IMG/VR virus record: IMGVR_UViG_3300050821_018050
Span: 95,806 to 159,805 of that record
Length of the DNA stretch: 64,000 nt
Direction: 5' to 3' (one strand)
Source: a virus
Shown: piece by piece, positions 1 through 64,000 of the stretch
Layout of the letters: each line of letters opens with the position of its first letter
How positions within the stretch are numbered: position 1 is the first letter of the stretch
Notes under the pieces: generated by a model
Databases searched by the model: none
Seen by the model: only the letters and a program-made list of their open reading frames with translations
What the model was told of the DNA's origin: nothing
Made by a program: the position numbers and the translations under genes

Positions 1-147
1 ATTGCTATGACTTATATGCGGGTAAAATGCGAAATGATCTGGGCGACCGTGGATGCTCCACAGATCGCTATTAAACTGGTCCAGTATGAAATGGAGTTCA
101 TCTCGATCTTTCCACATCACAATGATAACGATTTTAGAAACGTTCAC
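1..147 (-). CDS. Array microprotein, partial at left edge
   Basis: Forty-nine codons are open from a GTG at 147 to base 1 with no stop, so the gene continues outside the window. The GTG lies 14 bases inside the upstream gene, the overlap style used throughout this array. Visible residues include a Trp-Lys-Asp-Arg stretch and a WSIHGR segment. An in-frame ATG ten codons downstream is a possible alternative start. Function unknown. Confidence 0.6.
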   Translation of the reverse strand, partial: MNVSKIVIIVMWKDRDELHFILDQFNSDLWSIHGRPDHFAFYPHISHSN

Positions 148-271
148 CAACTCTCCTAACGTGGAAAAGCAGCCAGTGTAAAGTTTGATTTGGTTTTTGA
201 TCTCGCATCAGTAAGCTTCGATAAAATGAATCATCGAGGTTGTCGTCAAGTTCTATGTCGATTTTAATCAT
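134..271 (-). CDS. Array microprotein, 45 aa
   Basis: ATG at 271 overlaps the preceding stop as ATGA. Product begins MIKIDIELDDNLDD, an acidic beta-strand-like start, and ends with basic VRRVGERF. It has one Trp, so it is a weak match to the array pattern. Function unknown. Confidence 0.6.
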   Translation of the reverse strand: MIKIDIELDDNLDDSFYRSLLMRDQKPNQTLHWLLFHVRRVGERF

Positions 272-396
272 TCATACTCCACTATAAAATAACCTTTGGT
301 TAAGACGGCAGAATTAAATATATTTTGAATAATTTTTGTATCATCGTATCGTGCGCTGTACGCCCAATACCTATTACTATTCCACGCGTAAACCAT
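268..396 (-). CDS. Y/W-rich array microprotein, 42 aa
   Basis: Starts MVYAWNSNRYWAY and ends GYFIVEYE, so both the Tyr/Trp N-terminal signature and the final aromatic/acidic strand are present. The start codon shares one base with the upstream stop (TAATG). Function unknown. Confidence 0.75.
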   Translation of the reverse strand: MVYAWNSNRYWAYSARYDDTKIIQNIFNSAVLTKGYFIVEYE

Positions 397-545
397 TACC
401 ATGGGTCAAAATGTCCATAATAAGCCTTACTTAACTTTACTTCATTGCCCCACCAATGAAAAGGATGTATTCGCCGCCATGTTTTATAAATAGTTGCCAG
501 CCAAACATGCTCTGATTCTTTGCCGTCTACTAATATTTCGATCAT
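396..545 (-). CDS. Y/W-rich array microprotein, 49 aa
   Basis: ATG at 545 overlaps the previous stop as ATGA. Begins MIEILVDGKESEHVW and contains HPFHWWG; the last residues are HFDPW. Trp content is high (5 of 49). Function unknown. Confidence 0.7.
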   Translation of the reverse strand: MIEILVDGKESEHVWLATIYKTWRRIHPFHWWGNEVKLSKAYYGHFDPW

Positions 546-778
546 CGTACCGCCAGCAATTGCCTTTGTGCTTCAGCCAGCTCCTCGCGCAGGATTTGAT
601 TTTCTTGCAATAATATAATCACTTCTTGCTCTGCGGTGCTTAATTCCTTAGCCATCATTGGGCTTAAGCCCTCGAAGCTCAGTGGGGTAGGGAATACGAT
701 ATTCCAGTTTCCCTCTTTGGTGGACCCTGTAGCGATTAAGCGGAACAGTTTTTCAGCGAATGTTTGTAGTTTTTTCAT
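542..778 (-). CDS. Coiled-coil protein, 78 aa
   Basis: Good AAGGA ribosome site before ATG at 778. The C-terminal half (about residues 43-75) is a Leu/Glu/Gln-rich heptad-like helix, LLQENQILREELAEAQ. It lacks the array's Tyr/Trp pattern and is one of the few helical products here. No family recognised; possibly an oligomerising partner. Confidence 0.75.
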   Translation of the reverse strand: MKKLQTFAEKLFRLIATGSTKEGNWNIVFPTPLSFEGLSPMMAKELSTAEQEVIILLQENQILREELAEAQRQLLAVR

Positions 779-792
779 AAATTACTTTTCCT

Positions 793-1020
793 TCAAAATG
801 GGATCATAGTGCCATCGCCATACTCTTCATATGATTCTGGGCTATCTGACAACCATACAACTAATTCCGTATAACGCATCGAATCTTTCATAACTGGCGT
901 TTGCCATTGATGACTATAATAGTGTAGCATACCATTATACCCTTTGTCAATTAATTTCCACCCGATATCGACTTCATTCTCTGGGAATCGGAATTCCATC
1001 GTCAATCGCTGCTTAGCCAT
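793..1020 (-). CDS. Y/W-rich array protein, 75 aa
   Basis: ATG at 1020 has GGTGGA upstream, so it is preferred over the in-frame ATG at 999. Contains FRFPENEVDIGWKL and HYYSHQWQTP. It overlaps the upstream gene by 19 bases. Function unknown. Confidence 0.7.
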   Translation of the reverse strand: MAKQRLTMEFRFPENEVDIGWKLIDKGYNGMLHYYSHQWQTPVMKDSMRYTELVVWLSDSPESYEEYGDGTMIPF

Positions 1021-1217
1021 AGGTCCACCGTTCCATATTCGTATCCCAGCTTTACCTCACCTATAGTGTACCATGCTTTCTTTGGTCGATGAATAGATTC
1101 TCTGGCCCAAGACAAAAATCCATATACAGAATTCTCTTTTCCGGCATCATACCGTAATTGAATTAATATTGTGAGATTGGGTTCAAATTCTCCGACAATC
1201 GGTGGGGCTTTAATCAT
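1002..1217 (-). CDS. Array protein, 71 aa
   Basis: Start taken at ATG 1217 because it overlaps the upstream stop as ATGA; an in-frame earlier codon exists at 1244. Contains SWARESIHRPKKAWYTIGE and ends YGTVDLWLSSD. Predicted mostly beta. Function unknown. Confidence 0.7.
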   Translation of the reverse strand: MIKAPPIVGEFEPNLTILIQLRYDAGKENSVYGFLSWARESIHRPKKAWYTIGEVKLGYEYGTVDLWLSSD

Positions 1218-1372
1218 ATGATAGAAAACCAAGCCTTTGTCCAATTAATATTCCACCCGAAACCGCAAAGCGTATATTTGCGTTTATTTTTGGCCCATTC
1301 TTCAATAATTTTATAGTCGATATCATTTATCTCGCCTCTTGAAATTCCTATTATGGTTATTTCAAATGTCAT
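1214..1372 (-). CDS. Y/W-rich array microprotein, 52 aa
   Basis: Begins MTFEITIIGISRGEI, then IIEEWAKNKRKYTLCGFGW, and ends TKAWFSII. ATGA overlap with the upstream gene. The early beta-strand followed by a charged helix-like segment differs somewhat from its neighbours. Function unknown. Confidence 0.7.
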   Translation of the reverse strand: MTFEITIIGISRGEINDIDYKIIEEWAKNKRKYTLCGFGWNINWTKAWFSII

Positions 1373-1560
1373 TTTTGAAAGATCTTTCCAGCTGTTGGGG
1401 TAGGGGTATTGGGCCAGCGAATACGTCTATAAGCGAAGCATTGGGTCAATGAGTCACTAAAAAATACGTCCTTGCCAGGTTTAAATGCAAAGAAAATTTT
1501 GTTGTCTTCGCTGTATAGGTAAATATATCGTTGATTAGGAGCCATGCGCCAGTCACTCAT
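1369..1560 (-). CDS. Array protein, 63 aa
   Basis: Start set at ATG 1560 (MSDWRMAPNQRYIYLYS), which overlaps the upstream stop as ATGA; four extra in-frame residues would reach 1572. Aromatic beta-strands with FFAFKPGKDVFF follow. Function unknown. Confidence 0.7.
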   Translation of the reverse strand: MSDWRMAPNQRYIYLYSEDNKIFFAFKPGKDVFFSDSLTQCFAYRRIRWPNTPTPTAGKIFQK

Positions 1561-1730
1561 GGGCCTTCCCATTCATCCCAATTTTGTATGCCTAGCCAGT
1601 CATCTTCCATAGCTGTATCCATGTCATTTACCCATTTACGGTCATCGACCCTAATTTCATAATTAGCATGATGCTCTTCCTTACCGTGGAAAAACACCGA
1701 CTCTGCGAAGAACCCATAAGAATATTTCAC
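1557..1730 (-). CDS. Y/W-rich array microprotein, 57 aa
   Basis: GTG start at 1730 overlapping the upstream TGA as GTGA. Begins MKYSYGFFAESVFFHG; ends acidic with IQNWDEWEGP. Contains NYEIRVDDRKW. Function unknown. Confidence 0.7.
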   Translation of the reverse strand: MKYSYGFFAESVFFHGKEEHHANYEIRVDDRKWVNDMDTAMEDDWLGIQNWDEWEGP

Positions 1731-1918
1731 CGCGAGATCCTTTTTAGGACCACCATCCTAATTTCCATGGTAGCGTAAATCTTATGCTCCTGGTAAGTAT
1801 AACCGCTATAAGTATAGTTTTTGGGGACCTTGGTTCGGTCACCCACATAATTAGATACGGCTTTACCCACAGTGGAATCTCCGTCTCCTTTATGTGTTTG
1901 TAACTTTATCGTGATCAT
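1727..1918 (-). CDS. Array protein, 63 aa
   Basis: Start set at ATG 1918 (MITIKLQTHKGDGDST); TTG at 1924 is in frame. Gly/Thr/Tyr-rich middle with NYTYSGYTYQEHKIY and a basic end. Function unknown. Confidence 0.65.
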   Translation of the reverse strand: MITIKLQTHKGDGDSTVGKAVSNYVGDRTKVPKNYTYSGYTYQEHKIYATMEIRMVVLKRISR

Positions 1919-1920
1919 GA

Positions 1921-2091
1921 TCAAGGGAAAGACTTAGAAATCATAAATCCTAACCCGACGGTGGACATAAATAACATCACAGGAATAAACACCTGAACAT
2001 CACCTGTTTTATTAAAAACAATGTGCCCGCTTACTAATGCTCCAACTTCCAAAAAGCCCACTAACCATTCTCCGAATGTCCAATTTTTCAT
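1921..2091 (-). CDS. Two-helix membrane protein with array-type start, 56 aa
   Basis: Clear AAGGA site before ATG at 2091. Begins MKNWTFGEWLVGFLEV, an array-like Trp start merging into a hydrophobic segment (about residues 9-26); a second runs from about 34 to 52 (VFIPVMLFMSTVGLGFMI). Small two-span inner-membrane protein. Function unknown. Confidence 0.7.
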   Translation of the reverse strand: MKNWTFGEWLVGFLEVGALVSGHIVFNKTGDVQVFIPVMLFMSTVGLGFMISKSFP

Positions 2092-2125
2092 ATTTTTTCT
2101 TTCCTTGTTTCTACTTCAAAAGCTA

Positions 2126-2221
2126 TCAAATTATCGCAACAATTAACATACTCGCTGCCCCACCATATGCGCAAAGAGTTCGAACCCCAAAAAATATTTC
2201 ATCTAAACTCCGAAAATACAT
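2126..2221 (-). CDS. Possible short membrane peptide, 31 aa
   Basis: ATG at 2221 lies inside the end of the upstream gene (23-base overlap). Product MYFRSLDEIFFGVRTLC... ends in a hydrophobic AASMLIVAII tail. No strong ribosome site is visible, so this is tentative; it mainly fills a small gap in a tightly packed array. Confidence 0.35.
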   Translation of the reverse strand: MYFRSLDEIFFGVRTLCAYGGAASMLIVAII

Positions 2222-2354
2222 CTAAATGACCCATCAGTTGTTTATCGCAATTAAATCTAAAATGGTTTTCTGGATTCTTTCTGTCAAGTATCCATATGGT
2301 ATGCCGACCAAATTCAAATTGATAATTTAAGTAAATAAAGTTGTGTCTTGCCAT
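2199..2354 (-). CDS. Y/W-rich array microprotein, 51 aa
   Basis: ATG at 2354 lies 28 bases inside the upstream gene. Begins MARHNFIYLNYQFEFGRH with aromatic beta-strand spacing and then TIWILDRKNPENHFRF. Function unknown. Confidence 0.6.
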   Translation of the reverse strand: MARHNFIYLNYQFEFGRHTIWILDRKNPENHFRFNCDKQLMGHLDVFSEFR

Positions 2355-2560
2355 AGTGGTTCCAGTGTATCACACATTATTACAATTTGCGAGCCGTAAA
2401 TATTGCTGGGGTGAAAATAAAACGATAAGCTCACACCGCCCAATCCCCAGCTGTAAATTTCGCTCACAGGCCCTCCGTAACGCGGCTCAAAGAAACCTTT
2501 AAGTTCAACTCCATTGATCTTTACTTTACATCTCTTACCGGTAATTATTTGACTAGCCAT
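2327..2560 (-). CDS. Array protein, 77 aa
   Basis: Start set at ATG 2560 (MASQIITGKRCKVKING), just after the upstream stop; upstream in-frame codons overlap that gene. Contains LKGFFEPRYGGPVSEIYSW, then FYFHPSNIYGSQIVIM. Beta-rich; no family recognised. Confidence 0.7.
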   Translation of the reverse strand: MASQIITGKRCKVKINGVELKGFFEPRYGGPVSEIYSWGLGGVSLSFYFHPSNIYGSQIVIMCDTLEPLWQDTTLFT

Positions 2561-2561
2561 T

Positions 2562-2720
2562 TTAATCCCCCAGGCGAGACCATCCGGGTCCACGGATAAG
2601 CCATATATCGCATCTAATCGTTATAAATGATTCGTCTTCAGGTGCTTGACCATATATGTCGCAATCATAAAATTGAATTGCCGACCATCCAGTAACCCAA
2701 TTATAGGTGGTCAAAGCCAT
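2562..2720 (-). CDS. Y/W-rich array microprotein, 52 aa
   Basis: Starts MALTTYNWVTGWSAIQFYD, a good match to the Tyr-x-Trp signature. Overlaps the upstream gene by 10 bases. Trp at five sites; final segment RGPGWSRLGD. Function unknown. Confidence 0.75.
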   Translation of the reverse strand: MALTTYNWVTGWSAIQFYDCDIYGQAPEDESFITIRCDIWLIRGPGWSRLGD

Positions 2721-2845
2721 TCGATGCTCCATTGTTGAGTAAAGTAATCTACTTTGCTATCTGCAGTCTTATTGTAAATGATTATCCCGTTAGCCCAAGT
2801 GAATGCGCTGAAGTTTTTGGTAAAAAGTTTATAGCCGTGGTTCAT
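2711..2845 (-). CDS. Y/W-rich array microprotein, 44 aa
   Basis: ATGA overlap with the upstream stop. Begins MNHGYKLFTKNFSAFTW and ends FTQQWSIEWL, so the last strand carries the Trp-x-hydrophobic-Glu variant of the C-terminal signature. Function unknown. Confidence 0.75.
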   Translation of the reverse strand: MNHGYKLFTKNFSAFTWANGIIIYNKTADSKVDYFTQQWSIEWL

Positions 2846-2967
2846 AAACCTACCCAAATATGGAAGAATGGTTTCCCCAAATAAAAATTATTTTCCCAGT
2901 TTAGCAATCGGCCCACGGATAATTTACAGTCACGGGATGAAATGTAATATTGACGTTCATTAACCAT
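2842..2967 (-). CDS. Y/W-rich array microprotein, 41 aa
   Basis: Begins MVNERQYYISSRDCKL and ends FFHIWVGL. Overlaps the upstream gene by 8 bases. An out-of-frame ATG at 2960 opens only 19 codons and is disfavoured. Function unknown. Confidence 0.65.
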   Translation of the reverse strand: MVNERQYYISSRDCKLSVGRLLNWENNFYLGKPFFHIWVGL

Positions 2968-3130
2968 CACTAATTACCTCTATACATATTCCATAATCAT
3001 GCCGATAATTATTAATAGAATCTATGACAAACATTGGCAAATATAACTTAAAGTCATCATCAATCATATAACGACTAACCCAAAAACTTTTTGTGGTGCC
3101 GGTAGTTGTTAGGTGCGCATTGGTAATCAT
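2960..3130 (-). CDS. Array microprotein, 56 aa
   Basis: ATGA start. Begins MITNAHLTTTGTTKSFWVSR; later INNYRHDYGICIEVISDG, an amphipathic final strand. Function unknown. Confidence 0.7.
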   Translation of the reverse strand: MITNAHLTTTGTTKSFWVSRYMIDDDFKLYLPMFVIDSINNYRHDYGICIEVISDG

Positions 3131-3288
3131 ACGTTCTCCATTTCAAATGAAAAATAAATTTCTATGTCAGGATTGTTTATATAATGATACATCATCATTT
3201 GAGCAATTACGCCACCGTAATCGCGACGCCAATGCATGGGTACGCCCTTGCCTTGCACTAAATACCAAACTGTTGGACTAGTTCCCAT
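3127..3288 (-). CDS. Y/W-rich array microprotein, 53 aa
   Basis: ATG at 3288 overlaps the upstream gene by 11 bases. Begins MGTSPTVWYLVQGKG and ends IEIYFSFEMENV, a clear copy of the hydrophobic-x-Phe-Glu ending. Function unknown. Confidence 0.75.
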   Translation of the reverse strand: MGTSPTVWYLVQGKGVPMHWRRDYGGVIAQMMMYHYINNPDIEIYFSFEMENV

Positions 3289-3412
3289 ATTCTACCACAA
3301 TCCAATACTCATACCAAGGGCACCCTTTAACTAATTTACCGAAACTACCCCAGTGTGATATGCCAGATTGTGAAGTAGGCTGGATAAAACTTATCGAATC
3401 AAAAATTTTCAT
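3278..3412 (-). CDS. Y/W-rich array microprotein, 44 aa
   Basis: ATGA overlap. Begins MKIFDSISFIQPTSQSG, contains SHWGSFG, and ends PWYEYWIVVEYGN, an aromatic strand with Val-Glu-Tyr. Function unknown. Confidence 0.75.
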   Translation of the reverse strand: MKIFDSISFIQPTSQSGISHWGSFGKLVKGCPWYEYWIVVEYGN

Positions 3413-3771
3413 TTAGGGTCTTCGAAGACTTTCAAAATATCATATAATGCGATATGTTGCTCATCAGTGAGACCGACAACTTTCTCAAAGGTAACTTTTT
3501 GAGCGTTTTTCAATATTTTTAAAACCCGAAGCTCGGTGGCAAGTTCTGGAGACCAATATTCAAGTGAGGTTGAATAGTGCGCCCAACGTTCGTACTTTGC
3601 AGGCGATCCATCTAATGTAAATTCTTTAGAAGATTCTGTTAATTTTACGACTCCACGCTTAGGTGTAATATTTTTTATGATATCTGCACTAACTGATTCA
3701 AGTTTAATGCCACCGCCATATGATCGAACGACTACGTAAACTTTATCGCCGACCTTAAAATCTTTACTCAT
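3409..3771 (-). CDS. Hypothetical protein, 120 aa
   Basis: Longer than its neighbours. The N-terminal half starts MSKDFKVGDKVYVVVRSYGG, resembling small SH3-like barrels that open with 'VGDKVYV'; the C-terminal half is helical (ELRVLKILKNAQKVTFEKV). ATG at 3771 overlaps the upstream gene by 8 bases. No specific family recognised. Confidence 0.8.
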   Translation of the reverse strand: MSKDFKVGDKVYVVVRSYGGGIKLESVSADIIKNITPKRGVVKLTESSKEFTLDGSPAKYERWAHYSTSLEYWSPELATELRVLKILKNAQKVTFEKVVGLTDEQHIALYDILKVFEDPK

Positions 3772-3910
3772 AATAGACTCCAGTCATTTCAAAATTAAAC
3801 GCGATAGTGGTTACACTACCTAAAGGTGACCAATGAAATGCATGCCACCCATACTCATACAGTCTGTAGCAATTATTCGTTACCGACCAATATGCGCTAC
3901 TTCTACCCAT
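3764..3910 (-). CDS. Y/W-rich array microprotein, 48 aa
   Basis: AAGG lies only 1-2 bases before ATG at 3910, so the start is a little uncertain. Begins MGRSSAYWSVTNNCYRLYEY, then GWHAFHWSPLG, ending IAFNFEMTGVYYE. One of the clearest family members. Function unknown. Confidence 0.7.
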   Translation of the reverse strand: MGRSSAYWSVTNNCYRLYEYGWHAFHWSPLGSVTTIAFNFEMTGVYYE

Positions 3911-3927
3911 ACCTTACTATACCACTA

Positions 3928-4188
3928 TTAATCAAATTGGTCAATACCAAAACGGAACCCTTCGTGATATTTATCCCCATAGTGAATTCGAATGTGGATA
4001 TAAAGCTTTTGTGCATATTCTATGCCATATTTTACTTTAACCCATTCGTAAAGGATGTGCTGAGTGCGATGATATTTTTCTTTTTCGGTTAATGGCCGCG
4101 CCATATATTTAATATGAGCCCACTCTTTTAGGAAAGTTATTAGGCCCAAAATAAAGACAAAACCGATGACAATATAGACTCCAAGCAT
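3928..4188 (-). CDS. Single-span membrane protein, 86 aa
   Basis: Hydrophobic residues about 3-20 (VYIVIGFVFILGLITFL) form an N-terminal membrane anchor followed by a basic, Tyr/His-rich soluble part (EKEKYHRTQHILYEWVKVKY). Start shares one base with the upstream stop. Function unknown. Confidence 0.75.
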   Translation of the reverse strand: MLGVYIVIGFVFILGLITFLKEWAHIKYMARPLTEKEKYHRTQHILYEWVKVKYGIEYAQKLYIHIRIHYGDKYHEGFRFGIDQFD

Positions 4189-4406
4189 TATGGGAGTCCC
4201 AATCCGGTATCGACTTCCAGTGTGTACACTGGGTTTCCGTAACCTTTGAATTGACTATCGTAATCATTTTTTGTCATTTGTCGCATCAAAGATAAGATTG
4301 AAATTGTGCGAGGATTTAGTGAATGACAATTAAGTTTACCATTTTCCCCAACCCAATAATAGTATTTCATTAGGCCGAATTGTACGTCATCTCCGCTAAA
4401 AGTCAT
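4188..4406 (-). CDS. Array protein, 72 aa
   Basis: Begins MTFSGDDVQFGLMKYYYWVG. An internal Met gives MKYYYWVGENGK, which would match the array start pattern exactly and is a possible alternative start at 4370. Ends VYTLEVDTGLGLP. ATGA overlap with the upstream gene supports the long form. Confidence 0.7.
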   Translation of the reverse strand: MTFSGDDVQFGLMKYYYWVGENGKLNCHSLNPRTISILSLMRQMTKNDYDSQFKGYGNPVYTLEVDTGLGLP

Positions 4407-4606
4407 ACCGTACCTTTTTTAATTATAATTACCACTACCGGAGTACCCAGGCGATATCGATCTACAAGCGGGTATTCTTTTTGGTGACTTATATAATTTT
4501 TCACGCTAGATGGTATCCCAGGATTGGCGGTATATGCGCGAGCCACTGTCTGATAAAAGTGGATATAACGATGCTTTTCTGTAATTTCTGGGTGTCCTTG
4601 GGTCAT
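4403..4606 (-). CDS. Array protein, 67 aa
   Basis: Start set at ATG 4606 (MTQGHPEITEKHRYIHFY), overlapping a very short upstream frame as ATGA; an in-frame TTG at 4630 is possible. Ends with beta-strand VVVIIIKKGTV. Function unknown. Confidence 0.65.
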   Translation of the reverse strand: MTQGHPEITEKHRYIHFYQTVARAYTANPGIPSSVKNYISHQKEYPLVDRYRLGTPVVVIIIKKGTV

Positions 4607-4659
4607 GCTCTTGTTATCCTTAATCTCCAAATGTTAAAAGCATTCCATTTTATATTCAT
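4603..4659 (-). CDS. Possible truncated array microprotein, 18 aa
   Basis: MNIKWNAFNIW followed by RLRITRA and stop. It joins its neighbours by ATGA overlaps on both sides and has an array-like Trp-rich start. It may be a truncated family member or only a coupling frame. Tentative. Confidence 0.35.
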   Translation of the reverse strand: MNIKWNAFNIWRLRITRA

Positions 4660-4796
4660 TTTATGCCAAATACAAAAAGTTGGGTAATATGTGCCTGATT
4701 GCGGAATAGCCACCGTTCCAATGTAGGGTCACGCCTACTGTACCATTTCATTTTCCCGCGATGTAATACTAAGTAGTATGCTTCATTTACATTCAT
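4656..4796 (-). CDS. Y/W array microprotein, 46 aa
   Basis: Start set at ATG 4796 (MNVNEAYYLVLHRGKMKWYS) because the upstream gene ends there with an ATGA overlap; the longer in-frame ORF to 4892 would run through that gene. Ends THITQLF-like hydrophobic strand. Function unknown. Confidence 0.65.
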   Translation of the reverse strand: MNVNEAYYLVLHRGKMKWYSRRDPTLERWLFRNQAHITQLFVFGIK

Positions 4797-4927
4797 TTGT
4801 GATGATCCATTTCCCAAAGCCATTCCGGTATTGCCGGTTCGAAGTGAATTTTGAACCGCGCCCCACCCCAATTCCAAAAAGTAAAGCTCCACGAGTCAAA
4901 ACTTTTTCCGTAAAATCTTCTTTTCAT
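4793..4927 (-). CDS. Y/W-rich array microprotein, 44 aa
   Basis: Begins MKRRFYGKSFDSWSFTFWNW and ends PEWLWEMDHHK; Trp is 5 of 44. ATGA overlap with the upstream gene. It is antisense-free but shadowed by a longer frame in another phase, which is rejected. Function unknown. Confidence 0.7.
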   Translation of the reverse strand: MKRRFYGKSFDSWSFTFWNWGGARFKIHFEPAIPEWLWEMDHHK

Positions 4928-5097
4928 TCGCCAAACCTTATTGTGTACATTCGACTCTGATTAATGCGTTTTAGGTTGTTGATGCGGTCGATGTAGTTCC
5001 TAATCCAGCGACCATTAGGCCGGTTCCAAATTTCGAGAACATGTCTTTTAACTCTATAAGTCTGGTAATAGTGAATTTCATTATTAATGTCAAACAT
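4924..5097 (-). CDS. Array microprotein, 57 aa
   Basis: Begins MFDINNEIHYYQTYRVKRHV, has LEIWNRPNGRWIRNY and ends MYTIRFGE, a short final strand like other members. Overlaps the upstream gene by 8 bases. Function unknown. Confidence 0.7.
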   Translation of the reverse strand: MFDINNEIHYYQTYRVKRHVLEIWNRPNGRWIRNYIDRINNLKRINQSRMYTIRFGE

Positions 5098-5347
5098 CTA
5101 AATTCTCTATTGAAATAATAATGTGAGTATTATCACATTGAGATTGAATACAATTGACTAATTTAAGGTAATTGCTTTGGTAGATTATGCCCGGACCTTC
5201 TATGGGAGAACTGTCAAGAGCAATCACTATGTGCAAGTCCCCATGAATTTCACAATAATGGATATTCATATAATTGGAGTTTGCATGCTCGTGATCGTTT
5301 AGGAATTGGATTTTGAGCTTTTCGAAATCCAATTTTTTGGTTAACAT
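5090..5347 (-). CDS. Array protein, 85 aa
   Basis: Begins MLTKKLDFEKLKIQFL (a helix-like opening), then beta-strands NIHYCEIHGDLHIVIALD and HIIISIENLDV. Overlaps the upstream gene by 7 bases. Function unknown. Confidence 0.7.
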   Translation of the reverse strand: MLTKKLDFEKLKIQFLNDHEHANSNYMNIHYCEIHGDLHIVIALDSSPIEGPGIIYQSNYLKLVNCIQSQCDNTHIIISIENLDV

Positions 5348-5523
5348 TGTTTAACCTCAAATACGTAAATTGATGGTGCAGCATGTAAGTATCCGTAAAT
5401 ATTAGATATATGTAAATGGCTCAAGATTAATTCGCGGGAAAATCCAGCTTGCCATTGATTACTAATCTTATCCGTGTAAATATAAATGACCTCCACGCCG
5501 GTTGCCATATGAAAACCATTCAT
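5341..5523 (-). CDS. Array microprotein, 60 aa
   Basis: Begins MNGFHMATGVEVIYIYTDK and ends SIYVFEVKQC, a clear hydrophobic-x-Phe-Glu-Val ending. ATGA overlap. An internal Met at residue 6 is an alternative start. Function unknown. Confidence 0.75.
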   Translation of the reverse strand: MNGFHMATGVEVIYIYTDKISNQWQAGFSRELILSHLHISNIYGYLHAAPSIYVFEVKQC

Positions 5524-5714
5524 ACTTTTACATCGATTCTGTAAACTGGACCCGTTTCAGTCCCGGAATCTGATTTGTAAATGTATTTTAGATCACTACT
5601 TAAATTATTGGTTTCACTGGTATAATCCCAATGCCAATCAAAACCTCTTTTTTGGTAGAAGTATAAAGCCTTGACATTTTTCAAGAAATATTCTTTATCT
5701 ACTATATCCATCAT
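5520..5714 (-). CDS. Y/W-rich array protein, 64 aa
   Basis: Begins MMDIVDKEYFLKNVKALYFY, contains RGFDWHWDYTSE and ends PVYRIDVKV. ATGA overlap with the upstream gene. Function unknown. Confidence 0.75.
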   Translation of the reverse strand: MMDIVDKEYFLKNVKALYFYQKRGFDWHWDYTSETNNLSSDLKYIYKSDSGTETGPVYRIDVKV

Positions 5715-5896
5715 TCGTAAAACACCTTAAAAATCAACTTATGGCCACGAAATGCATACTGGTGATCCCACGTTTCCTGACTCACACTTATGGAACTAAA
5801 CCATTGATTTTTGACTTCATATTGTCTGATAATACGCCAAAATGGTTGCACATTAACTCGGTCCATGATATAGAAAATACCGTAATCATGCCTCAT
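5711..5896 (-). CDS. Array protein, 61 aa
   Basis: Start set at ATG 5896 (MRHDYGIFYIMDRVNV) for the ATGA overlap; an in-frame ATG at 5905 adds three residues. Contains PFWRIIRQYEVKNQWFSS and ends KLIFKVFYE. Function unknown. Confidence 0.7.
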   Translation of the reverse strand: MRHDYGIFYIMDRVNVQPFWRIIRQYEVKNQWFSSISVSQETWDHQYAFRGHKLIFKVFYE

Positions 5897-6072
5897 GGCG
5901 TCCATCCGACGTTTCTGCGATAATTTAAGAAATTGGCACTATAAATCCATTGTAATTTCGCTTTGGGCGGGGTTCTGCCAAAAGCCGACTTATCAAAAAT
6001 TAAAATAGATACCTTGTAGTCTTCGCTTAAGATATGCAAACGGTCAGGCATAGGGATATAATTATACCGCAT
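5893..6072 (-). CDS. First gene of left array, 59 aa
   Basis: Begins MRYNYIPMPDRLHILSEDYK, with KLQWIYSANFLNY near the end. It is promoter-proximal: the -10 box ends 6 bases before its ATG, so its mRNA is probably leaderless or nearly so. An in-frame ATG seven codons on is an alternative start. Function unknown. Confidence 0.7.
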   Translation of the reverse strand: MRYNYIPMPDRLHILSEDYKVSILIFDKSAFGRTPPKAKLQWIYSANFLNYRRNVGWTP

Positions 6073-6078
6073 ACCTCA

Positions 6079-6107
6079 ATTATATCACATATAAGCCCAA
6101 AGGTCAA
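6079..6107 (-). promoter_or_regulatory. Sigma70-like promoter of left array
   Basis: On the minus strand TTGACC (6107-6102), a 17-base spacer, then TATAAT (6084-6079) preceded by TGA, an extended -10. The start codon follows six bases after the -10, so transcription should begin at or next to the ATG. The -35 lies two bases from the divergent rightward motif at 6110. Confidence 0.8.
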
Positions 6108-6109
6108 TA

Positions 6110-6123
6110 CCTAATATTCTCAA
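6110..6123 (+). promoter_or_regulatory. Rightward CCTAATATT motif (putative late promoter)
   Basis: CCTAATATTCTCAA lies upstream of the GIY-YIG/1,588-residue virion gene pair. The same core occurs at 23101, 28547 and 36334, always ahead of rightward genes. TAATAT can be read as a -10-like element. No good -35 is seen, so a phage-specific sigma factor or polymerase is possible. Confidence 0.5.
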
Positions 6124-6162
6124 TGAAGGTTCTCTCCTCTCAGTCGCACAAGGAAAAATAAA

Positions 6163-6894
6163 ATGTCTCAGGGATATGGTGTTATATACAAATACACTAA
6201 CAAAATCAATGGTAAAGTTTATATCGGTCAAACGGTACAAACTATGGCCCGACGCCATAATGACCATTTGCAAGATGCTCGCAAAAAACGTCATTCGATG
6301 CCATTCCACAACGCTATTAGAAAATATGGCATTAAATCATTTGATAAAGAAATTTTGTTCACGGCTTTTGATAATGAATCATTATCGGAGTCCGAAGCAT
6401 ATTTTATCCAACTTTATAAATCACAAAATAAATTGCTAGGGTACAATATTAAAAACGGTGGGGGAAACGGGAAACATGCTGCCGAAACCGTAGATAAAAT
6501 CAAAACAGCTTCGTTTAATATGTGGGCGCAGTCAGGATTTAAGGAAAAATTCATTGTTAAACACAGATATTGGACTAAAGAACGTTGCAAAGAAGAAGCA
6601 TTAAAATATACATGTGTTAGAGATTGGAAACAAAAATCTCCCGGTAGTTATGTTCGTGCAGGGGATGAGGGCATTATTAAGGAATGTACCGGCCATATGA
6701 TTCAATTAATTAAACCAGCTGGCACCTGGAATACATTAGAAGCATGCAAAGAAGATGCGTTAAAATATCTGGCTAGAAAAGTTTGGTCAATTAAATCTTC
6801 TGGGGCTTATCAATCTGCAGTTCGGAATAAGTGGCTAAAAGAATGTTGTGCGCATATGCCAAAGTATGCGCCAAGGAGTAAAAAATGTCAGTAA
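6163..6894 (+). CDS. GIY-YIG endonuclease with duplicated C-terminal module
   Basis: 243 residues. The GIY-YIG core is at about 6-25 (GVIYKYTNKINGKVYIGQT) followed by the catalytic-type Arg region (ARRHNDHL). The C-terminal half carries two copies of a roughly 45-residue module: YWTKERCKEEALKY...W...S.GSY..A...ECTGHM at about 137-180 and TWNTLEACKEDALKY...W...S.GAY...ECCAHM at about 187-230. Such repeats in homing endonucleases bind DNA. AAGGA precedes the ATG; its end overlaps the virion gene by 10 bases. Probably a free-standing homing endonuclease beside a structural gene. Confidence 0.85.
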   Translation: MSQGYGVIYKYTNKINGKVYIGQTVQTMARRHNDHLQDARKKRHSMPFHNAIRKYGIKSFDKEILFTAFDNESLSESEAYFIQLYKSQNKLLGYNIKNGGGNGKHAAETVDKIKTASFNMWAQSGFKEKFIVKHRYWTKERCKEEALKYTCVRDWKQKSPGSYVRAGDEGIIKECTGHMIQLIKPAGTWNTLEACKEDALKYLARKVWSIKSSGAYQSAVRNKWLKECCAHMPKYAPRSKKCQ

Positions 6895-9800
6895 AACGCA
6901 GACTTAAGGTCATTTCGGGCCAAAGATTGGACACACCGCACCTACGCTCAGTTGAGTCTAGCGTAGCAAACGATTTCGATTCAGCCATGCGCGGCCTAGT
7001 CACCGGTCTCAATACTCCTTACCTTATTCGTGGGTTCAATATCATCATCCCGACTTCCGCAATCCCTGCCTCAAGCCTACAAGTGCAGGTTTCTGATAGT
7101 GCAATCCTTCATTCAACTGCTGCCGAAGCAGGTACAATTTTATCGGTTCCAGCCGGTACTGTAAACGATATTCTTTCATCTTCTAGCGCAAATGTTTTAG
7201 GTGCATTCCAAAACGGCGTACCAAATTATGTGTCACTTGCTTACGTTCGCCAAACGGATCAAAGCACTGTAGATAATGTGCAAGTTTGGTCACAATCACA
7301 ACAATCCGAATTTTCTCGTATCGCCCCTATCGGAGATGTACTTTCTTATCAGTACGTAATTAGTACGAGCGGGTTTTCCACAAATTTACCGCTCTACATT
7401 GTAGGCACTACTAACACTGGTGCGGTTTCTTACATCACTAAAGCAGTTCCTTCTTTGTTTCGTTTAGGTCGAGGTGGCGCAGTACCTGATCCATATTATT
7501 CTTTTGATTATCACAGCCAAGAAAATACTACGCAATCTCCTACCGACCCGCGTCGCGAGTGGATTAATGGTAACACTTCGGTTACTCCAAACCCAGTAAC
7601 TGTATCTCCTGGTGATCCACCAGCGGCCTTCCTGTATGGTGATTTTAACATCAGCTCCATGAAAGAGTGGATGGATGCGATGATGACCCGTTTCAAAGAA
7701 ATTACGGGTTCAACTTACTGGTATACAGATGCCGCGCTCCCAGCATCTTCTCCTAGTCTTTTTAATACTTGGTATGATTCTGTTGGTTCAGTTTTAACTG
7801 GTACAGGGAACATGTCATACAATTTGGTACTAGAAACTTCCGCACCATCTTACGGTGAATACGAATCTTCTTTCACAGACCCAGAAATTAACGTAGGCGA
7901 TTCGTACATTACGGGGGTTACTTCTGGTAACCAAGCTACAATTTCTGCATTTAATGGTAATCAACTGATCATCAATTCTTTATTGAAATCAGGATTTATT
8001 CCTAACGAAGTTTTATATAATCGTCGTATTTATCGCCCAGATTTAACGAAATATTCTCTTACTTCTACCGCTCAAGGGTCTAACACGATCGCTATTTTGC
8101 AGCGCACGGCATTGAACTCTAATCCAGATATTCCAATTAGTTCTTGGTCATTTGCACCTTTAGGCGCTTCTGCGACAGCTACGGATATCACTGTCAATTT
8201 TACATCTGCCCATGGACTTTCTGTAGGAAATTACGTTGAATTCCGTTCGATGGATATCGCTAGTGAAGCGCCGAACGGCGTTTACATGATCAAATCCGTT
8301 CCTTCTACAACACAAGTAATTTATTCTACTTCTTATCGCCCATCTGGTACGCCTGGGGTTATTGGTGGTTCAACTGTTGCTCGTTTAGATATCAAAGTTA
8401 AACACCCATACATGCCTGAGTTTTCGGTTGAGTCATGGTCTTACACTGGTACCGCTATTAGTTTGATCGCTCCCGGCCATTCTTTAACAACAGGAGAAAC
8501 AGTTGTCGTTTATGGATTAGTTTCTACCACTAATGCACCAAATGGTCGTTTCACCATTACTGTGAATCCTGATCAGTCAATTAATTTTACCGCTGGTGCA
8601 ACCCCAACTGGTCCTGCAACCGTAAGCGGTGCAACTGTTCTTCCAGACCTCGTAACTTTTTTACTCACAGTCGATGGCGCGACACCAACCGATTATAATT
8701 TGGTGAATACACTTGCGACCGCTGCTTCTGACACCGATTTGGTCTATACCATCGGGCCTTCAAGTTTACCTTCTATCCCAGCCGCATCCGGTGCAATTAC
8801 ATTAGACGGTGTAGTAGCGATTAGCTCGGTCATTGACCCTGCAATCGTAAACTCTATCGCTTATGATGCTGCTCCAGTCACTGCGACAGGATCGATCGTA
8901 ATTAACACTACAACTGTAACTATTCCATCTACGGCAATTATTGCCCCAAATATGACAGTATCCGGTACAGGTATCCAAGCCGGATCAATTGTCGCTAATA
9001 TCATTGACTCAACTCATTTCGCTCTTAACCTAAACGCTACAGCTACTAATGCATCCGTCGCACTTACTTTCACATCACCTTCATTACTAGTAACCACCGC
9101 ATCACCTCATGGATACAATACAATTGCTGGACCTATTGATTTCACAATCTATGGTAATCCAGCATTAAGCCCATATATCACGACCTATACAAATGTGTCG
9201 ATCATTTACGATTCTCCGACTACTTTCCAAATCGTCGGTAACTCAATTACCAATCAAGGTACATACACTAATTCCGGGTTTGACCAAACTTACGCCCGTT
9301 TCCCAAATAATCCATACGCTGGTCCACTACAATGGACCAGCGATATGATCGTAAAGGGAATTATCGGTGATAAATATATCAAGATTCCACAAAGCGCTAC
9401 AGCTACCGGAACTCCTTTAGCGAACAAATTTAATATTAATGGCTTAACCGGCACGGCATATTTACAAAATGGTGAAGTTGCTTATGTTCTAATGGAACGT
9501 AACCAGTTACTTTCTGCCGGTGCAACTTATACTACTATCGGCGGATCGGCTGCCGTAGTTGGTTCTACTGTTCCGACTTATGTCGGAGGAACTGTTTTGT
9601 GTGTGGGTGACTTCGTTAAGTGGGAAGATGAATCCGAAACACAATGGTTACGAGTTTCTAATGAAGGATATCCTTCATTAAATGATGGCGATCAGCTTCC
9701 GTCCAATGCGACAACCTTCTACCTGATCACCGACAGCGGTCAGCCACCGACTCTAGCACAAAGACCCGCCAAGGCTGGCCGCATGGTTTATACGAAAGGT

Positions 9801-11651
9801 TTCTACGACGTAGTAACCGTAGCGCCTCATTGGCTAGTTGATGCTAGTGCGGATATTTATTGGATCGCGATACGTCGTGATAATGGTTCATCCAAGTCGC
9901 GCATTTATACCCGCGCCTTAGAATTAGACTTAGGTGAAGTTCGGGTGATCGATAGTCCAGAACCAGCGAATCTTTTAGTGTACACTGGTGCAGGATCAGA
10001 TGCTGCGGTTAATCCAAATTATTCTGTAATCGATCAAACCGGCCAATACCAAGCCACTCAATCTGTACAAGTTGGATCTAATTCTACTGACATCGACGTA
10101 TTTAGCCGCCAAGTAACATTTATTTCCTCGCCTGATTTGGGATTCCAAGCAGGTGATTTGATCACAAAAACTGTAGGTTCTTCGAGCTACACTTATGTAA
10201 TCGATCATCTCGTGACTAATCTTACTGTTGTGATGTCTACTGACGTGTCCACTCTTTCACCAGGCGATTCCGTAGTTTATTCTCGTGTAGATTATGTGGT
10301 TAGAGATCCTGACAATTTGACTTTAGGTATTCGCAAAGAAGATCGCGAATTAGCAAAAGTAAATACGGCTTTAACTAGACCGATCTACGACGAAAATGTT
10401 TATTTGCAACAAATTAATTTAAATGCAGGTGGCGGAGCTGTTTTTATCAAGTCCGGCTCTTTCATTTATAAAGGCACTCAATCTTCTCCAACTGCTTTGG
10501 CTTGGGTACTTCATGGTACTTCGAACCAAACAGAGACGATCGAAGGCTTCAACATCGGCATGCCGGGAGGTAAATTCGGTGCCACTTCGATATTAGTTAA
10601 TATCATCACAGGTTCATTTTTAGATGGCGACACAATTTTTCAAAACGGCGCTAGTTCGCTCTATACCGTTAATAATCCAGGTAACCCAGCTTTTGTATCT
10701 CCTGCTATCTTAGCCACAAGTAACGTAGAAATTGTTCTACCGCCAAATAAGCGCACACAAACAGTTGGCTCTAGTTATGTGGTATGGCCTACAAATGCAT
10801 CATACAAGGCATCTCTGGACAGTAACTTGGCCGGTGAAGAGCTTTTAGTAATTGCAAATGATTCAATTCGCCAAGCTAATTTAGATTATATTGAAACTTA
10901 CGGTGGACCTAAAGGTAAAATTGAGTTTGCTCGTGACTTACCAGCAAATACTCGCATGCGTTTTCGTTGTTTGCCTTCCTACGGTTCTGCTCTGATTAAA
11001 ACTTCCGGTGCGATCACTATGCAGTTAGCTTATGATGGCGGAAATATCGTATCAGTATTACCAGGCCGCCCCGCTTCTTATATCAGTGGCGATGGAATTA
11101 CTACTTTCAATGTGACTGGCGATTTCCAAATGTCATCTTCTAATGTTGGTGGCGTTTCACTAAAAGGTTCTATCGACAGAGCTTTCAATGTGGGCACGTC
11201 TGCATTACGAGCTAATCAAGTATGGGCTGCGATGCAAAACATCAAAACCAATACTGGATATACTGGATCACAAGCTACGCAATTCACTGCAGCAGGTACT
11301 TCGACCACAACCGCAGCCTTCATTATTCCTAACTCAAACATTACTCTTGTAACTGGTCAAGCCGCCAATATTGTAATAACAGGCGTCGCTCGCAGATCTG
11401 AAGGAGTCACGCTTCCAACCACACCAGGCGCAGCTTCCTTCCGACTGGAAGGGTGTTTTTATAATAACGGGGCTACCGCAGCAGCCGGTTCTCCATACAG
11501 TTTGATCGGTGGTGCATACGGCGATGGTATAAGCTATGCACTTACGTTCGGAGTCTCCGGTAACGATGTAGTCGCGGTTGCTTTCGGTGAGAATGCCGCT
11601 GTCGAATGGGCCATTAATATCGAAGTTCAGATGGTTTCTCTCCCTACTTAG
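6885..11651 (+). CDS. Large virion structural protein, 1,588 aa
   Basis: Good site (AAGGAG) before ATG at 6885. The N-terminus (RRLKVISGQRLDTPHLRS) followed by a long Thr/Ser/Asn/Gly-rich, beta-strand-dominated chain with almost no Cys is typical of phage tail, baseplate or whisker proteins. Repeated 'TATDITVNFTSAHGLSVGNY' / 'ISLIAPGHSLTTGETV' units (about residues 430-560 and again near 730) look like tandem beta domains. The C-terminal 100 residues (about 1490-1588) look like a separate beta domain. No enzymatic motif seen. It ends 8 bases inside the leftward array. Confidence 0.75.
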   Translation: MSVKRRLKVISGQRLDTPHLRSVESSVANDFDSAMRGLVTGLNTPYLIRGFNIIIPTSAIPASSLQVQVSDSAILHSTAAEAGTILSVPAGTVNDILSSSSANVLGAFQNGVPNYVSLAYVRQTDQSTVDNVQVWSQSQQSEFSRIAPIGDVLSYQYVISTSGFSTNLPLYIVGTTNTGAVSYITKAVPSLFRLGRGGAVPDPYYSFDYHSQENTTQSPTDPRREWINGNTSVTPNPVTVSPGDPPAAFLYGDFNISSMKEWMDAMMTRFKEITGSTYWYTDAALPASSPSLFNTWYDSVGSVLTGTGNMSYNLVLETSAPSYGEYESSFTDPEINVGDSYITGVTSGNQATISAFNGNQLIINSLLKSGFIPNEVLYNRRIYRPDLTKYSLTSTAQGSNTIAILQRTALNSNPDIPISSWSFAPLGASATATDITVNFTSAHGLSVGNYVEFRSMDIASEAPNGVYMIKSVPSTTQVIYSTSYRPSGTPGVIGGSTVARLDIKVKHPYMPEFSVESWSYTGTAISLIAPGHSLTTGETVVVYGLVSTTNAPNGRFTITVNPDQSINFTAGATPTGPATVSGATVLPDLVTFLLTVDGATPTDYNLVNTLATAASDTDLVYTIGPSSLPSIPAASGAITLDGVVAISSVIDPAIVNSIAYDAAPVTATGSIVINTTTVTIPSTAIIAPNMTVSGTGIQAGSIVANIIDSTHFALNLNATATNASVALTFTSPSLLVTTASPHGYNTIAGPIDFTIYGNPALSPYITTYTNVSIIYDSPTTFQIVGNSITNQGTYTNSGFDQTYARFPNNPYAGPLQWTSDMIVKGIIGDKYIKIPQSATATGTPLANKFNINGLTGTAYLQNGEVAYVLMERNQLLSAGATYTTIGGSAAVVGSTVPTYVGGTVLCVGDFVKWEDESETQWLRVSNEGYPSLNDGDQLPSNATTFYLITDSGQPPTLAQRPAKAGRMVYTKGFYDVVTVAPHWLVDASADIYWIAIRRDNGSSKSRIYTRALELDLGEVRVIDSPEPANLLVYTGAGSDAAVNPNYSVIDQTGQYQATQSVQVGSNSTDIDVFSRQVTFISSPDLGFQAGDLITKTVGSSSYTYVIDHLVTNLTVVMSTDVSTLSPGDSVVYSRVDYVVRDPDNLTLGIRKEDRELAKVNTALTRPIYDENVYLQQINLNAGGGAVFIKSGSFIYKGTQSSPTALAWVLHGTSNQTETIEGFNIGMPGGKFGATSILVNIITGSFLDGDTIFQNGASSLYTVNNPGNPAFVSPAILATSNVEIVLPPNKRTQTVGSSYVVWPTNASYKASLDSNLAGEELLVIANDSIRQANLDYIETYGGPKGKIEFARDLPANTRMRFRCLPSYGSALIKTSGAITMQLAYDGGNIVSVLPGRPASYISGDGITTFNVTGDFQMSSSNVGGVSLKGSIDRAFNVGTSALRANQVWAAMQNIKTNTGYTGSQATQFTAAGTSTTTAAFIIPNSNITLVTGQAANIVITGVARRSEGVTLPTTPGAASFRLEGCFYNNGATAAAGSPYSLIGGAYGDGISYALTFGVSGNDVVAVAFGENAAVEWAINIEVQMVSLPT

Positions 11652-11781
11652 TATCAATTTCAAACTTCCAACTGTAGCGCCCTATAATTCCGTTTGCTTT
11701 TTGCCAAACAATTAAATTCCACCACTTTACGTACTCGAATAGATCCCCGGATCGTTTATTCCACTCATAATTACTTATCAT
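11644..11781 (-). CDS. Y/W-rich array microprotein, 45 aa
   Basis: Last gene of the right array. MISNYEWNKRSGDLFEYVKW start and GRYSWKFEIDTK ending match both ends of the family pattern. Trp is 5 of 45. Its stop codon overlaps the convergent virion gene's stop region. Function unknown. Confidence 0.75.
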   Translation of the reverse strand: MISNYEWNKRSGDLFEYVKWWNLIVWQKANGIIGRYSWKFEIDTK

Positions 11782-11950
11782 ATAATCCAAAATTCGCCGT
11801 TGCTGGTGGTCTGATTTCACGTAAACTTACGATTATTTTAATGGTACCATTGTAAAACTCAAGCCAATTAAAATCTGTTTTATCGAAATTAATATTACCA
11901 GTTCGTTGTGACCATTTTACTGTATGTCCGACTATAGAGTATTTTTTCAT
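11771..11950 (-). CDS. Array microprotein, 59 aa
   Basis: Start set at ATG 11950 (MKKYSIVGHTVKWSQRTGN) with an ATGA overlap; the longer in-frame ORF reaches 11980. Contains FNWLEFYNGTIKIIVSLRE. Function unknown. Confidence 0.7.
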   Translation of the reverse strand: MKKYSIVGHTVKWSQRTGNINFDKTDFNWLEFYNGTIKIIVSLREIRPPATANFGLYDK

Positions 11951-12078
11951 TTCGTAAAATTTATATAAATTGTTCGACACCAGTCATCGATTACATGTGG
12001 CCTTAATTTGTGTTTATCCCAGACACTCGGGCCATGCTGTAACCAACGATATGTAGCTCTGCCATTATAGATGATCAT
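11947..12078 (-). CDS. Y/W-rich array microprotein, 43 aa
   Basis: Begins MIIYNGRATYRWLQHGPSVW and ends RTIYINFTK. Overlaps the upstream gene by 14 bases. Function unknown. Confidence 0.65.
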   Translation of the reverse strand: MIIYNGRATYRWLQHGPSVWDKHKLRPHVIDDWCRTIYINFTK

Positions 12079-12229
12079 TTTTTGAATGCCACTCGATTAC
12101 AGATGCTGCGTAAAACATCACCGAAGCCAGAGCTGATAGCCAACCCGTAAGTCCACCGGAAATAATTCCACAAGCGCACCAAATCATGCAGGCCGTTAAT
12201 CTGATTCGTAAAATATTAATTGGCCGCAT
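12065..12229 (-). CDS. Membrane protein, 54 aa
   Basis: ATG at 12229 overlaps the upstream gene by 14 bases. Basic start MRPINILRIRLTACMIWCAC, then hydrophobic GIISGGLTGWLSALASVMFY, giving one or two membrane spans. Function unknown. Confidence 0.65.
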   Translation of the reverse strand: MRPINILRIRLTACMIWCACGIISGGLTGWLSALASVMFYAASVIEWHSKNDHL

Positions 12230-12437
12230 ATTTTTTTACCCTTGTATTTTCTTTAGTAGACAAATAATTTAAATTTTTATCCCACAATTCAATTCTGTAT
12301 AATCGTGCAGTCCCAGACCGTGATTTTGTTAAACTTCCTGGTGCATGCGAGCAATAGAGCATGTCAGCATACTGGAATTTAATATCCATTTCGTCTGTAG
12401 GGGCATCTAATTGTGAATAATATTTGGGTCTTTTCAT
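12216..12437 (-). CDS. Array protein, 73 aa
   Basis: Begins MKRPKYYSQLDAPTDEMDIK and contains SGTARLYRIELWDKNLNYL. ATGA overlap. Basic C-terminus. No family recognised. Confidence 0.7.
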   Translation of the reverse strand: MKRPKYYSQLDAPTDEMDIKFQYADMLYCSHAPGSLTKSRSGTARLYRIELWDKNLNYLSTKENTRVKKYAAN

Positions 12438-12682
12438 TTTTTAATACCCAGAACTTTTAAAAATTCTTCAATTCCATCTCCACTAAATTTAGTCTTCATG
12501 TGAATAAAAGTTCCGGTTGAAGGCCAGTAATCATACTGTCTGCACCGAATATGGTAATCATTTATCCATCGAAATTTAATATTATTTTTTTCAAGCTGCG
12601 CAACTGCATTAGCTTTTCGTTTTTCGTTTTTATTGCGCAAATATTGTTTATGTTCTCTCCATTCATCGCCAATATCAGTCAT
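12434..12682 (-). CDS. Conserved-type phage hypothetical, 82 aa
   Basis: Basic helix (REHKQYLRNKNEKRKA) then DYHIRCRQYDYWPSTGTFIH with a 'WPSTG' core that I have seen in small phage proteins of unknown role. Start at ATG 12682; GTG at 12688 is possible. Ends EEFLKVLGIKK. Confidence 0.7.
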   Translation of the reverse strand: MTDIGDEWREHKQYLRNKNEKRKANAVAQLEKNNIKFRWINDYHIRCRQYDYWPSTGTFIHMKTKFSGDGIEEFLKVLGIKK

Positions 12683-12768
12683 TTCCACTCCAATTCAAAC
12701 GATACTGTATAAATACCGTCATCTATATGCCAATGCATGTAATGCCATTGATGCCATCTATAAAACAT
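12679..12768 (-). CDS. Very short Y/W/H-rich array microprotein, 29 aa
   Basis: MFYRWHQWHYMHWHIDDG then IYTVSFELEWK. Four Trp and four His in 29 residues, with the Phe-Glu ending. TAATG junction upstream and ATGA downstream. Near a minimal version of the family fold, if real. Function unknown. Confidence 0.65.
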   Translation of the reverse strand: MFYRWHQWHYMHWHIDDGIYTVSFELEWK

Positions 12769-12935
12769 TATTTATGTAACCAGTGCCTATACAAAAGATT
12801 ATCGTCCGCTCGCCATGACCATGGACTATATTGACCACTGGTGATACCATTTTCCTCATAGAATTGCGACAAAAAGTGTCTATAGTGTTTTCCAGATGGA
12901 TCTTTGTTTAAACTAAAAACAAATTCAACTTTCAT
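12768..12935 (-). CDS. Array microprotein, 55 aa
   Basis: Start set at ATG 12935 (MKVEFVFSLNKDPSGKHYRH). Contains GQYSPWSWRADDNLLYRHW. Only one base separates it from the upstream stop. Function unknown. Confidence 0.65.
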   Translation of the reverse strand: MKVEFVFSLNKDPSGKHYRHFLSQFYEENGITSGQYSPWSWRADDNLLYRHWLHK

Positions 12936-12936
12936 A

Positions 12937-13023
12937 TTATGGTTGAATGAAAATTCCAATTAGTAGAGAGATCCCAACAACCAAAATGATACCTAAAACG
13001 AATAAACTTGCCTTTTTCAGCAT
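12937..13023 (-). CDS. Single-span membrane peptide, 28 aa
   Basis: MLKKASLFVLGIILVVGISL then LIGIFIQP: a basic start and one continuous hydrophobic helix. Located one base after the Rrf2-type gene stop. Could be a tiny membrane effector or toxin-like peptide; nothing specific seen. Confidence 0.6.
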   Translation of the reverse strand: MLKKASLFVLGIILVVGISLLIGIFIQP

Positions 13024-13024
13024 A

Positions 13025-13360
13025 TTACACCACTGTTTCGCGATAAGCCGCAATCAATCGTTCTTTTAAAGCGATTTCAGAAGGTGATCCAACAAGCTCA
13101 TTCGAAGTTAAATCTCGACCTAACGCTTGAGAGACCGCGAAGGTGCTGGTAACGCCCAGATAAGCATATCCGCCTCCTGGCCCCCGCTTAACGAGTACCA
13201 GATTGGCAACCTTAAGCTTGCGCATCGTTTGTTCAACGAATGCCACGGTAGAGTCAACGCCCTTAGCCAGTTGCTCGCAGGTTAAATACCCGGCACCTTC
13301 AGCTTGTTTTAAGATTTGTAACGATCGTACTGCAATTTCGAACTGTCTATTTAATTTCAT
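13025..13360 (-). CDS. Rrf2-family winged-helix regulator
   Basis: 111 residues. Helix-turn-helix at about 25-50 (LTCEQLAKGVDSTVAFVEQT) followed by MRKLKVANLVLVKRGPGGGY, whose Gly-rich wing is the hallmark of Rrf2/IscR/NsrR proteins. The family represses transcription, often through an Fe-S cluster held by three Cys; those Cys are absent here, so cluster sensing is unlikely. Usual length is 130-160, so the dimerisation helix is short. It could regulate the surrounding array or host genes. A TTGACT sequence lies in the 43-base gap upstream. Confidence 0.8.
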   Translation of the reverse strand: MKLNRQFEIAVRSLQILKQAEGAGYLTCEQLAKGVDSTVAFVEQTMRKLKVANLVLVKRGPGGGYAYLGVTSTFAVSQALGRDLTSNELVGSPSEIALKERLIAAYRETVV

Positions 13361-13403
13361 ATTACCAGCATCTCATGGTTTTTGGGGATAGTCAACTACT
13401 TTT

Positions 13404-13574
13404 TTAAAACTCAAACGTAAAATATTGTCCAAAGGCTTGTTTAGGGAGAGTCCATAATAGTAAGTGCCTAATTTTAAATCGATTAAATTCAAGTACTGGA
13501 TAATAGTCGAGGTATGAACAATATTTGTTTAATCCAACACTATCAGTACCGATATATTCGTATTTAAAATCCAT
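13404..13574 (-). CDS. Array microprotein, 56 aa
   Basis: Start set at ATG 13574 (MDFKYEYIGTDSVGLNKYC); an in-frame TTG at 13592 overlaps the upstream gene. Ends AFGQYFTFEF, the family ending. Function unknown. Confidence 0.7.
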   Translation of the reverse strand: MDFKYEYIGTDSVGLNKYCSYLDYYPVLEFNRFKIRHLLLWTLPKQAFGQYFTFEF

Positions 13575-13576
13575 GA

Positions 13577-13750
13577 TTAATAATTTATCCAAAACGTGAT
13601 ATACGCATTACTATGCTGTGGTTCCATAGCTTTGCTACCAATATACATAATAGGCCATTTTTTAACTTCTGGGTATTTAGAGATTTCACGGCCAATTCCC
13701 GAGCCCAACTCTTTGACCCCGTGCCACCTATAAAGTATTTTAATGTTCAT
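13577..13750 (-). CDS. Array microprotein, 57 aa
   Basis: Begins MNIKILYRWHGVKELGSGIG and ends AYITFWINY. ATGA overlap. Function unknown. Confidence 0.7.
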   Translation of the reverse strand: MNIKILYRWHGVKELGSGIGREISKYPEVKKWPIMYIGSKAMEPQHSNAYITFWINY

Positions 13751-13902
13751 TTATATCTCAACATACTCGGACGCCAAAAATCGGTAAGGGTGGTAATATA
13801 AATGGATACCCCATCCCCAAAATTATTAACTCTAATTCTGTAGAAGAAATCTTGACGATCATCGGCAAGAAAATATGCGGGCACCCAATAATGTTTTTTC
13901 AT
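13747..13902 (-). CDS. Y/W-rich array microprotein, 51 aa
   Basis: Begins MKKHYWVPAYFLADDRQDFF and contains RIRVNNFGDGVSIYITTL. ATGA overlap with the upstream gene. Function unknown. Confidence 0.75.
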   Translation of the reverse strand: MKKHYWVPAYFLADDRQDFFYRIRVNNFGDGVSIYITTLTDFWRPSMLRYK

Positions 13903-13994
13903 AGTTTAAGTTCAAACATGTAACTGTGGGACCAATGCTCAGTCGCCGGTCCCACATGGTAAATTGCCACTAATCGAATCCATTCATAATTCAT
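13899..13994 (-). CDS. Y/W-rich array microprotein, 31 aa
   Basis: MNYEWIRLVAIYHVGP start and SHSYMFELKL end: both family signatures in 31 residues, showing the smallest arrangement clearly. TAATG junction with the upstream membrane protein. Function unknown. Confidence 0.7.
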   Translation of the reverse strand: MNYEWIRLVAIYHVGPATEHWSHSYMFELKL

Positions 13995-14236
13995 TAATAA
14001 TCTTTAGTTACTTGCCAAAAGATGCCAATTAAAAATGTAGTCAAAAGTGCCGTTAGATAAAAACTGTATGGGTGAGCGATAGAGGGAAGCAAATAAGTCA
14101 CAATTAAGACACTTAAGGCAATCGAAAGACCCAAAAACGCTACAAATAATACAGAAGTGAGCAATAGTATGCCTATATATAAAAGCATAATAAAGCCACT
14201 ATAGAAAATATTCTGAACAAAGCGTAATATTGACAT
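13994..14236 (-). CDS. Two- or three-span membrane protein, 80 aa
   Basis: Hydrophobic stretches at about 13-50 (GFIMLLYIGILLLTSVLFVA; LGLSIALSVLIVTYLL) and about 60-73 (LTALLTTFLIGIFW). Small integral membrane protein; holin-like size, but no basic tail. Function unknown. Confidence 0.7.
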   Translation of the reverse strand: MSILRFVQNIFYSGFIMLLYIGILLLTSVLFVAFLGLSIALSVLIVTYLLPSIAHPYSFYLTALLTTFLIGIFWQVTKDY

Positions 14237-14239
14237 TCT

Positions 14240-14419
14240 TTAATAGTAATATAATTTTTGCATGAAGTCAAATGTTTTCGAATGACAAATAGCGCACCGG
14301 TCGAAATAAAAGGTTACTTTTAAATCTTTTTCATCAACTATATGTAATACTTGTTCAAATATGCTACATTTTGAGCAGTGCTGGTGGGTTATTGAACCTC
14401 GCCGAAATGTATATTTCAT
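14240..14419 (-). CDS. Small zinc-ribbon protein, 59 aa
   Basis: Two Cys pairs, HCSKC at about 14-18 and CAIC at about 42-45, spaced as in zinc ribbons. Begins MKYTFRRGSITHQH. Array-type start fused to a metal-binding fold. ATGA overlap with the next gene upstream. Could bind nucleic acid or protein. Confidence 0.7.
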   Translation of the reverse strand: MKYTFRRGSITHQHCSKCSIFEQVLHIVDEKDLKVTFYFDRCAICHSKTFDFMQKLYYY

Positions 14420-14568
14420 TTCCAGTCCCGATCATCGATATAGTCCATTTGAAAATCCCAAGTAAGCATTACTCCATCCTTGGTGGGTCCCATTACCCAT
14501 TTATATGGTGACCCAATGCCATAACCCCAAACATACTGGGCTCCAGTAATGGTCGTGATTTTGTTCAT
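14416..14568 (-). CDS. Y/W-rich array microprotein, 50 aa
   Basis: Start set at ATG 14568 with a TAATG junction; the longer frame to 14610 overlaps the upstream gene. Contains GAQYVWGYGIGSPYKWVMG and ends QMDYIDDRDWK. Function unknown. Confidence 0.7.
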   Translation of the reverse strand: MNKITTITGAQYVWGYGIGSPYKWVMGPTKDGVMLTWDFQMDYIDDRDWK

Positions 14569-14687
14569 TATCCGAATCCCGCGCAGTTCTTGCGGTGGAG
14601 ATGCGCCCATAAGGCAAACATATACAGATTTCCCTTGCCTTGGATTTCAATTATTTCTTTGTAAACTCTTCTTTCAAAATCCGTCAT
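14568..14687 (-). CDS. Array microprotein, 39 aa
   Basis: MTDFERRVYKEIIEIQGKGN then LYMFALWAHLHRKNCAGFG. More helical than most neighbours. ATGA overlap. Function unknown. Confidence 0.6.
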   Translation of the reverse strand: MTDFERRVYKEIIEIQGKGNLYMFALWAHLHRKNCAGFG

Positions 14688-14839
14688 GGCTCCCACACAA
14701 TTAGTATTTTTACTTTGTCAATATGCTTGCCGCCGCTTTGCACATATTTATAACAGTTCCCTAGTGGTCGTCCAGTCATGATAATGTCAATTATACTATC
14801 TACGGTATTTTCCGTAGTCCACAAATAAATCTGCTTCAC
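14684..14839 (-). CDS. Array microprotein, 51 aa
   Basis: GTG start overlapping the upstream TGA (GTGA). Begins MKQIYLWTTENTVDSIIDII, has MTGRPLGNCYKYVQSGGK and ends KVKILIVWEP. Function unknown. Confidence 0.65.
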   Translation of the reverse strand: MKQIYLWTTENTVDSIIDIIMTGRPLGNCYKYVQSGGKHIDKVKILIVWEP

Positions 14840-14976
14840 GACAAAAATTCCATCGTAAACCAATTATGTGATTTAATATTATTTTGATCAAAATAAATCA
14901 ATTGAGTCCAATGGTTATAACCATTTTTATTTTGCTGAACCATAGTCACAAATACTGGGCTAAATGCGTATTTCAT
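14836..14976 (-). CDS. Array microprotein, 46 aa
   Basis: Begins MKYAFSPVFVTMVQQNKNGY, contains NHWTQLIYFD and ends NWFTMEFLS. ATGA overlap. Function unknown. Confidence 0.7.
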   Translation of the reverse strand: MKYAFSPVFVTMVQQNKNGYNHWTQLIYFDQNNIKSHNWFTMEFLS

Positions 14977-15119
14977 TCGTCCTTTCCTCCAAAATAAACA
15001 AAATCAAAAATCACTTTCTTTTTAGAAGATTCGTACACTCTAATGTAGGCATGTCGTCCATATTGATTGGCCCCAGCCCTTTGAGAAAATACTATGCTCC
15101 AGGCGTAATTGTCACTCAT
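14973..15119 (-). CDS. Y/W array microprotein, 48 aa
   Basis: Start set at ATG 15119 (MSDNYAWSIVFSQRAGANQY), overlapping the upstream gene by 8 bases; a longer frame to 15167 would overlap far more. Ends VIFDFVYFGGKDE. Function unknown. Confidence 0.75.
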   Translation of the reverse strand: MSDNYAWSIVFSQRAGANQYGRHAYIRVYESSKKKVIFDFVYFGGKDE

Positions 15120-15246
15120 CGAACGATTCCTCGCTAAATGATTCTGTAAGGGTAAGCCTACAAGCACTGTAAAATCCGCCTGATCTGTAAATCTCTAATA
15201 CAAATCCCTGTATTGTCCATCCATATTCATACCATTTATAATTCAT
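15112..15246 (-). CDS. Y/W-rich array microprotein, 44 aa
   Basis: MNYKWYEYGWTIQGFVLEIY start, a textbook copy of the N-terminal signature, then an acidic tail (SEESFDE). The start lies three bases before the upstream stop. Function unknown. Confidence 0.75.
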   Translation of the reverse strand: MNYKWYEYGWTIQGFVLEIYRSGGFYSACRLTLTESFSEESFDE

Positions 15247-15248
15247 AA

Positions 15249-15395
15249 TTACGGCAGATCCATGCTATCTATATAAACTTCCCACTGCGTACCGAATTTT
15301 TCTATGGGGTAAATTACTGACCGAAACCTATAAACATAATAATAATGCCCAATAATATTACCATATTGCCACGTACCTTCTCTAACCCAATTCAT
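15249..15395 (-). CDS. Y/W-rich array microprotein, 48 aa
   Basis: MNWVREGTWQYGNIIGHYYY start; ends TQWEVYIDSMDLP. ATGA overlap. Function unknown. Confidence 0.75.
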   Translation of the reverse strand: MNWVREGTWQYGNIIGHYYYVYRFRSVIYPIEKFGTQWEVYIDSMDLP

Positions 15396-15520
15396 TTTTT
15401 ATCCTCATTGGCAATTTTGTCCAAATAATTTAATCTGCTGGAAGTTAAACGTTGGTACCGCCACCACCAAAGCCTTAGACGAGTATAGAAACTGATTTTC
15501 ATTTTGATTAATTGGCCCAT
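15392..15520 (-). CDS. Basic, Trp-rich array microprotein, 42 aa
   Basis: MGQLIKMKISFYTRLRLWWW then RYQRLTSSRLNYLDK. Contains a Trp triplet flanked by Arg; unusually basic for this array and helix-like. An internal ATG (MKISFYTRL) is an alternative start. Function unknown. Confidence 0.6.
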   Translation of the reverse strand: MGQLIKMKISFYTRLRLWWWRYQRLTSSRLNYLDKIANEDKK

Positions 15521-15521
15521 T

Positions 15522-15686
15522 TTAATGAATATCTATCTGAATTACATTTGTTTTAACGTTATCATATACTCTGAAACTTGTCCAGTTGTTTATATTTAAT
15601 ATGGGGTTCCGCTGCCAGACTTCATAGCCTTGATGCGCATTTATAAGTTTACCGTATACCGTCATTCCATCCCAATTAATTTGCAT
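15522..15686 (-). CDS. Array microprotein, 54 aa
   Basis: Begins MQINWDGMTVYGKLINAHQG, then YEVWQRNPILNINNW, ending NVIQIDIH. ATG at 15686 overlaps the upstream gene by 11 bases. Function unknown. Confidence 0.7.
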   Translation of the reverse strand: MQINWDGMTVYGKLINAHQGYEVWQRNPILNINNWTSFRVYDNVKTNVIQIDIH

Positions 15687-15795
15687 AATTAACCAAAATC
15701 CTAATGTAGAGCTTGGCTAATGTATAAGTAAACGGGATATATTCTCCGCTTACTAAATCCAGATATGGTCCATTTGGCATCCAAGTGTATTTCAT
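15676..15795 (-). CDS. Y/W array microprotein, 39 aa
   Basis: MKYTWMPNGPYLDLVSGEYI start, then PFTYTLAKLYIRILVNYAN. ATGA overlap. Function unknown. Confidence 0.75.
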   Translation of the reverse strand: MKYTWMPNGPYLDLVSGEYIPFTYTLAKLYIRILVNYAN

Positions 15796-15983
15796 CGGAA
15801 TAATAACCAAGTAAAAAATATCGCTAAAATACCAAAAATTACTGCCAAAATAACTGCTGCATAAAAAAGATGGTCAAAATCGTGATCAAAATTTGGAAGT
15901 TCACGATGAACAAATCTAATCAAGCATTTTTTGTCGCTAACAAAAGATTGATGATAACCTCTTTCCCATTCATAATTTTTCAC
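15792..15983 (-). CDS. Array signature fused to a membrane span, 63 aa
   Basis: Begins MKNYEWERGYHQSFVSDKK, the strongest version of the family start, but the C-terminal third is a single membrane helix (about 41-62, YAAVILAVIFGILAIFFTWL). This places at least one family member at the membrane. ATGA overlap with the upstream gene. Confidence 0.75.
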   Translation of the reverse strand: MKNYEWERGYHQSFVSDKKCLIRFVHRELPNFDHDFDHLFYAAVILAVIFGILAIFFTWLLFR

Positions 15984-16105
15984 GCCAGGGTACCCATGCC
16001 TTTAATCATAGCATGCACTTTAGGAAACTTTTCGGCATACAGCTTTAAGTCCGCCAAGAGATGTTTATAGTTCTTTTCAGCCCTAGCTAGCTGAACTATT
16101 TGCAT
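15980..16105 (-). CDS. Helical array protein, about 41 aa
   Basis: Start uncertain. The convincing coding part is MQIVQLARAEKNYKHLLADL followed by KLYAEKFPKVHAMIKG. The frame is open back to 16234 but that part overlaps another good gene in a different phase, so a start near 16105-16111 is preferred. Function unknown. Confidence 0.55.
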   Translation of the reverse strand: MQIVQLARAEKNYKHLLADLKLYAEKFPKVHAMIKGMGTLA

Positions 16106-16130
16106 CAACAAAATAAACCCGTCATCCTCA

Positions 16131-16262
16131 TTAAGCGGCTTTGTCGTATCCGTAGAAGATAAAGGTGAATCTAAGGCTGGAGGTCCAATCAGAGATAACG
16201 TAAGTGTCTTCATAGTGGTATAAGTCCCATTCATAATTTTTATTTTTAACTAATCTAACCAT
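16131..16262 (-). CDS. Y/W array microprotein, 43 aa
   Basis: MVRLVKNKNYEWDLYHYEDT then a strand YVISDW and end SSLRFTFIFYGYDKAA. ATG at 16262 overlaps the upstream gene by 13 bases. It competes with a longer frame in another phase; the family signature favours this one. Confidence 0.65.
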   Translation of the reverse strand: MVRLVKNKNYEWDLYHYEDTYVISDWTSSLRFTFIFYGYDKAA

Positions 16263-16360
16263 TTAAATACCCAATAATTGCAATACAATAAAGGAGAGCG
16301 CCTACAAAAAAGAACTACTGATTCCTTTTGGACGCTACTCCATGCATAATCTTTATTCAA
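16250..16360 (-). CDS. Array microprotein, 36 aa, TTG start
   Basis: MNKDYAWSSVQKESVVLFCR then RSPLLYCNYWVFKWLD, from a TTG at 16360 inside the upstream gene's end. The start pattern fits the family; the TTG start lowers confidence. Confidence 0.55.
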   Translation of the reverse strand: MNKDYAWSSVQKESVVLFCRRSPLLYCNYWVFKWLD

Positions 16361-16499
16361 AATATTTCACCATAAACTCAATACCATCAAATATTGTTGA
16401 TCGAACAAAAATCACACGGACGGTTTGCACATCTGCAGCATAAACCTTAGACCAATAGTATTGGGCATCTAAATGGAAAAAATTATCATTCGTCTTCAA
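16353..16499 (-). CDS. Array microprotein, 48 aa, TTG start
   Basis: TTG at 16499 with a GGAG sequence about eight bases upstream. MKTNDNFFHLDAQYYWSKVY start, then VQTVRVIFVRSTIFDG. Function unknown. Confidence 0.6.
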   Translation of the reverse strand: MKTNDNFFHLDAQYYWSKVYAADVQTVRVIFVRSTIFDGIEFMVKYFE

Positions 16500-16644
16500 T
16501 TTCGAACTCCACTATATATAGGCCATCAAATTCCGTGACCTGCAATGCGCGAAAATCTTCCATGTGATCGGCGATAATTTTTACTTCACTATTATCAAAC
16601 GGCATGCAATCGTAAAAATGAGTCCCTGACCATAAAAATTTCAT
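16486..16644 (-). CDS. Array microprotein, 52 aa
   Basis: Start set at ATG 16644 (MKFLWSGTHFYDCMPFDNSE) with a one-base overlap; a longer frame to 16692 overlaps the upstream gene. Ends GLYIVEFEIEDE, the family ending. Function unknown. Confidence 0.75.
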   Translation of the reverse strand: MKFLWSGTHFYDCMPFDNSEVKIIADHMEDFRALQVTEFDGLYIVEFEIEDE

Positions 16645-16871
16645 TAGTATCCCAAATAGCCATCTTCCATGGCGCACGTCAAGGAATACCACTCGTCCAT
16701 CGCATTCGCGGAAGTCTTCCCCGGCACTATGATCAATTCAATGACATAACCAGAAACCCATAAGTCGCCCCGCATATACTCCTGATACGAATTACAGAAA
16801 TCCACGGTAAATGACCCATCATTAAAAGGTATTGTGTTGTGGTAATACTTGAGTTTTTTAAGCGCCGCCAT
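16644..16871 (-). CDS. Array protein, 75 aa
   Basis: Begins MAALKKLKYYHNTIPFNDGS, contains QEYMRGDLWVSGYVIELIIV and ends MEDGYLGY. Overlaps the upstream gene by 14 bases. Function unknown. Confidence 0.7.
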   Translation of the reverse strand: MAALKKLKYYHNTIPFNDGSFTVDFCNSYQEYMRGDLWVSGYVIELIIVPGKTSANAMDEWYSLTCAMEDGYLGY

Positions 16872-17454
16872 ATTTACTTAATTTTTTAAGCGTCTTTTCG
16901 TAGTGCTTAATTTTTGTTTCAATTGCTAAGATTTTGCTGCACTCATATTCTGATAATTCATCCTGCAGACCTTTTGGAGATTTTTTAAAATTCACCATCA
17001 TTAAACCGCTAAAATCCAGATCATGTTTGGCACGCCATAATTTCTCTCGAACGCGATCGTATTTAATGTTTTCCACATTATCGTATTTTCCTAGTTTGCG
17101 ATCCCATTTTGTTCCTCCCCACCCTTGATTGGGGTCCCTGGCAGAAACGGTTTTGGGCACACTTTTAAAGCATTTTCGATGTACGGCTGCGATACCAGTA
17201 TTGATTTTCTCCCGAAACATTAAATCGCAGACCTTACTCCAGTCAAGCTTCCACTCACGACTTTGGCGTAAATCTTTTCGACCATCTTCGCGAGTACCGT
17301 TGATAAATACTCGGCCATAACTATTGTATGGGCCGTGCATCTCATCGATAACTTTGCCAGCTTTGAGTAGGTACAGGCTTACATTTTGTCCGCTAAATGA
17401 GCTAGATTCAATTCCATCACCACACTCCACGCACTTAAAACTAAAACAACCCAT
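16858..17454 (-). CDS. Cys-containing conserved-type phage protein, 198 aa
   Basis: AGGAG site upstream. N-terminal CVECGDGI (about 8-15) and later HRKCF (about 92-96) resemble a split zinc site; GPYNSYGRVF at about 41-50 is a notable motif, and a basic helical C-terminus (KIKHYEKTLKKLSKYG) follows. I have the impression of similar phage proteins with 'YGRVF' but cannot name a family. Largest soluble product of the array. Confidence 0.75.
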   Translation of the reverse strand: MGCFSFKCVECGDGIESSSFSGQNVSLYLLKAGKVIDEMHGPYNSYGRVFINGTREDGRKDLRQSREWKLDWSKVCDLMFREKINTGIAAVHRKCFKSVPKTVSARDPNQGWGGTKWDRKLGKYDNVENIKYDRVREKLWRAKHDLDFSGLMMVNFKKSPKGLQDELSEYECSKILAIETKIKHYEKTLKKLSKYGGA

Positions 17455-17463
17455 AAATTCTCC

Positions 17464-17547
17464 TTATCCGATTAATTTGAGGAACCCGATTACGGCGATC
17501 ACAACTAACGCTACACTCACAATGAATTTAGTATCAAAACCAAACAT
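17464..17547 (-). CDS. Single-span membrane peptide, 27 aa
   Basis: MFGFDTKFIVSVALVVIAVI then GFLKLIG: one hydrophobic helix with Lys at both ends. Preceded by a GAGGT site and followed at once by the AGGAG of the next gene. Function unknown; small-toxin-like or membrane modulator. Confidence 0.65.
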   Translation of the reverse strand: MFGFDTKFIVSVALVVIAVIGFLKLIG

Positions 17548-17556
17548 AATTTACCT

Positions 17557-17736
17557 CTAAGCTAGTATAGGCCATTCGGCACTTATTGTAAAGTAAATAG
17601 TGATAATTTTTGTTTCCAAATGATTACCTACGGTTATAACGCTATAATAACCGGACATGTCAATGTCTTTTTCCCAATAATTACGAAAATATTGGTAGTT
17701 ATGAAATTGTGTCTTACATGGAGTAAATGACCTCAC
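17557..17736 (-). CDS. Array microprotein, 59 aa
   Basis: GTG start overlapping the upstream TGA. MRSFTPCKTQFHNYQYFRNY then WEKDIDMSGYYSVITVGNH and end TIYFTISAEWPILA. Function unknown. Confidence 0.65.
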   Translation of the reverse strand: MRSFTPCKTQFHNYQYFRNYWEKDIDMSGYYSVITVGNHLETKIITIYFTISAEWPILA

Positions 17737-17864
17737 AAAAAACCTACCGTAGATTCAAACTCAAACGAGTAAACGGTCTGATAATTAAAAATATTTCCAT
17801 TGTAGACATACAATTCGCCGCTAAACCCATAGTCCCAATTATAAATCCATTTATTATCTTTCAA
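17733..17864 (-). CDS. Y/W-rich array microprotein, 43 aa, TTG start
   Basis: MKDNKWIYNWDYGFSGELYV start, QTVYSFEFESTVGFL ending; both family signatures. TTG at 17864 lies inside the upstream gene's last codons. Function unknown. Confidence 0.65.
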   Translation of the reverse strand: MKDNKWIYNWDYGFSGELYVYNGNIFNYQTVYSFEFESTVGFL

Positions 17865-18012
17865 GGGTAAATCCCCATTCTATAAGCTTGTAGCAATCCC
17901 AACATGTCACATAGCATACATCGCCATAAAATTCATCCGAAAGCTCCTCTAAATGAAAAAGTTCCCAGGCAGTCCCGCTATCAGCAATTTCCCACAAATA
18001 ATCATTATTCAC
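17854..18012 (-). CDS. Y/W array microprotein with Cys pair, 52 aa
   Basis: GTG start. MNNDYLWEIADSGTAWELFH start; later CYVTCWDCYKL, a Cys cluster that could bind metal. Overlaps the upstream gene by 8 bases. Function unknown. Confidence 0.65.
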   Translation of the reverse strand: MNNDYLWEIADSGTAWELFHLEELSDEFYGDVCYVTCWDCYKLIEWGFTLER

Positions 18013-18217
18013 GACGATTAATCTCTACGTTGACAGTTATCCATTGTAACTTAATCAAATGAGCTGTATACTGATGGGTGGCATCATTGATGTAATCAAA
18101 ATAGCGGTACTCGATTTCATCTTTAACGTGTTTATTATAAAGATATCCGTTTTCCTCATCTCGCACGTAAATACTATTTTGATGCATGACGAGGCGATCA
18201 TAATTTTTATTTAACAT
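18005..18217 (-). CDS. Array protein, 70 aa
   Basis: Start set at ATG 18217 (MLNKNYDRLVMHQNSIYVRD) with GGAAG upstream; a longer frame to 18262 overlaps the upstream gene. Ends LQWITVNVEINRRE. Function unknown. Confidence 0.7.
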   Translation of the reverse strand: MLNKNYDRLVMHQNSIYVRDEENGYLYNKHVKDEIEYRYFDYINDATHQYTAHLIKLQWITVNVEINRRE

Positions 18218-18314
18218 CAATCTTCCATTTCCGCCATCGCGCATGCTCCTGATCAGATACATGCCATTCCACTATGCGATATTTTCTATCAGGCCACCAC
18301 GTAACGTTTCTCAT
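18207..18314 (-). CDS. Y/W-rich array microprotein, 35 aa
   Basis: MRNVTWWPDRKYRIVEWHVS then DQEHARWRKWKIDVK. Five Trp in 35 residues, strongly basic. Function unknown. Confidence 0.6.
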   Translation of the reverse strand: MRNVTWWPDRKYRIVEWHVSDQEHARWRKWKIDVK

Positions 18315-18345
18315 ATTAAAATGATCGGACCAGGCGCAGCCCCAT

Positions 18346-18504
18346 TTATAAATAAGCACTTTTTTCTCGATTTAAATAATATGCAGCTTTGTGATCATAA
18401 AAAATGAAATTAAATCTAACTACGTAATCCGCTGCCATAGAAATCTGTTTAGAGTCCCACTCTGTCCAGTAAATTCTATTCCCGTAATATCTTTTAAATT
18501 TCAT
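18346..18504 (-). CDS. Y/W array microprotein, 52 aa
   Basis: MKFKRYYGNRIYWTEWDSKQ start, then DYVVRFNFIFYDHKAAYYLN. Overlaps the upstream gene by 11 bases; 31 non-coding bases follow. Function unknown. Confidence 0.7.
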   Translation of the reverse strand: MKFKRYYGNRIYWTEWDSKQISMAADYVVRFNFIFYDHKAAYYLNREKSAYL

Positions 18505-18619
18505 TTTTTATAAATTCTCCATTATCGAGAATAAATACCCATTTACTTTTATAGGGTTCATATTCCACAAGTAAACAAAAGTTCAATGACCATTGGTTCC
18601 AATAGTATTTGTTTTTCAT
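18494..18619 (-). CDS. Y/W-rich array microprotein, 41 aa
   Basis: MKNKYYWNQWSLNFCLLVEY start, then KSKWVFILDNGEFIKNE. ATGA overlap. Function unknown. Confidence 0.75.
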   Translation of the reverse strand: MKNKYYWNQWSLNFCLLVEYEPYKSKWVFILDNGEFIKNEI

Positions 18620-18762
18620 ATTTTTGTCAACTCGAACGCATAAAAGTAATCACTGCCACTTTGATCCATAACTAGGCCATCGTATACCCATGGCATATTT
18701 TTCGGGAATTTCCAGGTATTGACATGCGTTAAAGTAAACAGCCCCTTCCATTGATAATTCAT
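18616..18762 (-). CDS. Y/W array microprotein, 48 aa
   Basis: MNYQWKGLFTLTHVNTWKFP start and DYFYAFELTKI end: both signatures. Four bases separate it from the upstream stop. Function unknown. Confidence 0.75.
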   Translation of the reverse strand: MNYQWKGLFTLTHVNTWKFPKNMPWVYDGLVMDQSGSDYFYAFELTKI

Positions 18763-18766
18763 TTGA

Positions 18767-18904
18767 TTAATTTTCGTCCTCTACGTATCCTTCTAATGGT
18801 TCTACAAATTCAAAATGATACCAATATTTAGTGTTACCCCAGACAGGCGATTTTTCGAATACATACCAGAAACTTGGACTAAAGTCTTGCCACCAGTATT
18901 CCAT
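18767..18904 (-). CDS. Y/W-rich array microprotein, 45 aa
   Basis: MEYWWQDFSPSFWYVFEKSP start, KYWYHFEFVEPLEG ending. Five Trp of 45 and about one third aromatic residues. TAATG junction. Function unknown. Confidence 0.75.
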   Translation of the reverse strand: MEYWWQDFSPSFWYVFEKSPVWGNTKYWYHFEFVEPLEGYVEDEN

Positions 18905-19035
18905 TATTGCTCCCAAGGCTCGCTCATCGTAAATTGAAAAGCGATATCGGACATCATTGTGTCTTCATCTATTTTGTATAAATCTGAGTGAAGGTATATT
19001 ACTAGGTACCCAGGGAACCAGCCATAATTTTTCAT
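18904..19035 (-). CDS. Y/W array microprotein, 43 aa
   Basis: MKNYGWFPGYLVIYLHSDLY start, SDIAFQFTMSEPWEQ end. ATGA upstream and TAATG downstream. Function unknown. Confidence 0.75.
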   Translation of the reverse strand: MKNYGWFPGYLVIYLHSDLYKIDEDTMMSDIAFQFTMSEPWEQ

Positions 19036-19166
19036 AGAGTTTCCGCTACAATCACCTGAATATCTATATAAACGCTATGCCCATCGTAATGTTCTGATGC
19101 TTGATAAAACCAACCATAAGGAATTCTATCGATGTACCAAGTATATTCGCTAAGCAGTGAATTCAT
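19032..19166 (-). CDS. Y/W array microprotein, 44 aa
   Basis: MNSLLSEYTWYIDRIPYGWF start, then SVYIDIQVIVAETL. ATG at 19166 overlaps the upstream gene by 17 bases. Function unknown. Confidence 0.7.
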   Translation of the reverse strand: MNSLLSEYTWYIDRIPYGWFYQASEHYDGHSVYIDIQVIVAETL

Positions 19167-19311
19167 CGATTTGAACTCTTTCTACGAACACAGTTAAATA
19201 AATCCCAATACCATAGAATTCTAGTACGCGCCATACCCCATGTTCTTTTGGAGAACTCGGGGAGTAACCACTATAAGTTTTGTATGACCAAGCACTACGA
19301 TAATTATTCAC
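19150..19311 (-). CDS. Y/W array microprotein, 53 aa
   Basis: GTG start directly after the upstream TAA. MNNYRSAWSYKTYSGYSPSS start, then HGVWRVLEFYGIGIYLTVFV. Function unknown. Confidence 0.65.
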   Translation of the reverse strand: MNNYRSAWSYKTYSGYSPSSPKEHGVWRVLEFYGIGIYLTVFVERVQIDEFTA

Positions 19312-19446
19312 TTATAACCATATTTCGAATTTACCCGAACAGTGGCACCATTCACTGATAACCCATACCCTTACCCATTCTGAATTATCTTTTAATTCGC
19401 CAGGCGGCCATAATCTGATTTCTCCGTTAATTTTCCAATTATTCAT
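19312..19446 (-). CDS. Y/W array microprotein, 44 aa
   Basis: MNNWKINGEIRLWPPGELKD start; ends ISEWCHCSGKFEIWL, combining a CxC pair with the Phe-Glu ending. ATGA overlap. Function unknown. Confidence 0.75.
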   Translation of the reverse strand: MNNWKINGEIRLWPPGELKDNSEWVRVWVISEWCHCSGKFEIWL

Positions 19447-19637
19447 TTGCCGTAACCCACCTCAAACCTGAATTCACGATCTCCAGGCCTGAGAGCATTA
19501 AGCGGTGATTCGGTTATGGCAACCCAATCACAAGACATAAAGGTTGGTAATCTAGTTTGGCTCAGCCACCCACTAATCTTATTATCTGCCCCGCTTGGAC
19601 CATCACACCATCCGGCCAAATAAGAATAAGGTTTCAT
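19443..19637 (-). CDS. Array protein, 64 aa
   Basis: Start set at ATG 19637 (MKPYSYLAGWCDGPSGADNK), two bases after the upstream stop. Contains CDWVAITESPLNAL and ends REFRFEVGYGK. Function unknown. Confidence 0.75.
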   Translation of the reverse strand: MKPYSYLAGWCDGPSGADNKISGWLSQTRLPTFMSCDWVAITESPLNALRPGDREFRFEVGYGK

Positions 19638-19639
19638 AC

Positions 19640-19864
19640 TTAACAATCATCGCCATCTATAAAATTTTGAATCAAATCATGCAAATATTTTTTCCAGCTA
19701 CCTAAAACTCCAGAAATACCTAAAATACTAACTCCCGCTGTCGAGATGGCTATTCCAATAAAAGTTAATGACAGATAAGTTAAAAATAGGGGCAGCCCTA
19801 CCAACAAAGCCACTAAGATCCCGATCGTTGCTCTCACATAAATTTTGATGTTTTTAAGAAGCAT
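19640..19864 (-). CDS. Two-span membrane protein, 74 aa
   Basis: Start set at ATG 19864 (TAATG junction). Basic MLLKNIKIYVRATIG then hydrophobic ILVALLVGLPLFLTYLSLTF and IGIAISTAGVSILGISGVLG, with an acidic tail (DLIQNFIDGDDC). Holin-like size and shape; no proof of that role. Confidence 0.7.
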   Translation of the reverse strand: MLLKNIKIYVRATIGILVALLVGLPLFLTYLSLTFIGIAISTAGVSILGISGVLGSWKKYLHDLIQNFIDGDDC

Positions 19865-20112
19865 TATTTTCTCCACCAAGGCAGTTTTGCTTGGAGATCC
19901 CGAATTTGATCTTGTGCTTCCCTAAGCTGTTTCGTTAGCCACATATTTTGTGACGCCAATTCGTGGCACCGAATTTCCCATCGTTTAATGGCATGAGCCA
20001 TTTTTCTCAAATGACTTCTACGACTCAAAGCCCGCTGTTCTTTGTGCTTTTTATTAAGCTCTGCGTGAGTAAGCTTATCTTCAGATTTTTCATTAGGTTT
20101 TGGCTTTAGCAT
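19864..20112 (-). CDS. Basic coiled-coil protein, 82 aa
   Basis: Helical and highly charged: HAELNKKHKEQRALSRRSHL, then LASQNMWLTKQLREAQDQIR and a WWRK end. Overlaps the upstream gene by 20 bases. Possibly nucleic-acid binding or a bridging helix; no family recognised. Confidence 0.7.
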   Translation of the reverse strand: MLKPKPNEKSEDKLTHAELNKKHKEQRALSRRSHLRKMAHAIKRWEIRCHELASQNMWLTKQLREAQDQIRDLQAKLPWWRK

Positions 20113-20524
20113 TGATCGGAACCTTCTTCTCTACTAGAGACTGTTTATTCGTATCTTGTAATTGGATGACAATATTTTTAACATACTCTGGAGAATCGAG
20201 ATTTTCATAAAGATCTGGAATATTAACGCCAAATCGTTTTAATGCATAATATGCACCTCTATCTGCACGCATAAATTTTGAAGCGGTCTCATGTGTAAAA
20301 ACCTTCATTAGTGCAGTAGAATAATCCAAAGTTTTAATAATATAGGTGTTTTTTTTACTGGAAGGAACCATGTGTTGACAAAATTCATCAAGCTTTCCCC
20401 TAGAATAGGCTGCTGTGTAACTATTAACATGTTTTTTCTGCCATTCGCTTCGACTATTATATTTTAATGCTATCTTATGTATTTCGGCATCCGGCCAACA
20501 TTTATACTGTTGTCTTTTTTTCAT
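20093..20524 (-). CDS. Stand-alone homing-nuclease-type DNA-binding module, 143 aa
   Basis: Residues about 7-52 (CWPDAEIHKIALKYNSRSEW ... TAAYSRGKLDEFCQHM) match the repeated C-terminal module of the GIY-YIG nuclease at 6163-6894 in order and spacing (ALKY, W, S.Y..A, C.HM). No GIY-YIG or HNH motif is present. The rest (about 60-140) is helical. Could be a DNA-binding regulator derived from, or a remnant of, a homing endonuclease. ATGA overlap upstream. Confidence 0.7.
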   Translation of the reverse strand: MKKRQQYKCWPDAEIHKIALKYNSRSEWQKKHVNSYTAAYSRGKLDEFCQHMVPSSKKNTYIIKTLDYSTALMKVFTHETASKFMRADRGAYYALKRFGVNIPDLYENLDSPEYVKNIVIQLQDTNKQSLVEKKVPINAKAKT

Positions 20525-20781
20525 TTTTTAGCGCCCTTCTTTTTGGATTTTTTCGCTAATGTTAATTTTCTTTTTAATTCTAAGTTTTCGTTAAAAAGTC
20601 GATCGACTTCATTCGTTAAGTCATAACGTATTCGACGTAAGGCGGAGGTGCGTAAACGATAATATAATTTCCAATCAGTGTTATACTGAACCGATTTTTC
20701 TAATTTTTTAAATTCACTAAATAATAAGTGAATTACGTAAGCCCCCGATAACCCCAGCAATGTATATAAAACGATTTCCAT
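20521..20781 (-). CDS. Membrane-anchored coiled-coil protein, 86 aa
   Basis: N-terminal membrane helix (about 4-22, VLYTLLGLSGAYVIHLLF) followed by a long charged helix with LTNEVDRLFNENLELKRKL and a Lys-rich tail. Inner-membrane anchor plus coiled coil is the shape of phage i-spanins, but the Lys-rich tail and early-type location argue for caution. Confidence 0.7.
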   Translation of the reverse strand: MEIVLYTLLGLSGAYVIHLLFSEFKKLEKSVQYNTDWKLYYRLRTSALRRIRYDLTNEVDRLFNENLELKRKLTLAKKSKKKGAKK

Positions 20782-20803
20782 ATTTTCTCCATTTATAATG
20801 CGG

Positions 20804-21046
20804 TTAATTCCGCAAGACTGTTAAAATTTCTCTTGCAAAAATACCCACGCCGAAGCCAAATATGCCTATCATCCAAAAAGCAATAATGACTATACCCGCA
20901 GCTCTTTGCCGAGTCGGACTTTTAATAAATGATGTTTGTCCATCGCTTGATGGTCGAAGAGGTTGCGGCCTTCCATTTGTTTGCAATTTACGAGTGGGAC
21001 AGCTCGTTTTATGGTAATCTTCGGTGCATCCACAAGGAAAAATCAT
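20804..21046 (-). CDS. Cys-rich membrane protein, 80 aa
   Basis: N-terminal CGCTEDYHKTSC (about 5-16) could bind zinc; a C-terminal membrane helix follows (about 50-72, GIVIIAFWMIGIFGFGVGIF). ATG at 21046 overlaps the upstream gene by 4 bases. Function unknown. Confidence 0.7.
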   Translation of the reverse strand: MIFPCGCTEDYHKTSCPTRKLQTNGRPQPLRPSSDGQTSFIKSPTRQRAAGIVIIAFWMIGIFGFGVGIFAREILTVLRN

Positions 21047-21390
21047 TTTTTGCCTTTCTTTTTAGGCTGTTTGATTTTTCTCTCTAACCGTTTAATGCGG
21101 CGTTCATAAATTTCTTCATTTCCGTTAGCTACTTTAACTTGGAGATCTAAAAAATCTATCTTTTGTGTCAATTCGTAATTCATTTTATTGCTTTCAACCA
21201 AAGATTTATTCAACTCTTCGATATTATAATAAAGCTGTTTCATGATCAAATGTTGTTTTGAACCACTTTCCTTCCAAAATTCCGCATCTGTAAGTCTTTG
21301 AACACTAAGCTCTTGTGTATCTATAATTTTAGAGTATTGAATCAAACATATACCAAATAAAGCTGCTGATAAAATTAATAAAAAAGTCAT
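21043..21390 (-). CDS. Membrane-anchored coiled-coil protein, 115 aa
   Basis: N-terminal hydrophobic helix (about 3-18, FLLILSAALFGICLIQ) then a continuous coiled coil (YYNIEELNKSLVESNKMNYE, LTQKIDFLDLQVKVANGNEE) and a KKKGKK end. Same architecture as 20521-20781, two genes downstream. Confidence 0.75.
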   Translation of the reverse strand: MTFLLILSAALFGICLIQYSKIIDTQELSVQRLTDAEFWKESGSKQHLIMKQLYYNIEELNKSLVESNKMNYELTQKIDFLDLQVKVANGNEEIYERRIKRLERKIKQPKKKGKK

Positions 21391-21647
21391 TTTCGTTCTC
21401 CATACGTAGCCATTAGTTCACCAAAATTCATAGTTTTTACAAATTCATTGGTGCGAGTATCAAACCATTTGCCATCACGCTTGACTAAATAACTCGGCCA
21501 TTCACCGTAGGTAGCGCGATGGCACCCACTTCTGGGTCGATGGCCGCCCATGGCAATAGATCTTTCGAAGCCGCCCAGCATTGCAATGAGAATAAATGGA
21601 GACAGTCCCAACGTCACAAGACCAGCGATAAATAAGATTTCATGCAT
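21387..21647 (-). CDS. Membrane protein, 86 aa
   Basis: Hydrophobic N-terminus (about 3-25, EILFIAGLVTLGLSPFILIA) then a soluble region with HRPRSGCHRATYGEWPSYLV and KWFDTRTNEFV. ATG at 21647 overlaps the upstream gene by 8 bases. Function unknown. Confidence 0.7.
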   Translation of the reverse strand: MHEILFIAGLVTLGLSPFILIAMLGGFERSIAMGGHRPRSGCHRATYGEWPSYLVKRDGKWFDTRTNEFVKTMNFGELMATYGERK

Positions 21648-21750
21648 AATAATTATCGTATCCTATTGTAAATAAAAATGCAACATCTTTATTCTGGAAT
21701 AATTTGATGTGCAATCCGTTACGATTTCGCCATGTATAACTTATGGACAT
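21640..21750 (-). CDS. Y/W array microprotein, 36 aa
   Basis: MSISYTWRNRNGLHIKLFQN start, then KDVAFLFTIGYDNYYA. It shows that the family reaches the promoter-proximal part of the right array. Overlaps both neighbours. Function unknown. Confidence 0.65.
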   Translation of the reverse strand: MSISYTWRNRNGLHIKLFQNKDVAFLFTIGYDNYYA

Positions 21751-21911
21751 TTTAAAGTACTCAATTCTTCATCCAGCTCTATTTTATAGATAGGCTCATA
21801 ATATTTTTTCCAAACGCCATTCTCTGCGCTAAATATTTTCCACAATGCCGCAATATCTCTAAGTCTACGATCCGGTAGATAATAAGGTCCATCGATACAA
21901 AAACTTTTCAT
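21741..21911 (-). CDS. Array protein, 56 aa
   Basis: MKSFCIDGPYYLPDRRLRDI start, then WKIFSAENGVWKKYYEPIYK. ATGA overlap. Function unknown. Confidence 0.65.
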   Translation of the reverse strand: MKSFCIDGPYYLPDRRLRDIAALWKIFSAENGVWKKYYEPIYKIELDEELSTLKCP

Positions 21912-22084
21912 TCACCGCTGGCCTGTAGGCAACCTGTGCCAAAAGTTTTAAAAAGTTTCTTTAATTCTTTATCTTCTGTGATTTTAGCTTTTTGGCATGC
22001 AGCCAAAGTAGGATATCTGTGATAACCTGATTGATAGCCGCCCCCAGACAAAGTAATAAAAACGTAAAGAATCCAAGGAGTCAT
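21908..22084 (-). CDS. Small protein, 58 aa
   Basis: MTPWILYVFITLSGGGYQSG then YHRYPTLAACQKAKITEDKE, ending TGCLQASGE. The short hydrophobic start and paired Cys look like a secreted or periplasmic peptide. ATGA overlaps on both sides. Function unknown. Confidence 0.65.
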   Translation of the reverse strand: MTPWILYVFITLSGGGYQSGYHRYPTLAACQKAKITEDKELKKLFKTFGTGCLQASGE

Positions 22085-22257
22085 TTCTTTTTCACTTTCA
22101 GTAACTTAATGCAAGTTTTACAAGTGACATATTTTTTAGTTTTGCGGCAACAGGCAGCGCGGTCAGGGTTCTTTTCTTCTAAAACGATATTTGGATTACC
22201 GCAAAGATGTTCGGTAGGTGTGTCTTCGATAAAAAAGTGACGTACTGGTTTTTTCAT
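22081..22257 (-). CDS. Small zinc-binding-type protein, 58 aa
   Basis: HLCGN at about 17-21, CCRKTKKYVTCKTCIKLLK at about 36-55: Cys/His spacing fits a treble-clef or ribbon-like zinc site with a very basic C-terminus. ATGA overlap with both neighbours. Confidence 0.7.
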   Translation of the reverse strand: MKKPVRHFFIEDTPTEHLCGNPNIVLEEKNPDRAACCRKTKKYVTCKTCIKLLKVKKK

Positions 22258-22466
22258 TTTAGTCCTTTAATCGGATCTTTATACCCGATGAATTTGAGTT
22301 TATTTTTAACGGCGAACTTGTATGGGAAACAATTTAAGATTTTAAAGGTAGGTTTACCGTAATGCAATTGCGAATGCATGACCGTTTCACCGCCACAATA
22401 GCATTTTTGGACTAAAAAGAATTGTTTGGTCTTAAGGTTCTGATAATAACGATTTTTGTTGGCCAT
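22254..22466 (-). CDS. Small basic protein, 70 aa
   Basis: MANKNRYYQNLKTKQFFLVQ start with KCYCGGETVMHSQLHYGKPT in the middle; Tyr/Phe/Lys-rich beta pattern. Starts one base after the upstream stop. Function unknown. Confidence 0.7.
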   Translation of the reverse strand: MANKNRYYQNLKTKQFFLVQKCYCGGETVMHSQLHYGKPTFKILNCFPYKFAVKNKLKFIGYKDPIKGLK

Positions 22467-22467
22467 A

Positions 22468-22830
22468 TTAATAATCCTCTTCGAGAAATGTGTTGATCCA
22501 AATCTGATTATCCTGGTAGGTTAATCCGGTAACTTTAAGCTGAGATGCGTTTCCCCATTTAGATGCCCAAACTGGTGTTTTTGAATTATAAGTAAATTCT
22601 CCACCTTTATATCCAGTAAATTCTTTACCATTTAATGCTTCTTCAAGTTGTGCAATTAATGTACCAACCGTATTAAAATCGTTTGTTGTGGGTACCAGAG
22701 CCACATGGTCGTAATAGCCTCTATAACTGCTAATGTCGCCTAAATTAACGGTTTCACCGTAATATTTGGTAACTACTGGATAATTAAGATTAAATTTTTT
22801 GAGTTCATCTACAAGTTGTCCTAATCTCAT
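22468..22830 (-). CDS. Conserved-type phage hypothetical, 120 aa
   Basis: Contains GDISSYRGYYDHVALVPTTN (about 31-50), which resembles small phage proteins with 'SYRGYYDH' that I recall as conserved but uncharacterised. N-terminal LVDELKKFNLNYPVVTKYYG. AAGGA upstream of ATG at 22830. Confidence 0.8.
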   Translation of the reverse strand: MRLGQLVDELKKFNLNYPVVTKYYGETVNLGDISSYRGYYDHVALVPTTNDFNTVGTLIAQLEEALNGKEFTGYKGGEFTYNSKTPVWASKWGNASQLKVTGLTYQDNQIWINTFLEEDY

Positions 22831-22943
22831 TATTTTTCCTTCCTGCCCCGAATTCTATATGAGGCGTCCATGGCAGCTAATACAACATTAGATCCTATTA
22901 ACAGGAAAATAGAAAGACCGGGGTGCTGTAAAAAGAATTCCAA
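22830..22943 (-). CDS. Small membrane protein, 37 aa, first gene of right array
   Basis: TTG start with an AAAGG site five bases upstream. MEFFLQHPGLSIFLLIGSNV then VLAAMDASYRIRGRKEK: one membrane helix and a basic cytoplasmic-type tail. Its stop overlaps the next start as TAATG. Function unknown. Confidence 0.6.
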   Translation of the reverse strand: MEFFLQHPGLSIFLLIGSNVVLAAMDASYRIRGRKEK

Positions 22944-22961
22944 TGGCTACCTTTCAAAAGT

Positions 22962-23054
22962 TAGGCGCTAGAGTCCGCTTGGATTGGTCTGCCACCCAAT
23001 AACTTCGAAAGGGGGATTAAGAGGTGAGGTAGCAGACTTGCACTCCAGCGCCTA
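22962..23054 (-). ncRNA. Structured 5' leader RNA
   Basis: On the minus strand a 13-bp stem (TAGGCGCTGGAGT with ACTCTAGCGCCTA, one G-T pair) encloses an asymmetric internal loop, then an 11-bp stem (GTCTGCTACCT with GGGTGGCAGAC) and an apical region. The structure begins where transcription from the promoter at 23060-23088 is predicted to start and ends 19 bases before the first array gene. No known riboswitch, ribozyme or tRNA was recognised. The inverted repeat would also fold on the plus strand. Confidence 0.6.
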
Positions 23055-23059
23055 CAATA

Positions 23060-23088
23060 AGAATACCATGGATTTGGCAGAAAAGCAA
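23060..23088 (-). promoter_or_regulatory. Sigma70-like promoter of right array
   Basis: Minus-strand TTGCTT (23088-23083), 17-base spacer, TATTCT (23065-23060). Predicted first transcribed base falls at about 23053-23054, the first base of the stem structure. Both boxes deviate from consensus by two bases. Confidence 0.5.
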
Positions 23089-23100
23089 GAACAAAATTTA

Positions 23101-23114
23101 CCTAATATTTCAAT
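23101..23114 (+). promoter_or_regulatory. Rightward CCTAATATT motif
   Basis: CCTAATATTTCAAT, ending two bases before ATG at 23117. If TAATAT acts as a -10, the mRNA would begin at or near the ATG; no ribosome-binding sequence is visible for this gene. Confidence 0.55.
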
Positions 23115-23116
23115 TG

Positions 23117-23761
23117 ATGTCTGTTCAAAAAGTGGATTCCCTTATCATCGGTAAAGGGGCGATTAATTCTAATGCCCAATCAGCTCAAATCTTCGCTTCA
23201 ACGCTGGCTGTAGGCGTTTATAGCGCTTCTACGTCGTATGTGGATCAGGCATGTGTTGAATATTCCGGTGCTATTTATCGTTCTATAGGCGGCTCTAATC
23301 TGGGCAATACACCTTCTTCGAGCCCTACTGTTTGGGAAGTCATAATCAAAACGATTCAAGACGGAGATGCGTGTTTTGTCGTAAATAGTGGGAATTCTGA
23401 TTTACAGATCCGATTAAACGGCGTTTGGTCATCCTTTGGCGGCAAACCATACAGTCTCTCTTTAAACGATAATCAGACATCACCGATTGCGGCCTTTAGT
23501 TATCCAGGGTCTGCGATGCCATATGCCATTTTAGAGGTTCGCGTCCGAAGAAACAACGGATTCTCTTCAGCAAAAGTTTACACATACAATGTTGTGACCG
23601 ATGGGTCTAACGTGCAATATTCCTCATCTGGTGTTGACCTTGGAGTTGATACGGGAGTTACTTTTACCGTCGCCATAGTTACCGGTCAAGTTCAATTCCA
23701 ATATACATCCACTAACTTAGGTCAAAGCATTCAACTTGACTATAGCATAAAAGGATTTTAA
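23117..23761 (+). CDS. Tail fibre-associated protein, 214 aa
   Basis: Begins MSVQKVDSLIIGKGAINSNA. Thr/Ser/Gly/Asn-rich beta protein; residues about 30-75 (STSYVDQACVEYSGAIYRSI ... WEVI) resemble a carbohydrate-binding-type module with a conserved Trp. Its C-terminal 80 residues (VGVD.. VTFTVAIVTGQVQFQYTSTN) match the C-terminal repeat of the protein at 25078-26376. A TTG at 23114 is directly in frame. First gene of the rightward fibre operon. Confidence 0.75.
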   Translation: MSVQKVDSLIIGKGAINSNAQSAQIFASTLAVGVYSASTSYVDQACVEYSGAIYRSIGGSNLGNTPSSSPTVWEVIIKTIQDGDACFVVNSGNSDLQIRLNGVWSSFGGKPYSLSLNDNQTSPIAAFSYPGSAMPYAILEVRVRRNNGFSSAKVYTYNVVTDGSNVQYSSSGVDLGVDTGVTFTVAIVTGQVQFQYTSTNLGQSIQLDYSIKGF

Positions 23762-23763
23762 GT

Positions 23764-25068
23764 ATGTCTCAAATACCACCAAATCAAGGAGCAATTAAGT
23801 CGTCAGAAATAGCTACTGATTCTGCGATCTCGGCCATTGGCTCTACTTCTGGGACCGATCTATTTTCTGTTGTTGGACAAATACAACAATTAGCTCTTGA
23901 TGCTTTCTTTAAACAAAGTCTTTCGCCTTTTTCTTTGGGTGAGCTTTTTTGGGACGGCACGCAGGTTTTCTTTAATCAAAATGGTCGCGGCAATAATTTA
24001 ATGGTTCGGGTTTTACAGACTCAAGATGCTTCGCTAAGAACGATCGATCTAATGATGACCGGAAGTAATTCTGGAAACACTGCAACAACTTTTTTCAATA
24101 TTCCTCTAAATAATAATGATCTAATGTATCTTGAAATTGATAGAGCTACACTATTATCAGCGCCAGGTGGGATCTTAACGATTCAAAATAACGCTTCGGG
24201 TGGATCTTTGGTGGCCGGAAAAACTTTAAAAGTTATTAATATGACTTCTTCCACCGGATTGCCTCAATTAACTTCTATGCTGGACGGCACGGGCACTTCT
24301 TTGTATATTCCTATCGCTTATCGTTATGATTGGACTGACGGAGTTACAAATTTTCAAGATTTAAATTGGGCCATTAATCGTGAACGCTGGCCAATGAATA
24401 CAATTTCTTATCTGGGTACTCCTGTTGCAGGAGGAATTGAGCCGACCGGAACAGGATTAGATTTCTGGGGTCCAACTGCTCCGGTGGGTTACGTTATGGC
24501 GTCTGGAAGAACAATTGGTAATGCTGGTACTAATGCATCCGAACGTGCAAATTCTGATACTGCCGCTTTATTTACTTTATTTTGGACTAATTATTCTGAT
24601 GCTACATTACCGATGTACACAAATTCAGGATTCCCTCAAGCTCGCGGAGCCAGCGCGGCTGCTGATTTTGCAGCTAGTATGTTAATGACCATTCCTGATA
24701 AGCGCGGCAGAGTTTCTGTCGGAAAAGATGACATGGGCGGAACTGCAGCAAATAGAATTACTGCTGGCGGATCTGGCGTTCCGGGCACAACTCTTGGCGG
24801 CGCTGGTGGTGAAGAAACGCACACTCTATCACAAGGGGAGATGCCCGTTCACGCACATTCAGTTAACGATCCATCTCACGCTCATAATCTTCAATCTCAA
24901 AATGGTGGTGGCGGTAATCCTGGAAGCAATTATGGTACTGGCGCTAACGCATTAACTTGGCATACCGCTGCTGCAGTAACAGGCATATCGCTTAATAATG
25001 CTGGTGGTGGTGCCCCACACAATAATACTCAGCCAACAATAATTTGTAATTACATTATCAAGCTTTAA
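23764..25068 (+). CDS. Tail-collar-domain protein, 434 aa
   Basis: C-terminal half matches phage tail-collar proteins: PVGYVMASGRTIG at about 240, MTIPDKRGRVSVGKDDMGG at about 302-320, GEMPVHAHSVNDPSHAH with metal-binding-type His pairs at about 358-374, and final NTQPTIICNYIIKL. The N-terminal 220 residues are beta-rich and probably attach to the virion. Role: host recognition structure at the tail tip. Two bases after the preceding gene, AAGGA-type site upstream. Confidence 0.85.
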   Translation: MSQIPPNQGAIKSSEIATDSAISAIGSTSGTDLFSVVGQIQQLALDAFFKQSLSPFSLGELFWDGTQVFFNQNGRGNNLMVRVLQTQDASLRTIDLMMTGSNSGNTATTFFNIPLNNNDLMYLEIDRATLLSAPGGILTIQNNASGGSLVAGKTLKVINMTSSTGLPQLTSMLDGTGTSLYIPIAYRYDWTDGVTNFQDLNWAINRERWPMNTISYLGTPVAGGIEPTGTGLDFWGPTAPVGYVMASGRTIGNAGTNASERANSDTAALFTLFWTNYSDATLPMYTNSGFPQARGASAAADFAASMLMTIPDKRGRVSVGKDDMGGTAANRITAGGSGVPGTTLGGAGGEETHTLSQGEMPVHAHSVNDPSHAHNLQSQNGGGGNPGSNYGTGANALTWHTAAAVTGISLNNAGGGAPHNNTQPTIICNYIIKL

Positions 25069-25077
25069 AGGTTAACT

Positions 25078-26376
25078 ATGGAAAATAATTTTCGCCGGTT
25101 TGAGGGCGGCTTCAGCGTAAAAGGAACTTTTTCAAGCGATCCGGCACAAGGAACGTCTGGAGACGTATATTATAACACCACCTTAAATACTTTTAAATAT
25201 TATAATGGAACGCATTGGGCACCAATGGGTGGCGGATCTGGTGGAGTAATTAAAGTAACTTTAATTGATCAAGTTACTTCAAGTCTGCCTTCTTCTACGC
25301 CTTACACTATTGACTCAGTGGCATTAGCTGATCAAGATACTGTTCTTTTCACTAATTTAACGAGTGGAGCAAATGAAATTTATCAAGCAAGTATTTCTGG
25401 GTCCACGATTACTTGGACTCTTACTACTCCATTTGCCGGAGGATTGAACGCGGCTCCTGCAGCAAGCGATCAGGTTATTATTGCTCAGGGTACTGCATTT
25501 GCCCAACAAGTCGGCACATTCAATGGCACTAATTGGGCATTTAATCAATACGTAAGATATTTTAATGGATTAGATTATTGGGAGCAATCTGCTACACAAA
25601 CATCAAATTTAATTGACAATAATCAAAATGATGTTTTTACGATGAACGTAAGTGGATCTGAAAATCTTAAAGTAGATTATTCTGTTTCAAGGGGTGGCAC
25701 TAAATCTGTCGGTACTCTTCATATTACTTCAGATGATACCAATGTAAGTTTGGCTGATACCGGAACCGATCTTGGTGATACCGGAGTAAGCTTCTCTGCG
25801 TTAGTTATTTCTGGTGTTTTACACGTACAATATACCACAACGTCTACCGGTTTTGCTGGTGTAATGAAATATGACATCAAGCGCTGGTCGGACGCCCCTG
25901 GTGGGCCTGCGGGAGTGCCTTCTTATACAGGTGGAACATCTGGGATCGGCGCAGCCGGTACCAATACACAAGTTCAATACAATGATTCTGGTGATCTAGG
26001 AGCTGACGCAAATTTTACATGGGATAAAACTACACAAATGCTTCAAGTAGGCGGTCAAGTGGTAAGTTCTGTTAACAGTTTGACATTACTAGATAATCAA
26101 CCGACAGATCAACCGCTTTTCTCATATAATGCAGCAGCTTATCCTAATATGATAGTCAACTACAGCATCGCTCGTGGGGGAGATGTAGAAGTAGGCCGCA
26201 TGTTACTTCCAAACAATGGTACGACAGTTGTAATTACTACTGAATCATCATTTACAGGAGTTGTGGGCATAAATTTTTCGGCAATAATTTCAGGGGGCAA
26301 CGTACAGGTACAGTACACAAGCTCATCAACAGGTTCCGGGGGAACTTTTCAGTACTACATCAACGCGTGGGCGTAA
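25078..26376 (+). CDS. Tail fibre protein, 432 aa
   Basis: Residues about 20-50 (GTSGDVYYNTTLNTFKYYNG then THWAPMG) form a module shared with the two following genes. Two copies of a roughly 85-residue beta repeat (about 190-275 and 350-432), each ending 'VQYTSTSTG...YDI/YIN.W', also found at the end of the 23117 product. Probable trimeric fibre or adhesin. Good AAAGG site. Confidence 0.8.
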   Translation: MENNFRRFEGGFSVKGTFSSDPAQGTSGDVYYNTTLNTFKYYNGTHWAPMGGGSGGVIKVTLIDQVTSSLPSSTPYTIDSVALADQDTVLFTNLTSGANEIYQASISGSTITWTLTTPFAGGLNAAPAASDQVIIAQGTAFAQQVGTFNGTNWAFNQYVRYFNGLDYWEQSATQTSNLIDNNQNDVFTMNVSGSENLKVDYSVSRGGTKSVGTLHITSDDTNVSLADTGTDLGDTGVSFSALVISGVLHVQYTTTSTGFAGVMKYDIKRWSDAPGGPAGVPSYTGGTSGIGAAGTNTQVQYNDSGDLGADANFTWDKTTQMLQVGGQVVSSVNSLTLLDNQPTDQPLFSYNAAAYPNMIVNYSIARGGDVEVGRMLLPNNGTTVVITTESSFTGVVGINFSAIISGGNVQVQYTSSSTGSGGTFQYYINAWA

Positions 26377-26385
26377 GGAATTTTT

Positions 26386-28545
26386 ATGGCAAATAACATT
26401 TTCAAATTATCGGGTATTTTACAAGTAGCAGTTTTAACTGCAGATCCATCGGGCGGAGCAGCCGGTTCTATTTATTACAATAGCACTAGTGGCACCTTCC
26501 GTATGTATAACGGAAGCGGCTGGAATGATACTGCGATCGGAACATTGAGTCTCACTGGGCAACCTTTGGCGACTTCTGATGTGATCGTCGGGAATGGTTC
26601 TGGAAATTCTGCCGCTGTGGCAACTTCTGGAGTCGGCGATATCCTTGCTGATGCTACGAACGGTTTAACCATTAAATCTGGTGTGATCGTAAACGCTGAA
26701 ATTAATGCCAGCGCAGCGATCGATTTCTCAAAATTAGCTTCTTTAACTAGTGGATCAATTTTGGTTGGTAATGGTTCTAATGTTCCGACTGCTGTTGCGA
26801 TGTCTGGTGACGTAGCAATCGTTGCTTCTGGTGCAACTACAATTCAACCTGCGGTTGTTTCAAATTCAAAATTGGCTAATATGGCCACTCAAACATTCAA
26901 AGGTCGTAATACTGCGGGTACAGGATCTCCAGAAGATCTTTCTGCTGCTACTGCTGCCGCAATTCTTCCAGCATTCGTTGGAGCTTCTGGTGGAACTACT
27001 GCCGGAACAAAAGGTTCGGTCCCAGCTCCAGCAATCGGCGATGATACTGCCGGTAAATTTTTGAAAGCTGATGGTACATGGACGACTCCTTCTAGCACAG
27101 CAACTACTGCACTCGATGGAACTTTCGTAATCGAAAATTCTAGTGACAATACTAAAAAATTAGCTTTTAGCGCTGCTGGTATTGCAACCGGAACAACTCA
27201 TACTATCACGATGCCAAATGCTGATGTTGACTTAGGCAATTTGACTAATAGTAATATTAGTTCATCTGCTGCCATCGCTGTTAGCAAACTCGCTGCCCAA
27301 ACCGCCAGTAAAGCGTTGGCAAGCGATGCATCTGGATTTATTACACCATCAACCACCACTTCTACAGAACTTGGTTATGTATCTGGTGTTACTTCAGCAA
27401 TCCAAACGCAATTAAATGCTACAGAAAAAACAGCAAATAAAGGCGCTGCAAATGGTTATGCTGGACTAGATGGTGGTGGTAAGGTCCCGGCTGCTCAATT
27501 ACCTAGCACGTTAATGAATTTCAGAGGAGCATGGAATGCTTCTACTAATAGTCCGACTCTCGCAGACGGTACAGGTGCCAACGGTGACGTTTGGCGTGCA
27601 TCAGTAGCAGGTACTCAAAACTTAGGTTCGGGTTCACAAACTTGGGCGGTCGGCGATTTCGCGATTTACAATGGCACCATTTGGCAGCATTCTCCAGCCG
27701 CTGACGGTGTATCTTCTGTAAATGGAAATACCGGTGCAGTAACCGTAAATGCAATTAATCAATTGTCTGGTGATGTTACTACTTCTGCCGCTTCTGGATC
27801 ACAATCTGAAGCTGCTACAATTTCTGCAGGCGCAGTAACTGCCGCAAAACTCGGTACTGTAACTGACGGAGTGACCCTCGACCAATCAGGGGCGGGCGGA
27901 ACTTTAGAAGTAAAAACTGGTGGTATCGCGAATGCTCAAATTGCTTCTGCTGCTGCTATCGCAGTAAATAAATTAGCGGCTCAAACCGCCAGTAAAGCGT
28001 TAGCGAGTGATGCATCTGGATTTATTACACCATCAACCACCACTTCTACAGAACTTGGTTATGTATCTGGTGTTACTTCAGCAATCCAAACACAAATTAA
28101 TGGCAAGATTGCTTCAGTTAGTGCAGATACCACACCTTCTTTGGGTGGGGATTTGAATGCTAACGGTCATGCAATTTACGGCAATTTAAAAATTGCTGCT
28201 ACTTCAGGTGCAACGGATTTCTTAACCGAATTCTATATGCCTGCTACCACTTTAACTGGTGGAACTACTGCAGCATTGACTACTTTCGCTTCAGGAACTT
28301 ATTCGGCCATGGAATTCACTTATACTATCGAAGACACTTCGGCTTCTCCTTCAAATATGCGCGTGGGTAAACTTCGCGTGATTTGTAATGGTACAGCTAT
28401 CGGATTAAGTGATGATTATGCTGAAACTGCTGATTGCGGTACTACCTGGAATGCTGCGGTAGCTACTGGGACTGTCACGATCAGTTACACGACCACTGCC
28501 AGCAATAAAACGTTCAGAGCTTCCGTTAAGCAATTCTTAGCGTAA
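26386..28545 (+). CDS. Tail fibre protein with internal duplication, 719 aa
   Basis: N-terminal module GSIYYNSTSGTFRMYNGSGW (about 26-45), then Ala/Ser/Thr-rich repeats (SGSILVGNGS, AAIAVSKLAAQTASKALASD). A block of about 50 residues ending GYVSGVTSAIQTQ occurs twice, with 83 identical bases at 27325-27407 and 28009-28091. The C-terminal 110 residues (about 610-719) form a distinct beta domain, probably receptor binding. Confidence 0.8.
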   Translation: MANNIFKLSGILQVAVLTADPSGGAAGSIYYNSTSGTFRMYNGSGWNDTAIGTLSLTGQPLATSDVIVGNGSGNSAAVATSGVGDILADATNGLTIKSGVIVNAEINASAAIDFSKLASLTSGSILVGNGSNVPTAVAMSGDVAIVASGATTIQPAVVSNSKLANMATQTFKGRNTAGTGSPEDLSAATAAAILPAFVGASGGTTAGTKGSVPAPAIGDDTAGKFLKADGTWTTPSSTATTALDGTFVIENSSDNTKKLAFSAAGIATGTTHTITMPNADVDLGNLTNSNISSSAAIAVSKLAAQTASKALASDASGFITPSTTTSTELGYVSGVTSAIQTQLNATEKTANKGAANGYAGLDGGGKVPAAQLPSTLMNFRGAWNASTNSPTLADGTGANGDVWRASVAGTQNLGSGSQTWAVGDFAIYNGTIWQHSPAADGVSSVNGNTGAVTVNAINQLSGDVTTSAASGSQSEAATISAGAVTAAKLGTVTDGVTLDQSGAGGTLEVKTGGIANAQIASAAAIAVNKLAAQTASKALASDASGFITPSTTTSTELGYVSGVTSAIQTQINGKIASVSADTTPSLGGDLNANGHAIYGNLKIAATSGATDFLTEFYMPATTLTGGTTAALTTFASGTYSAMEFTYTIEDTSASPSNMRVGKLRVICNGTAIGLSDDYAETADCGTTWNAAVATGTVTISYTTTASNKTFRASVKQFLA
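27325..27407 (+). repeat. 83-base perfect direct repeat, copy 1
   Basis: Identical to 28009-28091 within the same fibre gene, with further similarity on both flanks. Neutral codon positions are also identical, which suggests recent duplication or gene conversion. Confidence 0.9.
28009..28091 (+). repeat. 83-base perfect direct repeat, copy 2
   Basis: Second copy of 27325-27407, 684 bases away and in the same reading frame; recombination between copies would delete 228 codons without a frameshift. Confidence 0.9.
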
Positions 28546-28546
28546 T

Positions 28547-28560
28547 CCTAATATTTTAGT
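28547..28560 (+). promoter_or_regulatory. Rightward CCTAATATT motif
   Basis: CCTAATATTTTAGT, identical over 14 bases to the copy at 36334. It lies in the 88-base gap between two fibre genes. No start codon follows closely; the next gene has its own AAGGA site. Confidence 0.55.
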
Positions 28561-28563
28561 TAC

Positions 28564-28593
28564 TTAGGGAAATTACTTAGGTGGTCTCCCTAA
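28564..28593 (+). terminator. Hairpin in fibre intergenic gap
   Basis: TTAGGGA and TCCCTAA form a 7-bp stem with a 16-base loop. Two TTACTTAGG direct repeats lie at 28560-28568 and 28573-28581. There is no U-tract, so it may be an mRNA stability or processing structure, or a protein-binding site next to the motif at 28547, rather than a terminator. Confidence 0.35.
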
Positions 28594-28633
28594 ATATAAT
28601 TTACAAAAAACTCTTCAAGGAAAGTGATTTGAA

Positions 28634-29386
28634 ATGAGTCAAAATAGTTTTAAGATAGATAAAAGTTTAGTTCTTAAGCCGCAAGGCACTGCGCCAACCA
28701 GCCCTGAAAAGGGGCAGATGTATGTTAATTCGTCTACCAATTTACTCAATTATTATGACGGCACGAATTGGAATCCAGTTGGATATGCCGTTGGTATTTT
28801 TGCTCCCACTATTGCCACTGATGCAACTACCGGGACTGCAGTCGCCCTAGCCCAGCCAGCTACTGGTGTCGTAGAAATAACGAGCGGTACGCTCGTTTCT
28901 GTTAATAACATCCCAGCACCTACAAGTGGATCTTTAGAATTTATTCTCGTTAATCGCACAGGAGTAACAGTCACCATTACTAATAATAGTGGAGGAACTG
29001 CGGCTAACCGTATTCAAACTGGTACTGGCGCGGATATTCCGCTTCTTAATCGTGCGTCCTTATTTTTAACTTATAGTACAAATGAATCTCGCTGGATGGT
29101 TGTCGGTGGAACGGGCGCTGCTCCGACCCTTAGTTCTTTAGGAATCAGAGCTGGGTCACAATCGGTTAGTTCTGGCGCTACGAGCGTTAGTGTTACTTTC
29201 AGTACAACCTTGGGCTCTACCAGTTACGCATTGAATCCTATTTTTATTAATACTGTAGATGCTAGTCCACAATATCAACCAATAACAGTTTCTGCCCAAA
29301 GTGCTACAGGTGCAACCTTTTCATGGAATGCTCCAACCGGGTCTGCAAACTATTCAATCCAATATACGGCAATTTTAAATAGTTAG
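28634..29386 (+). CDS. Tail fibre protein, 250 aa
   Basis: AAGGAAAGTG site before ATG at 28634. N-terminal module PEKGQMYVNSSTNLLNYYDG then TNWNPVG (about 23-50) is shared with the two preceding genes. Residues about 60-165 form a beta domain (LVNRTGVTVTITNNSGG) and the last 80 another (SLGIRAGSQSVSSGATSVSV). Probably an additional fibre or adhesin subunit. Confidence 0.75.
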   Translation: MSQNSFKIDKSLVLKPQGTAPTSPEKGQMYVNSSTNLLNYYDGTNWNPVGYAVGIFAPTIATDATTGTAVALAQPATGVVEITSGTLVSVNNIPAPTSGSLEFILVNRTGVTVTITNNSGGTAANRIQTGTGADIPLLNRASLFLTYSTNESRWMVVGGTGAAPTLSSLGIRAGSQSVSSGATSVSVTFSTTLGSTSYALNPIFINTVDASPQYQPITVSAQSATGATFSWNAPTGSANYSIQYTAILNS

Positions 29387-29394
29387 GAACTAAT

Positions 29395-32070
29395 ATGGCA
29401 AATTTTATAAATGGCGGACTTCAAGAACAGATTAATGTCACGGCAACTGCAGGTGGTACGACCACATTAGTAGGCAGCACGGCCACTAGCGCAACTCTTG
29501 GCAAACAGATGCAAGTTTTCACCGGTACTCTCGGGCAGACCGTTGTATTGCCAGATGCAACTACGATGAAAGTTGGCCAAAAATTTGAATTTTATAATCA
29601 ATCAACTGGAATTTTAACATTACAATTTAATGGGGCAACTCCATTTACTGATGCAAGCGGTTTGCCGTATGGCAGTATTCCTGCTCATGGATGTTTGATA
29701 GTTAAATTACAAACCAATGGAACCACTGCAGGCACATGGACTGTAATTTCTGCTTCTGCAGGGGCTGGTCCTTATGCTCCTACGGTTAGTACTCTTGCTT
29801 ACGGAAGTGGGCCAGGGAGTTATACTCATACTGGGAATTTTAATGCTTCTGGAACTTATACTACTCCATCTAACTGTTTATTTATTGAAGTAAAAATGGT
29901 CGGTGGTGGAGCCGGAGGCGTCGGTGGTGGTACTGGTACTGCGGGCAATGGTACTGCGGGATCTGCAACTACGTTCGGAACTTCTTTATTGGTTGCTAAT
30001 GGTGGTAATGCCGGTACGAATCAAAGTGTTCCCGGAACTGGTGGTACTGCATCTTTAGGCAGCGGCCCGAGTGGTATAGCTCTTACTGGTAACAATGGAA
30101 CTATGGGCCAATACGAAGGTGCTGGGATGGCCATAGCTTCTATTGGCGGTCAAGGTGGGTCTACTTATTTTGGTGGCCCTGGTTTACAAAATCAATTTGG
30201 CGGTCCTTCAGCAACGGCAGCTAATACTGGTGCCGGTGGTTGCGGTGGTAATAATAATCAAAGTCCTTCTGGATATGCCGGTGGCGGAGGCGGAGCTGGA
30301 GGTTTCGTTGATGCATATATAACTGCTTTATCACCTTCTTACACTTGCGCTATCGGATCTGGCGGATCTGGTGGAGCTGCGGGTGGCGGTAATGGATCTG
30401 CCGGTGGAGCCGGTGGTTCTGGGTATATTGAAGTGACTGAATACTATGCACCAACTTCTGCAGCTGCAGGTGGCGGCGGAGCATATACTCCTACCATTAG
30501 TAAAGCTCTTGGGCCTACAACTGCTGTAGGAACTGGCGGATTTTCTGCTACTGGCGTTTATACAACTCCTGCAAATGTAATTTCTCTTAGGGTTAGAATG
30601 ATTGGTGGAGGCGGTGGTGGTGCTGGCTCTGGGACAGCTTCAAGCAGTTCAAATGGTGGTAATGGTACAGCCTCTACATTTGGTACTTCTCTATTATCCG
30701 CAGGCGGTGGTGGTGGAGCAGTTTTTGGAGACGGTACGGGTGGTACCGGAGGTACTTCGAGTTTAGGATCTGGACCTATAGGTCTGGCATTAACCGGAAT
30801 GACAGGTATCGCCGCAGGATATAACAATACAACTGGATTTTATGCTGATGGGGGAATGGGAGGAGTGGCTCCATACTTTAGCGGGGCAGGATCGGGCGGA
30901 CCTCCCAATACTGCAGGTACAAATGCATTAGCAAATTCTGGTTCGGGTGGCGGTGGAGGAGGAACTGGTTCTATCGCAGCAAACAACAGTGGTGGTGGTG
31001 GTGGATCGGGTGGTTTTATCGAGGCATTCATCAATTCACCTGCCTCAACTTATAATTTTTCAGTGGGGGCCGCAGGTAGCGGTGGAAATGCAGGAACAAA
31101 TGGTTTTGCAGGCGGCTCGGGTGCAATAGGTTACATTGAAGTGACTGAATACTATGCAAATGGTTCGGTTGGAACTGCTACTACTTTAACTGGAGTCATT
31201 GTACCGGCTAATATTACCAATTCTTCTTTATTTACTCCTAATGTTCAAACATTTACTTCTGGCACAGCAGCAACTTATGGTCTTTCATATTGGTTTGGCG
31301 TTGTCGCCGCTAATGCGACTGTCGGAGCCGTCTACACAAACAATGGAAATAGTTTTACTGTAGCAAAAACAATTGCTGGCGGTACTTTTTTACTTTGTAC
31401 GAGCAACGGCGCTCCAGCCGCAACAGGAATACTAACAAAATCAAGTGGTACTGGGGATTCAACGATCACTTTTACCTCTACTAGAGCGCCGCTGTATATT
31501 GAAGTACAGATGGTTGCTGGTGGTGGTGGCGGCGGTGGCGGCGGAAATAGCGGGGCTCCATCTGCTGGAACTACTGGGAATAATACGATATTTGGTACCT
31601 CACTTTTAACTGCGGTTGGCGGTGGCCCTGGTGGATATGCGACGGGTGGAAGTGGTGGCGGTCCAGGAACAGTGGCATCACCCGCGATTTTAATTAAAAA
31701 TGTTGCTGGTGGTGGTGGCGGCGGTGGATCTATCGCAGTTCCTTCAGGTCAATATGGTATGACAGGTGCAGGCGGAAATTCTGCTCTTGGTGGTGGAGGC
31801 GCTGGAAGTACTGGGGCCAGTCCAGGGGCTGGAGTAGCTAATACTGGTGGTGGCGGAGCTGGTGGAACTGCTGGCCAACCTGGCGGTTTTGCTGGAGCGA
31901 CCGGTGGCGGAGCTGGTAATTATATTGAAGCTATTATTTATAATCCGTCAAGCACTTACACTTATACAGTTGCAGCATCTGCTGCCGGTGGAGCGGCTTC
32001 TGGTGGAACATCTGTGGCAGGCGCAGCCGGTGGTTCTGGATTAATCGTCGTTAAAGAATTCTTTCAATAA
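29395..32070 (+). CDS. Glycine-rich adhesin, 891 aa
   Basis: N-terminal 120-residue beta domain (LQEQINVTATAGGTTTLVGS), then three copies of a roughly 200-residue unit. Each opens with a strand like 'FIEVKMVGGGAGG' (about residues 163, 394, 701), continues through Gly-rich stretches with the motif TTFGTSLL / STFGTSLL / TIFGTSLL, and closes with 'GYIEVTEYYA' or 'GLIVVKEFFQ'. Gly-rich receptor-binding domains in other phages (for example gp38-type adhesins) use polyglycine helices; the same is inferred here. Last gene of the fibre operon. Confidence 0.8.
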   Translation: MANFINGGLQEQINVTATAGGTTTLVGSTATSATLGKQMQVFTGTLGQTVVLPDATTMKVGQKFEFYNQSTGILTLQFNGATPFTDASGLPYGSIPAHGCLIVKLQTNGTTAGTWTVISASAGAGPYAPTVSTLAYGSGPGSYTHTGNFNASGTYTTPSNCLFIEVKMVGGGAGGVGGGTGTAGNGTAGSATTFGTSLLVANGGNAGTNQSVPGTGGTASLGSGPSGIALTGNNGTMGQYEGAGMAIASIGGQGGSTYFGGPGLQNQFGGPSATAANTGAGGCGGNNNQSPSGYAGGGGGAGGFVDAYITALSPSYTCAIGSGGSGGAAGGGNGSAGGAGGSGYIEVTEYYAPTSAAAGGGGAYTPTISKALGPTTAVGTGGFSATGVYTTPANVISLRVRMIGGGGGGAGSGTASSSSNGGNGTASTFGTSLLSAGGGGGAVFGDGTGGTGGTSSLGSGPIGLALTGMTGIAAGYNNTTGFYADGGMGGVAPYFSGAGSGGPPNTAGTNALANSGSGGGGGGTGSIAANNSGGGGGSGGFIEAFINSPASTYNFSVGAAGSGGNAGTNGFAGGSGAIGYIEVTEYYANGSVGTATTLTGVIVPANITNSSLFTPNVQTFTSGTAATYGLSYWFGVVAANATVGAVYTNNGNSFTVAKTIAGGTFLLCTSNGAPAATGILTKSSGTGDSTITFTSTRAPLYIEVQMVAGGGGGGGGGNSGAPSAGTTGNNTIFGTSLLTAVGGGPGGYATGGSGGGPGTVASPAILIKNVAGGGGGGGSIAVPSGQYGMTGAGGNSALGGGGAGSTGASPGAGVANTGGGGAGGTAGQPGGFAGATGGGAGNYIEAIIYNPSSTYTYTVAASAAGGAASGGTSVAGAAGGSGLIVVKEFFQ

Positions 32071-32075
32071 TTTAT

Positions 32076-32105
32076 CGCTAAGGTTGCGATTGCGTGGCTT
32101 TAGCG
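32076..32105. terminator. Possible hairpin between converging operons
   Basis: CGCTAA and TTAGCG form a short stem with an 18-base loop immediately after the adhesin stop, inside the end of the opposing gene. Weak; could serve rightward transcription, followed by a T-rich stretch. Confidence 0.25.
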
Positions 32106-32380
32106 GAATTATTTTCTTCAACTACTAAATGATTGATCGAAAACCAGGTTTGAGCCAGTGCGCTTAGAACTAATACTGGCCAGCCAGCAAAAATATACAA
32201 AACAATTGTGAATCCCGAGAGATCTATAAAGCTGATAAAATCAGGATTCACTCGCCCATTTAAAATGCTAATTGCCGCGAATAATACTCCAAAAACTGCA
32301 ACCGCAGTAACGTTAATAATCATAGCTGCTGAAAAATACGCCAATACTCTTAAAAAAGCTGATTTCATATAGTCTCCCAT
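32078..32380 (-). CDS. Membrane protein, 100 aa
   Basis: Two clear membrane helices at about 14-38 (YFSAAMIINVTAVAVFGVLF) and 55-75 (FTIVLYIFAGWPVLVLSALA), short polar tail. ATG at 32380 overlaps the upstream gene by 16 bases. Function unknown. Confidence 0.75.
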   Translation of the reverse strand: MGDYMKSAFLRVLAYFSAAMIINVTAVAVFGVLFAAISILNGRVNPDFISFIDLSGFTIVLYIFAGWPVLVLSALAQTWFSINHLVVEENNSAKATQSQP

Positions 32381-32652
32381 TTTAGCGAATAAAATCCGCC
32401 CATTGTTTCTATTTCAATAGTATTATTGTCAACCTGTTTAGCTGACATTAAAGTACTTGTTTTGATTCTATCGGAAAAACGACCGACAGAAATCTGAATT
32501 TCTCCGCTGTCATGCTTTGTAAGATTCAATGGACCTTTACAAATATCACCAACGAATACCCAGCTATTATTAGATTTGGCTCCAACCTTTTCTATCACGA
32601 AAGTAAGATTTTCACTTTTTTCTAATTCATCTAATTTAGCTTGATCAATCAT
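32365..32652 (-). CDS. Hypothetical protein, 95 aa
   Basis: Beta-rich: NLTFVIEKVGAKSNNSWVFV, then DSGEIQISVGRFSDRIKTST and MGGFYSLKWE. Overlaps the upstream gene by 8 bases. No family recognised. Confidence 0.75.
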   Translation of the reverse strand: MIDQAKLDELEKSENLTFVIEKVGAKSNNSWVFVGDICKGPLNLTKHDSGEIQISVGRFSDRIKTSTLMSAKQVDNNTIEIETMGGFYSLKWETI

Positions 32653-32890
32653 TACTTGTTACCAAAATAGTCGGCTCATATTTGGCCTTAAGATCATCAT
32701 ACATCTTTTGCCATTCTTTTGCAAGTCTTTTATATTCGTCTCGTTCGAATTTGGAAACTGGGGTCTTTTTATGATGTTCGCAAGCTGCCCAGCCTGCTAA
32801 AAAATCATATTCAGCCGCTTCTACCGTAGAAGCTCCACAATTAACATATTGTTCAGAATGCTCTTTAGCTAATTTTTGTTTTTTCTGCAT
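32645..32890 (-). CDS. Phage hypothetical, 81 aa
   Basis: STVEAAEYDFLAGWAACEHH (about 21-40) is a pattern often seen in small uncharacterised phage proteins ('A..FLAGW.A'). Remainder is charged helix (KFERDEYKRLAKEWQKMYDD). Overlaps its upstream neighbour by 26 bases. Confidence 0.75.
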   Translation of the reverse strand: MQKKQKLAKEHSEQYVNCGASTVEAAEYDFLAGWAACEHHKKTPVSKFERDEYKRLAKEWQKMYDDLKAKYEPTILVTSND

Positions 32891-33074
32891 TTAGTAATTT
32901 TTCTCTTTCTTGTTTAGAAAAATAATATAAAACAAAAAGCATCGCAGGCCAAAACCAAATAATCGCACAAAAAGATCCCAAACAGCGGAAAACTTTTGAT
33001 CCCGGAAATGTGTGCGATCTGCAAAATGATGCGCCTAATGCGACGCCAATTCCAATAGCTAAATAAATATTCAT
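32865..33074 (-). CDS. Membrane protein, 69 aa
   Basis: Two hydrophobic segments, NIYLAIGIGVALGASF (about 2-17) and CAIIWFWPAMLFVLYYF (about 36-52), then a charged tail. ATGA-type overlap with the upstream gene. Function unknown. Confidence 0.75.
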   Translation of the reverse strand: MNIYLAIGIGVALGASFCRSHTFPGSKVFRCLGSFCAIIWFWPAMLFVLYYFSKQEREKLLNAEKTKIS

Positions 33075-33277
33075 TCTTTTAATCCTTCTAGGTTAGATCC
33101 AAATTTTGCCATTAAAGCTAGAGCCATATTACGGTAAACTTTTATTTCTTCTGGCGCAATATCTTCGAAAGGCATCCGTGGAGTCCCAGTTTGGTAGGTA
33201 TACTCTTCCGAAGACATGCCCCCATCATTTTCATAAATTACACGAGCTATTTTATCCAAACATTCGCTGCGTTTCAT
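33071..33277 (-). CDS. Hypothetical protein, 68 aa
   Basis: Start set at ATG 33277 (MKRSECLDKIARVIYENDGG), which has an AGGAAAA site and an ATGA overlap; the open frame extends to 33307. Helical with an acidic middle. Function unknown. Confidence 0.75.
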   Translation of the reverse strand: MKRSECLDKIARVIYENDGGMSSEEYTYQTGTPRMPFEDIAPEEIKVYRNMALALMAKFGSNLEGLKE

Positions 33278-33558
33278 TTTCTTTTTCCTGAATCTAGTAT
33301 AGCACAAAGTCTAATTTTATGCCAGTAAATTAAACCCATTTTTTGAATTAACTGTAATCTGAAATCTTGTAAATCTATGTAACCCATAGCACTAACTTTA
33401 AATGAAATTGACATTGCCTTTAGATAAGTTTTTTCATTAAAATACATCATCATAAGCGTATTTACATCTGAAGGTTTGTGGCCCAAATTCGATCTATTCT
33501 TTGCTATATCGTTTATAAGGTTACGAACTTTATCATTCACGACTCGCTCGCGCTTCAT
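33274..33558 (-). CDS. Hypothetical protein, 94 aa
   Basis: Helical and basic: NDKVRNLINDIAKNRSNLGH, then RLQLIQKMGLIYWHKIRLCA. ATG at 33558 overlaps the Gly-rich gene by 26 bases. No family recognised. Confidence 0.7.
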   Translation of the reverse strand: MKRERVVNDKVRNLINDIAKNRSNLGHKPSDVNTLMMMYFNEKTYLKAMSISFKVSAMGYIDLQDFRLQLIQKMGLIYWHKIRLCAILDSGKRK

Positions 33559-34039
33559 GAATAAGCATAATTTTGTATGCCTGCATGGGTTCTAAGTGTT
33601 GCATTAAAATTTTCATCCATTCTCGAATATCAGCATAATGATATTTATAATCTTTATTCATTTTGCCCTGAATGGCTATTCTTATAGGTCTAGGAGCGCA
33701 ATTAATGGCTACACCAATATCGGTGCCACTGATATTTCCAGTCCAATTAGACCAAGAACTTCCTCCTCCACCGCCACCACCTTGAAAAGACATATAGCCA
33801 GATCCGCCACCAGCCCAACCAGATCCGCCACCAGCCCAACCAGATCCGCCACCAGCCCAACCAGCTCCACCTCCTCCGCCAATAACGGTATAAGTTGAGC
33901 CGCCTGTGCCGAAATTGGCAGCCGTATTTGCTCCACCACTGATTACTGGCCCAACTGGATGAATAGCTGGAGTTGGAACCCATGCTGGCTTATTCTGAGT
34001 TTTTTTATTCAGATATTTTTGAATCTTCTTGAACGCCAT
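33533..34039 (-). CDS. Gly/Trp-repeat protein, 168 aa
   Basis: Basic N-terminus (MAFKKIQKYLNKKTQNKPAW), Pro/Gly linker, then three exact GWAGGGS heptads (about 60-82) followed by FQGGGGGGGSSWSNWTG, and a folded C-terminal 70 residues (IRIAIQGKMNKDYKYHYADI, REWMKILMQHLEP). The Gly-Trp tract may self-associate or bind a surface. Unlike the Gly-rich adhesin it sits on the leftward strand among accessory genes. Its start overlaps the upstream gene by 35 bases. Confidence 0.75.
   Translation of the reverse strand: MAFKKIQKYLNKKTQNKPAWVPTPAIHPVGPVISGGANTAANFGTGGSTYTVIGGGGGAGWAGGGSGWAGGGSGWAGGGSGYMSFQGGGGGGGSSWSNWTGNISGTDIGVAINCAPRPIRIAIQGKMNKDYKYHYADIREWMKILMQHLEPMQAYKIMLIHEARASRE
33800..33862 (-). 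repeat. Three tandem 21-base repeats (GWAGGGS)
   Basis: Three identical in-frame units of AGATCCGCCACCAGCCCAAC plus C (plus-strand sense). Slippage would change the heptad number without a frameshift. Confidence 0.9.
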
Positions 34040-34376
34040 CTACGTATTCCTCATCCATTGAGTTAATGGCAGATTGCACAAATGAGCCTGCCATTGAATT
34101 TTTCATACGAACTTTCATGACTACTTCATCGGATCGAACCATAGGAATTGGATCTATTACCCGCAATCCAACCTTTTCAGATTCGATGGCTCGTCGAGTA
34201 AACCAAACTTTCCCTGTAGATTTTTCGATTAAATAATCCCCGGCTCCTGTGGGAACTCGGAATAGTGGATTATCCTTATTGTGCTCATATTTTTCAACAT
34301 CTACAATGCTTACCTTGTCATCGGCCACTTTATCCAGCATCACTCGGGTAGAATTCTTTTTTTCTTTTTTAAACAT
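34005..34376 (-). CDS. Hypothetical protein, 123 aa
   Basis: Residues about 30-60 (KYEHNKDNPLFRVPTGAGDY then LIEKSTGKVWF) and about 75-115 form likely beta-strands and a helix. AAGGAA site upstream of ATG at 34376. No family recognised. Confidence 0.75.
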   Translation of the reverse strand: MFKKEKKNSTRVMLDKVADDKVSIVDVEKYEHNKDNPLFRVPTGAGDYLIEKSTGKVWFTRRAIESEKVGLRVIDPIPMVRSDEVVMKVRMKNSMAGSFVQSAINSMDEEYVDGVQEDSKISE

Positions 34377-34393
34377 ATTATTCCTTTATATTA

Positions 34394-35059
34394 TCACGCA
34401 GCTTGGGTTTGGTCAACAGTATTTTTGAAAATTGATTTAATCATTGATTTTGGAATACGAATAGTGAATTCAGCTTTGCCCAAGGCTAAGGCCAGATCTT
34501 CAATATTTTTTACATTTCGCCCTTTAGCGCACACGGGGCCAATGCCTATAGCGACAGACTGAGGATCTTTTAATTTAAGGCCGCAGCAAGTACAATTTGA
34601 CACGCGTTTATAGCAAGTCACTACTTTTACGCGAATCGCACCATAATCTTCACCAATGACTTCCAATACTTCTACATTGTGGACCTTCTTTTGAAAACCC
34701 GCCTGGAGACCAAATTTCACTGCCATTGGATGATTCACGGTGATAATATCGCCGACTTCTACATATTTAGAACGAACTTCTTGTTTTTGCACTACAAAAC
34801 CAACGGCTTCGCTCATTTCACCTTGGTTTTGTAAATCGCGCACGGCGTACTGACTAATAATACCATTGGCTGCATGAATTTGATTAGCAGTGAGAGTTTT
34901 CCCTTGATTGATTTGATCGAAAAGACTACGTAAAAAACTTGAACGATTTGAATATTCTGCAATCGCTGGGGCAAGAACAAACATAGATTTAACTAATTCA
35001 GTTGCTTGAGCGATTTTTGCGGCCATAGCTTCTTCAGTCATTGGAATTGAATAATTCAT
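34394..35059 (-). CDS. Zinc-finger-containing phage protein, 221 aa
   Basis: C-terminal Cys cluster NCTCCGLKLKDPQSVAIGIG then PVCAKG (about 160-186) has the 'C..C...L.DP.S...G.GP.C' layout of small phage zinc proteins of unknown role. Residues about 110-155 are an SH3-like beta region. N-terminal 90 residues are helical. Driven by its own promoter at 35077-35105, with an AAGGAG site. Confidence 0.75.
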   Translation of the reverse strand: MNYSIPMTEEAMAAKIAQATELVKSMFVLAPAIAEYSNRSSFLRSLFDQINQGKTLTANQIHAANGIISQYAVRDLQNQGEMSEAVGFVVQKQEVRSKYVEVGDIITVNHPMAVKFGLQAGFQKKVHNVEVLEVIGEDYGAIRVKVVTCYKRVSNCTCCGLKLKDPQSVAIGIGPVCAKGRNVKNIEDLALALGKAEFTIRIPKSMIKSIFKNTVDQTQAA

Positions 35060-35076
35060 TTTGATCTCCTTTTAAT

Positions 35077-35105
35077 AGGATATCATGCATGACTAAAAAT
35101 GTCAA
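35077..35105 (-). promoter_or_regulatory. Sigma70-like promoter
   Basis: Minus-strand TTGACA (35105-35100), 17-base spacer, TATCCT (35082-35077); followed by AAGGAG and the ATG of the gene at 34394-35059. Perfect -35, -10 with two mismatches. Confidence 0.7.
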
Positions 35106-35392
35106 GGTTTATTTTTAATGGTTTCTGATAAACTTTCTAGCATTAACTGGCTCCCTTGAATAAGAGCAGAGGGTTTTGTATACATATCGGCTTCTAATGC
35201 CATCGTCAATTTATCCAGAGTATGCAGCAGGCTTCCCCAGTAAGATGGGTTGGTTTTTGTGCCAGCCCTTGAATAATGCTTAGGATCTCTTAAGAACCCT
35301 GGGCCTAAACGTTTAACAAATTGTGCAGGACTCATATTGTCTTGCGATTTAGCTATTTTCAAAGATTCTTGGAGATGGTTGAATATATTCAT
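35102..35392 (-). CDS. Hypothetical protein, 96 aa
   Basis: SQDNMSPAQFVKRLGPGFLR (about 17-36) followed by SRAGTKTNPSYWGSLLHTLD and an amphipathic C-terminal helix. ATGA-type overlap with the upstream gene. No family recognised. Confidence 0.75.
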   Translation of the reverse strand: MNIFNHLQESLKIAKSQDNMSPAQFVKRLGPGFLRDPKHYSRAGTKTNPSYWGSLLHTLDKLTMALEADMYTKPSALIQGSQLMLESLSETIKNKP

Positions 35393-35628
35393 TTTACAAA
35401 AAGTACCAAATCTAATGCGTTAAATGTTGTAATTTCTCTGCAATCTTCTAAATAAGATGATTGTGACATTTGTCTTCCTTGAACGCATCCACTATAAAAA
35501 GTTTCATGAGCTAAAACGATGGTTTGATTATTTAATCGGTCTATTCGGGCATTATACGTTTTATCGAAAGCCCTCAAGGCTACTAAATTCATCAACAGAA
35601 TACTAAATAGTACAAGCTTAGTCTCCAC
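35389..35628 (-). CDS. Small membrane-anchored protein, 79 aa
   Basis: GTG start at 35628 lies 11 bases inside the upstream gene; the frame is open further back but overlaps it. METKLVLFSILLMNLVALRA is a signal-anchor-like start, followed by NQTIVLAHETFYSGCVQGRQ and a C-terminal hydrophobic end. Two Cys suggest a periplasmic disulphide. Function unknown. Confidence 0.6.
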   Translation of the reverse strand: METKLVLFSILLMNLVALRAFDKTYNARIDRLNNQTIVLAHETFYSGCVQGRQMSQSSYLEDCREITTFNALDLVLFVK

Positions 35629-35875
35629 TTGAGCCGCCTTTAATTTCTGTGTATCGATAAAATTTCGCAACAAAATTAATATCTTCTTTAAGCTCATCAT
35701 CGTAGCCATAAAGTTCTCCATACAGATGCATAACAGCAATAATAGGTACGTGTGAGGTTGCTGAATACATTCCCATATTCTTAGATCGATCAAATCCAGG
35801 AGTTTCGCGTTCTTTATCCATAAATTTTTTCATCCACGGTAAATGGCAGTTATATTTTGAAAGATCAATAGTCAT
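35618..35875 (-). CDS. Hypothetical protein, 85 aa
   Basis: Begins MTIDLSKYNCHLPWMKKFMD; contains SATSHVPIIAVMHLYGELYG. Overlaps the upstream gene by 11 bases. No family recognised. Confidence 0.7.
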   Translation of the reverse strand: MTIDLSKYNCHLPWMKKFMDKERETPGFDRSKNMGMYSATSHVPIIAVMHLYGELYGYDDELKEDINFVAKFYRYTEIKGGSSGD

Positions 35876-36296
35876 CTTTTAGTCCCATTATTTTAAATTG
35901 TTTTGTTATAAGATTAAACTGCATAGGGATTGCTCCGGCACTACACCTGATGTAACTATTTCCACCATCTATAAAATTTTCACCACATTCACAATACACC
36001 ATGACATGCCTATGCGGTGAATAAACATATGTTACACAACTTGTACAGAATATGCCACTGGTTTCTGCTATCGCAATAGCTTCCTTGCCTTCTCTTCCGC
36101 TAATGTGAGTAGGACAAAGCATCACGTATTCTTTGTGGCCTTTAGACCGATCTGGATTTGCCGCATGATAGAATGCCCAAGATTGATCACTTGAATCAAA
36201 TACCTGACCGATATAAGTAAGATCACCTTTAATTTTTTTATTAACCATTTCATGGTCAAATTGGTAATGATTAAAGTGTTTTATTTTGAATACCAC
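35865..36296 (-). CDS. Zinc-ribbon phage protein (DUF7695-like), 143 aa
   Basis: C-terminal Cys pairs FCTSCVTYVYSPHRHVMVYC then ECGENFIDGGNSYIRC (about 83-122). The 'HRH..V.C.CG..FIDGG..Y.R' pattern is like a widespread small phage family that I associate with DUF7695. GTG start lies exactly six bases after a TATAAT box, so the mRNA is probably leaderless. Function unknown. Confidence 0.7.
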   Translation of the reverse strand: MVFKIKHFNHYQFDHEMVNKKIKGDLTYIGQVFDSSDQSWAFYHAANPDRSKGHKEYVMLCPTHISGREGKEAIAIAETSGIFCTSCVTYVYSPHRHVMVYCECGENFIDGGNSYIRCSAGAIPMQFNLITKQFKIMGLKDDY

Positions 36297-36302
36297 GTAA
36301 TA

Positions 36303-36330
36303 ATTATACCACAGAAACTAGTTTCACCAA
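36303..36330 (-). promoter_or_regulatory. Sigma70-like promoter with leaderless start
   Basis: Minus-strand TTGGTG (36330-36325), 16-base spacer, TATAAT (36308-36303), then six bases to GTG at 36296. Same -10 to start-codon spacing as at 6072. It is divergent from the rightward motif four bases away. Confidence 0.6.
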
Positions 36331-36333
36331 ACC

Positions 36334-36347
36334 CCTAATATTTTAGT
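36334..36347 (+). promoter_or_regulatory. Rightward CCTAATATT motif
   Basis: CCTAATATTTTAGT directly abuts ATG at 36348. No ribosome-binding sequence precedes that ATG, consistent with a leaderless mRNA if TAATAT is the -10. Confidence 0.6.
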
Positions 36348-37022
36348 ATGCGAAATATTATTCCAATTCCAAAAGAAGACAGATTAACTATATATAACGT
36401 AGATTTAGATTCCGCTAAACGTTATTACGTATATGCTCATATTGATAATAACGGGCATATTTTTTATATTGGCAAAGGTACCGGCAAGCGAGCATTTGAT
36501 GGTAAAAACAGGAATTTTATCTGGCAAAGAATCGCAAAAGAAGGCTTTTCTGTTAACATTATAGCTGATTTTATGAATGAAGAAGATGCCTATCTAACCG
36601 AAATGCATTATATCGATAAAATCGTTCCAAAAGCTAATTTAGCAAAATATGGATTTTGCGGGGCAATAGATCAAACTAACAGAAACCCACGTAAACAGTC
36701 TATTGAATCTAATTTAAAGCGTAAAAAGGCATGCACTGATTTTTGGATAGATAATCCAGAAAGAAGTATTAGAAGCAAAAAATTTACCAAAGAAGGTAAT
36801 CCATTTTTCGGTGCAAAGCATTCCAAAGAGAGTGTAATAAAAATGAAAAAATCGCACTTTTCTCCTATTGTGTGTATAAATTTATTGAATGATGAAGAGT
36901 TTACCGTATCCGGCACTAGAAATGCGGCAGAATTAACTGGAATTCCGCGTCAAACCATAATGAGGCTGTTAAGTAATCCCAATACCAAACAAAAAGTGAA
37001 ATGGAAGTTTAAAAGAATATGA
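36348..37022 (+). CDS. GIY-YIG homing-type endonuclease, 224 aa
   Basis: GIY-YIG core at about 25-45 (RYYVYAHIDNNGHIFYIGKG) with TGKRAFD after it and Glu in LTEMHYIDKI at about 85. C-terminal FTVSGTRNAAELTGIPRQTI then KWKF (about 185-222) is a NUMOD1-type DNA-binding motif. It overlaps the lysozyme start by 4 bases, so translation is coupled. Probably a free-standing homing endonuclease next to the lysis gene. Confidence 0.85.
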   Translation: MRNIIPIPKEDRLTIYNVDLDSAKRYYVYAHIDNNGHIFYIGKGTGKRAFDGKNRNFIWQRIAKEGFSVNIIADFMNEEDAYLTEMHYIDKIVPKANLAKYGFCGAIDQTNRNPRKQSIESNLKRKKACTDFWIDNPERSIRSKKFTKEGNPFFGAKHSKESVIKMKKSHFSPIVCINLLNDEEFTVSGTRNAAELTGIPRQTIMRLLSNPNTKQKVKWKFKRI

Positions 37023-37471
37023 ATAAATTTAATGTATCATTCGATGATACTCAGTTAATTAGAAACTTCGAAGGAGAGCGTTTAGAAGCTTATCCTGACC
37101 CAGCTAGCGGAGGAGATCCGTGGACAATATCATGGGGATTGACCGGTGATTGGGTAGTAGAAGGTCTTGTTATTACTCCAGAAGAATCTGTGCAACGTTT
37201 TATGGCAAGAATCTCTGATATGTGCGATCAGTTAGATAACATTATTACATCTGAAGTAAATAAAAACCAATATATGGCACTTTTATCTTTTGCTTGGAAT
37301 ATCGGCATTAGCAAATTAGCAGGCTCAACTCTCATGAGGAAAGTAAACGCTGGTGATTTTGATGGCGCAGCCGATGAATTCCTTCGATGGAATAAAGCTG
37401 GCGGCCAAGTGATGGCTGGTCTTACCCATAGAAGAACCGCTGAACAGGCATTATTCGAAAAAGAGGCTTAA
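37019..37471 (+). CDS. T4-type lysozyme (glycoside hydrolase 24), 150 aa
   Basis: Catalytic Glu18 in LIRNFEGERLEAYPDP, followed by WTISWGLTG; QYMALLSFAWNIGISKLAGS and RRTAEQALFEK are family landmarks. Cuts the glycan chains of peptidoglycan. No signal peptide, so it needs a holin for release; no certain holin was found next to it. Upstream GIY-YIG gene overlaps by 4 bases. Confidence 0.9.
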   Translation: MNKFNVSFDDTQLIRNFEGERLEAYPDPASGGDPWTISWGLTGDWVVEGLVITPEESVQRFMARISDMCDQLDNIITSEVNKNQYMALLSFAWNIGISKLAGSTLMRKVNAGDFDGAADEFLRWNKAGGQVMAGLTHRRTAEQALFEKEA

Positions 37472-37472
37472 G

Positions 37473-37751
37473 GTGGACGATTACTACGGCTATTCATATT
37501 CTAATAAGCCGGGAGATCATGACCATAGCAAAACCATACTAAAGCACAAAGACAGAATTAAAGAATTAAAAAACTCTGGATTACTATCTAAAGCTCAGAA
37601 ACAAGAGATCGAAGAACTTGAAAATAAAATAGCAGAAATCAGAAATCGGTGTATACACGATTATCAACCTGTGATTTTAGCCCAGTACCGTAGAAAATAT
37701 TGCACTAAGTGTGACCAAGAAGATTACAATTACGATTATCGCAAAGATTAA
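37473..37751 (+). CDS. Small zinc-ribbon-like protein, 92 aa
   Basis: GTG start one base after the lysozyme stop, with TAAGG upstream. Tyr/Asp-rich N-terminus, helical middle (LSKAQKQEIEELENKIAEIR), and C-terminal RCIHDYQP ... YCTKCDQED that could bind zinc. Ends 4 bases inside the opposing PDZ gene. Function unknown. Confidence 0.75.
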   Translation: MDDYYGYSYSNKPGDHDHSKTILKHKDRIKELKNSGLLSKAQKQEIEELENKIAEIRNRCIHDYQPVILAQYRRKYCTKCDQEDYNYDYRKD

Positions 37752-38233
37752 GTACCATCGTAGCAAATTTTATCGCGGATCATAGAGAAGCCTAAGATTT
37801 GGCCGTTACGACGAACTAAAAAGGTCACCTTAGTTCCAGGATCTCCTCTAAGATCTGCTTTAGGGCCATCCAGTAATTCATCTCCGGGAAGCATCCCGGC
37901 CTTATGGGCGGGATATCCTGGAACGACTTCAAGTATGGTTCCAAAAACGTCGTGAGTTAACCCAATCCCACCATACCAATATTTACATTTCGGAGATTTT
38001 TTAACTTTTTCTTTTACAGCTACCTTTTTAGCTGGCCCATCGACAACCGTAACTTCCATTTTTTCTGCGGGTTTTGGTAAAATTTTTTCATGGATTTGAG
38101 GGGCGTTTTGACTATTATTTGATTGCCCCTTTTTTGTTGGCATCATGAGGGGATGGTACAAAAATATTAAAGATGCTACAAGCATATGCAAGATACAGCT
38201 TGCAATGATATGCCATCTTAGATATTTTTTCAT
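37748..38233 (-). CDS. Membrane-anchored PDZ-domain protein, 161 aa
   Basis: N-terminal membrane helix (about 8-30, HIIASCILHMLVASLIFLYH), a Pro/Lys-rich linker (about 55-85) and a C-terminal PDZ domain (about 90-160): GGIGLTHDVFGTILEVVPGY with PAHKAGMLPGDELLDG, then VTFLVRRNGQILGFSM. PDZ domains bind C-terminal or beta-strand peptides; in DegP/HtrA one sits in the same chain as the protease. Here the protease is the adjacent gene, overlapping by 4 bases, suggesting a split two-protein HtrA-like unit with the PDZ part tethered to the inner membrane. Confidence 0.8.
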   Translation of the reverse strand: MKKYLRWHIIASCILHMLVASLIFLYHPLMMPTKKGQSNNSQNAPQIHEKILPKPAEKMEVTVVDGPAKKVAVKEKVKKSPKCKYWYGGIGLTHDVFGTILEVVPGYPAHKAGMLPGDELLDGPKADLRGDPGTKVTFLVRRNGQILGFSMIRDKICYDGT

Positions 38234-38925
38234 AGATTGCTGACAGCTCTTAAAAATGTGGTCAATTTTAACAGATCGACATATCCGCCTAGATCGTCTT
38301 GTTCTTCCATATGCCAGGTAACAACGCCAAGAACATGATCTTGCGCATCTACCATTGGACCACCAGAATTTCCAGGAATGGCTACATTATTAAAAACAGG
38401 TGTGTAGCTTGTGTGTCCATCTTTATCGATATCAATTTTGGACCCCAAAAGATTCGCTTCAAACATACTTAAGCCTAACCCTGCCGGGTAGCCATAATAA
38501 CGAATTTTTTCCCATTGGTATACACTTGATAATGGTGCAATATTATAATAACCATCGAATCCTACAGTTTCTAAAGCACAAAGATCTAATTCTACCGAAT
38601 ATGCAATGATTCTGGCAGTCATTGGTTCACGATGGACATAATTACGAACGTAAGCGTATTGTGAAACTTCGCCCAGGCATACGTGATCATTAGTAATAAT
38701 AACCTTTCGTCCATTCCCAAGCAATACTTGGAATCCACTTCCAGCCCAAGTGTGGTCGCCTTTAACCCCTGGTTCAGGCCTATGTTCAACGAAATAAACA
38801 TCTTGTGCTGCCTTATTGAACCAAATCTGTTCTTTAGAGCGGCTGATCTCTGGGGCGTGAGCGCAACTGATCTGCAAGAGCATAAAAGCGAGTACGTAGG
38901 TCCATTTACGAGATACCCTTACCAT
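38230..38925 (-). CDS. Exported trypsin-like serine protease, 231 aa
   Basis: Signal peptide about 1-24 (TYVLAFMLLQISCAHA); Cys21 could be lipidated, though Gln at -3 is unusual for a lipobox, and AHA-Pro could be a signal peptidase I site. Catalytic triad visible: His81 in VIITNDHVCLG, Asp114 in VELDLCALE, Ser187 in IPGNSGGPMVD. This is the S1/DegP-type protease core without its PDZ domain, which is encoded by the next gene. Probably acts in the periplasm or at the outer membrane. Overlaps the upstream gene by 7 bases. Confidence 0.85.
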   Translation of the reverse strand: MVRVSRKWTYVLAFMLLQISCAHAPEISRSKEQIWFNKAAQDVYFVEHRPEPGVKGDHTWAGSGFQVLLGNGRKVIITNDHVCLGEVSQYAYVRNYVHREPMTARIIAYSVELDLCALETVGFDGYYNIAPLSSVYQWEKIRYYGYPAGLGLSMFEANLLGSKIDIDKDGHTSYTPVFNNVAIPGNSGGPMVDAQDHVLGVVTWHMEEQDDLGGYVDLLKLTTFLRAVSNL

Positions 38926-39428
38926 GTTAAACCTGCCGTTAAACCAAATTGTTGATCTTTGAGTAAGGTATATGCGCCAACCGTAATAGGCCCAAACGCC
39001 CTAATGTGAGCCTGTAATCCAAAATTTGTATTTGACATATTACTGAGTTGGGTCCCGGCCATTCCACCAATATAGAATTTACCGGCACCGCTTTCAGTAA
39101 TTTTTTCGGTCATTACTTTTTTTGTTTCGTCTAATACTTTAGAAATTTGATCATCTGTTTCTTTAGTAGAAGTGGACTTGTCTGTAATTTCAGTGATTTT
39201 TGTTTTGGTACCATCTTTTGTGGTGGTTTCAGTAATCTTGATGTTTTTGTCTTTATGAACATCTTGTTTAGTGTCTTTATTTTCAGTCTGTACTTCATGG
39301 ATAACGGTCTGAGTAACGGTTTTGGTTATGGTCTTAGTGGGGACCGAATACCATCCTGCGCCAAACACTACCACAATAAATAATGCAGCCAATATTTTAC
39401 TTAACATACTTTGTAGATTTATAGTCAT
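38919..39428 (-). CDS. Membrane-anchored periplasmic protein, 169 aa
   Basis: Membrane helix at about 11-27 (ILAALFIVVVFGAGWYS), a long Lys/Thr/Asp-rich stalk (TKTITKTVTQTVIHEVQTEN, KDGTKTKITEITDKSTST) and a C-terminal glycine/aromatic region (FYIGGMAGTQLSNMSNTNFG, FGLTAGLTW) that looks like outer-membrane beta-strands. It could span the periplasm. First gene of a three-gene overlapping set with the protease and PDZ protein. Function unknown; spanin-like tethering is possible. Confidence 0.7.
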   Translation of the reverse strand: MTINLQSMLSKILAALFIVVVFGAGWYSVPTKTITKTVTQTVIHEVQTENKDTKQDVHKDKNIKITETTTKDGTKTKITEITDKSTSTKETDDQISKVLDETKKVMTEKITESGAGKFYIGGMAGTQLSNMSNTNFGLQAHIRAFGPITVGAYTLLKDQQFGLTAGLTW

Positions 39429-39449
39429 AGTATTATGATACCATATATT

Positions 39450-41210
39450 TTAGATTAATCCGTCAGGTTTTTTCTCGGGTGGCATTAATTCTGCTAAGCG
39501 CTGTTCAAATTGCTCTTTAGACTTTGGATCATTCTGCATTTGATCCAGTTTATCCCTAAGATCGTCCATAGATTGCTCCGAGCGTTTGTCTTGAGATTTA
39601 CCAGTCATAGCAGATTCACCTATCCAACGGGCTACTAGATTTTGATCAATATTTTGAGTATAGTTGAACGTCACGGCGGGCAGGAAAATTCCAAATGCCT
39701 GTGATTTAGCCATATTGGTTTTTGATGCGAATACCTTTTCCGTAGCTCCTCCACGATTCTTAGTAATCATGAATCTAATAGTATCTTGAGCTTTATCTTG
39801 AGGCGTTCGATTAATCGATATAACCATGTCGGCAGCTTGTGCAATACCAAAGGCTCCCGCTGTATCGCCCATATCTAGCATACGCCCACCGCCTTGGGTA
39901 CCTTGATTAGTTTTATATCCATCACGATTGGTTTGTACAGGCAAAATGGTATGGTATTTGTGCTGGCTTGCTAAAGCGATAAAATGTTGATAAATCATAG
40001 TTAATTCGTCATGACGTTGGCCATTTTTACCGAATTTTTCAGACCTTAAACGACCTGGATAATCTACAATCACTAAATCGAAACCACCACCAGTTTTACG
40101 TTTTTTATCTTGGATCGCATTATTTAGTAGCCACTGGACATGTTCTAATGTCATTTGGCCAGCTTTATTGTGATGGATGTGAACAATATTTTCAGATGTA
40201 ATTTTTTCCGCACAAGCCATTGCATAGAGAAATGCATACATTTCTGGATCTGCCTTGGCTGCTTCAATTGGGCCACCCAACGCTTTGACTTTTAAACAAA
40301 GTAATTGTATTTCATGGCTGCTTTTATTTAAAATATTTGAAATAATCTTATCGCGTATTTCTTTAGCGTCTTGCTCAAGAGTTACCAGACATACTTGCTT
40401 ATTGAGTAAAGCATTCGCTGCTGCTATGGTACAGATGGTGGTCGTTTTACCGCTATTTACAGTCCCTAATAAAGCCGTTGATCCGCCCGGATTAAACCCC
40501 CCGCGTGTTTGTCTGCTTAATTGCTCACCAATACCAACAATTGAGCTATTGTTATCAAAATATCCCTTAAAGTTGAAATCCTGCCCTTCCGGTATTAAGC
40601 TACCTTCGCTAAGTAATTCATCAAATAAAGGGTGTCCAGTGGTGGTATTGCGATCATTCTTCTCTTGTGCCTGCACAATAAAAGAATCATATATCCCCTT
40701 AAAGTTGCTGCTTACATCTGCCTCATTCTTAAAGCTAAGATCGGCGGCTGCATCATTCATTGAAGTAATATGTGGAATAATCTTCTGATATTCAGAATTA
40801 TTCACCATTTTAGTCAATTTATTGGTATAATCAATAGCAACCAATTTTGCCATCCAACCTTCTAGGTAGGATGCTACGATTGCTAGATCATGGCCACCTT
40901 GTTGAGGGTCCGCCATTCGTTCACATTCAAGTAACTGGTTCTGGTAAGCGAAACTATCTTTTATATTGCCAGAATTAAGCAAATGTGAGTGTACGACGCT
41001 GCGATTTAAAACAACTTCGTTATATCTTTCATTAGAGCAAATATCAAAAATTGCTCGCACAATTTCTGCTAACATACCGGCAAACTGACCAGGTTTTAGC
41101 TTCGTCATGCATTTATCGGTGAATGCGCGATTTTTGAGCATGTGGCCAACGATTGCTGTCGTTGTGGCCTTATCTAGCTCTATACCTGTAGCTGTTGTTA
41201 AGTCAGACAT
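39450..41210 (-). CDS. DnaB-type replicative helicase, 586 aa
   Basis: N-terminal helical domain (about 1-120), then the RecA-fold helicase core. Walker A is ALLGTVNSGKTTTICT (about 252), LVTLEQDAKEIRDKI follows, Walker B is DLVIVDYPGRL (about 385), and QTNRDG plus RFMITKNRGG mark the DnaB motifs. Unwinds DNA at the fork; partner of the primase two genes upstream. C-terminal tail is Gln/Asp-rich. Confidence 0.85.
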   Translation of the reverse strand: MSDLTTATGIELDKATTTAIVGHMLKNRAFTDKCMTKLKPGQFAGMLAEIVRAIFDICSNERYNEVVLNRSVVHSHLLNSGNIKDSFAYQNQLLECERMADPQQGGHDLAIVASYLEGWMAKLVAIDYTNKLTKMVNNSEYQKIIPHITSMNDAAADLSFKNEADVSSNFKGIYDSFIVQAQEKNDRNTTTGHPLFDELLSEGSLIPEGQDFNFKGYFDNNSSIVGIGEQLSRQTRGGFNPGGSTALLGTVNSGKTTTICTIAAANALLNKQVCLVTLEQDAKEIRDKIISNILNKSSHEIQLLCLKVKALGGPIEAAKADPEMYAFLYAMACAEKITSENIVHIHHNKAGQMTLEHVQWLLNNAIQDKKRKTGGGFDLVIVDYPGRLRSEKFGKNGQRHDELTMIYQHFIALASQHKYHTILPVQTNRDGYKTNQGTQGGGRMLDMGDTAGAFGIAQAADMVISINRTPQDKAQDTIRFMITKNRGGATEKVFASKTNMAKSQAFGIFLPAVTFNYTQNIDQNLVARWIGESAMTGKSQDKRSEQSMDDLRDKLDQMQNDPKSKEQFEQRLAELMPPEKKPDGLI

Positions 41211-41218
41211 GATACCTT

Positions 41219-41938
41219 CTAAACATCAAAATGATTATCGTGATTTTCGGAATCTTTACTCATAAAAAGTTTTTTAGCCGCCTCTATATAATCAATACCA
41301 TATTTTTTGCAATATTTTCTAGCTTTTTTACGAACCTCTTCACTTACGTGCTTAGATGCTGCGTAATAAACTAAATCTCTTTGGTATTTTTTGGGGTCAG
41401 CATCTAGTTTTGCTTTAAGATTAATAAGCATTTGCTCGCGAGATGAGTAATCTTTGCCAAGGCAACGAAACTTTTTTATCTTTTTATCCATTCGATTTTC
41501 ATAGGCTTGGATTAAAACGGTTTCATAAGATGGCGTGGCGGTGGTGAAAAGTTCTTTATTAGTCAATTCGTCAATTTCTGTTCCAATGAATGAAACTCTT
41601 TCGTGGGATTTTTCTTTTCTAGCGAAACATTCCATTAAATAACTGATACGTTGATCTATAAATCTCATCATGAGAGTATAGTTTACGGGCTTGCTTGGAG
41701 ATTTAATCGTGTAATAAACGGCATATACAGAGATAATGCTATAAAGATCAGAGCTATCCAGGCCGATTGCCGTCAAAAATTCACCCGCCATACGTACATT
41801 TTTGCCAACCATATGTTTGATGACTTTTTGAGTTTCTACCAAATTTACGAACGCTTGATCTTCTGGACTGAATCCGTGAGGGAATCCGCTTTCTCTTAAA
41901 TATACTGATTCGAAGTCTTCATCAAAATTAAATCTCAT
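41219..41938 (-). CDS. Unknown replication-cluster protein, 239 aa
   Basis: Mostly helical; C-terminal basic region (KKARKYCKKYGIDYIEAAKK). It lies between helicase and primase with a one-base overlap to the primase gene, the position where helicase loaders are often found. No loader motif was recognised, so this is only a context inference. Confidence 0.7.
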   Translation of the reverse strand: MRFNFDEDFESVYLRESGFPHGFSPEDQAFVNLVETQKVIKHMVGKNVRMAGEFLTAIGLDSSDLYSIISVYAVYYTIKSPSKPVNYTLMMRFIDQRISYLMECFARKEKSHERVSFIGTEIDELTNKELFTTATPSYETVLIQAYENRMDKKIKKFRCLGKDYSSREQMLINLKAKLDADPKKYQRDLVYYAASKHVSEEVRKKARKYCKKYGIDYIEAAKKLFMSKDSENHDNHFDV

Positions 41939-42906
41939 TATTTCTCCCAGTTGACGATTAAATTATAGTAACCCAATTGTTCTGCGTTGTTAAAAGCTTC
42001 CTGAGCTTCATCTGGTGTGCATTCACCAAAGTCAGCCTTCTTGTCTAATTCTTTGCAACGCAATCTGCAAGATTGCGGAACTCGTAATAAAAAAGTCGGA
42101 ACATCAAAAGATCTAGCTAATTGAGACATTTCTTCGGCGGCGTCGTCGTCCAAAGCAATATAAACCTTTTGCGGATTTTTTGATTTCATCAAAATAATCT
42201 GTTTTTGTGTGATTTCTTTGCCCATGGTAGAAACAAAATTGCCTATTTTTGAAAATTTTAAAGCGTCAAATGGTCCTTCTGCTATGATGATGAATTCGTT
42301 TTCGCGAACTTTATCCCAAAATAAAACTGTTTGATCTCTTCGAAATCCATCGTTGTTGCGAACTTTTAAATACGGGGCAACCGGATCAACTGATCTTCCT
42401 TGGTATCCAACCAGTTTTCCATTTACATAAGCGGGAAAAATTACCCGTCTTTGCGAAAAACAATATTTAATACCATAAATATCGGCTAATTTAGGCTCTA
42501 TGCCTCGTTTTCTTAAGTAAGCACTTCCTTCGTTGTCTGTATCTACTACACTATACGTTTTTTCTGGCAATACAACTTGATTTAGATTTGCTGTATTTAG
42601 TGGATCCCATTCTTCTTGCTGCGTTGATTTCCCGACTTCAAATTTTAATTCTTTGGTGTAATCGGTAGCGTAAATTTGTGATTTAGCTTCTTTGGGTGAG
42701 ATATTCAAAATAGCAGCGACATATTCATGAAATGGACGTACTGACCAGTCGCAAGATCCATGATAGCAAACTGTGGATCCATTTGATTTTAATATAGAAA
42801 ATTTGTCCGCACGATTACAGCCCGGACATTCGGTATAAAGTGTTTTTGATTTTTGGCGGAAATTAATTCCATTTTCCTCCAAAAAATCCAATATTTTGTC
42901 TTCCAA
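41938..42906 (-). CDS. DnaG-type primase, 322 aa
   Basis: N-terminal zinc site LYTECPGCNRADKFS ... VCYHGSCDWSV (about 22-55), then a TOPRIM core with EFIIIAEGPFDALKF (about 203-217) and KVYIALDDDAAEEMSQL (about 250-266). Makes RNA primers for the phage polymerase. Compact compared with bacterial DnaG (about 600) because the helicase-interaction domain is missing. Confidence 0.85.
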   Translation of the reverse strand: MEDKILDFLEENGINFRQKSKTLYTECPGCNRADKFSILKSNGSTVCYHGSCDWSVRPFHEYVAAILNISPKEAKSQIYATDYTKELKFEVGKSTQQEEWDPLNTANLNQVVLPEKTYSVVDTDNEGSAYLRKRGIEPKLADIYGIKYCFSQRRVIFPAYVNGKLVGYQGRSVDPVAPYLKVRNNDGFRRDQTVLFWDKVRENEFIIIAEGPFDALKFSKIGNFVSTMGKEITQKQIILMKSKNPQKVYIALDDDAAEEMSQLARSFDVPTFLLRVPQSCRLRCKELDKKADFGECTPDEAQEAFNNAEQLGYYNLIVNWEK

Positions 42907-42927
42907 TTTGACCTCTGAATAATTACT

Positions 42928-42950
42928 ATAGCTCTTCCTGAGCTATAAGT
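42928..42950 (-). terminator. Hairpin after subtilisin gene
   Basis: TATAGCTC and GAGCTATA form an 8-bp stem with a 5-base loop just downstream of the subtilisin stop on the minus strand. No U-tract follows, so it may attenuate or process the transcript between protease and primase. Confidence 0.45.
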
Positions 42951-43789
42951 CAACGAGCACTGATTTCTTCCACTTTGCCGCCCGAAATTGTCTTTCCATG
43001 AAGGGAATTAATTTGTGTTACGTGCTTTACGATAAAATCTTTTATTTGCACTGGAGAGATGTCTGGGTACCTTGACAAGACTTCTGCTGCAACGCCCGAT
43101 ACAAAGGCCGCCGCTTGCGAAGTACCGCTCATTTTGCCATAGCGACCTCCTGGGAGAGTACTTAAAATGTCTTGCCCTGGAGCGGCGACATCTACAGATT
43201 TATGACCCCAATTTGAAGATGCTAAAAGTTCATTTTTATTATTTATAGACGCTACGGTAATAATATTTTTTAAACCTTTTCCTTCATAAGCTGCGGGGTA
43301 GTATCGATTATCTGATAAATCAGTATCTTTATGATCATTACCTGCCGCTGCCACGACCAAAATACCTTTATCCTGCGCACGTTTTATTGCCTGGAACTCA
43401 TCTTCGGAATATTCCGGGCCTCCGCCCGAATAATTTATAATCTGAGCACCGTGATCTATGGCATAATTCAATGATTTTATAGTATTAGATAAATTTACGC
43501 TACCGTCAGCGGTTACATCGTAATATCTAACTGGCATAATTTCTATATCTTTAGCCATTCCTGCAATTATACCAGCAATATGTGTACCGTGACCGTGGAA
43601 ATCTACTATATTAGGCGAATTTGATACGAAATCCCAGCCAGAGTTGCCTTGATGGTCTTTCCATAGTTTCTCTTTGAGGTCGGGGTGAGTAATATCTACG
43701 CCGGTATCTACTACCGCAACGATCACCTTGTGACCTTGGATTGCAAACGAAAACGGGCTACCAAAAAATAGAATGAGCAGTAACGCCAT
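42950..43789 (-). CDS. Secreted subtilisin-like serine protease, 279 aa
   Basis: Signal peptide about 1-19 (LLLILFFGSPFSFAIQG). Full catalytic triad: Asp28 in VAVVDTGVDITHPDL, His67 in DFHGHGTHIAGI, Ser224 in MSGTSQAAAFVSG; oxyanion Asn151 in VAAAGND. No pro-domain is evident between signal and catalytic domain, which is unusual for secreted subtilases. Expected to act outside the cytoplasm, yet it lies in the DNA replication cluster between recA and primase. Could degrade periplasmic or surface proteins, or exclude other phages. Confidence 0.9.
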   Translation of the reverse strand: MALLLILFFGSPFSFAIQGHKVIVAVVDTGVDITHPDLKEKLWKDHQGNSGWDFVSNSPNIVDFHGHGTHIAGIIAGMAKDIEIMPVRYYDVTADGSVNLSNTIKSLNYAIDHGAQIINYSGGGPEYSEDEFQAIKRAQDKGILVVAAAGNDHKDTDLSDNRYYPAAYEGKGLKNIITVASINNKNELLASSNWGHKSVDVAAPGQDILSTLPGGRYGKMSGTSQAAAFVSGVAAEVLSRYPDISPVQIKDFIVKHVTQINSLHGKTISGGKVEEISAR

Positions 43790-43815
43790 TATTTAATGAT
43801 AGCCCATAAAAGTTA

Positions 43816-44991
43816 TTATGTCAAGCTTTCTACAGCTGGTTTACGCCCAAGATTATCTTTTTCGTAAATAGCCGCAAGTAGTTCATCATAAAGGATTTTT
43901 TCGTCTCGAATAGCAGTTAAGCAGGCTACTAATCCACGAAAATTGCGATCTTTAAAGGAATAGGTGACATTATTCGGTTTTTGGATAATACCCATATTTT
44001 TAGCTAGCGTGAAAACTTCTTCGTACTGGTTGATTAAACCTTTATTGTAGTCAAAAGTTACTTCTGCGGTACGGCCCGCTACACCAAATGAAGTTTCATC
44101 GATACGCAAACGGATCTTGTGGGCGGTTCCCGCTGCTTTATCCATAAAATCAGTTGTTGCCTCGTCCAAAAAAGCTTCGCCCGCGAGAGATTCTTTCCCG
44201 GCTTTTGATTGATTTCGCTCGACATACGCGAAGATTTCAACTTTATGTTTGGTACTTAAAGCACCATTCATTTTCATTGTTTTACCGCGCATTTGCTCTT
44301 TCATGTCCATTTCAGAACGTGCCTGGGCTACCAAAATGAGAGCAATCTTATGTTTTCGGATAATTGGCTTGATGCGATCTAGTCCATCAGAAAGTGTTGC
44401 GGCTCGGTCACCGATTTGCTGAGTAAGGATCGTGGTTGCGTTTTGTGTACGACGACCAGTAATTTCACTCAGAGAATCGATTACAATAGCTTTGATCTTG
44501 GCACCTTCTTGGCACATAGCATTGATATCTTGCTCAATACGGTCGAATACCAGTTCAGGAGCATTGACATCGAAAGTGATGTGACGAGTTTGATCAATAC
44601 CAAATTTTTTGGTCATATCGTCGCTACCTTGGAATTCTCCACGCAATTCTGTATTAAAGGTTACGGTGATAGCTTCGGAATCATCTTTGTGGCATTGGCC
44701 TAAAAAGGCATTTGCTAAAAGCGATTTACCGCATTTTTGCGGCCCCCATAAAATGATTGACGTACCGTAAGGTATTCCATGACCATCTAGCGCAAATGCC
44801 CAATTAATGCTAGGACTAGGACTTTGTAGGCAGTTTTCCAAGGCTTTGGAATTTGGATTAACTGCGCCGTCTAGTTTGCGAAGCTTATCCATATACTTTT
44901 TGGTAACACCTTTTCCCATTTTGGGTTCAGGTTGATCTTTATCTTTATCTTTATCTTTATCTTTATCTTTATCTTTATCTTCTGTACTCAT
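43816..44991 (-). CDS. RecA/UvsX-like recombinase, 391 aa
   Basis: Walker A IILWGPQKCGKSLLAN at about 79-94; AIVIDSLSEITGRRTQN (Walker B region) at about 169-185; GDRAATLSDGLDRIKPIIRK following. Polymerises on single-stranded DNA and drives strand exchange. The N-terminus carries a Lys-Asp repeat (seven KD-type units) of unknown role. Shares a 4-base overlap with the gene upstream. The C-terminal 60 residues are phage-specific. Confidence 0.85.
   Translation of the reverse strand: MSTEDKDKDKDKDKDKDKDQPEPKMGKGVTKKYMDKLRKLDGAVNPNSKALENCLQSPSPSINWAFALDGHGIPYGTSIILWGPQKCGKSLLANAFLGQCHKDDSEAITVTFNTELRGEFQGSDDMTKKFGIDQTRHITFDVNAPELVFDRIEQDINAMCQEGAKIKAIVIDSLSEITGRRTQNATTILTQQIGDRAATLSDGLDRIKPIIRKHKIALILVAQARSEMDMKEQMRGKTMKMNGALSTKHKVEIFAYVERNQSKAGKESLAGEAFLDEATTDFMDKAAGTAHKIRLRIDETSFGVAGRTAEVTFDYNKGLINQYEEVFTLAKNMGIIQKPNNVTYSFKDRNFRGLVACLTAIRDEKILYDELLAAIYEKDNLGRKPAVESLT
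44935..44976 (-). repeat. Seven tandem ATCTTT hexamers in recombinase gene
   Basis: Perfect 6-base repeat coding for alternating Asp-Lys right after the start codon. Length can change by slippage in steps of two residues without a frameshift. Confidence 0.95.
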
Positions 44992-45608
44992 GTTTGTTCC
45001 TTATTGAAATCTCTATAGGCTGCAATTACATCATCGTCCGCTAAGGACTTCTTGGTTTCATTTTTACCCATAAAGTTTTGTTGCGGTTCTGCTAGTTCAC
45101 CATTGAAGGCATTAAATGACCCGTGTCTTTGTTGCGGTTGTGCAATTAAATTGCGGCAACTATAATAGGCACGTTCAAATAATCTATGTTTTGATTCTAA
45201 AAATTCCTTAGAGGCTTTGAGGCCATTTAAAATATCGAGTGCTCTGCTGCAGTCGGCATCTCTAATGATCATTGCTTCGCGGTAATCTTCGTTGATCTTG
45301 ATTCCGCTTTCTTTGAGTTTAAGGGCCTGTTCTGGTAATTTATCTAAAATTACCGTTGCCTTGCATAACCCAAATTCTTTTTCTGCTTGAAGTATTTCAT
45401 AATTAATCCAGCTTATATACTTACCAATTAGCCCCGACGCTTCGTTAAACGCCGAGGTTAATTCGATAGCTGTATGCGGATTAACAAATCGAGTTTCGGG
45501 CAGCCTACCTTCTGCAAGATAGACTGCACTCATGTCGATTGTGAAAGGCTTCAAACCCGGCACTCCCCTTGGTATTACCAAGAATTTGCTATCGAGTTGA
45601 AAATCCAT
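44988..45608 (-). CDS. Possible recombination mediator, 206 aa
   Basis: Helical protein; residues about 55-160 (GKYISWINYEILQAEKEFGL ... ADCSRALDILNGLKASKEFL) have the helix lengths and spacing of UvsY-type mediators, and it directly precedes the recombinase with a 4-base overlap. UvsY of T4 loads UvsX onto SSB-coated DNA. The similarity is structural impression plus context, not a motif match. Confidence 0.55.
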   Translation of the reverse strand: MDFQLDSKFLVIPRGVPGLKPFTIDMSAVYLAEGRLPETRFVNPHTAIELTSAFNEASGLIGKYISWINYEILQAEKEFGLCKATVILDKLPEQALKLKESGIKINEDYREAMIIRDADCSRALDILNGLKASKEFLESKHRLFERAYYSCRNLIAQPQQRHGSFNAFNGELAEPQQNFMGKNETKKSLADDDVIAAYRDFNKEQT

Positions 45609-45616
45609 TGGATGCC

Positions 45617-46756
45617 TTATTTCGCTTTTTGTGAAAAGATATTATGAAATTCTGCGTCTGAAAGCGTACCTGATGGTTTTGTAGTATGGCTTGGATGAGT
45701 AGTCGGAGTTTGTGAGGTCATTGTTCCTGGAGCTACATATCCGGCTGTCTGATATCCAGGATTGACTGGAGCAGGCCCGGTTACGGGTGGAGCTGAATAA
45801 TTTTGCTGAGTTTGGTAAGTACCCTCCACCCCTTGAGCTGGAGATGATAAAGATGGCAATACTACATTTAAATTGCCATCACTAGTTTGCTCTACGCGAG
45901 GCACGGCTACGGCATTAGTGCCAGGAATAGCAACATTCATAGTAGGTTCGGGCTTTTTAGTAACGTCAGAACGTCCTACGATGCGATCCACCACTAAACC
46001 ACGTTGTTCTGCTGGAGCAATCGCAAGCAATTGGAGATCTTCCGCTGTTGGGATAACGTGAAGCGATACGAGATCTTCGGTTTCTGTACCTAAACGATTG
46101 ATAATATCTTGTGTCAATTCATGAACCTTAGCTTTTTCAACCATTTCTCCATTCATGTTGACCGATTCACGGAAAACATCTACTGAATAAGTCACATCAA
46201 CTTTGCGAGCGCCTTGAACGCGCTTGAAATTAAGGAAAATCCCGCGCATGCCAGTAATATCAATATTTTTTTGATTATATTCAGCAGCAAGAGCTTTTAG
46301 GCTTTGGAAGGCGGTGATCGGAAGAGCGAGTGTTCCAATTTGATTATCTTGAGTGATAACATTTACGTAGTATTTTTTACTTGGAGTAAAGGGTTTAATA
46401 TAGTTTTGATAAAAACCATCGAGCTGCTCTTCTGTAGCGCCAGCTTGTTTCATCATGTCTTGTTGAGCCTTGTACTCTTTTAATTTTTCAGCCAATGGAT
46501 CAACTACGCGAATAGTTTTAGTTTTCGCATCGAATTCCTCAATGCTAGAAAACCAACGAGTCTTACCATTTGAGTCCATGAAGTTTTGATAGACAGACCA
46601 ATATTTATAGTATTGACCCTTAGCCGCAAGTGAATGTAGAGGTGGCAGTACGCGGAAAATATTATTTCCATTATTTTTATCTGAAAGATAGTAGGTATTA
46701 CGTTTTTGGAAGCCTGATTGGCCGCCGAAGTTTGAGGATCCGATTTGAACTTGCAT
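45617..46756 (-). CDS. Probable single-stranded-DNA-binding protein, 379 aa
   Basis: Residues about 30-120 (NNIFRVLPPLHSLAAKGQYY, KYWSVYQNFMDSNGKTRWF) look like the N-terminal part of gp32-like DNA-binding proteins in other large phages, followed by a beta domain to about 250 and a Pro/Gln/Thr-rich disordered tail typical of SSBs. Its position between polymerase and recombinase fits. Lacks a clear acidic C-terminal tip. Confidence 0.55.
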   Translation of the reverse strand: MQVQIGSSNFGGQSGFQKRNTYYLSDKNNGNNIFRVLPPLHSLAAKGQYYKYWSVYQNFMDSNGKTRWFSSIEEFDAKTKTIRVVDPLAEKLKEYKAQQDMMKQAGATEEQLDGFYQNYIKPFTPSKKYYVNVITQDNQIGTLALPITAFQSLKALAAEYNQKNIDITGMRGIFLNFKRVQGARKVDVTYSVDVFRESVNMNGEMVEKAKVHELTQDIINRLGTETEDLVSLHVIPTAEDLQLLAIAPAEQRGLVVDRIVGRSDVTKKPEPTMNVAIPGTNAVAVPRVEQTSDGNLNVVLPSLSSPAQGVEGTYQTQQNYSAPPVTGPAPVNPGYQTAGYVAPGTMTSQTPTTHPSHTTKPSGTLSDAEFHNIFSQKAK

Positions 46757-46758
46757 TA

Positions 46759-47514
46759 TTACTCCAGTGTATTAGTAGTTTCTTTAGGTTTTTTAGTTTG
46801 TTTTGGTTTTAAGTCATTGAGGATGCCTTTTAAAGAACTGTTAATTCCGTGGAGGGCTCCTGCAACATCTTTTTCTGTTACTTCTGAATCAATATCTGCA
46901 GCCCGAACCGGAACTGGCAAAAATTGCGTTGGTGAATTCCTATGATTATAAATAATTACAGGAAAATTTTCGCCCGCAAACTTTTTTTCAAAAGCTTGTT
47001 TAGAAATTCTGCGAATCGCTGCTAGAGCATAAAGATCATTTCCAAATGTTCGGTCAATTAATAATTGGACAGATTCGCGAATCGGCAAGTTGGCAGCTTT
47101 GTCATTTGTTGAAAATTCAGGATTAGCTAAAGATTGAATACCAAGCTCTACTTTTAGTTTATTCAGCTCATCCATAAGCATTTCATACTCTTGATTTGAA
47201 AAGTTAGGGCGATGTGAGCGGCTTTTAATTGCGTTTGTTAATTCGTCTACAAGCCCTGTAAAATCATAAGTAATTATTCCAGATAATCGTGTTGCGATAT
47301 CAGAAAATTGCTTAGAATAATCACCCGAAAGAGCAATCACTTTTAATATTTTTGGAATATAATCGAGATATTCTGCTTCAGATTCTCGCATTAATCGTTG
47401 CCCATTGCGCTTAAGTGCAAATCCTCCTGCGGATACTGCTGGGGCCATTTCTTCCGGTACAATGTTTGCTTGTGCTTTTGCGTCTTTATATCGTTCTAAA
47501 ATTTCTTTTAACAT
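46759..47514 (-). CDS. Unknown replication-cluster protein, 251 aa
   Basis: Helical N-terminal two thirds (LMDELNKLKVELGIQSLANP) and a charged tail (ILNDLKPKQTKKPKE). Lies between the DnaE polymerase and the probable SSB. No motif recognised. Confidence 0.75.
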   Translation of the reverse strand: MLKEILERYKDAKAQANIVPEEMAPAVSAGGFALKRNGQRLMRESEAEYLDYIPKILKVIALSGDYSKQFSDIATRLSGIITYDFTGLVDELTNAIKSRSHRPNFSNQEYEMLMDELNKLKVELGIQSLANPEFSTNDKAANLPIRESVQLLIDRTFGNDLYALAAIRRISKQAFEKKFAGENFPVIIYNHRNSPTQFLPVPVRAADIDSEVTEKDVAGALHGINSSLKGILNDLKPKQTKKPKETTNTLE

Positions 47515-47548
47515 TATTTGATCTCCATTTGGTATATTACCATAATTT

Positions 47549-50500
47549 TTATATTGTGCTTAAAGATTTAATTTGTTCGCGGGTGATTAATGGGGTAACT
47601 GCTTTTAACCGTACTTCCCATTGGCCATTCTTTTTATTATACCCTCCGTGATATATTAACATACAAACTAATCCTTTAAATCCGCTTTCTGCTTTTGTTT
47701 CACCATACTTAGGCCAAACAACTTCTTCGTAAAAGAGTCCTCCTACGTCTACAGACATTTGATTTCTACTTTTAGATTTATTGGCATAATCTTTAATTTT
47801 TTCATCGATTATATATCCGATCATTCCGATCGTCTTTCCTTCCTGGAACCGCCCACCTTCTACAAGTACCTTGAACGTATCAAAATAGGTGCCATTTATT
47901 ACGTCAATTTGCTGGTCGCTACGACCATAAATATATGTATTAAATTCATCACACCATTTCCATTTCCACATCTGATAGCCCCCAGCGGTTACCAATTCGC
48001 CGCCTCTATTAGGCAAAACGATCGGGCGTAAGTCTTCGGAATAAACCTGTACGAGTTGTTTTTTGATGAGATATCTTCCAAGATCTCCAAGCCCTATGTA
48101 TTTTTCAGGCACTGCTTGTTTCTTTTTGCCTTTTGTTTTGGCCAAAAGCTCTTCGAATAAATCCAATTTTTCAACTAATTGCAACGGATTTGGCATTAAT
48201 TCATCTAATAGGCCGGAAACAATTAATTTTCTAACCATTTCTTCGGTTACGGGTGCCCGACCATTTTCACCTTTAGACTGGGTCACGGTTACAAAATGCT
48301 CGAAATCTTTATACGGGGCATTTTTAACAATATGCTCGTAAGTTTTTTCACCCAAGCCTTTAATAATAGAAAACGGTGCCACTAATCTATCGCCCAAAAT
48401 TTGAAATTCATCTGAAGAATTATTTACGGATGGTAAATCTGTAAAATCACTTACATAGCGCCAAAATTTAGAGGCCAGCTCATCGCGACTAGCGTTAGAC
48501 AGAATGGCTTTCCACCAGTCTAAAGAGTAATTTGTTTTCAAATACATACATGCATAAGCGGTATATGCATATGAAATCGCATGCGATTTATTAAAAGAGT
48601 ATTTTGCAGACGCCATGATTTGTTTCATCAACAAATCAGCCTGATATTCACTCCATCCACGGTTCAAGCAAGCTGTTTTAAGTCTAAGTGAGCATTCTAA
48701 AAGAGTTTTTTCATCTTTTTTCCCGATGGCTCGTCTAACCGATTCAGCCTCTTCATAAGACATTCCGCCAATGTCCCGGAAAATTTGTAAGGTTTGTTCT
48801 TGGTAAAGAGCGATTGCATTGGTTTCACCAAGAATATGCTCTACGTCTGGATGCACAAAGTTAGGTCTCTCTAATCCTTGTGCGCATGAAACGAATACTT
48901 GCTCAAGCGTTCTGCCATCTTCTGATGGAGCGTCAAGGGTTCCGGGACGATAAAGCGCGGTTACACTGGCCAAGGCTTCCAAATTTTTTGGTTTAATTGC
49001 AATCAACCCTGGGCGGACCGTGGGGGTGTCGAATTGAAATACTGCCTCAGATTTTCCTGCAGCAAAATTTTCCCAACATTTTGGATCATCTGGTAAATTA
49101 TATGGGTCAAGGCGTATGCCAGTTCTTTGATAAATAGAACGAATACATGCTTGAATATCTCTCAAAGTATTTAAGCCTAAGAAATCGAATTTAATACCAC
49201 CGGCAGCTTCTACCGATTTAGGGGTAAATCCCGTTAATCTTGTACCATTTAAAGTAATGACGGGCATTACATCTTGAATTGGAACCGGAGCGATAATGGT
49301 GCCGCACGCATGAGAGCCGCGACTACGCTGAATGCCTAGCATTTCAGTTACAGCAGCCCATACAGCCGGATTATCTTGTGCATACTGCTGTAACTTACTA
49401 TTTTGTTCGAATAAACCGGCATGATGAACGTCGGCTTCATCTTTATACCCAAAAACAAACTCAAAGTCATTAACGCCTTGCGGAGTAACAGGAAGCGTTT
49501 TGGTAAAGGCTTCTGTGGATGCTCGAACTTCACCGTAAATGTGACGCTCGGCATCTTTAATCGCTGACTTAATACGCAAGAGCTGCTCTGTACTGATACG
49601 ACAAAAACGATCCCCATATTTTTTCTCCAAATACTCAAATACCGCCCCCTGATCAGAAATATCGATATCTGCGTCTGGCATTGATTTGGAACGAATCCGG
49701 CCTGGAGTAATGAAACGCTCCCAGCTTAAGTTATGTTTAAGGGGGTTAATTGCAGAAATACCCAGCAGATACAACATCAAAGATCCGCCGCCAGATCCCC
49801 GAAGATTAATTAAAATGTCATTTTCTTTGCAGTGTCGTGCGACATCTTCGACAATATCCATATATGGAATCAAATTAATCTCACCATTATTGGTCAAATC
49901 GTTGATTTCTTTTTTGAGTCGTTCAACCATTTCTTGGTTTTGCCAGTCCATTCGATTATGATAATCAATTTTTTGCTTTAATTCGCTCATCCAATTAGGT
50001 GAAGGAACATCTAAAAGCCAGCGGGTCTTATTTGTCGGCATTTTAAAGTCATTGAAGCGGCTGGCCCAGTCATAGGAGTTTTCGACCCAAGCATTAAATT
50101 CAGGGCGCTCAACGCCGATCTGAAGGTGAAGGGCTTCGTAGGATTCTTCAGAGGTAAGAAGATGGTAAGAGTTATAGAATCTCCATGCTTCGTCCCCGTT
50201 ACTGAGACGCGCATCTTGTGTGGCTTTTTGTTCCGGGTTTGCAAAGTGACTGTCCAGCGAAACGAGGACTTTATCAGAATACTTTTTTGCCAATCGGCAT
50301 ACGAATGTATTAACGTATTTTTGAATATCGCCGTCTGGCCATTGAGGTTTGCATTCATTGAGTCTAAAAACTCCAGTACCCTCTTCGCGAATATTGTTAT
50401 CGTCATATTTTGGTCTAATCCAATCATGTGTGGTTGAATGTGGAAATACTTCTACGAAAAAATCATTAATTCCGCCCAATTCGCGCAAATTTTGATAATA

Positions 50501-51115
50501 AATCTCAGCTTGAGATTCGCTAGCCTCAAGAATACCATCTCGGGATCCCATTAATGTTTTGCCGATCATGCCAACCAAGCAACTTGAGCCAACAGTAATT
50601 TGGCCTTTCATTGCGTAAATTTCTTCGAATAAAGCTACTGGTTTTACTTCTCCGTACCGAACGATTGCCCGAGCGTTCATTTTGGGAGATAATTTACAAA
50701 AATATTCATAGGCTGCATAAGTCTTAAAATGAATAGTCATATGAAAATAGAAATCATGAACCTTACGTTCAATTTCAGCTAAAACTTTTTCTTCATTGAT
50801 TTTAAGATATGGATCTTTCAGGCGGGATTTAAATAATGGATTTTTTGTTTTCCATGCATTCAAATAGGCTTGCCTAATGGCGTCAGCCTGTGGATGAGCT
50901 AAATACAACTCAATGCCAATGATGGGTTTAAGTCCATGCTTTGGTGCTTCTGTGTATAACTTCATAGCAGATGACATGTTTCCATGCTCTGTTAAAGTAA
51001 TGTGAGAAGAACCCATCTCTGCTGTGCGCTCGCATAATTGAGCAACGGTAGCGGCTCCATCCAGACTATCGTCAGAATGACCGTGAAAATTATTTAATTG
51101 CCTAAAGTCACACAT
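47549..51115 (-). CDS. dnaE: DNA polymerase III alpha subunit (DnaE-type), 1,188 aa
   Basis: N-terminal PHP domain with FHGHSDDSLDGAATV (about 9-23) and TLTEHGNMSSA (about 37-47). The polymerase palm has SMPDADIDISD (about 475), the DnaE catalytic Asp pair, and the later region NKSHAISYAYTAY (about 855) is a family landmark. C-terminal 200 residues include an OB-type region. Full bacterial length. Replicates the phage genome; most large phages use family A or B enzymes instead. Confidence 0.9.
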   Translation of the reverse strand: MCDFRQLNNFHGHSDDSLDGAATVAQLCERTAEMGSSHITLTEHGNMSSAMKLYTEAPKHGLKPIIGIELYLAHPQADAIRQAYLNAWKTKNPLFKSRLKDPYLKINEEKVLAEIERKVHDFYFHMTIHFKTYAAYEYFCKLSPKMNARAIVRYGEVKPVALFEEIYAMKGQITVGSSCLVGMIGKTLMGSRDGILEASESQAEIYYQNLRELGGINDFFVEVFPHSTTHDWIRPKYDDNNIREEGTGVFRLNECKPQWPDGDIQKYVNTFVCRLAKKYSDKVLVSLDSHFANPEQKATQDARLSNGDEAWRFYNSYHLLTSEESYEALHLQIGVERPEFNAWVENSYDWASRFNDFKMPTNKTRWLLDVPSPNWMSELKQKIDYHNRMDWQNQEMVERLKKEINDLTNNGEINLIPYMDIVEDVARHCKENDILINLRGSGGGSLMLYLLGISAINPLKHNLSWERFITPGRIRSKSMPDADIDISDQGAVFEYLEKKYGDRFCRISTEQLLRIKSAIKDAERHIYGEVRASTEAFTKTLPVTPQGVNDFEFVFGYKDEADVHHAGLFEQNSKLQQYAQDNPAVWAAVTEMLGIQRSRGSHACGTIIAPVPIQDVMPVITLNGTRLTGFTPKSVEAAGGIKFDFLGLNTLRDIQACIRSIYQRTGIRLDPYNLPDDPKCWENFAAGKSEAVFQFDTPTVRPGLIAIKPKNLEALASVTALYRPGTLDAPSEDGRTLEQVFVSCAQGLERPNFVHPDVEHILGETNAIALYQEQTLQIFRDIGGMSYEEAESVRRAIGKKDEKTLLECSLRLKTACLNRGWSEYQADLLMKQIMASAKYSFNKSHAISYAYTAYACMYLKTNYSLDWWKAILSNASRDELASKFWRYVSDFTDLPSVNNSSDEFQILGDRLVAPFSIIKGLGEKTYEHIVKNAPYKDFEHFVTVTQSKGENGRAPVTEEMVRKLIVSGLLDELMPNPLQLVEKLDLFEELLAKTKGKKKQAVPEKYIGLGDLGRYLIKKQLVQVYSEDLRPIVLPNRGGELVTAGGYQMWKWKWCDEFNTYIYGRSDQQIDVINGTYFDTFKVLVEGGRFQEGKTIGMIGYIIDEKIKDYANKSKSRNQMSVDVGGLFYEEVVWPKYGETKAESGFKGLVCMLIYHGGYNKKNGQWEVRLKAVTPLITREQIKSLSTI

Positions 51116-51124
51116 TCATAATCC

Positions 51125-51349
51125 TTACACGCCGAAGGATTTTTGTAATTTCCTTATAGCGCTTTTGTGTAGTTTTTCTAGCGTTTCCGGCGTAATATGC
51201 ATCGCCTTGCAAATTATCGTATCCGGTACACCATCCGGGTAATCTTCGACTAATTGCTTTATTGAATTATCATACTTCGGAAAATCGATATAATCAACAT
51301 CGTTTTGAATTCTATTAGAAACCGCTATTTTATCCTTAGATATTTTCAT
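51125..51349 (-). CDS. Sigma region-4-like small protein, 74 aa
   Basis: C-terminal half (DGVPDTIICKAMHITPETLE then KLHKSAIRKLQKSF, about 39-72) has the helix-turn-helix layout of sigma-70 region 4, which contacts the -35 box. Too short for a complete sigma factor. Could redirect RNA polymerase or bind the beta flap. It is the best candidate here for reading an unusual promoter such as the CCTAATATT motif. Confidence 0.6.
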   Translation of the reverse strand: MKISKDKIAVSNRIQNDVDYIDFPKYDNSIKQLVEDYPDGVPDTIICKAMHITPETLEKLHKSAIRKLQKSFGV

Positions 51350-51726
51350 GGTTTTTTAAACTCCAAAACTTTAAGAGAAACCACTTCTCGCTGAGCGTAT
51401 AAAGCTTCCACATGTTTTTCGATTTCAGAAATTTGTTTTTGAATAGCATTTAGTCTTTCTCGCAAGGTGTGAGCATCTTTTTGTAAAGATGCCATTGATT
51501 TTTTAATATTTCGTAATTCATTCAAAGAAACGCATTTAGCTTTTCTTTTTAAATACCCTAAAGTTTCCTGTAGTTGCGCTATATGTGCATCAGCTGAATC
51601 AACCAAACCGCGAGCTGAGATTCCTTGAAGCTTTAATTTACGAATATCTACTCTTGCTGCCTCGATTTTTACGATCAGCTCTTCTTCAAAAATATTAGTG
51701 CCAGTTGGTACAGCCCACAAAGTCAC
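51346..51726 (-). CDS. Coiled-coil protein, 126 aa
   Basis: Two long heptad helices (about 18-60 and 70-110: SMASLQKDAHTLRERLNAIQ, KQISEIEKHVEALYAQREVV). ATGA-type overlaps with both neighbours suggest a complex with the sigma-like and zinc-ribbon proteins. Confidence 0.75.
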   Translation of the reverse strand: MTLWAVPTGTNIFEEELIVKIEAARVDIRKLKLQGISARGLVDSADAHIAQLQETLGYLKRKAKCVSLNELRNIKKSMASLQKDAHTLRERLNAIQKQISEIEKHVEALYAQREVVSLKVLEFKKP

Positions 51727-52046
51727 GATCTCTCCCTATGTCCACAATCTTTACAAATAAGGATTTTAGTCCTTGGAGTATCCAATAAAAATACTTTTTT
51801 AGACTTGCACGCCTTACAGGATGTCTTAGAGTCGGACTTTTCCACGGGAACCTTCTTTAATTTTGGCTCTTTCGGAATCGTCGAAACTATAATTTCCAGT
51901 TTTTTGATCGTTTTGCGCAAAGAAATATTTTCGGTATTCAAACCATCATTTTCTTTCGCAATTTCTCGTAGTTCTTTTTCTAAGTCAGTGATTGATTTCT
52001 GACCACGACCGCGAGAAGTAGATGCACGCTTAACTGATTTAGACAT
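51723..52046 (-). CDS. Zinc-ribbon protein, 107 aa
   Basis: N-terminal coiled coil (DLEKELREIAKENDGLNTEN) and C-terminal ribbon SCKACKSKKVFLLDTPRTKI then LICKDCGHRERS (about 79-105), the CxxC...CxxC pattern of TFIIS-type ribbons. Likely contacts nucleic acid or RNA polymerase. Basic N-terminus. Confidence 0.75.
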   Translation of the reverse strand: MSKSVKRASTSRGRGQKSITDLEKELREIAKENDGLNTENISLRKTIKKLEIIVSTIPKEPKLKKVPVEKSDSKTSCKACKSKKVFLLDTPRTKILICKDCGHRERS

Positions 52047-52062
52047 CAGTTATATTATACCA

Positions 52063-52521
52063 TTATTTCTTTATTTCTATGTGACCATTTAGATAATCGA
52101 TCGCATTATTCAAATAATTAACGGAATCTTTTAATAAACCGATGCCACGATTGCAGTCGCCACATAGTAAACCTCTAACTTTACCTGTTTTATGGCAATG
52201 GTCTACTTGTAAAGTTTTATTAGAAGGGGTTTTACAAATAAGGCAGGTTCCATTTTGAGATTTTAAAATAACTTCATATTGATCGATATCAATACCATAG
52301 CGAATCTTCATTTTGTATGAAATCTTTTTTCTTTTAACCTCTGGTTTTTGAAGTGATTTTTTGCCATTTAACAAAGCCGCTTCTCGATTATTTTTAGACC
52401 ATTCGCATGCCTGTTTACTATGACATTTTCTACACCAAGTACTATGACCGTCTTTGTATTCTTTGTGCTGCGGGAACTCTGATAATCCAAAGATACCATA
52501 GCATTTTGTACAAGTTTTCAT
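52063..52521 (-). CDS. Endonuclease VII-like HNH nuclease, 152 aa
   Basis: N-terminal CTKCYGIFGLSEF ... CRKCHSKQ zinc pairs (about 3-35), then YGIDIDQYEVILKSQNGTCL (about 75-94), CKTPSN, and the HNH core VDHCHKTGKVRGLLCGDCNR (about 108-127). The recombination endonuclease VII family (T4 gp49) cuts branched DNA; relatives act as homing nucleases. The extra N-terminal zinc region suggests a homing type. Confidence 0.85.
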   Translation of the reverse strand: MKTCTKCYGIFGLSEFPQHKEYKDGHSTWCRKCHSKQACEWSKNNREAALLNGKKSLQKPEVKRKKISYKMKIRYGIDIDQYEVILKSQNGTCLICKTPSNKTLQVDHCHKTGKVRGLLCGDCNRGIGLLKDSVNYLNNAIDYLNGHIEIKK

Positions 52522-54257
52522 TTTTTTGTTTTTTTAGATTTATTTGGTTGAAATTTACCTTTGATGATCATATACAATTGTTTTTGTCCACCTTTATAAA
52601 CCGCTCCTGAACATAGTATCCAATTTGCTGGACCTAAGTTGTATCCATGACGAGGTTTGCTCATATGTCCAACTGTAAACGCATCATGGTAAATACTAGG
52701 TACATGGGTATGAGCAGTCATGGCGTTGCCGTAAGCTAACTCGTGGCCCTGTTTGCTTCCCCGCGAGCCGCCTACCCCCAGATGCCCATGGGCATTCATT
52801 TGAACGCCTTCTATAAAGTCATCTTCATTACAGTCAGACCAAATCATGCGTTTTTCTGGATCCAGATATTCTTGTAATGCATTTTTCCCGTCTAATTCCA
52901 TAACAACCATACGATGGCCAATATCGTAATTAGCTGGACAGTCGCCTTGGTAAGCTCCTCGCTCTAAGTATTGGTTCACATGATCTGGATGATTTGATGC
53001 TGTAGCGATCAGTTTAGCGTCTTTTGGGGCCTTATCCCAGATTTCTTTCAAAACCCCTTTAGCATATTCGATTTCAGTTGGAAGATCTCTGAATTGACTT
53101 GGATTCTTAGCCCGAGTTAATCGCTTTTTCTCAGTATGATGAGAAATTGAAGCTCCATCAAAAAAATCTTCAAAATAAATACGTTTAGGCTTAATTATAT
53201 CCCAAAGATCATACATAGCGGCGAGAGCTTCTCGATCTTCATGGCCTGGGTGTAAATCACCCATCTTAAAAGCTTCGGCCCGTTCTTCAGTGATAGAACC
53301 ATCGGCGTGATATCTGGTACCGAGATCAATAAATGATCCATTATTAACATCAAATTGAACCTGGCGAATGTAAAATACCCCACCTTCAATCTGCACGATG
53401 AGTCCGCCTAATTTATGATCTTCTTGTGCGATCATACCGATACGATTCCGAAGATATGAGGGTTTGGTAATTGCCCCTGTCGAATGAATAATTCTTGGAT
53501 GAGAAGCATTGCCGGTTGGCACAACATCAAGCATTTGCTTCGAATGTGCTATGATCAAAGAGGTCTTAAAACGCTTTATTTCACTCCCTTGTTCACCATT
53601 GTTCGTATATTTATGAACCTTTAACCGGCGTAACCCCGTAATCGGGTTTATTTGTTGAGGATTAATATACGCATCAATAGCTTTTAAATGAGAATTGAAT
53701 GTGTATTCTGTTGCGAAACTGTCAATATATTTTTGAAACACTGGATCATAATGTCGTGGTTGAGACTTTAAAGCCTTAATATGCGCTGGCATAGGCAAAA
53801 TAACTAGTTTGGCATTATGACGTTTTAAAAAGTTTTCAGTGGCGTCTAAACCCGGCTGAAAGACATTTTTACCGGTGACATGTTTATTATTTTCAGCATC
53901 AATTAATTGATCTTGGGTCCAATCCAAGGAAGAGGTTGGCGCTGCTGCAGTGATAAAAAACGTACCATCTTGATAATCATTTTTCTTAACGATTGAGCCG
54001 ATACCATCCCTGGTAAAATCGGCCATGGGATGCGGTTCATCTTTAGCAGTGCTTTCTTCCATTAACTTTGCGAAACCCCCATATTTACGAATTTCCCATT
54101 CAGTAATATCTTCACCTACATGAGGCCAAAAATGGTTAGCTTCTAATTTTAAAATTCCGACTTTTTCTTTTTTAGACGCTACTCCTACTACTTTATTGAA
54201 TGATTTTAAAACTTGCTCGTAAGTACGGGGTTTCAGACTAGGCTTGGATTTGCTCAC
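52518..54257 (-). CDS. Calcineurin-like metallophosphoesterase (T5 A1-like), 579 aa
   Basis: Metal-site motifs are spread across the chain: FKMGDLHPGHEDREA (about 320), KRIYFEDFFDGASISHH (about 350), NHPDHVNQYLERG (about 415) and HAHGHLGVGG ... MTAHTHVPSIY (about 485-530). Layout and length resemble the T5 A1 protein, which acts in early host-DNA breakdown and takeover; the likeness is from memory and needs a search. Possible nuclease or phosphodiesterase. Confidence 0.6.
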   Translation of the reverse strand: MSKSKPSLKPRTYEQVLKSFNKVVGVASKKEKVGILKLEANHFWPHVGEDITEWEIRKYGGFAKLMEESTAKDEPHPMADFTRDGIGSIVKKNDYQDGTFFITAAAPTSSLDWTQDQLIDAENNKHVTGKNVFQPGLDATENFLKRHNAKLVILPMPAHIKALKSQPRHYDPVFQKYIDSFATEYTFNSHLKAIDAYINPQQINPITGLRRLKVHKYTNNGEQGSEIKRFKTSLIIAHSKQMLDVVPTGNASHPRIIHSTGAITKPSYLRNRIGMIAQEDHKLGGLIVQIEGGVFYIRQVQFDVNNGSFIDLGTRYHADGSITEERAEAFKMGDLHPGHEDREALAAMYDLWDIIKPKRIYFEDFFDGASISHHTEKKRLTRAKNPSQFRDLPTEIEYAKGVLKEIWDKAPKDAKLIATASNHPDHVNQYLERGAYQGDCPANYDIGHRMVVMELDGKNALQEYLDPEKRMIWSDCNEDDFIEGVQMNAHGHLGVGGSRGSKQGHELAYGNAMTAHTHVPSIYHDAFTVGHMSKPRHGYNLGPANWILCSGAVYKGGQKQLYMIIKGKFQPNKSKKTKK

Positions 54258-54840
54258 TCAAAGACTCCATTCGTGTGTGTGAATATACTTCAATAATATT
54301 AAGTACCGAATACACACTATCGCCATCATTCTTGTAAGTCACTGAATCTCCAACGGTACGTCCGAGTAAATCTTGCACAAGTTGTTTTCTTGTCATTGCT
54401 GCCGTCAAATCAACAATCAAATAACTTGAAACTAATGCAGATCTTGATGGATCATTTGCGTCAAGATCTGTTCGAGAAACAACTATCAAAGATTCTGGGT
54501 TAATTGGATTTTTATCCGCATAGATAGCTCCAGCTTCTAGTAAAGAATCAACTAGACGTTTTTCATTTTTGTCGTCATTTGCCTGCTTCTGGTTCATAAG
54601 TTCCATGCCAGTAAGGACATTTTTATTTACTAAAACATCGCCCAAAGCGCTAACGGTTTTTGCTAGCGAGGCCAGCGATTCATTTGCATCTCTATTTTGT
54701 TCCGCTAAGGTAATCATGCTGTTGCCCAAATCCGACAAAGATTTCCTTACCATCTCCGTAAGTCCTTGCAATCCATTAATTTGTTCCTTTAATGATTCAA
54801 TTTCTTTTTCATTATTTTCAATGCGTTCATGTGTACTCAT
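54238..54840 (-). CDS. Coiled-coil protein, 200 aa
   Basis: Residues about 1-80 form a continuous coiled coil (HERIENNEKEIESLKEQING), then a folded segment ending VYSVLNIIEVYSHTRMESL. Overlaps the phosphoesterase gene by 20 bases, so translation is probably coupled. Function unknown. Confidence 0.75.
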   Translation of the reverse strand: MSTHERIENNEKEIESLKEQINGLQGLTEMVRKSLSDLGNSMITLAEQNRDANESLASLAKTVSALGDVLVNKNVLTGMELMNQKQANDDKNEKRLVDSLLEAGAIYADKNPINPESLIVVSRTDLDANDPSRSALVSSYLIVDLTAAMTRKQLVQDLLGRTVGDSVTYKNDGDSVYSVLNIIEVYSHTRMESLSEQIQA

Positions 54841-54849
54841 TTATTTCTC

Positions 54850-55734
54850 CTAATCTGCGACGTTTTTGTTTTTTACTATAGCTTCAGCTGCAACACCTAA
54901 CATAAATTGATCCATAGTTCCCATGCCAGTGGCACCTTGAGGTTGGCCCATGTGAATATCTCTAGGCATTTTCATCGGCGGTGCGGCTGGATTTACTACC
55001 TGTGAATAGTCTTTACCTGGGAGAATTTTGCTTTCGGATACTCCGGTATTAGTTACTGGTGGTGTACGAGGTTTGCGTGCTGGCTTAGCTGGAGTAGCGT
55101 TTGTGTGGTAAGAAATATCTTCTCCGGGTGAAGGGACCGGTTTCGCAACTTGGTAGCCTTTTGGTTTAGCTGTAGCTACTTTGGGAGCCGCTTTAGTGGT
55201 CGAAATAGGTTTTGGTGCAGGAAGTTTTGTAGCAACCACTTGACGAATTGCAGGAGTTGGAGCCGGTGGGCTCGCAGTGATTGAATTAAATGCAGGGGAA
55301 CGTTCCTGTTGAGTCTCTGGCTTACGAGTTAACCGAGCAGCAATGGCTTTTAATGCATCAATTTCTGTTTCTGAGAATGGCGACTCTACTTGAATAGGAG
55401 CCCTTGACTGCTCATCTGGCTTCATACCAAGAAGGATTTCAAGTCGAGACATTGCAAAGGTTTTAATTTCATTTTCTACCAGAGACATGATTTCTGGGCG
55501 AGCTGAGTTTGGCCCAAATAATTCATGATTTATGATGGTTTGATAAAGATTAGCTTGTTCGATTCTAGCCTGTGCTTCAGACATTAATGATTGAGTAGTT
55601 TCCACAGGAGCATCTTCATCAATAATATCATCAAGATCATCGTCATCATACTGAGGTTGTGGACGATACTGATCTCCATCGTCGTTATTATCCGCATATT
55701 CAATATGAATCGGCTCACGCCATTTGATAGTCAT
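54850..55734 (-). CDS. Pro/Ala/Lys-rich protein, 294 aa
   Basis: Acidic N-terminus (QYDDDDLDDIIDEDAPVETT), a helical part at about 55-145, then a long Pro/Ala/Lys-rich disordered region (PAPTPAIRQVVATKLPAPKP) and a short C-terminal helix. Looks like a flexible scaffold or linker protein. No family recognised. Confidence 0.75.
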   Translation of the reverse strand: MTIKWREPIHIEYADNNDDGDQYRPQPQYDDDDLDDIIDEDAPVETTQSLMSEAQARIEQANLYQTIINHELFGPNSARPEIMSLVENEIKTFAMSRLEILLGMKPDEQSRAPIQVESPFSETEIDALKAIAARLTRKPETQQERSPAFNSITASPPAPTPAIRQVVATKLPAPKPISTTKAAPKVATAKPKGYQVAKPVPSPGEDISYHTNATPAKPARKPRTPPVTNTGVSESKILPGKDYSQVVNPAAPPMKMPRDIHMGQPQGATGMGTMDQFMLGVAAEAIVKNKNVAD

Positions 55735-55762
55735 AGTAACTCCTGCTTATATTGTACCATAA

Positions 55763-56470
55763 TTATGTGCGACCTCTTTTTTTGCCAGGCACATTTTTAA
55801 AACTATAAGGCCCATCGTGGCCTCTTTTTGCAGCCAAAACTTCATCTGAAACTTTAATCATGGGTCTTTGGTCAATGCCAAGTACGCCCGATATATACAT
55901 GAAAATATTCTGGAAAACAGTATATGGGTCTTTTTGCGTTTGATAAGAAATTTCTTTTAAAATTGGATTTGATGTTATTTTAAGATCTTGGTGTGGATGA
56001 TTCCTTTGAACCATTATAATTGGTACTTTATGAAGGTGCAACAGTTCTGAGGCTTTTGAGAAATCTTTGGTCGATAAAAATTTCTTCATGCCTTCTCTGC
56101 TACCAACAGTATGTCGTTCTCTCCAAAAAGAATAGTACCTTCCATTGCACATGTTATTAGCATTTAAGTAATCATTTAATTTGTCAAATTGGTAAAAATA
56201 ATGATCTTTTTTGTTATTATCGTGAATCCTAATGAATGGCACTACTTCACCACAAATTATAAGTAAACACCCATGTACTCCATAACTATCCGTTGATCGT
56301 CCAGTAATTTGCCCATATGGTAATTTTTCACAAATATTATACAATGTATTTTGTTGAATTTTACTAAGCTGTGGTAATTCTTCAATTTTACGCACATATA
56401 CTACGGTTTTATCGATGCCAAGTCCAATGGCAGAATCATAATAATCGTGATATTTACTAGAAATGTACAT
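55763..56470 (-). CDS. Conserved-type phage hypothetical, 235 aa
   Basis: Begins MYISSKYHDYYDSAIGLGID; ends KRGHDGPYSFKNVPGKKRGR. The start 'SKYHDYYD' and end 'KGFD/GHD..SFK..P.KKRGR' recur in uncharacterised proteins of large phages as I recall. Contains CGEVVPFIRI and NILKEISYQTQKDP-type segments. Function unknown. Confidence 0.7.
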   Translation of the reverse strand: MYISSKYHDYYDSAIGLGIDKTVVYVRKIEELPQLSKIQQNTLYNICEKLPYGQITGRSTDSYGVHGCLLIICGEVVPFIRIHDNNKKDHYFYQFDKLNDYLNANNMCNGRYYSFWRERHTVGSREGMKKFLSTKDFSKASELLHLHKVPIIMVQRNHPHQDLKITSNPILKEISYQTQKDPYTVFQNIFMYISGVLGIDQRPMIKVSDEVLAAKRGHDGPYSFKNVPGKKRGRT

Positions 56471-56513
56471 TAAGATCAGAGTAGCATCTTTTTATTTGAC
56501 ATGCAACTACATT

Positions 56514-58286
56514 TTAAAGTGAACATACTCCATTTGGACAATCTGTAGTTTCGGCGGTATCAACCGCGTATTTTTCCTTAAAACGAGCGATGCCTTCGGC
56601 CAATGGAATTGCCGTTAATGGTGGAGGCTCAACGGTGCCATCTGCATTTACAAAACCACGGGTGCCTTCACGGTAGAAAGTAGTGCCTTTAAGTTTTGGG
56701 AGGTACTCCAACCATAATGCGGCCATTTCTTCTTGCGGATAATCTGCGGCCATATTAATAGTTTTAGAAACTGCATTATCGACCCATTTTTGCACGATAG
56801 ATTGAAGTTCCATATGATCTCTGACCGAGATGTCTTGGCTACCAATAAAATGTGAAACATCTTTACCTTCTTTCATAAATTGTTCAAACAATGGATGAAA
56901 TACAAGTTGAGTTTTACGAACATCTTCATCCCAGTATCTGCGATCATAACAAGGAGCAAACATTGGTTCAATGCCGCTAGAACAATTACCTGACAAAATT
57001 GATACAGTTCCCGTTGGGGCTTGGGTTAATAAACAACAATTTCGAATACCATGTTCTTTAACCAGAGACCGGATCTTATGAGGCATGCGCTTCATAAACC
57101 CAGATTCAACGTGTTTCAAAGGCTGACATGCGGGGAACATGCCTTTTTCGACTGCAAGCATTACCGATGCCTCATATGCGATCTTTGCGATAAATTTATA
57201 AATCTTATCTACGAATTTATTCCCGTCTTCAGCTCCATAACGGAATCCAAGCATGGCAAGTGCATCGGCCAAACCAGTAGTGCCTAATCCTATTCTTCTA
57301 AGTTTATGTGATTTATCGCGCATCTCAGGAATAGGGTAGTTATTGACAGTGAGAACATTATCGAGAAAGCGTACACCAGTTCTAACGGTATCCGCCAATA
57401 AACTCCATTCAATCGTAGACCCACGTACAAACCGAGGAAGAACGAGGTGCCCAAGGCAGCAGCAATCATAAGGTGACAAAGCGATTTCCCCGCAGGGATT
57501 AGTCGTAGCCAAAGCTTCAATGTACCAGATGTTACTTTCATTTTCCACCAATTCCCAATTTAAGAGCCCAGGCTCTGCACAATTATATGCGTTTTTGACA
57601 ATTTTTTCCCACAAAGGCTTCGCCTTGATAGTTTTCTTATATTTGCCTTTCCAAGAAAGTTCCCAATCACCGTCTTCTTTGACAGCTTTCACAAAATCAG
57701 ACATACGCTTACAGCGTACACTTACATTAGCATGAGTAAGCTCGCCTTTTTGTAACTTAGCATCAAGGAATTCTTCAACGTCAGGGTGATCAAGATCTAG
57801 GCTGAACATTAAAGCCACACGACGATCACCGCCAGCCCGGATCGGTTCAGCACAACCATCAATAAGTCGCATTAATTCCACAGAACCTGGGCTTGTGCCT
57901 GCCTTATCACCAATTGATGCTCCGCGTGGGCGGACATCACTGAAGTCAGTACCACACCCCCCACCTGTCATAGATGTAATAATGGTTTCTTTTGCAATAT
58001 TCCCCCAACCTTCCTTGGAGTCAAGTTCGTTATTAAGAACAAAACAGTTAAGAAGTTGGGGATTATTACGTCCTGAATTATACCAAATGCGTCCACCGGG
58101 GACAAATAAATTATCTACAATAATGGAATTAAAGGCTGATTCGTAATGTCTTTGCTTATCCGTATGCTCAGCTAAAGACATTTGTTTGGCGATCCTTGCC
58201 GCAGCTTGTTCCCACGTTTCATCTGGGGTTAATGCGTAACGATCTTTAAAAATAGTAGCTGAATATCCTTCGGGTCTGAATGTCAT
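56514..58286 (-). CDS. nrdJ: Class II ribonucleotide reductase (adenosylcobalamin-dependent)
   Basis: Start set at ATG 58286 (GAGGAG upstream); the TTG at 58298 is in frame. About 590 residues. Family landmarks: LLNCFVLNNELDS, TGGGCGTDFSDVRPRG, ALATTNPCGEIALSP (active-site Cys and Glu), RRIGLGTTGLADA, LTQAPTGTVSILSGNCSSGI, and the C-terminal redox Cys pair in DCPNGVCSL. Reduces ribonucleotides to supply dNTPs; needs host vitamin B12. No partner subunit required. Confidence 0.9.
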   Translation of the reverse strand: MTFRPEGYSATIFKDRYALTPDETWEQAAARIAKQMSLAEHTDKQRHYESAFNSIIVDNLFVPGGRIWYNSGRNNPQLLNCFVLNNELDSKEGWGNIAKETIITSMTGGGCGTDFSDVRPRGASIGDKAGTSPGSVELMRLIDGCAEPIRAGGDRRVALMFSLDLDHPDVEEFLDAKLQKGELTHANVSVRCKRMSDFVKAVKEDGDWELSWKGKYKKTIKAKPLWEKIVKNAYNCAEPGLLNWELVENESNIWYIEALATTNPCGEIALSPYDCCCLGHLVLPRFVRGSTIEWSLLADTVRTGVRFLDNVLTVNNYPIPEMRDKSHKLRRIGLGTTGLADALAMLGFRYGAEDGNKFVDKIYKFIAKIAYEASVMLAVEKGMFPACQPLKHVESGFMKRMPHKIRSLVKEHGIRNCCLLTQAPTGTVSILSGNCSSGIEPMFAPCYDRRYWDEDVRKTQLVFHPLFEQFMKEGKDVSHFIGSQDISVRDHMELQSIVQKWVDNAVSKTINMAADYPQEEMAALWLEYLPKLKGTTFYREGTRGFVNADGTVEPPPLTAIPLAEGIARFKEKYAVDTAETTDCPNGVCSL

Positions 58287-58315
58287 TTTGCTCCTCAAAA
58301 GTTGCTTGTTATGAC

Positions 58316-58321
58316 ATTATA
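58316..58321 (-). promoter_or_regulatory. Possible -10 box for nrdJ
   Basis: TATAAT on the minus strand, 30 bases before the nrdJ ATG and inside the 50-base gap after the RuvC-like gene. No good -35 at 16-18 bases, so it may be an activated or weak promoter. Confidence 0.35.
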
Positions 58322-58336
58322 ATACCACAGAATTTA

Positions 58337-58924
58337 TTAAAAAATTGTAGAAAGATCTTTCATTTTTGGCTGAGATGTTTGGCTATGAGAAAAACCATAA
58401 GTACATAACGCTAATGCATCTGCAACGTCATTTTGTTGGAGCTGTAAGTCGACACCGAATTTTAATTTTACCCAGGCAACGGAAAGATGTTTCCATGTAA
58501 TCTTTCCACGTGCTTTTTTTTGCTTAACGAGCTTATTGTGCGCTCTTTGTTCCTTACTTAAACCAATCCCTAGCTTTTTTCGCCAAGCCGATGTATCCAC
58601 ATATTTTACTCTTGTAGATAGGCCAAGCTCGCGCAGCATCGTTAGCATGGCGAAATGAACGAACTCAAGTTGTTTTTGAGATACTCGATTTTTACCCTTA
58701 TTGGTTTGTTCAATATAAATCCAATCAGGTAACTGTCCAAGCTTTAAAATAATATCTTTGATTTGAGCGGCCATATTTATGGCACGATCAATTTGGGCAT
58801 AATCTGGCACTAGAGAATATTGATTGGCGTCTGAAACAATAATGGTGTCATAACTTAATATGACACCATCTTGCATCAGCGCATAACCTGTAGAAGTTGA
58901 TAAATCTAGTCCAAGTATGATCAT
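58337..58924 (-). CDS. RuvC-like Holliday junction resolvase, 195 aa
   Basis: RNase-H fold with acidic sites in LGLDLSTSTGYAL (Asp6), WIYIEQTNKGKN (Glu at about 75) and NDVADALALCTYG (Asp at about 173). Cuts four-way junctions, resolving recombination intermediates before packaging. ATG overlaps a small upstream ORF as ATGA. Confidence 0.85.
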   Translation of the reverse strand: MIILGLDLSTSTGYALMQDGVILSYDTIIVSDANQYSLVPDYAQIDRAINMAAQIKDIILKLGQLPDWIYIEQTNKGKNRVSQKQLEFVHFAMLTMLRELGLSTRVKYVDTSAWRKKLGIGLSKEQRAHNKLVKQKKARGKITWKHLSVAWVKLKFGVDLQLQQNDVADALALCTYGFSHSQTSQPKMKDLSTIF

Positions 58925-59004
58925 AAAATTAAAAAAGACGGATGGGTGTTAATCTGCTTTCGCACCCCACAAGGATTTCCTTCGCCATTAACCCAGCATT
59001 TCAT
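58921..59004 (-). CDS. Possible small Cys protein, 27 aa
   Basis: MKCWVNGEGNPCGVRKQINT then HPSFLIL. AAGGA lies four bases before ATG at 59004 and the stop overlaps the RuvC start as ATGA, as in real neighbours. The same bases also fold as an RNA (see 58928-59030), so coding is not certain. Confidence 0.5.
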   Translation of the reverse strand: MKCWVNGEGNPCGVRKQINTHPSFLIL

Positions 59005-59030
59005 CCTTACTTTTAACCAGCCCGTCTTTA
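58928..59030 (-). ncRNA. Possible structured RNA in 126-base gap
   Basis: Minus-strand AAAGACGG (59029-59022) pairs with CCGTCTTT (58941-58934), closing AAGGAT/ATCCTT and a GGGGTGC-GAAA-GCA helix with a GNRA tetraloop; a TTTTTT run follows. The outer helix plus T-tract could act as an intrinsic terminator or a regulatory RNA. No known family assigned. Confidence 0.4.
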
Positions 59031-59050
59031 TAGTCCGTTACGACGGAAAT

Positions 59051-59347
59051 TCAAGCGATATTGCCGCGTTCTTTGAGCGTTTCAATAATTAAAGAATTCT
59101 TTAATGATACCGCTTTAAGTGGTTTTGAATAAGTTTCATTAGCTGTTTTTAACTCTTCGCGTTTAGAGGCCAGATCGGTATCTTTTTCTTTGGCTGCTTC
59201 TAGCTCAGAACGATAACTTGCCATAGCCACTAGTTTTTCTTTCAGTTGCTCATTTGATAGAGCGTAAACTTCTCCAGCAAAAGTTGGATCAACCGCGTTT
59301 ACTTTATCCCAAAGACTTGCCGGACCTTTTTTAGACTTCTTAGCCAT
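59051..59347 (-). CDS. Helical protein, 98 aa
   Basis: LWDKVNAVDPTFAGEVYALS (about 12-31) followed by a long helix (YRSELEAAKEKDTDLASKRE). Start overlaps the upstream stop by one base (TAATG). Recurring phage-type small protein of unknown role. Confidence 0.75.
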   Translation of the reverse strand: MAKKSKKGPASLWDKVNAVDPTFAGEVYALSNEQLKEKLVAMASYRSELEAAKEKDTDLASKREELKTANETYSKPLKAVSLKNSLIIETLKERGNIA

Positions 59348-59595
59348 TATTTTTTACCCTTTACAATTGTTGTGAATTTTCCTAAAGCTGATTTTGCTAA
59401 TTTGCCGCTAACGGTAATGTCGCCAAGCATTTCTAATTGAACTTTTGCAATACCGCGAGCCGATACTTCAAAAGTAGCCTTTGTTACGCCTTTAAGTTTT
59501 TTACCATCAACCAAAACTTCTGTTGAAGCTCCGGTCATCACATTGCGTGCATATTTTTTCTGACGAATTTCAATTTTTACAATTTTTCTTGACAT
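59347..59595 (-). CDS. Small beta protein, 82 aa
   Basis: Strands VKIEIRQKKYARNVMTGAST, VLVDGKKLKGVTKATFEVSA and KVQLEMLGDITVSGKLAKSA; the 'V-DG..L.GV..' pattern is typical of small phage proteins of unknown role. Well expressed by sequence (AGGAGAAAT site). Confidence 0.75.
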   Translation of the reverse strand: MSRKIVKIEIRQKKYARNVMTGASTEVLVDGKKLKGVTKATFEVSARGIAKVQLEMLGDITVSGKLAKSALGKFTTIVKGKK

Positions 59596-59650
59596 TTTTA
59601 TTTCTCCTACTACCGACTATATCACATTTAAATTTTAATGCAACCACGTT

Positions 59651-60070
59651 TTAGCAGGTGAACCTTGGGACATTTGTCCAAAGAGTGTCCACTTCCGATA
59701 CGGAATCGCCAAAAAATGCGCAAGCCATCATTCTCATTTCTTTACCGGAATTATTTTCAGTAAGAGTTTTCATAAATCTAACAATATCGTCCATCTTCAT
59801 TGAAGAGGTTTGCATAAAATGCGGTGGAATTTTATTTTTATTGGAAATATATGAAGAATAATACTCGCATTCTTCTTTATCTAAGAACGCCCTGTAGGTA
59901 AAAGTGCTTCCGTCCATTTCGTAACACATAGCAGATTTACCATTATTCCTGATAAATACCAGATGAATATCTTCATTTGCCTGAAGGGAATCAAAATAGT
60001 GTTCTAGGAATTCTCGCGTGGGTCTAAGCTTAATTAGATCTTTACGCGACCCAGGATTGTTTTCCATCAT
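59651..60070 (-). CDS. Hypothetical protein, 139 aa
   Basis: Start set at ATG 60070 with GAGG upstream (TTG at 60082 is in frame); the start lies 29 bases inside the SbcC-like gene. LRPTREFLEHYFDSLQANED then a beta region with MCYEMDGSTFTYRAFLDKEE. No family recognised. Confidence 0.75.
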   Translation of the reverse strand: MMENNPGSRKDLIKLRPTREFLEHYFDSLQANEDIHLVFIRNNGKSAMCYEMDGSTFTYRAFLDKEECEYYSSYISNKNKIPPHFMQTSSMKMDDIVRFMKTLTENNSGKEMRMMACAFFGDSVSEVDTLWTNVPRFTC

Positions 60071-61736
60071 GTAGTACCTCAATTACGCTTTCAAAGCTCT
60101 CTTTGATCTCAGTTGAATGATCGATTACTATTATAGTACCATTGATTTTAGGTTTAAGGGCCTCAATCGCTGCCTTTTTGAGCGCTACGTCAAATCCATC
60201 CATTGCTTCGTCCAAAATTATCCACCCTAAAGGGGATCCTGTACGGCGTTTTACTACTTCAGAGATTGCTATGTCTACACATAATTCAATTGCACATTGT
60301 TGGCCGCCGCTTAATATTTTGTACTCTCGCACATCATTACCGCTAGTAATGTTTAGGGAGATATTTTTCTTTACGTTACCGTTTTTTGCTGTCGATATAG
60401 TATCAAACCGAAGGTATAAATTTGCGACATTATCTAAAACGCCCATAAGATCGTTAGCTTTAACTTCAATTTCTCTTAATATTTCGGCAAATATTACCGA
60501 AGGAAAACCAGATTTACCAAATACAAATTGAGCGTGCTTGGCTTTCGTAAATACTTCTTCAGATGTATTTACCGTAGTTTCCAGCTCATGTATTTTGTTT
60601 TTGTAAGTAAAATACGACTCTTTCTGAAAATTTAATGCTTTATATGCAGCAACATTGGCATTTAATAAACCTTCTTTTTCAGAAATTTTAGTGCTAAGCC
60701 CATTTAAAGTGTTTTGAGATGAATTTAGCGATTGCTGTAATGTAGTTTCTTGGATGGAAATCTCATGCAATGCAGGAACTTGACCTTGCAATTCGGTTTT
60801 CCTTGCTAATAACTGATTACCGTATTTTTTTTTAGCTTCTAACGCGCTAGCATTGTTTTCCCATGGCTGATGACATGTAAAACAAGCATTTTTAGACATG
60901 TGATCTATCTCTTGAACCAATGCAGATAAATTATTGTTAATATTTAGTATTTCGTTACTAATCTGATTAATTTTCACTGAAGCAGAGCGAGCATGTTGAA
61001 TCTGCGTTCTAAGTGTTGCAATTTCATCTATTAAAGTTTGGGGCGCTTTACTGGCAGTAACAGCTTCTTTGTAATCCTTTTCTGCTGCTAATGATTTATT
61101 CAATGCTTCGCTAATGGCCAGATCATCGTAACTTATAGTATTAAAAAAGCTTTGTGCAGCATTCAAATTAGATTTAGCGCTATTAAATGCTTTTTCGGCA
61201 TTAGAGTAATCTGTATCGGCTTGCAGTGAGGCCCTCTCAAAAGCTTCTAATTCTGGAATTATTTTTGCCAGAAAATCTTTTTTGTCCCCATCTGATTTAC
61301 GAACAAAACGATCATCTAAACTTCTCTGAGACATCTGCGTCAACACTTCTACCACATCTGGAGATGCTTTTAGGAGGTCTTTCACTTCTTTTTCGATGGC
61401 CGAACTCAAGCCTTCGACTGCCACACCATTTTTAGTTAATCCCAATTTGGGTGATTTGATGATTTCGTAGATATTTAATCCATCGCTCAAACTTAATTTT
61501 GCATAAATCTTTTTAGACTCATAATTTTTAAGCCCAGTAGCCGGAATTTTGCAGAAATCTAAAATATATGCAAAACCTTGTACTACTGCTGATTTGCCGG
61601 TACCAGATGTAACTGGAGAATTTATACGCTTTCCTGTAATTAAAGTCGAAGCGCCATCAAATTTAAAAACTTGACGCTCTTTAAATGGTTGAAATCCTTC
61701 TAATTCAAGGCTTATTGGACGTAATAATTTTTGCAT
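60042..61736 (-). CDS. SbcC/Rad50 (gp46)-like ATPase, 564 aa
   Basis: Recombination-related SMC-type ATPase. Walker A region SPVTSGTGKSAVVQG (about 40-54) departs from the usual G-x4-GK[ST] by having Val in place of the first Gly. Coiled coils flank a zinc hook CFTCHQPW (Cys285/Cys288). Signature ILSGGQQCAIEL (about 475) and Walker B GWIILDEAMDGFD (about 515) follow. Works with an SbcD/gp47 nuclease to process DNA ends; no such partner gene is in the window. Confidence 0.85.
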   Translation of the reverse strand: MQKLLRPISLELEGFQPFKERQVFKFDGASTLITGKRINSPVTSGTGKSAVVQGFAYILDFCKIPATGLKNYESKKIYAKLSLSDGLNIYEIIKSPKLGLTKNGVAVEGLSSAIEKEVKDLLKASPDVVEVLTQMSQRSLDDRFVRKSDGDKKDFLAKIIPELEAFERASLQADTDYSNAEKAFNSAKSNLNAAQSFFNTISYDDLAISEALNKSLAAEKDYKEAVTASKAPQTLIDEIATLRTQIQHARSASVKINQISNEILNINNNLSALVQEIDHMSKNACFTCHQPWENNASALEAKKKYGNQLLARKTELQGQVPALHEISIQETTLQQSLNSSQNTLNGLSTKISEKEGLLNANVAAYKALNFQKESYFTYKNKIHELETTVNTSEEVFTKAKHAQFVFGKSGFPSVIFAEILREIEVKANDLMGVLDNVANLYLRFDTISTAKNGNVKKNISLNITSGNDVREYKILSGGQQCAIELCVDIAISEVVKRRTGSPLGWIILDEAMDGFDVALKKAAIEALKPKINGTIIVIDHSTEIKESFESVIEVLHDGKQSWVA

Positions 61737-62697
61737 TCTCTACTCTTTTAATAAATTTATCAAATTCTTTAGCGTGGCACGCTAAATTCAGTCTAGCATA
61801 GTGATTATTTACTCCACAATCTGACCCAGACATAGAAATAATACCATAATATTCCTCCAGATGCAACGGGAGATCAGAAAGGCTCGGAGCATGTAACCAA
61901 ATAAACATTCCTTTTCCGTTATTCATAGGAATGATGGCCGTACCATCAAACGCATCCATTACCTTACTCCATCGATACTGTAATTCTCCACTAGCCCAGC
62001 TAAAAACATCTTCACCATCGACTAATTTTGATTCTGCATAGGAAATATAATTTGATGCTTTAGATTGCGTATCAACACTGACACCAGCAGTGGAATACTC
62101 TACATAATGTCGCATTTCCTCCGCCAATAGAGGATTTTTAGTAATTGCCCAACCTAATCGTAATCCAGCCAGCCCCATAGCTTTGGATAAACTGTATAAA
62201 GAAATATCTGGCAGAACAGAATTAACTATACCAAAAGAAACATATTGAGGCCAGTTATAGCATGAATCTACTGTAGAAGCTGACAGAATTTCTTCGAGTG
62301 GGGCAACTGCTCCGTCTGGATTATTTGGAGATATTAGGAAATGGTTCCAAGAATCTTGGCTTATTAGTAGATTCTGTTTGTATCCACCCATGATACAAAG
62401 TTCTGGGATGCGCGGCCAGTACGGCACTTTTACCTTCAGATGAATAAGTTTTTTGGCATACATTGAAGCACTAATTAATTGGCTAGCTCCATTGCCAATT
62501 ACTATATTATCTGGGACTAAACGAAATCCATGTATAGATTCATGTAAATTAATTATTGACTGAATAAGTTTATTATTTACAATAGGATAGTCGTAAATGG
62601 AATCAGATGAAACAATTTCAGAAACAGAATTATTGGCCCAATATTCTTGATAAAAGGACGGTTCACCAACCTTAAGATTGATCGTCTCCCTCGTCAT
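61705..62697 (-). CDS. PLP aminotransferase, alliinase/TAA1-like, 330 aa
   Basis: Fold-type I aminotransferase. NGASQLISASMYA (about 69-81), ISPNNPDGAV (about 121-130), and the PLP-lysine motif SLYSLSKAMGLAGLRLGWAI (about 165-184) followed by VEYSTAGVSVDTQSKA. This LSK...G.AG.R.GWA..VS.D.Q pattern is that of alliinase and plant tryptophan-aminotransferase relatives rather than of AspC. Compact. Substrate unknown; could act in amino-acid supply or DNA-base modification. Overlaps both neighbours. Confidence 0.75.
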   Translation of the reverse strand: MTRETINLKVGEPSFYQEYWANNSVSEIVSSDSIYDYPIVNNKLIQSIINLHESIHGFRLVPDNIVIGNGASQLISASMYAKKLIHLKVKVPYWPRIPELCIMGGYKQNLLISQDSWNHFLISPNNPDGAVAPLEEILSASTVDSCYNWPQYVSFGIVNSVLPDISLYSLSKAMGLAGLRLGWAITKNPLLAEEMRHYVEYSTAGVSVDTQSKASNYISYAESKLVDGEDVFSWASGELQYRWSKVMDAFDGTAIIPMNNGKGMFIWLHAPSLSDLPLHLEEYYGIISMSGSDCGVNNHYARLNLACHAKEFDKFIKRVENAKIITSNKP

Positions 62698-62956
62698 CTG
62701 AAATTCCCATCCTTTCTTTAAATCTAGTGTTGTCTATTTCGGCATCTTTTTCATTTATTTCTTCAATATCTGCCAATCTTTCAACTGCCCTGGCCATTAA
62801 TCCATTATCTAAATGATCCATTACTCTAACCGTACCAGCTTTTAGCTGATTTGTCGACAGCTCTCCACAAGTGGGGCAAGGAAGCGTCTTTTCACGTATT
62901 TTTAAGAGTTTGGTAAACACTCCATGTGATTTACAGAGATAACTAAACAGCGGCAT
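62672..62956 (-). CDS. FmdB-type zinc-ribbon protein, 94 aa
   Basis: Start set at ATG 62956 (MPLFSYLCKSHGVFTKLLKI), 14 bases inside the chaperonin gene; the frame is open further back to 63040. Cys12-type and PCPTCG (about 25-30) give a zinc ribbon like the FmdB family ('MP.Y.Y.C..CG.F'). Acidic tail. Common in phages next to structural or replication genes; role unknown. Confidence 0.75.
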   Translation of the reverse strand: MPLFSYLCKSHGVFTKLLKIREKTLPCPTCGELSTNQLKAGTVRVMDHLDNGLMARAVERLADIEEINEKDAEIDNTRFKERMGISDDEGDDQS

Positions 62957-64000
62957 TGATAGACCCACGTTCGCCAACTGTTTGTTCCCACCGACGAATA
63001 GACGCCGCTTCCGCAGCATCTTCAGCAGGATCACGGCCAAATGCGATTACACCACCAACCGTACCCAGTAGAGAGGCGATCGATAAACTATTGCGAATTG
63101 CTTCTAAGACTGCGGGAACTGAATCTAAAAGGTCATTTTTGGGAACCCACATTTGTTCTGAAACATCATAAGTTTCTTCGTTATTTAATAATAACGCGGC
63201 AAGCTGTGATTCGATCTCTTCTTTTAAGTATCCATAATTTCTATAAATAGTACGAACAGGTTCTACAAGAGCTTCCGATAAAGCAAATAGGGCTAGGCGC
63301 TGGATAAAGGTAAGCTTCATCTCTTTGCTTAGAGCCAGTAAATCTGCTGACAGGCGAACTAATACCCAACCACCGCCAGGACAGGCTCCATGCTTGATAG
63401 CTCCACGAATCGCCATCCATGCGTCCTCTGCACGGTCTCTTTTTTCGCGAATTTCTCCATAACTTGCTCCAAAAATATTGAGTCGCGCAATTCCAGAGGT
63501 AAGTTTACCAATTCGAACCGGAAGCACACGTTTTTCATATTCTGACTCCGGTTTTTCAAGTTGTAATTTTAACTCATTAACCCGCTCTTCAATGGCAATT
63601 AGATCTTCTTCTGCTACGATGGTTGTTTTATATCGTGATGCTTCAAATTCTTTTACCCGGTTCCATTTAAACATATTGTCTGCGTTCACATCAGCAAAAG
63701 GTCGATCAATTGGATTAAATACAGGAGAACCTGTATATGCCTGAAGATCGTATAATAGTTGAGTTGCATGGTTTTTCAGACCGTTTTGTTCGGTTAGGAG
63801 CGGGTAAATTTTAATTTCGGAACGATCATTGTTCCAGTTGAAGTGCATTTCACCAATAAAAGAATCACTAAATCCGTGAGCCATTAGAACTACATTTGTA
63901 TCTTTACCTTTGTTAGCTAAGGCGATTTTATTCATTCCTGTATGAATCTGCATAACGTCATTGATAATTCCATCATAAAGCACGAAAATTGGTTTATCTA
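62943..64000 (-). CDS. GroEL-like chaperonin, partial at right edge
   Basis: Open to base 64,000 without a start; at least 352 residues visible. Apical-domain motif DKPIFVLYDGIINDVMQIH near the edge, then intermediate/equatorial motifs TTIVAEEDLIAIEERVNELK, KLTSGIARLNIFGASYGEIR, KRDRAEDAWMAIRGAIKHG and ACPGGGWVLVRLSADLLAL, matching GroEL's TTI...DGAG, KL.GG.A, E..ED...A..AA..EG..PGGG. The Asp in AEDA corresponds to GroEL Asp398. The C-terminal GGM tail of GroEL is absent. Phage chaperonins of this kind fold phage proteins without GroES. Confidence 0.85.
   Translation of the reverse strand, partial: DKPIFVLYDGIINDVMQIHTGMNKIALANKGKDTNVVLMAHGFSDSFIGEMHFNWNNDRSEIKIYPLLTEQNGLKNHATQLLYDLQAYTGSPVFNPIDRPFADVNADNMFKWNRVKEFEASRYKTTIVAEEDLIAIEERVNELKLQLEKPESEYEKRVLPVRIGKLTSGIARLNIFGASYGEIREKRDRAEDAWMAIRGAIKHGACPGGGWVLVRLSADLLALSKEMKLTFIQRLALFALSEALVEPVRTIYRNYGYLKEEIESQLAALLLNNEETYDVSEQMWVPKNDLLDSVPAVLEAIRNSLSIASLLGTVGGVIAFGRDPAEDAAEAASIRRWEQTVGERGSINAAV

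What the first reader, a model, noticed from the sequence alone, without database searches (positions are those of the whole stretch)
37748..38925. Split HtrA/DegP-like pair: protease and PDZ protein as separate overlapping genes
An exported trypsin-like protease with a full triad (His81, Asp114, Ser187) lacks a PDZ domain, and the next gene, overlapping by 4 bases, encodes a membrane-anchored PDZ domain. In DegP the two are one chain. A phage-encoded, membrane-tethered envelope protease would be unusual; roles could be receptor shaving, lysis control or exclusion of other phages.
Basis: partly seen in the sequence, partly recalled or inferred. Interest (0 to 1): 0.75.

Follow-up and report, generated by a model that had tools for sequence, protein, structure and literature searches.

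The report
Phage TonB-like PDZ protein beside protease
A large phage related to Myxococcus phage Mx1 carries an exported serine protease and, overlapping it, a small membrane protein that looks like a shortened PDZ domain on the membrane anchor of the bacterial TonB/TolA force-transmitting proteins, so the pair is probably not one DegP protease cut in two.

Summary
In detail: an exported S1-type protease (His81/Asp114/Ser187) and an N-anchored PDZ protein overlap by 4 bases. The 'split DegP' reading is not supported. Ten relatives form a protease family separate from 18 phage HtrA-like proteases (support 97/96), with invariant cysteines two residues after the catalytic His and Asp. Six other Mx1-related phages carry the protease without the PDZ gene; the protease's conserved neighbour is the upstream gene. 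I found four PDZ relatives on other phage contigs. None is next to a protease, though all four contigs encode one. Their PDZ resembles Prc/CtpA, lacks the groove helix and is bracketed by two invariant cysteines. All five share a transmembrane helix with Ser-x3-His (2/155 in other N-anchored or signal-bearing ORFs), and four have a TonB 'D-box'-like strand. This is the layout of TonB/TolA transducers with a PDZ head in place of the usual end domain. No ExbB/TolQ homologue was found in nine phage records, so the host's motor is the likely partner. The proposed role, usurping or jamming the host Ton/Tol motor, is inference only. Bacterial genomes could not be searched for this architecture.

The parts
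38230..38925 (-). Exported S1C (trypsin/HtrA-fold) serine protease, 231 aa, no PDZ; HxC/DxC phage family
   Evidence: PF13365 1.1e-9; AF2 pLDDT 84.5; Foldseek best Deg9 and DegS-deltaPDZ; family alignment A5; tree
38683..38685 (-). codon of catalytic His81; Cys83 (38677-38679) two residues on
   Evidence: both invariant in A5; HxC in 10 of 11 proteases from phages related to Mx1 or carrying the PDZ gene, 0 of 18 phage HtrA-like
38584..38586 (-). codon of catalytic Asp114; Cys116 (38578-38580) two residues on, putative disulfide partner of Cys83
   Evidence: both invariant in A5; the disulfide is inferred
38365..38367 (-). codon of catalytic Ser187 (GNSGGP)
   Evidence: invariant in A5
37748..38233 (-). 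TonB/TolA-like anchored mini-PDZ protein, 161 aa
   Evidence: five-member family A7; PDZ matches in all five
38156..38227 (-). N-terminal transmembrane helix (residues 3-26) with Ser12-x3-His16
   Evidence: AF2 helix 3-26; Ser12/His16 invariant; background 2/155
38042..38056 (-). D-box-like strand EVTVV (residues 60-64); TonB has QPISVTMVTPAD
   Evidence: sequence comparison with PMC10907165; [VI]T[MVI] strand in 4 of 5 members, assigned by eye
37760..37987 (-). Cys-bracketed mini-PDZ (Cys83-Tyr158) lacking helix alphaB
   Evidence: A7 invariants C83, W86, GGIG, YPA, AG, GD, GT, R153, C157; 11-13 residues shorter than DegQ between GD and GT; AF2
38230..38233 (-). ATGA overlap: PDZ start codon over protease stop codon
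38919..39428 (-). Upstream gene overlapping the protease by 7 bases: N-TM, charged repeat region, C-terminal beta segment ending in an OMP-type beta-signal; conserved neighbour of the protease
   Evidence: A6 alignment of 12 homologues; Mx1 homologue E=1e-7; next to the protease in 6 phages

Best explanation
The locus encodes three overlapping envelope genes: a conserved trans-envelope protein, a periplasmic MarP/DegS-like serine protease locked by a putative Cys83-Cys116 disulfide, and a TonB/TolA-like adaptor. The adaptor has an N-in transmembrane helix with the Ser-x3-His motor-docking motif, a D-box-like strand, a disordered linker of about 55 residues, and a Cys-bracketed Prc-type PDZ lacking the groove helix. 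Most likely the adaptor docks on the host's ExbB/TolQ through Ser12/His16 and on ExbD/TolR through the strand, in place of TonB or TolA. It would then either deprive the host of Ton/Tol function late in infection (weaker outer membrane for lysis, exclusion of TonB- or Tol-dependent phages) or pull on a periplasmic partner held by the PDZ head. The protease acts in the same compartment as a separate enzyme. Shown: gene structure, homology, invariant residues, separate inheritance. Inferred: export, disulfides, motor docking, outcome.
For: Ser12 and His16 are invariant in five divergent proteins (31-38% identity to the window protein) on five contigs, against 2/155 other ORFs with an N-terminal hydrophobic segment. 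In TonB and TolA these are the structurally most conserved residues of the SHLS motif and contact ExbB/TolQ, and the His is essential (PMC12215075). A [VI]T[MVI] strand follows the helix in 4 of 5, like the TonB D-box (PMC10907165). Transducers with the same plan and a non-TonB head (vWA) are reported (PMC12204202). AF2 gives TM, disordered linker and beta domain. No ExbB/TolQ homologue in nine phage records, so a host partner is implied. In the window and in G026 the gene lies next to the endolysin region. The protease exists without the PDZ gene in six relatives.
Against: No binding data. Only Ser and His of the four SHLS residues are kept; the +11 Leu is present in one member and the final Ser in none. 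The D-box likeness was judged by eye and is weak in L084. Pfam reports no TonB domain. The SxxxH background is drawn from ORF calls in related phage loci, not from bacterial membrane proteins. Bacterial genomes were not searched for this architecture. The PDZ model is low confidence (pLDDT 54). Presence of an S1 protease in 5/5 PDZ-bearing contigs leaves room for joint function.
Confidence: 0.45

Rival explanations
1. Split HtrA/DegS: the anchored PDZ protein is the regulatory or substrate-delivery subunit of the protease, working in trans as the PDZ does in cis in DegP/DegS.
For: 4-base overlap; HtrA-type fold close to DegS-deltaPDZ; every one of five PDZ-bearing contigs also has an S1 protease, Fisher p=0.04 against relatives, 0.07 without the window.
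Against: Adjacent only here; six related phages have the protease and no PDZ gene; PDZ closer to Prc than DegP; groove helix missing; protease family is separate from phage HtrA-like proteases; in HtrA-like viral records any PDZ is in the same ORF. Co-occurrence with the three newly found contigs is weaker when contig length is allowed for (p=0.06).
Confidence: 0.17
2. Passive regulator: the PDZ protein is an ordinary membrane-tethered PDZ adaptor binding host envelope proteases such as Prc/CtpA or RseP; the Ser-x3-His has nothing to do with Ton/Tol motors.
For: PDZ head resembles Prc and RseP PDZs.
Against: Does not explain an invariant Ser and His four apart in a hydrophobic helix across five divergent proteins, followed by a D-box-like strand.
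Confidence: 0.25
3. Lysis cassette: the upstream trans-envelope protein, the protease and the PDZ protein together disrupt the outer membrane at lysis, in place of or beside spanins.
For: Convergent with the lysozyme gene; upstream protein has an N-TM and an OMP-like C-terminus in 12 homologues; in G026 the PDZ gene is one gene from an endolysin-like gene.
Against: No significant spanin match (phrog_214 E=0.07); the genes follow the replication genes on the same strand; expression timing unknown. It overlaps with the best explanation rather than excluding it.
Confidence: 0.2

Closest known systems
TonB / TolA force transducers
   Same: N-in transmembrane helix with Ser-x3-His, D-box-like strand, disordered linker, small periplasmic head
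   Different: Head is a PDZ, not the TonB/TolA C-terminal domain; phage-encoded with no motor genes; only half of SHLS kept; shorter overall
vWA-headed TolA/TonB-like transducers (PMC12204202)
   Same: Same anchor-linker plan with an unrelated head domain
   Different: Those are bacterial and were found beside motor genes; PDZ is not mentioned in the paper
Prc/CtpA (S41) PDZ domain
   Same: Best curated match of the head in most members, including MXAN_5808-type
   Different: No peptidase domain; helix alphaB missing; two bracketing cysteines
MarP (Rv3671c) and DegS-deltaPDZ
   Same: Envelope serine protease of the HtrA fold; MarP E=1.8e-10, DegS-deltaPDZ among top folds
   Different: Single anchor or signal instead of MarP's several TM helices (own knowledge); HxC/DxC cysteine pair
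DegP/DegQ
   Same: Fold of the protease domain
   Different: PDZ not in the same chain; protease in a separate clade from phage HtrA-like proteases; PDZ not DegP-like

Membership tests
HtrA/DegP | Trypsin-like domain with His-Asp-Ser triad | tested here: met
   PF13365 and invariant triad; fold
HtrA/DegP | C-terminal PDZ in the same chain | tested here: not met
   No PDZ in the 231-aa protease
HtrA/DegP | PDZ of HtrA type with peptide groove between beta strand and alphaB | tested here: not met
   Prc-type by best model in most members; alphaB missing in all five
TonB/TolA transducer | N-terminal TM helix with Ser-x3-His of the SHLS motif | tested here: met
   5/5 members
TonB/TolA transducer | Complete SHLS (Leu at +11, Ser at +15) | tested here: not met
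   Leu only in L073, I/M/M/F elsewhere, final Ser absent (sequences). PMC12215075 notes these two are less conserved in TonB
TonB/TolA transducer | D-box / motor-box strand after the TM | tested here: inconclusive
   [VI]T[MVI] in 4 of 5, judged by eye against PMC10907165
TonB/TolA transducer | TonB/TolA C-terminal domain fold | tested here: not met
   PDZ instead
TonB/TolA transducer | Binds ExbBD or TolQR and transmits force | not testable with these tools
   needs crosslinking and phenotype tests
PDZ domain | Significant match to PDZ profiles | tested here: met
   5/5 match PDZ_2 and PDZ_6, best 3.1e-9
MarP family protease | Passes the NCBIfam cut-off | tested here: not met
   40.4 bits, cut-off 250

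The most novel reading that the evidence does not exclude
A family of large phages encodes its own TonB/TolA-like transducer with a PDZ head, which takes over the host's proton-driven ExbBD or TolQR motor to apply force to, or to withhold it from, the cell envelope during infection.
Probability: 0.3. Interest if true: 0.85.

Novelty: new variant of a known kind. Interest (0 to 1): 0.58.

Why it matters
The papers read here describe Ton/Tol-type motors driving TonB, TolA or vWA-headed transducers, all bacterial; PDZ is not mentioned in the two checked for it. A phage protein carrying the motor-docking helix would show a virus tapping proton-driven envelope mechanics, a new route to weakening the outer membrane or to excluding rivals, and it is directly testable in E. 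coli K-12 with two point mutants. The separate protease family explains why a PDZ-less exported protease recurs in phages related to Mx1.

Tried and rejected
Single-sequence scans with the protease, PDZ and helicase found no viral relatives, because the chosen peptide words were not conserved. The one genome-contig scan gave only L038, which is RpoC (a chance IDKDG match), so bacterial origin of the PDZ family stays open. Relatives of a virus record cannot be drawn from GTDB. Alignment A5 was too diverse to scan with. PLSDB has no match for P0002; GenBank phage records hold only partial, PDZ-level matches for it and for L065, in unannotated records. I considered that the protease C-terminus (VSNL) could be a PDZ ligand; it is not conserved in other PDZ-bearing phages and the groove helix is missing, so I dropped it. 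PADLOC matches (RT-Protease, subtilase) reflect shared peptidase domains, not a defence system. Foldseek with the PDZ model gave only weak hits (best E 0.07, CtpA), as expected from pLDDT 54.

Full report
WHAT IS THERE. On the - strand, three genes follow a DnaB-type helicase: P0003 (38919-39428), the protease P0001 (38230-38925, 7-base overlap) and the PDZ protein P0002 (37748-38233, 4-base ATGA overlap), ending against a + strand gene of unknown function and a lysozyme. The window is the last 64 kb of a 159.8-kb virus record. Its nearest named relative is Myxococcus phage Mx1: DNA polymerase 33% identical, similar order of replication genes.

THE PROTEASE. Trypsin_2 E=1.1e-9, no PDZ. AF2 pLDDT 84.5; Foldseek E=1e-10 to Deg9, and DegS-deltaPDZ among the top hits. 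In the related phages L044, L045, L048, L049 and L066 the homologue lies directly after the P0003 homologue; in L046 and L047 it lies upstream of the polymerase. Seven of 14 related records have a PF13365 protease; Mx1 has none. Across eight sequences the invariant residues include the triad and Cys83/Cys116. The HxC...DxC pair is in 10 of 11 proteases from this group and in 0 of 18 other phage HtrA-like proteases. A maximum-likelihood tree separates the two sets with 97/96 support; branches are long and the window's is the longest, so its exact place inside the family is unsure. NCBIfam's best match is MarP (1.8e-10, far below its cut-off), ahead of DegP (1.2e-5).

THE PDZ PROTEIN. Direct searches found one relative, in G026 (E=7e-24 by BLASTP). 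A DNA pattern for C..W[FY]GGIG over IMG/VR gave three more: L073 (33.6-kb contig), L077 (167.5 kb) and L084 (110.7 kb); apart from G026 itself, the other matches were not PDZ relatives. The five share M1, S12, H16, C83, W86, GGIG, YPA, AG, GD, GT, R142, R153, I156 and C157. All match PDZ models. The best curated models are mostly Prc-type. Between GD and GT there are 14-16 residues where DegQ has 27, which removes helix alphaB. AF2 shows TM 3-26, disorder 35-81 and a beta domain without that helix, at low confidence.

TONB/TOLA LIKENESS. Among 160 ORFs with an N-terminal hydrophobic segment in the fetched phage loci, seven carry Ser-x3-His in or near it: the five PDZ proteins, and two others where it lies at the edge of a signal-like segment (Fisher p=3e-8, treating related ORFs as independent). 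Ser-His of SHLS contacts ExbB/TolQ, is the best conserved part of the motif, and the His is essential (PMC12215075). The D-box QPISVTMVTPAD binds ExbD as an added strand just after the TM (PMC10907165). Counterparts here are EVTVV, HVTVD, KVTIV and AITMT in four members. PMC12204202 reports transducers with the same anchor plan and a vWA head, so changing the head has a precedent. No MotA/ExbB family protein was found in nine of the phage records.

ARE THE TWO GENES A PAIR? They are adjacent only in the window. In G039 they are 5.6 kb apart on the same strand, in G026 about 25 kb apart, and in G038 and G040 far apart on linear contigs. PDZ is absent, by a five-sequence profile, from six related records that have the protease. 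All five PDZ contigs have an S1 protease, but G038's is of a different type. Against relatives lacking PDZ (6/14) p=0.04, or 0.07 without the window. The three newly found contigs against 14 chance-match contigs give 3/3 v 0/14, p=0.0015, weakening to 0.06 when contig length is allowed for. So there may be some link, but not an obligate split enzyme. The conserved neighbour pair is P0003-protease, in six phages.

LIMITS. Many records are fragments, so absences are soft. Export, disulfides and docking are inferred. Bacteria were not searched for the PDZ architecture, so whether it was acquired from a host, and whether hosts have it beside motor genes, is open.

Noticed in passing
38919-39428 (-) and homologues in A6: Family in 12 phages including Mx1: N-terminal TM with a FGxGRY..P.K-like border, charged region with PDGT, and a C-terminal beta segment ending in an aromatic residue with alternating hydrophobics, like the outer-membrane protein beta-signal. 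It may bridge both membranes in one chain; a spanin-like role is untested.
   Followed up: partly
42950-43789 (-): Second exported serine protease, subtilase S8 (E=1.5e-54), between the primase and RecA-like genes. Homologue in L044; an S8-like exported protein lies about 0.7 kb from the PDZ gene in L084.
   Followed up: partly
L003:25080-25643, L046:21460-22047, L052:20743-21423, L054:21079-21735, L088:2364-2936, L090:896-1393: ClpP-like proteins: after the helicase in several relatives (Mx1, L052, L054), and beside the S1 protease in L088 and L090. Serine peptidases recur in this part of these genomes.
   Followed up: no
37473-37751 (+): Small Cys/His-containing protein next to the lysozyme, with homologues in L044 and L045 at the matching place.
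   Followed up: no
L077:1612-4081: Nicotinamide phosphoribosyltransferase-like and adenylyltransferase/NUDIX-like genes beside the PDZ gene, like the NAD-salvage genes annotated in Mx1.
   Followed up: no
36348-37022 (+): Homing-endonuclease-like gene (phrog_314, 6e-14) just upstream of the lysozyme gene.
   Followed up: no
33533-34039 (-): Gly-rich protein with three or more repeats of GWAGGGS.
   Followed up: no
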